Origin: a virus
DNA length: 20,697 nt
Strand: one strand, 5' to 3'
IMG/VR virus record: IMGVR_UViG_3300030943_000196
Coordinates: 1-20,697 of that record
The notes beneath the pieces are model-generated. The model was not told the DNA's origin. It did not search any database and saw only the letters and a list, made by a program, of their open reading frames with translations. Shown piece after piece: positions 1-20,697 of the stretch. Every line of letters starts with the position of its first letter. Within the stretch, counting starts at the first letter, position 1. The position numbers and the translations under genes are program-made.

Positions 1-859
1 CCTTTGTACCTTCTTCGAGTTCAGACGCTACTTCATCAAGTTCCTCTTCAGACTTTGCTGCAATCTGCTTATTTGCAAATGCTTTCTTTGATGCGAGGAT
101 ATCAGCAGCAATCTGCTTCTGAAGTTCAAGTACCTTTACTGCCTCCTCTGGTGTAACACCGCGGATAGCTTCGAAGGTCATCTTATTCCATGATACTTCA
201 CCCTTTTCCTGGAATACCGATGAAAGTTTAGTAAGAACTGTTGGACATGCTCGCACGTTCCTTTCGTAAGTGAGAAGTGAATACATTGATGATCCCTTAA
301 GGTTCATCTGGTACGCTTCGCCTTCGTGTAGGATATACATCACGCGCTCATCCTTGAGTGATGACTTTGTTTTGCCATCCTTGTCAACGAACAAGTACAT
401 ATCCTTCAACTGCTGTGGAGTCCCGCGAGCGATTTCCTTTCCATCTTCGAAAAGAGGAATCTCTTCATCCTGTGAATCAAACACAGGGGTATTGCGCCAA
501 AGATCTTTTGCTTCATCGAACGCCTTCAACTGATGACGCTTGTAAAAGATAATTGCTTCGATTTCCTGTCCAAGTTCCTCTTTTTCATACTTGGTCTTTG
601 TGCCAACCTTCTTACCTTTTGCATCGAGGATATCTTCCTTTTTGTCTGTTGGACGATCAATATAAAACTCTCCGGCTGCGTGGGTTACAGTAATCTTTTT
701 AGTTTTACCTGTTCCGGTTGATTCGGTCTGATCCTGTGAGTACATACCAATTCGAGTAAATGAGATTCGCTTTCCGCCTTCCTCTTGAGGATAAGCTGCT
801 GCGAGTTGCTCCATTACGTCTGCGTTTGCGATTGTTATTTCTTTGGTTTTGGTTGACAT
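1..859 (-). CDS. Replication-cluster phage protein of unknown function, 3' end cut by window
   Basis: The open reading frame runs on the minus strand from ATG (859-857) to the window edge without a stop, giving at least 286 residues; the C-terminus is missing. It begins MSTKTKEITIANADVMEQ. The visible part is soluble and charged, with no signal peptide or membrane segment. Residues about 20-75 look like short beta strands and Lys-rich loops. A central part carries a segment reading IPLFEDGKEIARGT, followed by a conserved-looking YQMNLKGSSMYSLLTYERN. The C-terminus is a Glu/Lys-rich helix. The first 25 bases overlap the end of the upstream small membrane-protein gene, so the two are probably translated from one message driven by the promoter at 1197-1243. 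Its setting beside a primase-helicase and a RecB-like nuclease makes a DNA-binding role (single-strand binding or annealing) plausible, but I see no diagnostic motif. No Shine-Dalgarno is visible. Confidence 0.85.
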   Translation of the reverse strand, partial: MSTKTKEITIANADVMEQLAAAYPQEEGGKRISFTRIGMYSQDQTESTGTGKTKKITVTHAAGEFYIDRPTDKKEDILDAKGKKVGTKTKYEKEELGQEIEAIIFYKRHQLKAFDEAKDLWRNTPVFDSQDEEIPLFEDGKEIARGTPQQLKDMYLFVDKDGKTKSSLKDERVMYILHEGEAYQMNLKGSSMYSLLTYERNVRACPTVLTKLSSVFQEKGEVSWNKMTFEAIRGVTPEEAVKVLELQKQIAADILASKKAFANKQIAAKSEEELDEVASELEEGTK

Positions 860-1152
860 GTTTTTATTTGTTTTTTAGTTTGTGTTTTTTCGAGTGTAAA
901 GTATTCGGTGTTTGTTAATAGAGATGTAGATACTTTGACTACATATCCATTTTTCTCTGCGATCATTGATGACAAGTCACGCAATGCAAGAAGTTTTATT
1001 CTTGTATTGATTGCATGTTTTGTTTGAGCATCATCGAGCGAGTAGAACTTTTCTTTTAACCAATCAAAGTGATTTTCAAGTTCAATGATTTTGAAATTGA
1101 TATAAAGCAATATGATTGTGAGTGTGATAATTGGTAGAATGATTGATAGCAT
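835..1152 (-). CDS. Small single-pass membrane protein
   Basis: Predicted 105-residue protein. Residues about 2-19 (MLSIILPIITLTIILLYI) form one strong hydrophobic segment. It is followed by a charged helical stretch (about 20-60) and a basic tail rich in Lys, Gln and Thr (TKKQIKTCQPKPKK). The simplest topology is an N-terminal anchor with a cytoplasmic basic domain. It is the first gene downstream of the promoter at 1197-1243 and overlaps the start of the next gene by 25 bases, suggesting translational coupling. The leader is A/T-rich (taaaaaatg) with no Shine-Dalgarno. I do not recognise the family. Small membrane proteins among phage early genes can be superinfection-exclusion or membrane-tethering factors, but nothing here shows which. 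Confidence 0.65.
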   Translation of the reverse strand: MLSIILPIITLTIILLYINFKIIELENHFDWLKEKFYSLDDAQTKHAINTRIKLLALRDLSSMIAEKNGYVVKVSTSLLTNTEYFTLEKTQTKKQIKTCQPKPKK

Positions 1153-1196
1153 TTTTTATGTGTTTAATTTTGTGTTTTTTATTTCGACCTGTATGT

Positions 1197-1243
1197 ATTA
1201 TATGCTTTCGTATAACATTTGCAATGCTTCCGCATGTGGATAA
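1197..1243 (-). promoter_or_regulatory. Early promoter P1 with upstream DnaA box
   Basis: Read on the minus strand, a perfect TTATCCACA (1243-1235) is followed by 10 bases, then TTGCAA (-35, 1224-1219), a 16-base spacer and TATAAT (-10, 1202-1197). The spacer ends in ATACGAAAGCA, and a second ACGRAAGCAT-like copy (GCGGAAGCAT, 1233-1224) lies between the DnaA box and the -35. It points at the small membrane protein gene. The layout matches the promoters at 4560-4608 and 6677-6724. Confidence 0.75.
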
Positions 1244-1276
1244 CTAAAAAGAGCACTTTGCGTGCTCTTTTTAGTT
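1242..1276 (-). terminator. Intrinsic terminator ending the primase-nuclease operon
   Basis: A perfect 15-bp inverted repeat, AACTAAAAAGAGCAC (1242-1256) and GTGCTCTTTTTAGTT (1262-1276), encloses a 5-base loop. The A and T tracts sit within the arms, so it could work in both directions. On the minus strand it overlaps the stop codon of the 87-aa gene (1275-1277), and its far arm overlaps the DnaA box of P1 by two bases. One operon therefore ends exactly where the next promoter begins. Confidence 0.85.
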
Positions 1277-1538
1277 ATTTCTTTTTCTTTTTACAGGCCA
1301 TAAAGTTGAGTTTAATTTTCTTAACCGGGAACGGTTCGCCGGCATTTTTAAGAAGATTGATGTACTCGCGTTCGCGTGAGTTAGGACGACCATTCGTTAT
1401 TCTTAAATCAAATGAGTGTCTATCAAACTTTCCGGCATACCTGATACGTGTCACGCGGATAATGTTTTTCGGAGAGAGAAACTTTGTCGCTTTTATAGCG
1501 CCAGTTTCTATGAGTATTTTAATTATGGTTTCGTACAT
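1275..1538 (-). CDS. Conserved small phage protein of unknown function (87 aa)
   Basis: Predicted 87-residue basic protein. Residues about 27-46 contain strand-like segments ending in FDLRITNGRPN. A segment REREYINLLKNAGEPFPVKK (about 55-74) follows, then a poly-Lys C-terminus (CKKKKK). The GRPN...AGEPFPVKK pattern resembles short proteins I associate with phage early regions, but I cannot attach a function. The start lies inside the 3' end of the nuclease gene (20-base overlap), and the stop overlaps a terminator stem, so this is the last gene of the primase operon. An opposing reading frame of similar size exists on the plus strand, but its translation looks unstructured and it ignores the terminator. 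No Shine-Dalgarno. Confidence 0.65.
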   Translation of the reverse strand: MYETIIKILIETGAIKATKFLSPKNIIRVTRIRYAGKFDRHSFDLRITNGRPNSREREYINLLKNAGEPFPVKKIKLNFMACKKKKK

Positions 1539-2115
1539 AGTCTTGCATTTCTAAAACTGTTTTGTTTATCCGTGCCCCAAATTCGAGCAAATGTTTCATC
1601 GACCTTTTTGTTTCAAATGTTCGCACGTCATTTTCATCTTTTAGAGCGATTGAGAAATCACCAAGTTCACAGGTGGGGAGCCAGTGAATGAGTAACTTGT
1701 AATCCTCTGGCTTTTCTTTCTTGATGATGTAGAGAAGGAATAAGTAGAAGGTAAGCTGTCCGGTTTCATCTGCTCTCTTTTTATCCCACGCTTTTTTACC
1801 TGTCTTATAGTCAGCAAGTAGTTTGTTTGTAAGACACAGACCATCTGGTATACCAACGAGCGGAATGCGGTTGAACACCGCACGCATTTTGTACTGCATC
1901 TCAGGATATCGCGGGAGCTTTGGAATAAAGTCCGGGTCATTCTGTATGCGTTTGTCGACGTATGAACCGAAGTCCATTTCTTTCGATTGATCGCGTTCAC
2001 CGAGAATATAGTTTCTATACCATTGCTCTTTATCGTACTCAAACGACGACAATGCGCTCCATGAGAGCGGGCGTGATTCTAGGAATGCGAATATATCGAA
2101 GTTTTTATTTTGCAT
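1519..2115 (-). CDS. PD-(D/E)XK nuclease, RecB/Cas4-like
   Basis: Predicted 198 residues from the chosen ATG at 2115. An upstream in-frame start at 2196 would add 27 residues but would run through the small gene at 2105-2242. The N-terminus has the WSALSSFEYDKEQWYRNY pattern typical of RecB-family exonuclease domains. The catalytic core is visible: an acidic GIPDG (D91), DYK (D102 and K104) and the downstream Q120-x3-Y124 motif. These fit the PD-(D/E)XK superfamily that includes Cas4 and the RecB nuclease domain. I see no Cys cluster for an iron-sulphur centre, unlike typical Cas4. Length is normal for a stand-alone phage exonuclease of this type. It sits two genes downstream of the primase-helicase, so a role in replication or recombination, such as DNA end resection, is the likely job. 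Confidence 0.85.
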   Translation of the reverse strand: MQNKNFDIFAFLESRPLSWSALSSFEYDKEQWYRNYILGERDQSKEMDFGSYVDKRIQNDPDFIPKLPRYPEMQYKMRAVFNRIPLVGIPDGLCLTNKLLADYKTGKKAWDKKRADETGQLTFYLFLLYIIKKEKPEDYKLLIHWLPTCELGDFSIALKDENDVRTFETKRSMKHLLEFGARINKTVLEMQDYVRNHN

Positions 2116-2242
2116 TTTCGTTTGTGAGTAATATCCATGTCGCGCGCTCACCTTCCCAAACATAGACGCGGTTGTCTTCTCCGAGTCCGATGACAATGAG
2201 CAAATCGCCTTTGAATACTGAGTGAATGTTTTTTATGTGCAT
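2105..2242 (-). CDS. 45-residue miniprotein between primase and nuclease
   Basis: A short minus-strand frame starts at ATG 2242-2240, ends with TAA at 2107-2105 and encodes 45 residues beginning MHIKNIHSVFKGDLLIVIG. It looks like a small beta-rich domain (KGDLLIVIGLGEDNRVYVWEG, then ATWILLTNE), which could be an SH3-like fold. It lies 9 bases after the primase stop and overlaps the nuclease start by 11 bases, the tight packing expected of a real operon gene. If it is real, the nuclease must start at 2115 and not further upstream. There is no Shine-Dalgarno. Function is unknown; a partner or modulator of its neighbours is only a guess. Confidence 0.6.
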   Translation of the reverse strand: MHIKNIHSVFKGDLLIVIGLGEDNRVYVWEGERATWILLTNENAK

Positions 2243-2251
2243 GTGTTTATA

Positions 2252-4408
2252 TTACCAGTTTCCTTTTAAGATTTCCTCTGTTTTTTCCTCTTCAGTCATA
2301 ATGAATTGCTGTTGTGCTGTATTAAACCATCGTGTCATACGGCATCCATTACGCATGATCTGTCTCCTTTCAAGTTTTATTGAATCTCGAAGTATTGATG
2401 ATATAGACATTTCTTCAAACTTTCCCATTGGCTTTGATGCAAAGCCTCCATGAAGACAGTTTTTGTATACTTGTTCAATGCTTATTCCATCAATGCGATC
2501 CTTTTCGCTCAAAACTGTGTAATACCACTCTGTTACTTTTCCTTCGTTTGGATCTGCGATCCTTCGCTTGTTTTGCTCTGCAACTGTTTCTTCTTCAGGG
2601 AACTCATGCACTGTTTCTTTGAGTACGGTTAAGCGATGATACGCTTCTGCGAACATTTGCTCTCGATTTGCTTCAATCCATTCGGTCTTTGCTTGTTCAA
2701 ACATCACAGTCACAGGGAGCCAGCGACGGTTTCCAGTTTCGTCTTTCAAGTATTCTGTCTGGTTCGTTGTCATTGCGAATACACAACGGCGGGGGAAATC
2801 TTGCGAGGTGCGTTCGTATGGTGGGCGGTACTTGTCGCTTTGCATAGTGATGATTGCCTTCATCCTCTTAACTTCTGTGCGTGATAATGTTTCACCCTCT
2901 GAGAACTCTATAATGGCCTTGCCTTGGAACTGCATGAAGAAGTCTTTAGATTCGGTCGACATAGCCGTTTCAACGTGCCAATTGCCACCGAGGATGGCCA
3001 AGGAGGTCGATTTACGTGCTCCTTGCTTACCTTCGAGCACTAGAACGTAGTCAAACTTGCATCCGGGGTCTATGAGACGCTTCACGAGTCCTTTAATCCA
3101 GTTACTTCCAACCGCTTTATGGTATTTGTTGTCCATCACTCCGAACACTTGCGAAAGCCAGGTGTCGAGGCGAGCTTTTCCATCCCACTTAATGTTTTTG
3201 ATGAAGTCCGCGGCGCTGTCGTAGGCATTCTCTTTTGATACTTTGATAATAGCGTCGTAAATCATTTCCTTTCCCACCTTTCCGAACCATTCTTTAAAAT
3301 CGATTGAGATTTGCGCCTGTACGTTGACCGCGTCATTGTCCTCGAGCGTTCGCCACTTCACCCCTTCTTTTATTTCGTACATGCCCTTGAATGAGTCGAA
3401 GCGGAATTTGCCGGAGAACTGTTCGCATTTTCTTAAGATTCGACACATGTTCTCGGTATTTTGGAGGAACTTTGGAGCGCCGTTCGAGCCGATAACAAAG
3501 AGTAAATCGAGGTCAGGTGCTTTCTTTTCCATTTTCTGAATTTGCGATTCATACACGTTCGTGCACTTTGCGATGGCGTTTCTGATACTGCGATCGCGGT
3601 AGTCTTTGCGTTGCTGTGTCTTTTCCCTGTTACCAAGAGGTGACGACATCCATATCCTCTCCATTTGGTCCGCGTTCTTTGCTGTCCAAAAGGCTAGATG
3701 TGCGAGGAGACCCATGTCAGCCGTACTTCCATCGCCTTTATATTCTGATGTATCTCCGTTATAAAGTTTTTCGACATCCGCGCCATTCTTTGATGCGAAC
3801 ATGCGACGGAGTATTTCTGAGTCATCCATGGAGAGCGACACAGATGGTGTGGAAACTTTCTCAGCGGATTTTTTTTCTTCACTCTTGCCCCAGGGGTATC
3901 CAATGATCGAGAGTAGGCGAAGCGCTTCCTCTGGTGTCACCTTGGCGACTTCCATATCTTTTACGTATACATTTTCTGTGACGGTGAAGTATCTGCCCTC
4001 GGTGTAACATTCGAAAGGCTCTTTTTTATTTGCGATGAGCTTGAGTTCGCCTTCAATTTCGAGGAACAAGTGGAGGCCATCGCCGGACGGGCTCACTTCA
4101 GAGTATGTGTTCGCTTCGAGTAATAGTTGCGCTATTACCTCTTTCTGTTCGTGTTCAATCTTTCCATCAACAAGGACGTGATCGAGGTCAATGCCAAGAA
4201 GGTTGCGAGCAGGTGTGAATACGATACCAATTTGAGGAGAAGACTTTTTCGCGGTTGCGTAGGTGGACCAGGTTGCGGAGTCGGTTGATGACGCTAAAGT
4301 GCCATCGACTGAATATGGAATCTTAGTCATGCGATCTCCTTTCTTTACCTTTCGGTAGTTGACCCATCGTGAATCATTTTCAAACTTTTGTACGAGTGCG
4401 TTTTTCAT
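2252..4408 (-). CDS. Primase-helicase: Prim-Pol-like N-terminus plus VapE-type ATPase
   Basis: Predicted 718 residues. The N-terminus has features of the archaeo-eukaryotic Prim-Pol fold: GIDLDH with metal-binding acids at about 74-76, SPSGDGLH at about 106-113, and a strand RYFTVTEN at about 139-146. A helical linker with NREKTQQRKDYRDRSI follows (about 260-275). The C-terminal half matches the Virulence-associated E P-loop ATPase family: NIKWDGKARLDTWL (405-418), Walker A EGKQGARKST (459-468), Walker B-like IIEFSE (499-504), sensor TTN (547-549) and NRRWLPV (560-566). Such proteins make primers and unwind DNA at phage, plasmid or island replication forks. It heads the operon that continues with the nuclease. 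Its leader contains promoter P2 and a terminator-like hairpin (4435-4515), so its synthesis may be attenuated. No Shine-Dalgarno. Confidence 0.92.
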   Translation of the reverse strand: MKNALVQKFENDSRWVNYRKVKKGDRMTKIPYSVDGTLASSTDSATWSTYATAKKSSPQIGIVFTPARNLLGIDLDHVLVDGKIEHEQKEVIAQLLLEANTYSEVSPSGDGLHLFLEIEGELKLIANKKEPFECYTEGRYFTVTENVYVKDMEVAKVTPEEALRLLSIIGYPWGKSEEKKSAEKVSTPSVSLSMDDSEILRRMFASKNGADVEKLYNGDTSEYKGDGSTADMGLLAHLAFWTAKNADQMERIWMSSPLGNREKTQQRKDYRDRSIRNAIAKCTNVYESQIQKMEKKAPDLDLLFVIGSNGAPKFLQNTENMCRILRKCEQFSGKFRFDSFKGMYEIKEGVKWRTLEDNDAVNVQAQISIDFKEWFGKVGKEMIYDAIIKVSKENAYDSAADFIKNIKWDGKARLDTWLSQVFGVMDNKYHKAVGSNWIKGLVKRLIDPGCKFDYVLVLEGKQGARKSTSLAILGGNWHVETAMSTESKDFFMQFQGKAIIEFSEGETLSRTEVKRMKAIITMQSDKYRPPYERTSQDFPRRCVFAMTTNQTEYLKDETGNRRWLPVTVMFEQAKTEWIEANREQMFAEAYHRLTVLKETVHEFPEEETVAEQNKRRIADPNEGKVTEWYYTVLSEKDRIDGISIEQVYKNCLHGGFASKPMGKFEEMSISSILRDSIKLERRQIMRNGCRMTRWFNTAQQQFIMTEEEKTEEILKGNW

Positions 4409-4434
4409 TTTAGTTTTGCGAAATGTTTTTTACA

Positions 4435-4515
4435 GACAAAAAAGAGCCAAAAGACTGCTGCGGGCGCATGACTTCCCGTCCGGGTGTTCCCGGAATCTGT
4501 TGGCTCTTTTTTGTC
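4435..4515 (-). terminator. Long-stem terminator with branched interior in the primase leader
   Basis: A perfect 16-bp inverted repeat, GACAAAAAAGAGCCAA (4435-4450) and TTGGCTCTTTTTTGTC (4500-4515), encloses 49 bases. Inside are two further GC-rich hairpins: CGGG/CCCG (4461-4464 with 4475-4478) and TCCGGG/CCCGGA (4479-4484 with 4489-4494). On the minus strand the 3' arm carries a T6 run, so it can act as an intrinsic terminator for the zinc-ribbon genes. It lies after promoter P2 and before the primase start, so it may also attenuate primase transcription. The interior is larger than in a simple terminator. Confidence 0.75.
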
Positions 4516-4559
4516 GATAAATATGTAAATGATGTCATGTGTTTTTCAGCAATGGATTC

Positions 4560-4608
4560 ATTATACTTCCGTGTCATACAAGTGCGCAAGTTTTTAAGTT
4601 GTGGATAA
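4560..4608 (-). promoter_or_regulatory. Early promoter P2 with upstream DnaA box
   Basis: On the minus strand, TTATCCACA (4608-4600) is followed by 10 bases, TTGCGC (-35, 4589-4584), an 18-base spacer ending ACACGGAAG, and TATAAT (-10, 4565-4560). The DnaA box overlaps the last codons of the downstream zinc-ribbon gene. The predicted transcript starts near 4553 and reaches the primase gene after about 145 bases of leader, through the 4435-4515 hairpin. Confidence 0.75.
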
Positions 4609-4911
4609 AGTGTTGAAACAACGTTTACATAGTTTGTGTGATTCATACTCTTTTAAAAAATCTCTTACACCGCAACGAGTACAATGCCTCCTGCCTGGTG
4701 TATTTTTTATGAGGATGTTTCTCTTTCTGCGTTGTTTCCTTTCTTTTTTATTTTGTTTATTAAGCACATCTCTATGGTATACGTCCATGAACTCTGCGGA
4801 AAGTTTGTCGGATTTAATTTGAGATAGCATGATTTTAAACACAGTATTTTTTGTATGTGTTTTTAGAAGTCTATTTTTTACCGTCGTATATTGTTTTCTA
4901 GTGTTATTCAT
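4594..4911 (-). CDS. Small basic zinc-ribbon protein (paralog 1)
   Basis: Predicted 105 residues. The N-terminal part (KQYTTVKNRLLKTHTKNTVF, about 6-25, through AEFMDVYHRD) is closely similar to the neighbouring gene at 4904-5215. The middle is strongly basic (about 52-70). The C-terminus has a four-cysteine zinc ribbon, C77-x2-C80-x14-C95-x2-C98. Such ribbons bind Zn and commonly sit in DNA-binding or transcription-related phage proteins. The ATG overlaps the stop of its paralog by 8 bases, so the pair is an operon made by tandem duplication. The gene ends inside promoter P2, with its last codons forming the DnaA box. The family is not recognised; a DNA-binding regulator is an inference from the ribbon and charge. 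Confidence 0.75.
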   Translation of the reverse strand: MNNTRKQYTTVKNRLLKTHTKNTVFKIMLSQIKSDKLSAEFMDVYHRDVLNKQNKKERKQRRKRNILIKNTPGRRHCTRCGVRDFLKEYESHKLCKRCFNTLSTT

Positions 4912-5215
4912 TTAATTTAATCCAGGTTATGCAGGGAGAGCACAAAACTTGTTTATGGTGGATCTCAAGGAAGAGCGAGGAACCACAACGAAGACATTTT
5001 GATGTTTCTTTTGAGTATTTATGGATGAGCTTTTTTTGTTGTGATCGGTGTCTGACGACTGTATTTCTTTTATCAGTTTTTCGATCATTATAGATGTCTA
5101 AAAATTGCGCGGGAAATCTGCCTGATTTTATGCCGAAAAGTATGATTTTATTTGTCACACTTTCCGAGTGAGTTTTGAGGAGTCGATTTTTGATTTTTGA
5201 GTATTCTTTTTTCAT
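4904..5215 (-). CDS. Small basic zinc-ribbon protein (paralog 2)
   Basis: Predicted 103 residues from ATG 5215-5213. This start aligns with that of the downstream paralog (MKKEYSKIKNRLLKTH against MNNTRKQYTTVKNRLLKTH). A start at 5248 would add 11 residues. The shared N-terminal domain covers about residues 1-45 and the middle is basic. The C-terminal ribbon has the same spacing as in the paralog, C74-x2-C77-x14-C92-x2-C95. It is the first gene left of the repeat-rich region 5230-5540. An ACGRAAGCAT-like element (GCGGAAGCAT, 5229-5220) lies immediately before the start codon, in the place an autoregulatory operator could occupy. A role binding the nearby repeats is possible but unproven. Confidence 0.75.
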   Translation of the reverse strand: MKKEYSKIKNRLLKTHSESVTNKIILFGIKSGRFPAQFLDIYNDRKTDKRNTVVRHRSQQKKLIHKYSKETSKCLRCGSSLFLEIHHKQVLCSPCITWIKLNE

Positions 5216-5544
5216 TTTGATGCTTCCGCGAATTACTACCTGGTGCATGAGTGAGTAGTAGGAGGTAGTAGCCTACTCTGAAGTAGAAACACAGGTATGT
5301 ATGGCCGTTATTTCTTATTACTACTTACTACTACTTACTATTATATAAGATGATTACTATAAAAGTCAAAGGGTGGGGTAGAAACGGTGTATACGTAAGC
5401 ATGGTAAAAGGGGTATATATAGGAAAAGTGAGTAGTAGGTGTAGTAATGGGTATCACAATACATAAACTGTGTTTATTTGTAGCCCTATCTCACTACTAC
5501 TTTGGGGGGTGTAGTAATTAGGAAAAGAGAGTAGTAATGTGTTA
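5216..5544. repeat. Gene-free region dense in GTAGTA/TACTAC repeats; possible origin or operator cluster
   Basis: No convincing gene lies between 5216 and 5611. GTAGTA occurs at 5255, 5265, 5432, 5441, 5511 and 5531. Its reverse TACTAC occurs at 5234, 5319, 5326 (extended to TACTACTAC) and 5495. Longer direct repeats are GTGAGTAGTAGG at 5251-5262 and 5428-5439, and TAGGAAAAGWGAGTAGTA at 5420-5437 and 5519-5536 (one mismatch, 99 bp apart). GTAGAAAC repeats at 5283 and 5379, and AGTAG-C-CTACT at 5267-5277 is an inverted repeat. An ACGTAAGCAT element occurs at 5393-5402. Clustered short iterated sites in a non-coding stretch near a primase gene fit a replication origin or a multi-site operator. 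Confidence 0.7.
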
Positions 5545-5572
5545 AAAAAACGTGTCACAAGACACGTTTTTT
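5545..5572 (-). terminator. Intrinsic terminator, probably bidirectional
   Basis: AAAAAACGTGTC (5545-5556) and GACACGTTTTTT (5561-5572) form a perfect 12-bp stem with a 4-base loop (acaa). A and T runs flank both sides, so it can stop transcription either way. It lies 39 bases beyond the stop of the coiled-coil gene at 5612 and separates that operon from the repeat region. Confidence 0.9.
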
Positions 5573-5611
5573 ATGTTATAATGAGTTTTATGCGGGCGTG
5601 TGGATTGGTTT

Positions 5612-6211
5612 TTATCGGGTGTTTCTTGGCACCATTTCATCGTAATATCGGACACCTGGGAGCTCAATACCGGTTTTCATCGCATTTCTGATTAATACCT
5701 CGTTTGGGAGCACATATTCGACTGGTAAAAGTGATACATTTTCGACTAAAAACTTACGAGTTTTTACGAATCCAACTGATCCATTTGAAACGTTTACATT
5801 TTGCTCTGGTTTTTCGATGTTTTCAATCTTCTTAACTGCGGTCTCAAAACCGATCTTTCCTTTGCCTTCTCCGATACGATTTTCTATCTTTGATTTTTCA
5901 TCTGCGACTCGTTTCATTTCATCTGTCTGATATCTCGTCATCTCTGTGCGTATAAGTGAAATCGATGAATCGAGTTTCTCTTCAAGTGGCTTAAAGAGTG
6001 AGCGAATGTTTTTGAGAGCTTCGTTGATTGGCTTGGTGACTGATTCCTTTTTTTCTTTAATTTCGTCACGGTATTTATTGATTGTTGATAGGACAACTGC
6101 GGCTGATTCCATGTCCTTTGCGTTCACTATTGATACCTTAGATGCTTTTGTGACGTATGGAGCGACTGACTTTTCTATTATCTTTATTTCTTCGTTTTGG
6201 ATTGTTTTCAT
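5612..6211 (-). CDS. Coiled-coil phage early protein of unknown function
   Basis: Predicted 199 residues. Residues about 35-115 are strongly helical and charged (KYRDEIKEKKESVTKPINEA, continuing to about 115), as expected for a coiled coil. A short Gly/Lys linker (GEGKGKIGFE) follows. The C-terminal 50 residues are a compact domain with VEYVLPNEVLIRNAMKTGIE and PGVRYYDE. This arrangement resembles a widespread group of siphophage and prophage proteins encoded among recombination and replication genes. I remember no firm name or function for it. The gene is last in the operon that starts at 6644, begins 2 bases after the miniprotein gene and ends just before a strong terminator. No Shine-Dalgarno (aaataaatatg). 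Confidence 0.85.
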   Translation of the reverse strand: MKTIQNEEIKIIEKSVAPYVTKASKVSIVNAKDMESAAVVLSTINKYRDEIKEKKESVTKPINEALKNIRSLFKPLEEKLDSSISLIRTEMTRYQTDEMKRVADEKSKIENRIGEGKGKIGFETAVKKIENIEKPEQNVNVSNGSVGFVKTRKFLVENVSLLPVEYVLPNEVLIRNAMKTGIELPGVRYYDEMVPRNTR

Positions 6212-6213
6212 AT

Positions 6214-6360
6214 TTATTTAATTACGTTGATCATGTTTTGAGTAAGAGCGCCGACATAGAACCCGTCAACCGGTTTCTGCCCGGATATTTTCCAAAGGCA
6301 GAAACCTGAGAAGTCGAATAAGATTGTGAAGAGAGCGAGGGGTATGATTATGTTTTTCAT
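6214..6360 (-). CDS. 48-residue hydrophobic miniprotein
   Basis: A minus-strand frame starts at ATG 6360-6358 and ends at TAA 6216-6214. It encodes 48 residues starting MKNIIIPLALFTILFDFSGF, a short positively charged N-terminus followed by about 18 hydrophobic residues. That fits a membrane anchor or signal-like segment. The remainder (CLWKISGQKPVDGFYVGALT, ending QNMINVIK) is short and polar. It fits tightly between its neighbours, 17 bases after one stop and 2 bases before the next start, which supports it. A caution is that its DNA holds a perfect 10-bp inverted repeat (6272-6306), so this stretch may instead, or also, act as a structured RNA. The family is not recognised. Confidence 0.55.
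   Translation of the reverse strand: MKNIIIPLALFTILFDFSGFCLWKISGQKPVDGFYVGALTQNMINVIK
6272..6306 (-). repeat. 10-bp inverted repeat inside the miniprotein gene
   Basis: GGTTTCTGCC (6272-6281) and GGCAGAAACC (6297-6306) are perfect reverse complements separated by 15 bases. On the minus-strand RNA the loop can add a GGA/TCC pairing. There is no T run, so it does not look like a terminator. It could be an RNA-processing or translation-control hairpin between the 88-aa and 199-aa genes, or a protein-binding site. Confidence 0.6.
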
Positions 6361-6377
6361 TTTGTTTATATTTTTAT

Positions 6378-6644
6378 TTAATCCATTCCGCAATAAGTGT
6401 GAGGATTGAGTTTAAACTTTTCTAGGATGTTTGTTACGTCTCTCATTTTCAAATCGTATTTAAGGCGTTCATCCTGTGCGAGTTGTTTTATAAATACTCC
6501 TGCCTTGTATAGTCCGCGCTTGTTTCGAGTGAAACCCTTATAATCATTCCACTTGTCTTTTAGGTCGTAGTAGTTTATGCAGAGATTTGTTACATCGTAG
6601 TCGACCTTTACATATTCGTTTTGCAAAATTGTTTCGTTTGTCAT
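6378..6644 (-). CDS. Small early protein of unknown function (88 aa)
   Basis: Predicted 88 residues, first gene of the leftward operon driven by promoter P3. It begins MTNETILQNEYVKVDYDVTN and has a mixed beta/alpha look. The middle (KWNDYKGFTRNKRGLYKAG) is basic, and the end (LEKFKLNPHTYCGMD) is a helix plus a short tail. There is no membrane segment, metal motif or recognisable helix-turn-helix. The first position after the early promoter suits a very early host-takeover or regulatory protein, but the sequence gives no function. The leader (aataaaacaaaacgcatg) lacks a Shine-Dalgarno. Confidence 0.7.
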   Translation of the reverse strand: MTNETILQNEYVKVDYDVTNLCINYYDLKDKWNDYKGFTRNKRGLYKAGVFIKQLAQDERLKYDLKMRDVTNILEKFKLNPHTYCGMD

Positions 6645-6676
6645 GCGTTTTGTTTTATTTATCTTGTTATGTTTAT

Positions 6677-6724
6677 AGTATATGCTTCCGTATAAATTAA
6701 ATCAATAGGGTTGGGTGTGGATAA
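6677..6724 (-). promoter_or_regulatory. Early promoter P3 with upstream DnaA box, in the divergent early/late region
   Basis: On the minus strand, TTATCCACA (6724-6716) is followed by 10 bases, TTGATT (-35, 6705-6700), a 17-base spacer ending TATACGGAAGCA, and TATACT (-10, 6682-6677). It drives the operon starting at 6644. The DnaA box also falls where a -35 box would sit for the rightward -10 at 6744-6749, so a bound protein could favour early and block late transcription. Confidence 0.78.
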
Positions 6725-6743
6725 CTTTTGTTCTTGCGTATCA

Positions 6744-6749
6744 TATAAT
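6744..6749 (+). promoter_or_regulatory. Rightward -10 box (TATAAT) for the late genes
   Basis: TATAAT lies 21 bases before the ATG of the first rightward gene at 6771. No good -35 box is seen at the right distance; that position is occupied by the DnaA box at 6716-6724. The preceding bases (cttttgttcttgcgtatca) loosely resemble those before the TATAAT at 7383. Confidence 0.5.
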
Positions 6750-6770
6750 TTACATGGTAGCATTACATAT

Positions 6771-6950
6771 ATGTTAATTAGTAACTTATCACTGGCACGA
6801 AAAAAACAGTGGGCGACACTCTCACCAGACGAGAGGAAAAATCGTCTCAAAATTGTAAGTGATGCACGATGGAAAGGAACAACAAAACAAGTACGATCAG
6901 AGCATGCACGCAAAATGGCAATTGATCGTTGGAATAAAATAAAAGCATAA
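6771..6950 (+). CDS. 59-residue basic protein with Trp/Arg-rich repeat motif
   Basis: First rightward gene. ATG 6771 is chosen because it follows the TATAAT at 6744-6749. Earlier in-frame starts (TTG 6711) lie upstream of that promoter. The product is 59 residues, beginning MLISNLSLARKKQWATLSPD. Two related helical segments are visible: ARKKQWATLSPDERKNR and HARKMAIDRWNKIKA, linked by SDARWKGTTKQVRSE. Similar short ARW/HARKM motifs occur in many small phage and bacterial proteins of unknown role. Its high Arg/Lys content would suit nucleic-acid binding. It lies 4 bases before the metallopeptidase-like gene. As the first late-side gene it could be a regulator, but no fold is certain. Confidence 0.65.
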   Translation: MLISNLSLARKKQWATLSPDERKNRLKIVSDARWKGTTKQVRSEHARKMAIDRWNKIKA

Positions 6951-6954
6951 AAAA

Positions 6955-7359
6955 ATGGCACTCAAAGAAGTTAAGAAATGGCCACCAAATATACAACAGA
7001 TTCAATCTGTGTTTGATATTAAAGGCGTTGATGTTTGTTTTTCATATGGTGATACCATATACAATCCAAGTGGAAACTACATCGATACACCATTACTCGC
7101 ACACGAGGCTACACACTCAGCACAGCAAGAAAGACTTGGATCACCTGAAGTATGGTGGCACAAATATTTGACTGACAAACCATTCCGAAAGGAACAAGAG
7201 TTAGAAGCATACCGGGAACAATACAAAGTATTTTGTATGTTTGAGAATGACCGTAATTATCGTGCACGTTTTGCGTTTAAAATAGCTTCAGATTTTTCAT
7301 CAAAGATATACGGCAGTATCATTTCATTTAGTGACGCATACAAGGCCATTACACAGTAG
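6955..7359 (+). CDS. HExxH zinc metallopeptidase-like phage protein
   Basis: Predicted 134 residues. The motif LLAHEATHSAQQ holds HExxH (H50, E51, H54), the zinc-binding and catalytic signature of zincin metallopeptidases. A downstream acidic helix, QELEAYREQY (E82 or E84), could supply the third ligand. The order HExxH, WW, FRKEQELEAY fits short phage proteins of the minimal-zincin type. There is no signal peptide, so the protein should act in the cytoplasm or in the particle. It is placed directly before TerS, and the two genes are separated by a promoter-like TATAAT. Possible roles are capsid or scaffold maturation or host-protein cleavage; the sequence does not decide. It begins with ATG-GCA, without a Shine-Dalgarno, 4 bases after the preceding stop. 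Confidence 0.75.
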   Translation: MALKEVKKWPPNIQQIQSVFDIKGVDVCFSYGDTIYNPSGNYIDTPLLAHEATHSAQQERLGSPEVWWHKYLTDKPFRKEQELEAYREQYKVFCMFENDRNYRARFAFKIASDFSSKIYGSIISFSDAYKAITQ

Positions 7360-7382
7360 TGGCCTTTTTGCTTGCCATGTCG

Positions 7383-7388
7383 TATAAT
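7383..7388 (+). promoter_or_regulatory. -10 box immediately upstream of TerS (leaderless layout)
   Basis: TATAAT is followed by 8 bases and then the ATG at 7397, so transcription would start 0-2 bases from the start codon. No clear -35 is present. The same spacing is seen at 18216-18228 and 20244-20258. Confidence 0.5.
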
Positions 7389-7396
7389 TTTTGTAT

Positions 7397-7861
7397 ATGG
7401 CAAAGACTAAAAAGAAAAATATCCTTGATGAGAATGAGGAAATTATGGGAGGTTTAAACCCTGAACAAGAAAGATTTTGTCGATTATATGCTAGTGACAA
7501 AGAGTTTTTCGGAAGCGGTATTGAATCATATATCGAGGCGTATGACCCGGACCAGAGCAATCCTAACTGGAAAAATTCAGCGTACGCATGCGCTTCTCGT
7601 CTGTTAAAACGGGCTAAGATTATCAAGCGTATAAACGAGCTTTTGGAGCTTACTGGATTCAATGAAGTATCAGTCGATAAAGAGTTACACTTTTTAATCA
7701 CTCAACACGCGGACTTTCCATCGAAGATCGCAGCAATCCGCGAGTTCAACAAATTAAAAAAGCGTATTTCCGACATCTCACCTGTGACCATTGTGATGCC
7801 CACTCCAATTTTCGGCGGTAGTTCAAAGAAACCCAATGAGCGAACTACTGACAAAAAGTAA
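7397..7861 (+). CDS. Terminase small subunit
   Basis: Predicted 154 residues from ATG 7397. A TTG at 7391 in the same frame lies within the presumed transcription start. The pattern LNPEQERFCRLYASDKEFFG (about 22-41), a predicted helix-turn-helix stretch (YIEAYDPD, then SAYACASRLLKRAKIIKRIN) and a C-terminal FLITQHADFPSKIAAIREFN segment are typical of the Terminase_2 family. Small subunits recognise the packaging site on phage DNA and hand it to the large subunit. The TerL gene follows directly, with its ATG overlapping the end of this gene by 26 bases. The short Ser/Lys tail (SSKKPNERTTDKK) overlaps the TerL start. Confidence 0.88.
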   Translation: MAKTKKKNILDENEEIMGGLNPEQERFCRLYASDKEFFGSGIESYIEAYDPDQSNPNWKNSAYACASRLLKRAKIIKRINELLELTGFNEVSVDKELHFLITQHADFPSKIAAIREFNKLKKRISDISPVTIVMPTPIFGGSSKKPNERTTDKK

Positions 7862-9098
7862 AGAATACGAGCAAGACTTTCTCGATAGAGAGTTCACATT
7901 TCGAGTCGTTACATCGATGGAGAAAGTTTTTGCATTAACGAAACGTATCCGCGGTGTATCCGGCGGTACTTCAGCGTCAAAGACCATTTCAATCCTCGTA
8001 TGGCTCATAGATTATTGCCAGGTAAAACAAGAGAGAGATAAACTTTGTCACGTTGTTTCTGAATCATTTCCACATCTTGAAAGTGGTGCGATGCTCGATT
8101 TCAAAAACATAATGAAAGACCGCGGGTACTGGAATGATAATCTATGGCATGAGACTAAACACGAGTACACATTTGAAACTGGTAATCAGCTTCGCTTCAT
8201 GTCTGTTGATTCATACGGTAAAGCCCACGGACCGAGACGCGATGTCCTTTTTGTAAATGAAGCGAACAACCTTGAATGGAAAATAGTTGACCAATTAATT
8301 ACTCGTACAAGGGAGACTGTGTGGCTTGACTGGAACCCATCTGAGGAGTTTTGGTTCTATACTGAGTTATTAAACAAACGTGAAGACGTGGATTTTCTAA
8401 CGCTTACATATTTGGATAATGAAGCGCTTGACCAAAACACTATTGCCGAGATTGAATCCCACAAACATGATCGCAACTGGTGGCCGGTGTATGGCCTGGG
8501 TAAGCTCGGAGTAATCGAGTCACGAATATATAAAGATTGGAAGATAATACCTGAGTTACCACACGAGGCGAAGCTAGTAAAAAGAGGTTTGGACTTTGGG
8601 TACACAAACGACCCGACTGCGATCATCGACATCTACACATACAATGGAGGAATCATCCTTGACGAAGTAGCGTATCAAACGCGAATGCTCAATAAAGACA
8701 TCATCGATGTTTGTAAGTCACTTGAGAAAGTTACAATGATCGCTGACTCGAGCGAGCCTAAATCAATCGAGGAAATATCACTTGCGGGAATACTTATAAT
8801 GCCCGCGATTAAAGGCCCGGGATCAATCAATAAAGGTATTCAGAAAGTGCAGAGCGAGCGTATATCAGTCACGGCACGTTCAGTGAACACTATCAAAGAG
8901 TATCGCAATTATCTTTTCGTAACTGACAAGAATGGCAATGTTACGAATGAACCGACTGACCGAAACAATCACGCGATGGACGCGATCAGGTATGCAATCA
9001 ACGCATTGCGAAGCGTTACCCAAGAAGGTGCGGCGGAAAAGCAAAAGGTTCGTATGCAGTTGAACAGAAACAGAGCGGAGTTAAGAAGCACAAAATAG
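7836..9098 (+). CDS. Terminase large subunit (ATPase plus nuclease)
   Basis: Predicted 420 residues, normal for TerL. The N-terminal packaging ATPase has Walker A SGGTSASKT (42-50), Walker B DVLFVNE (136-142) and the coupling motif TVWLDWNPS (161-169). The C-terminal RNase H-like nuclease shows its three acidic positions: GLDFGY (D253), MIADSSE (D304) and HAMDAIRYA (D382). The arrangement fits the Terminase_3/6C-type superfamily. The protein docks on the portal, drives genome translocation with ATP and cuts concatemers. The gene overlaps TerS, and the portal gene starts 35 bases later. It uses TAG as stop. The start at 7836 is the most upstream ATG; the next in-frame ATG would delete about 27 residues. 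Confidence 0.95.
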   Translation: MSELLTKSKEYEQDFLDREFTFRVVTSMEKVFALTKRIRGVSGGTSASKTISILVWLIDYCQVKQERDKLCHVVSESFPHLESGAMLDFKNIMKDRGYWNDNLWHETKHEYTFETGNQLRFMSVDSYGKAHGPRRDVLFVNEANNLEWKIVDQLITRTRETVWLDWNPSEEFWFYTELLNKREDVDFLTLTYLDNEALDQNTIAEIESHKHDRNWWPVYGLGKLGVIESRIYKDWKIIPELPHEAKLVKRGLDFGYTNDPTAIIDIYTYNGGIILDEVAYQTRMLNKDIIDVCKSLEKVTMIADSSEPKSIEEISLAGILIMPAIKGPGSINKGIQKVQSERISVTARSVNTIKEYRNYLFVTDKNGNVTNEPTDRNNHAMDAIRYAINALRSVTQEGAAEKQKVRMQLNRNRAELRSTK

Positions 9099-9133
9099 AC
9101 TTTAATTATTAGCGGGTATACAATTATCACAAC

Positions 9134-10978
9134 ATGAGAAAGAAAAAAGAGATCGTCTCGGTGGAATCTTCGGAAACTGTCGCATCAATGGTGCGACGAC
9201 TTGAGAACTCTTATATAGGAGGTGTTACACAACACTCAAAATATGTCTCGATGAGTATGTACGAAAATCTTTGTAAGATTGACGCGTACTTAAACTCGAA
9301 ACACATCAGCGGCGATACTGACTCGATGGGCCGCGATAAACCATTTTTTAATATCGTAACTGCTGCGGTAAATATCTGGTTTAGAGCAACGGATATTGAT
9401 AGAAAGAATATCAACATTAAAGCGACACGTTCGACTGATATTCTCGCTGTATTTCTTGCAACTATCCATCTCCAAGACTGGATGAAAGAGGAAAACTTCG
9501 GAGCGTTCCTCAATGACTGGGGAAGGTCACTCGCACGTTATGGCTCCTCTGTGCTTAAGTTTGTACCTAAAGGAAAGAAGCTATGTTGCATGGTTGTTCC
9601 TTGGAATCGCCTTATTGTTGACCCTGTCGAGTTTGAACCTAACTTGAAAATAGAAGTTCTTGAACTTACTGAAGCACAACTTCAGATGAACAAGGTCTAT
9701 AATAAAACGGTTGTCGAATCCCTATGTGATTCTGTTTTAGCACGAAAGACACTCGATGGAACCAACAAGGATAACCGCAATGACTACATCAAGATATACG
9801 AGGTTCACGGCATGCTTCCACTTTCACACATTACTGAAGATCCAAAGGACGATGACACAATGGTTCAGCAAATGCACGTCGTTTCGTATGTAGCAAAGAA
9901 AGAGAACTCCGACGAGTATGACGAGTTTACACTCTACAAAGGACGAGAGAAGAAAGACCCTTACATGATTACCCACCTCATTAAAGAGGATGGACAAACA
10001 CTTTCAATCGGAGCAGTACAGCACTTGTTTGAGGCGCAATGGATGGCGAATCATTCTGTGAAACTCATTAAGGATCAGCTCGATCTTGCATCAAAGCTCA
10101 TATTCCAGACACAGGATGGAAACTTCGTCGGACAGAATGCGCTTGAAGCAGTTGAAACTGGTGACATATTGGTTCACGAGCCTAACTCACCACTATCAGC
10201 AATACAAAATAACTCCCACGATATTGCTTCGATTCAAAACTACCAAGCACAGTGGATGAATATAGCGAAGGAGATTACATCAACGCCTGACTCAATCGCC
10301 GGCAATACGATGCCAAGTGGCACAGCATACCGACAGGTTGCGATACTCAATCAGGAATCACACTCGCTCTTTGAGATAATGACTGAGAACAAAGGACTCT
10401 ATGTTGAGCAAATGTTGCGAGAGTTCATTGTTCCATTCCTTAAAACTCAAATGGACACGAACAAAGAAATCGCAGCGACACTTTCAGAGCAGAATATAAA
10501 TATGATTGATCGTATTTATGTTCCAGGCGAAGCAGCTCGAAGGATTCAGCGAAAGTCTATCGATGCACTTGTAAAAGGACAGATGCCGGTTGGATTGGAT
10601 CACGCCCAGGAACAGGAAGCAGTCAAAAACGAATTGTCTATCGGTGGTAATACTCGATATTTCAAGCCGGACGAACTCGATGAAGTAACATGGCGAGACC
10701 AAGTATTGAAAGGACTCGAAGGACGTATTGAATGCGAGATAACAAACGAGACAACAGATAAGGAGGCAGAGCTTTCAACGCTCAATACAATGCTCCAAAC
10801 AATCGCCTCAAATCCCGCGATACTCCAGGATGAAACAGCTCGAATGATCTTTACAAAGATATTGATACGCGCCGGACAGGTATCACCTATTGAACTTCCG
10901 CCACGAGTAACAAATACTCCCGCGGTTCAAACAACTCCTCAACCTATGACAACAGCAAACGCCCAAATGGGCACCTAG
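9134..10978 (+). CDS. Portal protein
   Basis: Predicted 614 residues, in the range of long portal proteins such as those of podoviruses. It follows TerL directly and precedes the capsid module, the canonical place. Recognisable features are an N-terminal domain with FFNIVTAAVNIWFRATDIDR (about 74-93), a central LARYGSSVLKFVPKGKKLCC, and the long clip/stem helix region TSTPDSIAGNTMPSGTAYRQ (about 379-398) followed by VAILNQESHSLFEIM. The latter resembles portal crown and stem helices in many phages. The C-terminus is a low-complexity Thr/Pro/Gln tail. The protein would form the dodecameric ring at one capsid vertex through which DNA enters. A TATACAAT-like box lies upstream (about 9117-9124). 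Its stop is TAG. Confidence 0.87.
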   Translation: MRKKKEIVSVESSETVASMVRRLENSYIGGVTQHSKYVSMSMYENLCKIDAYLNSKHISGDTDSMGRDKPFFNIVTAAVNIWFRATDIDRKNINIKATRSTDILAVFLATIHLQDWMKEENFGAFLNDWGRSLARYGSSVLKFVPKGKKLCCMVVPWNRLIVDPVEFEPNLKIEVLELTEAQLQMNKVYNKTVVESLCDSVLARKTLDGTNKDNRNDYIKIYEVHGMLPLSHITEDPKDDDTMVQQMHVVSYVAKKENSDEYDEFTLYKGREKKDPYMITHLIKEDGQTLSIGAVQHLFEAQWMANHSVKLIKDQLDLASKLIFQTQDGNFVGQNALEAVETGDILVHEPNSPLSAIQNNSHDIASIQNYQAQWMNIAKEITSTPDSIAGNTMPSGTAYRQVAILNQESHSLFEIMTENKGLYVEQMLREFIVPFLKTQMDTNKEIAATLSEQNINMIDRIYVPGEAARRIQRKSIDALVKGQMPVGLDHAQEQEAVKNELSIGGNTRYFKPDELDEVTWRDQVLKGLEGRIECEITNETTDKEAELSTLNTMLQTIASNPAILQDETARMIFTKILIRAGQVSPIELPPRVTNTPAVQTTPQPMTTANAQMGT

Positions 10979-10996
10979 GTCGAGGTGGATCGGTGG
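10972..10996 (+). repeat. Small hairpin and GATCGGTGG element after the portal gene
   Basis: CACCT (10972-10976) and AGGTG (10983-10987) can pair around a 6-base loop, directly followed by GATCGGTGG (10988-10996). The same 9-mer recurs at 13131-13139 before the capsid gene, there within a hairpin loop, and the reverse complement of TCGGTGG is in the hairpin at 14021-14109. It may be a shared RNA or DNA control site. The rest of the 47-base gap is A/T-rich. Confidence 0.45.
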
Positions 10997-11025
10997 GCTT
11001 ATTAAAAACATTTAATTAAACAACT

Positions 11026-11397
11026 ATGCAAAAAGGAAAAATGGCAACAGCAATCGCTAAACGTGGAGCAATACTTTTTCCAAGCATTAGCGTTCCATCA
11101 CGTCACATGTCACTCGCTCGAAGCGCTGACACTTCCCGCGATGTAGCTAAGAAAGGAAAGGAAATCTCAAAGACTAAAGGTGCAAAAGCATCAATAAGAC
11201 GCACATCACCTGTGGTTACAAAGACTTCCGTTCAGAAACTTGCAACGAAAGCACACAGGAATGTCGGCAAGGGGTATAAGAAAGACAACAACAAGAGCAT
11301 GCGAAATACTCCAGTAAGTAAGATGCTTGTTCAGAAGGTTGCTCTTCGAAACATGGGTAAAGACGTTTGTAAGATGACCAGGAGTAAGAAGTGTTAG
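11026..11397 (+). CDS. Very basic small protein between portal and scaffold genes
   Basis: Predicted 123 residues with about 32 Lys plus Arg and only about 5 Asp plus Glu. It has no hydrophobic segment or Cys cluster and is probably largely disordered. An in-frame ATG-GCA at 11041 is an alternative start and matches the habit of neighbouring genes. Recurrent short basic segments are visible (KKGKEISKTKGAK, KGYKKDNNK, CKMTRSKKC). A strongly positive protein made with the capsid genes could bind packaged DNA, or pair electrostatically with the acidic scaffold candidate at 12473. This is inference from charge and position. Its stop is TAG. The family is not recognised. Confidence 0.7.
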   Translation: MQKGKMATAIAKRGAILFPSISVPSRHMSLARSADTSRDVAKKGKEISKTKGAKASIRRTSPVVTKTSVQKLATKAHRNVGKGYKKDNNKSMRNTPVSKMLVQKVALRNMGKDVCKMTRSKKC

Positions 11398-11423
11398 TTT
11401 TATTGGTTAATTAAAAAATTACG

Positions 11424-11792
11424 GTGGCAAAAAAAATAACAAAAGTTTCCGCTAAAGAAAGGGAAGTAATTCAGCGATCTGCCGAGATTGAATCTCTTAC
11501 AGATCGTAAGGAACGCGAGTTTCTTAATGCACAGGAAAGTGCAAAAGTTAATAACGAGAAGATGATCGCGTCAGCAAAAATAGAAGTTGATGTTGAGACT
11601 CTCACGGAACCCGCTGAAGGTGATAACGAGAAACAGCTTGCATTGAAAAAGATATACACCATTTACTACGAACAGAACCCACGTCGTCGAAAGGACAACA
11701 TGGAAAAGAACAGGCTTTTGAGGGATCTCGAAATCCTAGGTCAAGAAGGTTCACAGTATGTAAGTGGAGTCATTATTAAACCTCAACAGTAA
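11424..11792 (+). CDS. Unassigned helical protein of the head module
   Basis: Predicted 122 residues starting with GTG-GCA at 11424. GTG replaces the ATG seen in most neighbours, and no ATG nearby is better placed. The first 50 residues are a charged helix (SAKEREVIQRSAEIESLTDR). The middle is acidic (about 53-68). The end (PRRRKDNMEKNRLLRDLEIL) is a second basic helix, followed by a short beta tail. It lies 26 bases after the basic 123-aa gene and 4 bases before the 197-aa gene. Proteins at this position are sometimes head-assembly or scaffold accessories, but nothing proves it here. Confidence 0.72.
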   Translation: MAKKITKVSAKEREVIQRSAEIESLTDRKEREFLNAQESAKVNNEKMIASAKIEVDVETLTEPAEGDNEKQLALKKIYTIYYEQNPRRRKDNMEKNRLLRDLEILGQEGSQYVSGVIIKPQQ

Positions 11793-11796
11793 TTCT

Positions 11797-12390
11797 ATGG
11801 CAGAAGAAAAGAAAACAACCGCACCAAGGCAGATCATGAGGTATACTAATGCTGAAGTATCACTTATCAAAGCAACGTTCAAGGATAACTACGATGCTTT
11901 CATGGCACTTCGCAAGTATTTCCTCGAACTTCCGATGGATACCATCGATAGGCAGATTATCGACAAGCTCATTTCATCAGAGGATACACTCGCACTCTTG
12001 CGTAAAACATACCTACCAGACCTAGACGCAAAAGCTCCAATTCATCAGGTAATTGACTTGTACTTGACCCTCGATATTAAAGACAAAGGAGTCGAGCAGT
12101 CATTCCTTGCGATTACTTCCCGCGAAATACTTATAAAGTTTATCGATGAAAGACTCGCCGCACTTGAAGAGGGTAAGTATGCGGACAAAACATTTGAGAT
12201 TTACCTTTCTGATTTGACGAACATTACCGGATATAACCCGGAGGAAGCAGTATCACGAATGTCAGCACGCAATTCGATTATCCATCACTGTGAACAACAG
12301 ATTGCACAACTTCAGGTATTGTCTTTGAAAGAGGATGAACCATCAGAAGAAGAAGCAAAAGAAAAGAAAGAGCAAGACAGCGCGAAATAA
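11797..12390 (+). CDS. Unassigned helical protein with acidic tail, upstream of scaffold
   Basis: Predicted 197 residues from ATG-GCA at 11797; an upstream in-frame start at 11764 lies inside the preceding gene. The body is helical (EVSLIKATFKDNYDAFMALR, about 20-39; LFLELP-like and DRQIIDKLISSEDTLALLRK segments follow). The last 25 residues are a charged tail (DEPSEEEAKEKKEQDSAK). There is no membrane segment, Cys pair or nucleotide-binding motif. It is the last gene before the strong promoter at 12393-12420, so it closes the terminase-portal transcription block. A head-module role is suggested only by position. Confidence 0.75.
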   Translation: MAEEKKTTAPRQIMRYTNAEVSLIKATFKDNYDAFMALRKYFLELPMDTIDRQIIDKLISSEDTLALLRKTYLPDLDAKAPIHQVIDLYLTLDIKDKGVEQSFLAITSREILIKFIDERLAALEEGKYADKTFEIYLSDLTNITGYNPEEAVSRMSARNSIIHHCEQQIAQLQVLSLKEDEPSEEEAKEKKEQDSAK

Positions 12391-12392
12391 CA

Positions 12393-12420
12393 TTGCACAC
12401 TTTTCTTGAAGGTATATAAT
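12393..12420 (+). promoter_or_regulatory. Strong promoter before the scaffold-capsid genes
   Basis: TTGCAC (12393-12398), a 16-base spacer and TATAAT (12415-12420) form the best sigma-70-like promoter on the plus strand. It begins 3 bases after the previous stop and leaves a leader of about 45 bases before ATG 12473. It has no DnaA box and no ACGRAAG element, unlike the early promoters. It would give capsid genes an independent, higher level of transcription. Confidence 0.7.
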
Positions 12421-12472
12421 TATTAACAACAGTTCTCACACTTAAAAAAAAGTGAATCTAAGCCTTATCATT

Positions 12473-13117
12473 ATGGCCAAAAATGAACACGGAGATGAAA
12501 CCATTGTTACTCCTAAAAACGACAATGAACAACTTGACGAATTAGAAGTCGAAGAGGAAGAGTCCGAGGAAGAGGAAACTGAATCAGGTGATGAATCTGA
12601 TAACGGAGAATCTAACGATGACGACGAATCTTCTCACGATGAAGATGAAAAGGTAAATAAGGATTCAAAAAAGAATCACGAAACACCTGAAGCCAAGCTC
12701 GCTCGCCTCAAGAGGCAACTCGAGAGACAGCAGAAAAAGATGGGTCTCAATTCGGATGAAAAGAAACCCGAATCGAAGAAAAAGGAAACTGAGCCTTCGA
12801 TCTCATCAATAGATGTATACTCGTTGATTAAAGCGAATGTCCCAGAGGAAGATTTCTCGGAAGTTGTGGAATACGCAAAGTTCAAGAAAATCTCAATCAA
12901 GGACGCTCTCAAGTCATCGACGGTTAAGACACTTTTGAAGGAAAAGAGTGAGGAACGCACAACCGCTGAAGCAACTAACGTTTCAACAGCACGTCGTGGT
13001 AATACTCGCCCTAGTGCAGATTCATACCTTGAGAACGCACGAAAAACTGGATCTATTCCAGAGAGCGATGCAGATATCAAGTCAATGATTCGCGCACGAA
13101 AAGGACTCAAGAAGTAA
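12473..13117 (+). CDS. Acidic capsid scaffold candidate
   Basis: Predicted 214 residues from ATG-GCC at 12473; GTG at 12452 is an alternative that adds 7 residues. Residues about 19-60 are an acidic Glu/Asp/Ser run. A helix (AKLARLKRQLERQQKKM, about 74-90) follows. The C-terminal 50 residues (SADSYLENARKTGSIPESD to the basic end RARKGLKK) are compact and basic. Location directly before the major capsid gene, an acidic N-terminus, a coiled coil and a basic C-terminal capsid-binding helix are the usual features of phage scaffolding proteins. No protease signature is seen, so it would be released intact or cut by another enzyme, possibly the HExxH protein. The scaffold call rests on composition and position. 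Confidence 0.72.
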   Translation: MAKNEHGDETIVTPKNDNEQLDELEVEEEESEEEETESGDESDNGESNDDDESSHDEDEKVNKDSKKNHETPEAKLARLKRQLERQQKKMGLNSDEKKPESKKKETEPSISSIDVYSLIKANVPEEDFSEVVEYAKFKKISIKDALKSSTVKTLLKEKSEERTTAEATNVSTARRGNTRPSADSYLENARKTGSIPESDADIKSMIRARKGLKK

Positions 13118-13123
13118 TACTTC

Positions 13124-13150
13124 TTAGGTTGATCGGTGGATTAAACCTAA
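13124..13150 (+). promoter_or_regulatory. Hairpin with GATCGGTGG loop in the capsid leader
   Basis: TTAGGTT (13124-13130) pairs with AACCTAA (13144-13150). The 13-base loop starts with GATCGGTGG (13131-13139), the same 9-mer found after the portal gene. A second small hairpin, AAGAAG/CTTCTT, spans the scaffold stop codon. The capsid start at 13164 is only 13 bases downstream, so this could control capsid translation or mRNA stability. Confidence 0.5.
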
Positions 13151-13163
13151 TTCTTTAAAAGAA

Positions 13164-14018
13164 ATGGCAAACACCATATCAACAAAGACCTATCGTGACA
13201 AGTACCGTCTTGCAAACCTCGACGTACTTCTCCGCGCAGCTCTTGTTGCAGAAAAGATTTGTACCGTTGACCGAACTGACGTTAAGACTATCCAGAACCC
13301 TTACGGCTCACAGCCTACTACTGTGGTTCAGGCAATTGTGGGTACTTATACACCAGCTAACTACACCACCACTGATGATACTCTCACAGTTGCTGATGAG
13401 TTCATTGTTGGTGAGCAGGTATACGATTTCGAACAGACTCTTACTTCGTTCGATATCTTCGCAGATCGTCTCGACGAACAGCAATACTCAATCGCAACTG
13501 CTATTGATTCATTCGTAATCAACTCTCTTGCTTTGGGTGCAACAGGTGCATATACAACTCCTGTCGGCGGTTTCACAACTGCTGCAAACCTTAACGCAAT
13601 CATCGCTAACCTCGCCTCAAAGGTTATGGGTTACGCTGATATGTATAAGGGTATGTTCCTTGTTATCGAAAACACCGATGTTGTTGGCTTTATCCAGGCC
13701 CAGATGACAAACGGTTTCTCATACGCTGATGCTGCTTTGAACAACGGCTTTATGACCACTTACGGTGGTGTTGAAGTCTACGTTGTCCGAACCGGTACAT
13801 TCGTATCTGCAACTGTTGGTACAAAGACCTTCGTAAACAACAACTGCCGTCTCTTCGGTATCAAGAACGTTACTACTTACGCAGCACCTCGTGGCATCCA
13901 GTTCGATGAGAAGGGTGTTTCAGGTAAGACAGGTAAGGAAGTTGTAACCTGGGGTTATGTTGGAGTTAAGGTATGGGCAACTAAGGCTGCTCTTATCGTA
14001 AAGATTACCCTCGCGTAA
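13164..14018 (+). CDS. Major capsid protein, HK97-type fold
   Basis: Predicted 284 residues, short but normal for a scaffold-dependent HK97-fold coat protein. N-terminal TYRDKYRLANLDVLLRAALV resembles the N-arm. Residues about 95-115 (TSFDIFADRLDEQQYSIATA) fit the spine/E-loop region, and GFSYADAALNNGFMTTYGGV (about 184-203) with a following strand VEVYVVRTG is the typical A-domain. The C-terminus has VVTWGYVGVKVWATKAALIV. Codon use is unlike that of its neighbours: all 16 Asn codons are AAC, and C-ending codons are common, as in very highly expressed genes. The leader carries a hairpin, and the 3' side carries an 89-nt structure. The start is ATG-GCA without a Shine-Dalgarno. Confidence 0.9.
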   Translation: MANTISTKTYRDKYRLANLDVLLRAALVAEKICTVDRTDVKTIQNPYGSQPTTVVQAIVGTYTPANYTTTDDTLTVADEFIVGEQVYDFEQTLTSFDIFADRLDEQQYSIATAIDSFVINSLALGATGAYTTPVGGFTTAANLNAIIANLASKVMGYADMYKGMFLVIENTDVVGFIQAQMTNGFSYADAALNNGFMTTYGGVEVYVVRTGTFVSATVGTKTFVNNNCRLFGIKNVTTYAAPRGIQFDEKGVSGKTGKEVVTWGYVGVKVWATKAALIVKITLA

Positions 14019-14020
14019 TA

Positions 14021-14109
14021 CTTTCGGTCCCTCTTTTGGGGGGATTAAGGTAAATGAGAAACGGGTCTCCACCGACACCTGTGCTCGTTTACCCCAATCC
14101 CTCCGAAAG
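14021..14109 (+). ncRNA. 89-nt compound RNA hairpin after the capsid gene
   Basis: Nested pairings can be read directly: CTTTCGG/CCGAAAG (14021-14027 with 14103-14109), GGGATT/AATCCC (14041-14046 with 14096-14101), GTAAATGAG/CTCGTTTAC (14050-14058 with 14084-14092, one G-U pair) and ACGGGT/ACCTGT (14061-14066 with 14077-14082) around a CACC tip. There is no T run, so it is not a classic terminator. It begins 2 bases after the capsid stop and could protect or trim the capsid mRNA, or control the next gene. Confidence 0.65.
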
Positions 14110-14135
14110 ATTTACCACTTAACTAAAACAACACC

Positions 14136-14402
14136 ATGTCAGTATCAAATGGTCTCAATCCAGTATTTGCAGACACAGTTGGTGTCGCGCAGCAAATAGC
14201 AACAATAGCGGGTGGTTTCACTCGCCCTGCGGTTGCTATCGGCCAAGCGCTTCTTGGTGTGTACTTTGGTTCAGGAGCCCCTACAATCTCTGCACCACAA
14301 GGTTCACTCTATATGAACACTACCGGTTCCTCGACTTCAACTCGTTTGTATGTAAATACAAACGGTTCGACAACGTGGACCGCAGTGACTACCGCTGCAT
14401 AA
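14136..14402 (+). CDS. Small head-decoration or fibre-type virion protein
   Basis: Predicted 88 residues. The C-terminal half reads SGAPTISAPQGSLYMNTTGS, continuing STSTRLYVNTNGSTTWT. This is a short beta module I associate with many phage decoration, head-fibre and tail-fibre proteins, sometimes as the end of a larger chain. The N-terminus holds Ala/Gly-rich helices (about 12-45) that could anchor it to the capsid. Its place directly after the major capsid gene favours a decoration protein on the outer head surface, although a fibre role cannot be excluded. It is preceded by the 89-nt hairpin and followed by another structured gap. Confidence 0.72.
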   Translation: MSVSNGLNPVFADTVGVAQQIATIAGGFTRPAVAIGQALLGVYFGSGAPTISAPQGSLYMNTTGSSTSTRLYVNTNGSTTWTAVTTAA

Positions 14403-14408
14403 GCAAAA

Positions 14409-14468
14409 CTTCAGCCTTTATGGCTGAAGAGAGCATACCGAAAACGATATTATCTCTTTAGCCATAAA
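14409..14468 (+). promoter_or_regulatory. Two mutually exclusive leader hairpins
   Basis: Hairpin I pairs CTTCAGCC (14409-14416) with GGCTGAAG (14422-14429). Hairpin II pairs TTTATGGCTGAAGAGA (14417-14432) with TCTCTTTAGCCATAAA (14453-14468): 16 bp with one G-U pair around a 20-base loop. The two share the segment 14422-14429, so only one can form at a time. The start codon at 14477 lies 9 bases after hairpin II. This is the layout of a translation or processing switch, although the longer stem II should dominate. Confidence 0.6.
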
Positions 14469-14476
14469 CAATCACC

Positions 14477-15232
14477 ATGTCACTACAATTCTCTGATACA
14501 GTTCACAAGAACGGCGTCATACAGCGCATTGAGCAAAAATGCGGATTTAATGACGGAGATATCAGCGGAAATGCGACGCTCCTTGCTCGATTTACAGGTG
14601 GGGTAAACCTTGCAGCCGATGAAATCCTTGGGTTTATGTTCCCACTAGGCGGAAAATGGCAATTAGACGACGCAAACCATACAAAATACCCGTTTATTTC
14701 GACAAACTTGGTATCAGGACAGCGAGATTATTCGTTTACCGTCGATGAACAGGGCAATTACATCCTAGACATCTATCGCGTCATGGTTGCGAGCCCTTCC
14801 GGCGTATTTGCCGAGATCTATCCTGTGGATATGGAGACAGGAAACAGCAATAACCAAAATACTGACTCGATGATCGATGGACAGAACACCGCGGGTGTTC
14901 CAACTCGATACGATAAGACCGGAAACGGCATCTTTTTGGACTTGATCCCAAACTATAACTTTACAAACGGACTCAAAATATTCATCAATCGTGAAGCGAA
15001 CTACTTTGCAACAACCGACACAACAAAACGACTCGGATTCGCTCATCTTTTCCATGATTATCTCGCAATTAAACCTGCGTACGACTTCGCTTGTGATAAC
15101 AATATGACCGGACTTATACCAAACCTTGAAAAACAGTTTTTGAGAATGCAACAGGCGATCAAGGATTATTATGGATCACGCGAAAAGGATGCTCGAAGTG
15201 GTATGCGTGCTAACGTCGAGAATTGTAAATAA
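14477..15232 (+). CDS. Head-tail connector or adaptor-like virion protein
   Basis: Predicted 251 residues. Beta-rich with typical segments TKYPFISTNLVSGQRDYSFT (about 69-88), YILDIYRVMVAS, and FLDLIPNYNFTNGLKIFINR (about 153-172), followed by TTDTTKRLGFAHLFHDYLA and a C-terminal helix. The order (a disordered-to-strand start, a YSF/ILDIYRV middle and a REANYFATTDTTKRLGF end) resembles a common phage structural protein encoded just after the capsid or decoration genes and often assigned to the connector. It is a soluble virion protein by appearance. I do not recall a firm gene name. It starts with ATG-TCA and has no Shine-Dalgarno; its leader is strongly structured. Confidence 0.75.
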   Translation: MSLQFSDTVHKNGVIQRIEQKCGFNDGDISGNATLLARFTGGVNLAADEILGFMFPLGGKWQLDDANHTKYPFISTNLVSGQRDYSFTVDEQGNYILDIYRVMVASPSGVFAEIYPVDMETGNSNNQNTDSMIDGQNTAGVPTRYDKTGNGIFLDLIPNYNFTNGLKIFINREANYFATTDTTKRLGFAHLFHDYLAIKPAYDFACDNNMTGLIPNLEKQFLRMQQAIKDYYGSREKDARSGMRANVENCK

Positions 15233-15238
15233 ACATTT

Positions 15239-15652
15239 ATGGCAACATTCACAAAAATAAACAGTTTCGTTGAGGCAATCGCTGAAAAGGTGCATAACCT
15301 TCAGTCAGATACATTGATGGTCGCATTGACCGCAGCGGCAAATCCACCGCTCGCATCGAATACACAACTTTCAAGCTTGACCGAGATCGCGTATACGAAC
15401 CTATCAGCACGCACCCTCACTGTGGCTTCTTCTTCGCAGACTGCGGGGACATACAGGCTTTTTGTAAACGACCTTACTCTTACAGCTTCGAGTACTGTTG
15501 CGACATTCCGATACGTTGCGATTTACAATAATACGGCTACAAATAAGGAGTTAATAGGATTTTACGACAATGGATCAGACGTAGTTTTGAACTCTGGTCA
15601 ATCATTCGTATGTAACTTTGACCAAGTAAACGGAGTATTATCAATAGCATAA
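15239..15652 (+). CDS. Conserved virion protein of unknown role (137 aa)
   Basis: Predicted 137 residues. The opening MATFTKINSFVEAIAEKVHN, then DTLMVALTAAANP, the pattern SSSQTAGTYRLFVNDLTLTA, and the end NSGQSFVCNFDQVNGVLSIA match a common family in phage structural clusters. It is all-beta by appearance and probably part of the tail or a decoration. It lies 6 bases after the previous stop and 6 bases before the next start, forming a compact block with the following gene. The biochemical role is not established to my knowledge. The strongest evidence is the family pattern combined with position. Confidence 0.75.
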   Translation: MATFTKINSFVEAIAEKVHNLQSDTLMVALTAAANPPLASNTQLSSLTEIAYTNLSARTLTVASSSQTAGTYRLFVNDLTLTASSTVATFRYVAIYNNTATNKELIGFYDNGSDVVLNSGQSFVCNFDQVNGVLSIA

Positions 15653-15658
15653 AAAATA

Positions 15659-16126
15659 ATGGCAAACATAAAACAGGCGCTCAATACATCGGGTACACTC
15701 ACAAAGACACTGGCATCTTTAGCTAACTCATCAGGGTGGTGTACAACTGCAGTTGATAACTCAACCAACCTTTTTAATTCAGCAGATATTCGCGTAAAAA
15801 TTAAAACAGGTGCAGCGGGTGTTTCTGCAAATGGATACGTTGGTATTTATCTTGTACGTTCAGAAGACGGAACAACCACAGATTATGATGATAACTTCTC
15901 AGGAACAAGCGCATCAATCACTGTGCTTAACTCGACACTTATCGGATATATTTGGGCAAATGCAAACGCAACAACATACTCGGGAGTATTCGATCTCGCT
16001 CAATTAGGACTCACTCTTCCAAAGAAATGGGCGATAGCAGTAGTCAATAATACTGGCGCAGCACTCGATTCGACTGAAGGAAACCACGTCATTGGTTACA
16101 CTGAGAAATATGCAACAGTAGTATAA
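15659..16126 (+). CDS. Conserved virion protein of unknown role (155 aa)
   Basis: Predicted 155 residues, beta-rich, Ala/Thr/Asn-heavy and without charged helices. The sequence runs through AVDNSTNLFNSADIRVKIKT (about 32-51), a GYVGIYLVRSEDGTTTD segment, ATTYSGVFDLAQLGLTLPKK (about 106-125) and WAIAVVNNTGAALD. This order matches a family I know from phage virion clusters, where it follows the 137-aa type protein. It may be a tail or decoration component. The start is ATG-GCA six bases after the preceding stop. No catalytic motif or coiled coil is seen. Confidence 0.75.
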   Translation: MANIKQALNTSGTLTKTLASLANSSGWCTTAVDNSTNLFNSADIRVKIKTGAAGVSANGYVGIYLVRSEDGTTTDYDDNFSGTSASITVLNSTLIGYIWANANATTYSGVFDLAQLGLTLPKKWAIAVVNNTGAALDSTEGNHVIGYTEKYATVV

Positions 16127-16133
16127 AAACAAA

Positions 16134-17669
16134 ATGCCAATAGCACCCTTTGTACCAAATTGGGGAAAACAAATAGCAAGTTCACTGTTGGCAAATGATG
16201 CGAGCCTAGCTTTACATTGGAAGTTTAATGAATCATCTGGTAACGCAAGTGCATCCGTTGGTGGAATAACACTAACGAACAACAACACTGTTGGGTTTGT
16301 TTTGGGTAATTTTGAAAACTGTGCAGATTTTGGTTCATCTAACACAAACAAATATTTTACAAACGCATCAACACTTGCTTGGAACACATACGACACAGGA
16401 TTAAGTATTTCGTTTTGGGTAAACTTCTATAACTTTACATCAACATACGACTTATTCGGATTTCAAGATACATCATGGAGCGGTGTCTTTTGCCGAGTAA
16501 ACTCTGCTACATCTATAACTTTTAGATTTGGAAACGGAATAAGTAGTGATGGTGGAAATACAACGGTTACAGTTCCTACGATGTCGGCAAGCCGTTGGTA
16601 TAACATAACCATGACACATAGTGCTAGTGCAAATAATTACTATTTGAATGGAACACTAATTGGAACACGAACATCAAGTGTTACTCTTTCAGGTGGTGGT
16701 TCTGGTCTTGCAATAGGTCAAACATATGGATCTGGAGTAAACTTTGCATCGGTTAAAATAGATGACTTCTCTGTATTTACTCGTGAACTTTCTTCGGGTG
16801 ATGTTGTTAGAATTGCGGGAGCAACCGGATTACACGCTAGAATGTCTGGTTCATCTTCCGATGCATCATCATGGAATAATACTGGGTCTGATACAGCGAT
16901 TACATATATACCGGATGATTCACGGAAATATCTTTGCGCAAATTTTAACGGAACTACTTCGAGAATTAGTTATGGTTCATTAGTACACTTACAATCAAGT
17001 ATATTTACGTATGCTACGTGGATACGACCAACATCAGTCGCAGTAGCAGGAACCATTGTTGGTGGATCTACGGGTTCACCTCCACAATTTCGTTTTGAAA
17101 CAAACAATACAATAATTCTAAATAAAACAGGTGTTACAACAATTGGAACATCATCAAGAACTATTCCGATAAATAGGTGGTCACACGTTGCTGTTACATA
17201 CGATGCATCAGGAAATTATGCATTTTATATTAATGGAAAAATAGCAGGAACGGGAACAAACGTACAAACATTCACTTGGGGTAACTATTACATTGGAAGT
17301 TCAGCAACATCAGAGTTTTTTACCGGTCAGATTAGAGATGTCATTATTGAAAATCGAGTATGGAACCCATTAGAAATTGGCGTGTACTACCAACGCTCTA
17401 CTTTTAATTGGAAGCGAAATAACTGGCTAGCAACTCTCGCTTCAGTATTTTATTTGAATGCATCCACTGTGGCGTTTACCCTCACTGGTAACACGGTAAC
17501 ATTTAGCACTATCTATAGACTTATCGCAGCAACAGCCTCGTTTGTACTCACAGGATATAGTGCGACACTACGAAAGGTTGGTGGATGGATAAACGATACA
17601 AAACATACTTCAACGTTTACGAATGGTACGAAGCATACTTCGACGTTTACTAACGAAACGAAACACTAA
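16134..17669 (+). CDS. Tail or fibre protein with two LamG (concanavalin A-like) domains
   Basis: Predicted 511 residues. Two jelly-roll lectin domains are visible. The first is about 20-225 (LALHWKFNESSGNASASVGG, GLSISFWVNF, SRWYNITMTHSASANNYYLN). The second is about 250-420 (FNGTTSRISYGS, YATWIRPTS, NRWSHVAVTYDASGNYAFYI). Both have the YLNGTLIGT/YINGKIAGT signature of LamG/Laminin_G_3 folds, which often bind sugars. A linker with two FxLTG repeats follows (about 435-475), then a C-terminal TKHTSTFTN repeat. As the first long protein after the capsid block it probably contributes to host-surface binding. Wobble positions are more A/T-rich here than in the capsid gene, as seen in exchangeable host-range modules. 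Confidence 0.83.
   Translation: MPIAPFVPNWGKQIASSLLANDASLALHWKFNESSGNASASVGGITLTNNNTVGFVLGNFENCADFGSSNTNKYFTNASTLAWNTYDTGLSISFWVNFYNFTSTYDLFGFQDTSWSGVFCRVNSATSITFRFGNGISSDGGNTTVTVPTMSASRWYNITMTHSASANNYYLNGTLIGTRTSSVTLSGGGSGLAIGQTYGSGVNFASVKIDDFSVFTRELSSGDVVRIAGATGLHARMSGSSSDASSWNNTGSDTAITYIPDDSRKYLCANFNGTTSRISYGSLVHLQSSIFTYATWIRPTSVAVAGTIVGGSTGSPPQFRFETNNTIILNKTGVTTIGTSSRTIPINRWSHVAVTYDASGNYAFYINGKIAGTGTNVQTFTWGNYYIGSSATSEFFTGQIRDVIIENRVWNPLEIGVYYQRSTFNWKRNNWLATLASVFYLNASTVAFTLTGNTVTFSTIYRLIAATASFVLTGYSATLRKVGGWINDTKHTSTFTNGTKHTSTFTNETKH
17598..17666 (+). repeat. 30-bp tandem repeat at the 3' end of the LamG gene
   Basis: Two full units (17598-17627 and 17628-17657) and a 9-base partial (17658-17666) encode TKHTSTFTN-G, TKHTSTFTN-E and TKH. 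The units differ at scattered, mostly third-codon positions, so the repeat is kept at the protein level. It ends at the stop codon. Confidence 0.85.
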
Positions 17670-17670
17670 T

Positions 17671-18210
17671 ATGGATCAAGATACACTCAACCGAATAGCT
17701 GAACTTGAAAAGAGGGTAACGGATCTTCAAGATGGACGAAATCCAGGGCAACTTAAAATGCCTTTGGATTTGATTACCATTCAGCTTTTAAGAGAGGCGA
17801 TTGGATCAATACAAAGTATCGCCGTTGGTGGTCTTTATTTTGGAACTGATTCTACAAACCCTTCTGTGCTTCTTGGGTATGGTACTTGGACAGCGTTTGG
17901 AACTGGTCAGGTTCTTGTTGGATATGACGTGGGACAAGCTGAGTTCAATACCTTGGGTATGACTGGAGGTGAAAAAACTCACACACTATCTATTAGTGAA
18001 ATACCATCACACAAACACGATGATGCTGGTGCTTATCGTAACTATGTTAGATACAACGGAGATGGTGGAGGACCAAGCGTAACAGTTAGTGATGGTTCAA
18101 GCTCAAATACAAATCCTTGGTATGTTGGAGTTCAACCTCAAGGTGGTGGAGCAGCGCATAACAACCTTCAACCATACGTCGTAGTGATGATTTGGAAGAG
18201 AACGGCATAA
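17671..18210 (+). CDS. Short tail fibre with collar/gp12-like C-terminus
   Basis: Predicted 179 residues from ATG 17671, one base after the LamG stop; an upstream in-frame start (17623) lies inside that gene. The N-terminus (LNRIAELEKRVTDLQDG, about 6-22) is a trimeric-type coiled coil. The middle has GGLYFGTDSTNPSVLLGYGT and GTWTAFGTGQVLVGYDVGQ (about 54-90). The C-terminus carries EIPSHKHDD with an HxH metal-binding motif and the ending HNNLQPYVVVMIWKRT. This is the hallmark of the phage tail-collar family, including the receptor-binding end of T4 gp12. In that family the trimer binds metal at its HxH. It likely contacts the host surface together with the LamG protein. Confidence 0.88.
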   Translation: MDQDTLNRIAELEKRVTDLQDGRNPGQLKMPLDLITIQLLREAIGSIQSIAVGGLYFGTDSTNPSVLLGYGTWTAFGTGQVLVGYDVGQAEFNTLGMTGGEKTHTLSISEIPSHKHDDAGAYRNYVRYNGDGGGPSVTVSDGSSSNTNPWYVGVQPQGGGAAHNNLQPYVVVMIWKRTA

Positions 18211-18215
18211 CGTAA

Positions 18216-18226
18216 TATAATATAAT
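18216..18226 (+). promoter_or_regulatory. Overlapping TATAAT boxes directly before the large tail gene
   Basis: Two overlapping TATAAT boxes (18216-18221 and 18221-18226) lie just before ATG 18228, and TTGGAA (18192-18197) is 18 bases upstream of the first. Transcription would begin at or just after the A of the start codon, so the message would be leaderless. Confidence 0.55.
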
Positions 18227-18227
18227 C

Positions 18228-20240
18228 ATGATTTCAATACCTCAAAATCGAAGGTGGACACAGTTAAACTCCGGCAAAGTATTCGGGTCATTATACTCGA
18301 CTCGTAATATAAACTTTGATGAAGAAGGTTTCTTGAAACTCGCTCGTAAACCTGTGGCGCTCTTGTCCAGCGTGACAAGTTTTGGTGCACTAATCTCGCA
18401 TGACTATTTGAACGTATCTGGTATCACCGGTTACTACATGATGACATCAAGTCACATTTTCTATAACCAAACGGGAACAATAAACTCACCAACGGATATC
18501 GATGGTTCAGGTCACAACGGTGGAATAAATAATGATGGTCTTATATGGCAACAGAGGTGGTATATTTCTCAGTCATCATCTTTTTCATACTATGGAATTG
18601 GTCCCGCATGGACTACTGGGCTTGGTTCGCTCACTTCAGGAAATCCACACCCACTGTGCGTATTTACTAACTTAAACAATCTCACAGTAGGTGATGGTAA
18701 TCAGGTAAAACTTTATAGCACATCGCACTCACTTGTTCGCACTCTCGATTTGCCTTCAAACTTCGAGGTACGTTGGATGGTTTGGAGAAATAATAATCTT
18801 TACATCGGAACACGAAATATTTCCGGTGGAAAAGCGATGCTATTCGTTTGGGACGGTTCATCTTCTCAGGCTTCAGGTGGTTACGAATGGGATGGAGCTT
18901 GGTTTTTCTCTGGATGCCGTTATGGTTCATCAATAGCACTTATGTCATCAAACGGACAGCTCGTTAAGTTCAACGGTGCCGGATTCGATGTCCTAGCCTC
19001 CCTCCCTGTGTACTACTCTTCACTCTCTTGGTATGACGGCCAGGGATATGTAAACGGGCGTATGGCTCATCGAGGCATGGTTGCTGACGGTGACGTTATT
19101 TATCTCAACATTGATACAACAGTAGCGGGTTCAACACTGTACCTTCAAAACTCACCTGGAGGACTTTGGCAGTATGATCCACAAGTAGGTCTCTATCATA
19201 AAGCGGGATGGCCTTCAAATAAACTCTACTCATATACGAATCCAACCGTAGACTATACAACCGATACGGTTACTTTTGGTACAGCGTTTACTTCACCAAC
19301 AGGTACAATCGTAAACTACACCGGAAACGTTGGAGGGCTTGTTACAAGTAGCATTTATTTCATCATTCGTATGTCGAGCACTTCGATAAAGCTCGCAAGG
19401 ACATACGCGGATGCAATAACGGGAACTGCTATCGATATCACCTCAAATGGTTCAAGTTCAAAGTTTACCTTCCAGGAAAATGACGAAGCGGGACGAGTAT
19501 TTGGATCATCAACACAGGTGGGTGCCGTTGCTCTCATATCAGACCTTGATGCGGATATTTCTACATTTAACCAAGTAGACAAATCAACACTCATTTACGG
19601 AAATAGAATCGTCGATGATAACCAACTTGCATCGTATTCACCTGTGCTCGCCTCCCTTGCGGTTGGTTTCAACGTGGGAAACTTTACTACACAGCGAATC
19701 TTTTCAGCGAATGTAACCGAAGCGTTTAGCAAGCTCATTGAGAAGTTTTCTAGGCTTTGGGAGGACTGCGATAGTATCACGGTAAAGTATCGAACAAAAG
19801 AAGGCCGCGGAATGCCAATTAAGGGAATTGGTTCATACTATGCAATGTGGGTAACATCAACTCAGTTCACCACAACGCAAGACCTTCGATACGTTATGGA
19901 TGGTGACGAAATAGAGTTCATCGATGGTCGTGCTTCAGGTTATACAGTGCACGTATCAGGGACACCAACAAACATTTCAGGAACATACACAGTGAATATC
20001 GATGAAGCACTTCCGAATGTCGCAGCGTCAGATAAATCAAGTTACATCATCGATAACTTTAGAAAGATTAACCAAGGAAAAGTGAATGCATCAAGCGTTC
20101 AATCAATAAAAAACTTCGCTGAGTTTATAACAGCAGCAAAGATGCCTTGGGCACAGTTTAAGTTTGAACTTCGAGGAGTATCTGAACCAACAATCGAAGA
20201 GACACAAGTTATTAACAGCGTTCATCAAGCAAGCGAATAA
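18228..20240 (+). CDS. Large beta-rich tail protein (nozzle/stabilisation type candidate)
   Basis: Predicted 670 residues. Residues about 50-330 are repeated short beta segments with W/G/Y endings (LIWQQRWYISQS, VRWMVWRNNNLYIGTR, MLFVWDGSSSQASGG, LVKFNGAGFDVL), as in a beta-propeller. A middle insert (about 340-410) includes TFGTAFTSPTGTIVNYTGN and KLARTYADAITGTAIDITSN, a module common in phage tail proteins. The last 200 residues are mixed alpha/beta (FSKLIEKFSRLWEDCDSITV). N-terminal IPQNRRWTQLNSGKVFGSLY is similar to starts of tail-nozzle or stabilisation proteins in podovirus-like clusters. The position downstream of a fibre gene supports a tail role. It lacks obvious enzyme motifs. The ATG is immediately after two TATAAT boxes. 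Confidence 0.75.
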   Translation: MISIPQNRRWTQLNSGKVFGSLYSTRNINFDEEGFLKLARKPVALLSSVTSFGALISHDYLNVSGITGYYMMTSSHIFYNQTGTINSPTDIDGSGHNGGINNDGLIWQQRWYISQSSSFSYYGIGPAWTTGLGSLTSGNPHPLCVFTNLNNLTVGDGNQVKLYSTSHSLVRTLDLPSNFEVRWMVWRNNNLYIGTRNISGGKAMLFVWDGSSSQASGGYEWDGAWFFSGCRYGSSIALMSSNGQLVKFNGAGFDVLASLPVYYSSLSWYDGQGYVNGRMAHRGMVADGDVIYLNIDTTVAGSTLYLQNSPGGLWQYDPQVGLYHKAGWPSNKLYSYTNPTVDYTTDTVTFGTAFTSPTGTIVNYTGNVGGLVTSSIYFIIRMSSTSIKLARTYADAITGTAIDITSNGSSSKFTFQENDEAGRVFGSSTQVGAVALISDLDADISTFNQVDKSTLIYGNRIVDDNQLASYSPVLASLAVGFNVGNFTTQRIFSANVTEAFSKLIEKFSRLWEDCDSITVKYRTKEGRGMPIKGIGSYYAMWVTSTQFTTTQDLRYVMDGDEIEFIDGRASGYTVHVSGTPTNISGTYTVNIDEALPNVAASDKSSYIIDNFRKINQGKVNASSVQSIKNFAEFITAAKMPWAQFKFELRGVSEPTIEETQVINSVHQASE

Positions 20241-20243
20241 TGA

Positions 20244-20249
20244 TATACT
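20244..20249 (+). promoter_or_regulatory. -10 box immediately before the LysM gene
   Basis: TATACT is followed by 8 bases and the ATG at 20258, a spacing that suggests a leaderless message. No good -35 is visible. The same spacing occurs before TerS (7383-7397). Confidence 0.45.
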
Positions 20250-20257
20250 AAAATCAA

Positions 20258-20697
20258 ATGGCAACATCAACCCCATACAAAATACAGTCCGGTGATACAC
20301 TTTCGCAGATTGCTGTGAAAAATGGAACAACCGTTGACGCTCTTGCAAAGGCAAATAACATTGCTGATCCAAATAAAATCTTTGCCGGACAGACATTGAA
20401 TATCTCGAAACCTGAGCCAATCGTTTCTTCTTCAAACGTCGCTGTTCAGAATCCAAATGTACCCGCAACGCCTCCAGTTATTTCTGCATCAAGCCTCGGA
20501 CAGCCCGTCAATGCACCAATCATAAAGCCGGTGAATGATACTACTGCAAGTAATAACCTCGGTGTTGCTGCGAACATGGACGTCAATACCGTTGCACCAA
20601 ACGTTTCCCCTAACACTGTGCATGTTGTCTCATACGTTGATAATCCAGACGGAACAACAACAAACACTTTAAGCGATGGAACAAAAAGCGTTGTTCG
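20258..20697 (+). CDS. LysM-domain virion or lytic protein, cut by window edge
   Basis: The gene opens at ATG-GCA 20258 and runs off the window with no stop, showing 146 codons. Residues about 5-50 form a LysM domain (YKIQSGDTLSQIAVKNGTTV, then LAKANNIADPNKIFAGQTLN), which binds the N-acetylglucosamine-containing backbone of peptidoglycan. Residues about 54-120 are a Pro/Ala/Asn/Val-rich linker without clear folds, and the visible end (DNPDGTTTNTLSDGTKSVV) looks like the beginning of a repeat. The full protein may be a cell-wall binding or cell-wall degrading tail protein, or a tail-tip component. No catalytic domain is in the visible part, so enzyme activity cannot be claimed. It follows the tail protein by 17 bases. 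Confidence 0.85.
   Translation, partial: MATSTPYKIQSGDTLSQIAVKNGTTVDALAKANNIADPNKIFAGQTLNISKPEPIVSSSNVAVQNPNVPATPPVISASSLGQPVNAPIIKPVNDTTASNNLGVAANMDVNTVAPNVSPNTVHVVSYVDNPDGTTTNTLSDGTKSVV

Follow-up and report, generated by a model that had tools for sequence, protein, structure and literature searches.

Comparative analysis of a candidate translation-coupled attenuator in the leader of phage primase-helicase genes

Introduction

In the virus record analyzed here (20.7 kb; the whole stretch is called the window below), the gene of a VapE-type primase-helicase is preceded by a large terminator-like structure, and a transcript from the promoter upstream of it would have to cross this structure before reaching the gene. 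The locus thus raises the question of what such a structure does at the start of a replication gene. An initial annotation of the window had proposed a regulated leader, either an attenuator, an antitermination site or a ligand-sensing RNA. Here we compare the leader with those of related loci and conclude that the RNA stretch before the primase is probably a switch setting the amount of replication protein. The reading that we prefer, at a probability of about 0.5, places a translation-coupled attenuator at the start of the primase-helicase mRNA.

Results

The primase-helicase locus and the leader promoter

The product of the controlled gene (Table 1) matches the VapE-like helicase domain (PF05272, E=1.3e-67), the helix-bundle domain of the NrS-1 polymerase (HBD, PF22763, E=3e-15), and helicase/primase families of PHROG. 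No obvious Shine-Dalgarno site was found at any gene of the window. Two small ORFs adjacent to each other on the minus strand (4594-4911 and 4904-5248) are paralogous, with 34% identity (E=8e-20). Both have a zinc-finger-like end (CxxC..CxxC) and match neither Pfam nor PHROG families. They are placed between the primase promoter and a cluster of short repeats at 5240-5560, with the types ACTACTACTT, AGTGAGTAGTAGG and GGTGTAGTAAT, which are possibly the iterons of an origin; repeats with other sequences occupy a similar place in relatives. Two further strong inverted repeats with short loops, at 14417-14468 and 1240-1278, are probably ordinary terminators.

Table 1. Features of the primase-helicase leader in the window, ordered along the record
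Feature	Position	Strand	Sequence or description	Basis or remark
Controlled gene	2252..4408	-	VapE-type primase-helicase, 718 aa	ATG at 4408
Leader ORF	4410..4538	-	42 codons, MTSFTYLSTKKSQQIPGTPGREVMRPQQSFGSFLSVKNISQN	stop TAA 4412-4410
B'	4435..4450	-	3' arm with U6 tract, TTGGCTCTTTTTTGTC	T run common in relatives
A2'	4454..4460	-	CAGCAGU, linker adjoining B'	first five bases unpaired in nested fold
Inner hairpin 2	4461..4478	-	CGGG...CCCG; loop bears A1' GUCAUG (4472-4467)	fold
Inner hairpin 1	4480..4493	-	CCGGG AACA CCCGG	fold
B	4500..4515	-	5' arm of terminator-like stem, GACAAAAAAGAGCCAA	folding/inverted-repeat search
A1	4534..4539	-	CAUGAC, complementary to GUCAUG 4472-4467 in apical loop of hairpin 2	sequence/fold
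A2	4547..4553	-	AUUGCUG, 5' end, complementary to 4460-4454 (CAGCAGU)	sequence/fold
Predicted +1	4553..4553	-		inferred: 7th base after -10; ATG position in relatives
-10 box of leader promoter (P2)	4560..4565	-	TATAAT	sequence; equivalents in relatives
DnaA-box-like site	4599..4607	-	TTATCCACA	perfect match; just upstream of leader promoter

The relatives are primase/helicase loci collected by protein searches, the closest being 38-63% identical; they lie on partial metagenomic contigs, and their promoters, stems with B arms and start codons were picked by eye. A promoter, P2, had initially been placed upstream of the stem. Its -10 box is perfect, but the -35 box is weak, either TGCGCA, spaced by 17 nt, or TTGCGC, by 18 nt, and P2 is absent from the list produced by a generic promoter scan of the window. 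The promoter gains support from the relatives, in which a comparable TATAAT-type box lies about equally far from the stem and is often accompanied by a -35 box (TTGC..). Since the leader ATG codons of the relatives lie 5-7 nt past the -10 box, the transcript of the window is predicted to begin near 4553, which points to a start within the interval (4515 to 4600) named for it in the initial annotation.

Upstream of the promoter, the relatives often have short repeats and a DnaA-like box. Of 23 loci, 8 have a perfect DnaA box at most 150 nt upstream of the -10 box, where shuffled sequences would give 0.12, and this proximity suggests that the leader promoter is probably located at or near a replication origin.

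The terminator-like stem

The core of the structure is a perfect minus-strand stem of 16 bp (4515-4500 paired with 4450-4435), extended by longer imperfect arms (4429-4454/4496-4521). Folding also recovered the two additional GC-rich hairpins within it (4493-4480 and 4478-4461), so that the stem, its interior and the downstream ATG at 4408 all agree with the initial description. The minus-strand RNA 4521-4429 has a folding energy of -43.4 kcal/mol, compared to -21.0 +/- 3.1 for dinucleotide shuffles (z -7.3; 0/200 shuffles fold as well), and for the whole predicted leader the z-score is -6.4. The stem is missing from the output of a terminator scan because the scan admits only loops of 3-8 nt.

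Among the 24 loci described below, a T run of at least four at the 3' end of the stem is present in 15, versus 18.5% of background 18-mers, and a mirror A run in 10; the U run is missing at B' in L006, L105, L212 and L217. In the window, a T run is found at the end of the stem on the plus strand as well, and the stem is therefore terminator-like on both strands. Together with the two minus-strand ORFs upstream, these U tracts favor an ordinary bidirectional terminator at which transcription of the small genes at 4594-5248 would end, some of it reading through into the primase. We regard this as quite improbable, since it leaves unexplained the complementarity of the 5' end and the loop, as well as the start codon at +1 and the ORF end at the primase start in the relatives (see below), and since a promoter-like site lies between the upstream genes and the stem.

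Complementarity between the 5' end and the loop

The upstream regions of most relatives follow one plan, from a promoter through a long stem with a large loop to the gene. In this plan a segment near the predicted 5' end (A) is complementary to a segment of the loop (A') in front of the 3' arm of the stem. The initial annotation missed this pairing, as it did the upstream DnaA box and the extension of a leader ORF to the primase start. The resulting order A-B-A'-B' was annotated before a primase/helicase gene in 24 loci; L110, which has this order by eye but no clear promoter, was left out of the count.

To quantify the pairing, the bases from the -10 box to B (U) were hybridized with the loop between B and B'. 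In the window this duplex has an energy of -18.4 kcal/mol (p=0.002 against shuffles), and its own partner is better than all 40 swapped ones. Over the 24 loci, the mean energy of the own duplexes is -16.8 kcal/mol, compared to -8.6 +/- 0.67 for swapped partners. The same is seen in the 17 loci whose B arm was chosen without looking at A, where own pairs average -15.4 kcal/mol versus -8.8 +/- 0.73 for permuted ones, the lowest of 20,000 permutations being -12.2; for the first 21 loci, own against permuted partners gave p<=5e-5. In two loci the pairing is no better than in shuffled sequences (L005, p=0.42; L105, p=0.55). The permutation test was adopted in place of a generic scan for crossing helices: besides the primase leaders, that scan picks up 8% of control upstream regions at z>=4, and it gives many matches in the GC-rich L006.

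The initial annotation had made its reading depend, in advance, on conserved pairing in relatives; what the 24 loci keep is the topology, not the sequence. Their stems have almost no sequence in common, and an exact search of viral contigs for the loop sequence of the window gave no match. The A and A' arms differ between loci yet remain complementary, which amounts in substance to covariation, judged at the level of loci. The closely related L217 and L220 are identical in all four arms despite differences in the spacers and the loss of an incidental hairpin. The geometry is also constrained, U being 42-53 nt long in 21 of the 24 loci and A' adjoining B' with a gap of 0-1 nt in 10, which would allow the two helices to stack. 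A finer plan is common, by eye, to the window, L007, L091, L093, L095 and L104: the last inner hairpin bears A1' in its apical loop, and most of these loci have a second segment, A2', in the linker preceding B'. The equivalent of A1/A1' is CAUUAC/GUAAUG in L006, L007, L091 and L095.

A complex leader structure in front of one gene is also what a small-molecule riboswitch would look like. The relatives, however, lack a common sequence core and their arms differ; no Rfam family matched at the gathering score, and the sub-threshold matches were at chance level only. We consider a riboswitch highly improbable. Of the leader types proposed at the outset, the ligand-sensing one is thus disfavored, and the attenuator is now the best supported.

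Strand of the element

The energy of the U/loop pairing is the same on both strands (-16.8 sense, -16.7 antisense). Wobble pairs give no preference and were rejected as a means of deciding the strand, so that the strand assignment rests on the promoter, the ORF and the U tract. Two other explanations draw on this symmetry.

In plasmids R1 and those of the IncI type, an antisense-controlled leader precedes the replication gene. By analogy, a counter-transcript could bind the loop and the 5' end of the present leader and set the level of replication protein; the position before a replication gene, the nearly pure Watson-Crick complementarity, equally good on the antisense strand, and the terminator-like character of the stem on the plus strand would all suit such control. 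We think it improbable, as the promoter scan lists no plus-strand promoter just before the stem, although weak ones could escape it, and as A runs that would end an antisense RNA occur in only 10 of the 24 loci.

Alternatively, the structure might act in DNA as part of an origin, in the form of a cruciform, of protein-binding inverted repeats, or of a primer RNA/R-loop. Near-perfect Watson-Crick pairing without strand preference, the DnaA boxes beside the promoter and the short repeats at 5240-5560 are compatible with this view, to which we give slightly more weight than to antisense control while still considering it unlikely: the interleaved A/A' and B/B' cannot both be nested cruciforms; the T run at B', the leader ORF and the promoter indicate an RNA of one strand; and the recognition motif of the NrS-1 primase (TTTGGTTA) shows no enrichment around the leader.

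The leader ORF

In the window, an AUG at 4538, 15 nt into the predicted transcript and in frame with the AUU codon at the predicted +1, opens a short ORF that spans the structure; a single base separates its stop codon from the primase ATG. Leaders were searched for ORFs with an ATG in the first 45 nt after the -10 box and an end at -16 to +12 of the gene start. Of 18 leaders, 13 contain such an ORF, 30-56 codons long, where dinucleotide shuffles would give 1.14 +/- 1.02. The ATG of 10 of these ORFs lies 5-7 nt past the -10 box, and 8 of the 13 have a stop codon (TGA) that overlaps the primase start as ATGA. L090 carries an equivalent ORF with GTG as its start codon; two TATAAT boxes overlap upstream of it, and the GTG follows the second at a distance of 7 nt. 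The frame from +1 to B' is open on the sense strand in 12 of 14 leaders and on the antisense strand of the same palindromic DNA in 5 of 14. In L006, the leader ORF has the same reading frame as a NUMOD3/HNH homing endonuclease gene (7414-7980), which would be expected of a leader start in use. The sequence of the leader peptides is not conserved, as judged by eye, and none of the 13 contains a run of regulatory, amino-acid-sensing codons.

In L008, L109, L307, L308, L310, L217 and L222 the pairing is present and an ORF spanning the structure is absent or very short; among the loci with a helicase-only gene, this applies to all except L007. Translation is therefore not universal to the element. 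These seven leaders speak for a structure-only attenuator or a dual sRNA/mRNA locus in which the ORF would be secondary: the docked pseudoknot and the terminator would make a stable RNA of ~120 nt, acting in trans or limiting read-through. The terminator-like 3' end and a 5' end locked in structure fit this explanation, and isrK provides a prophage precedent (PMC4825925). Against it, the conserved sequence that a trans target would need is missing, and the excess of leader ORFs is strong; we consider it doubtful.

Predicted order of folding

We folded the nascent chain with a program that predicts nested structures only and leaves pseudoknots unscored. Before B' is made, the 5' segment pairs with the loop in 20 of 23 loci, with a mean of 12.5 pairs compared to 4.9 for shuffled 5' segments (p=4.5e-6); on addition of B', 19 of the 23 are predicted to go over to B:B'. 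In the window, the predicted structure of a 108-nt chain (-24.5 kcal/mol) has a closed 5' end, and that of a 124-nt chain (-42.6 kcal/mol) contains the terminator. The exceptions are of two kinds. In L008 and L109 a very long A:A' helix is predicted to win even in the presence of B', and in L310 and L105 the four arms are present and the nascent-chain folds lack A:A'. Folding of the 5' end with the loop first and of B:B' second is thus the predicted order. Of the hallmarks of attenuators, the succession of promoter, short ORF and terminator-like stem before a gene is found in these leaders, and an early alternative structure yielding to the terminator appears in the predictions.

Distribution of the leader

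The A-B-A'-B' leaders precede three kinds of protein: the full NrS-1-like primase-helicase, a protein with a different N-terminal primase domain (L104/L107), and a helicase only (L007, L008, L109, L307, L308 and L310). Other relatives lack the leader by eye (L097, L098, L099, L101, L108, L111 and L214; L219, L221, L223, L225, L267, L268 and L373), and these about a dozen distinct cases make it an optional module of the locus. In L104, L107 and L108 the VapE-type helicase part carries an N-terminal primase domain other than that of the window, and in L007/L008/L109 it carries none. Domains are swapped at a fixed locus, and the leader module is kept in most. In L105 and L212, homologous proteins of ~75 aa (43% identity) are encoded between the leader structure and the primase.

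Discussion

Proposed mechanism

The comparison of loci shows a conserved A-B-A'-B' order, an ORF running through the structure, and a terminator-like 3' end. Under the translation-coupled attenuator that we prefer, transcription would start near 4553, close to the DnaA box, and the 5' end of the RNA (A) would bear, or adjoin, the start of the short leader ORF. If no ribosome has been loaded when A' emerges, A:A' would pair and hide the 5' end. On the emergence of B', the B:B' stem with its U tract would form and replace A:A', or else both helices would coexist as a pseudoknot that docks the 5' end beside B'. RNA polymerase would then tend to stop, leaving a leader RNA of ~120 nt. An early ribosome, on the other hand, would hold A off A' and then cross B, so that the terminator could not form and RNA polymerase would continue into the primase gene. 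Translation would thereby be the antiterminating event and the dosage of primase the output. Translating ribosomes are known to prevent intrinsic terminators (PMC5021804), and 70S initiation on a 5'-terminal AUG also has precedent (PMC9031893). The ribosome would finally end at a stop codon overlapping or adjoining the primase ATG, where it may restart, a coupling with published precedent for ATGA (PMC6728339) and of importance here because the genes of the window show no obvious Shine-Dalgarno sites.

The direction of control is inferred, as is any signal, which may be no more than the translation capacity early in infection. Alternatively, the A:A' helix could be an antiterminator by which B:B' is delayed; control would then have the opposite sign.

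Implications

More tentatively, these leaders may constitute an undescribed class of RNA switches defined by topology alone, in which a leaderless 5' end docks into the loop of a downstream terminator. Perhaps, again tentatively, only the transcripts caught by a ribosome within about the first hundred nucleotides would become mRNA for the replication protein. If the attenuator reading is correct, early replication in many uncultured phages is gated by a race between the ribosome and RNA folding at the start of the transcript; if the topology-only switch is real, the phage gauges the translation capacity of its host before committing to replication. Lacking any conserved sequence, an element of this kind would escape covariance-model searches, and similar switches with a conserved architecture may be widespread and overlooked. 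We found no description of such a leader in the open-access literature, a scope that makes this weak evidence of novelty. The model makes simple predictions about the position of the 5' end, the short leader RNA, and compensatory mutants.

Comparison with known systems

The tap/repA locus of plasmid R1 and repY/repZ of IncI-alpha have a coupled leader peptide before the replication gene, the latter also with a pseudoknot, and are controlled by antisense RNA and at the level of translation. The present leaders resemble them in the coupled leader peptide before a replication gene, the pseudoknot here being a potential pairing only, and differ in the terminator-like stem, beside which no antisense promoter is listed.

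As in the leader-peptide attenuators of the trp and his type, the gene is preceded by a promoter, a short ORF, alternative structures and a stem with a U tract. In contrast to these, the present leaders have no regulatory codons and have the start codon at the predicted 5' end, their structures cross rather than share strands, and the ORF continues across the terminator as far as the start of the gene.

The isrK-orf45-anrP locus of prophage Gifsy-1 combines a terminated leader RNA with a coupled small ORF (PMC4825925). As proposed for the present case, transcription from a single promoter yields a short RNA that is terminated and a longer mRNA made by read-through, a small ORF is translated ahead of the downstream phage gene, and alternative structures are silencing. 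Unlike here, the pairing partner of IsrK is the downstream 3' part of orf45, and the short IsrK activates in trans; the putative leaderless start and the ORF running through the terminator that mark the present leaders are absent from the isrK locus.

Finally, leaderless mRNAs such as that of lambda cI bind 70S ribosomes directly at the 5'-end start codon (PMC9031893). In 10 of the 13 leaders with an ATG ORF, the ATG is placed at the predicted 5' end, and the window has AUU at this position. Unlike in cI, the putatively leaderless ORF is very small and not conserved, and pairing of its first codons with the downstream loop is possible.
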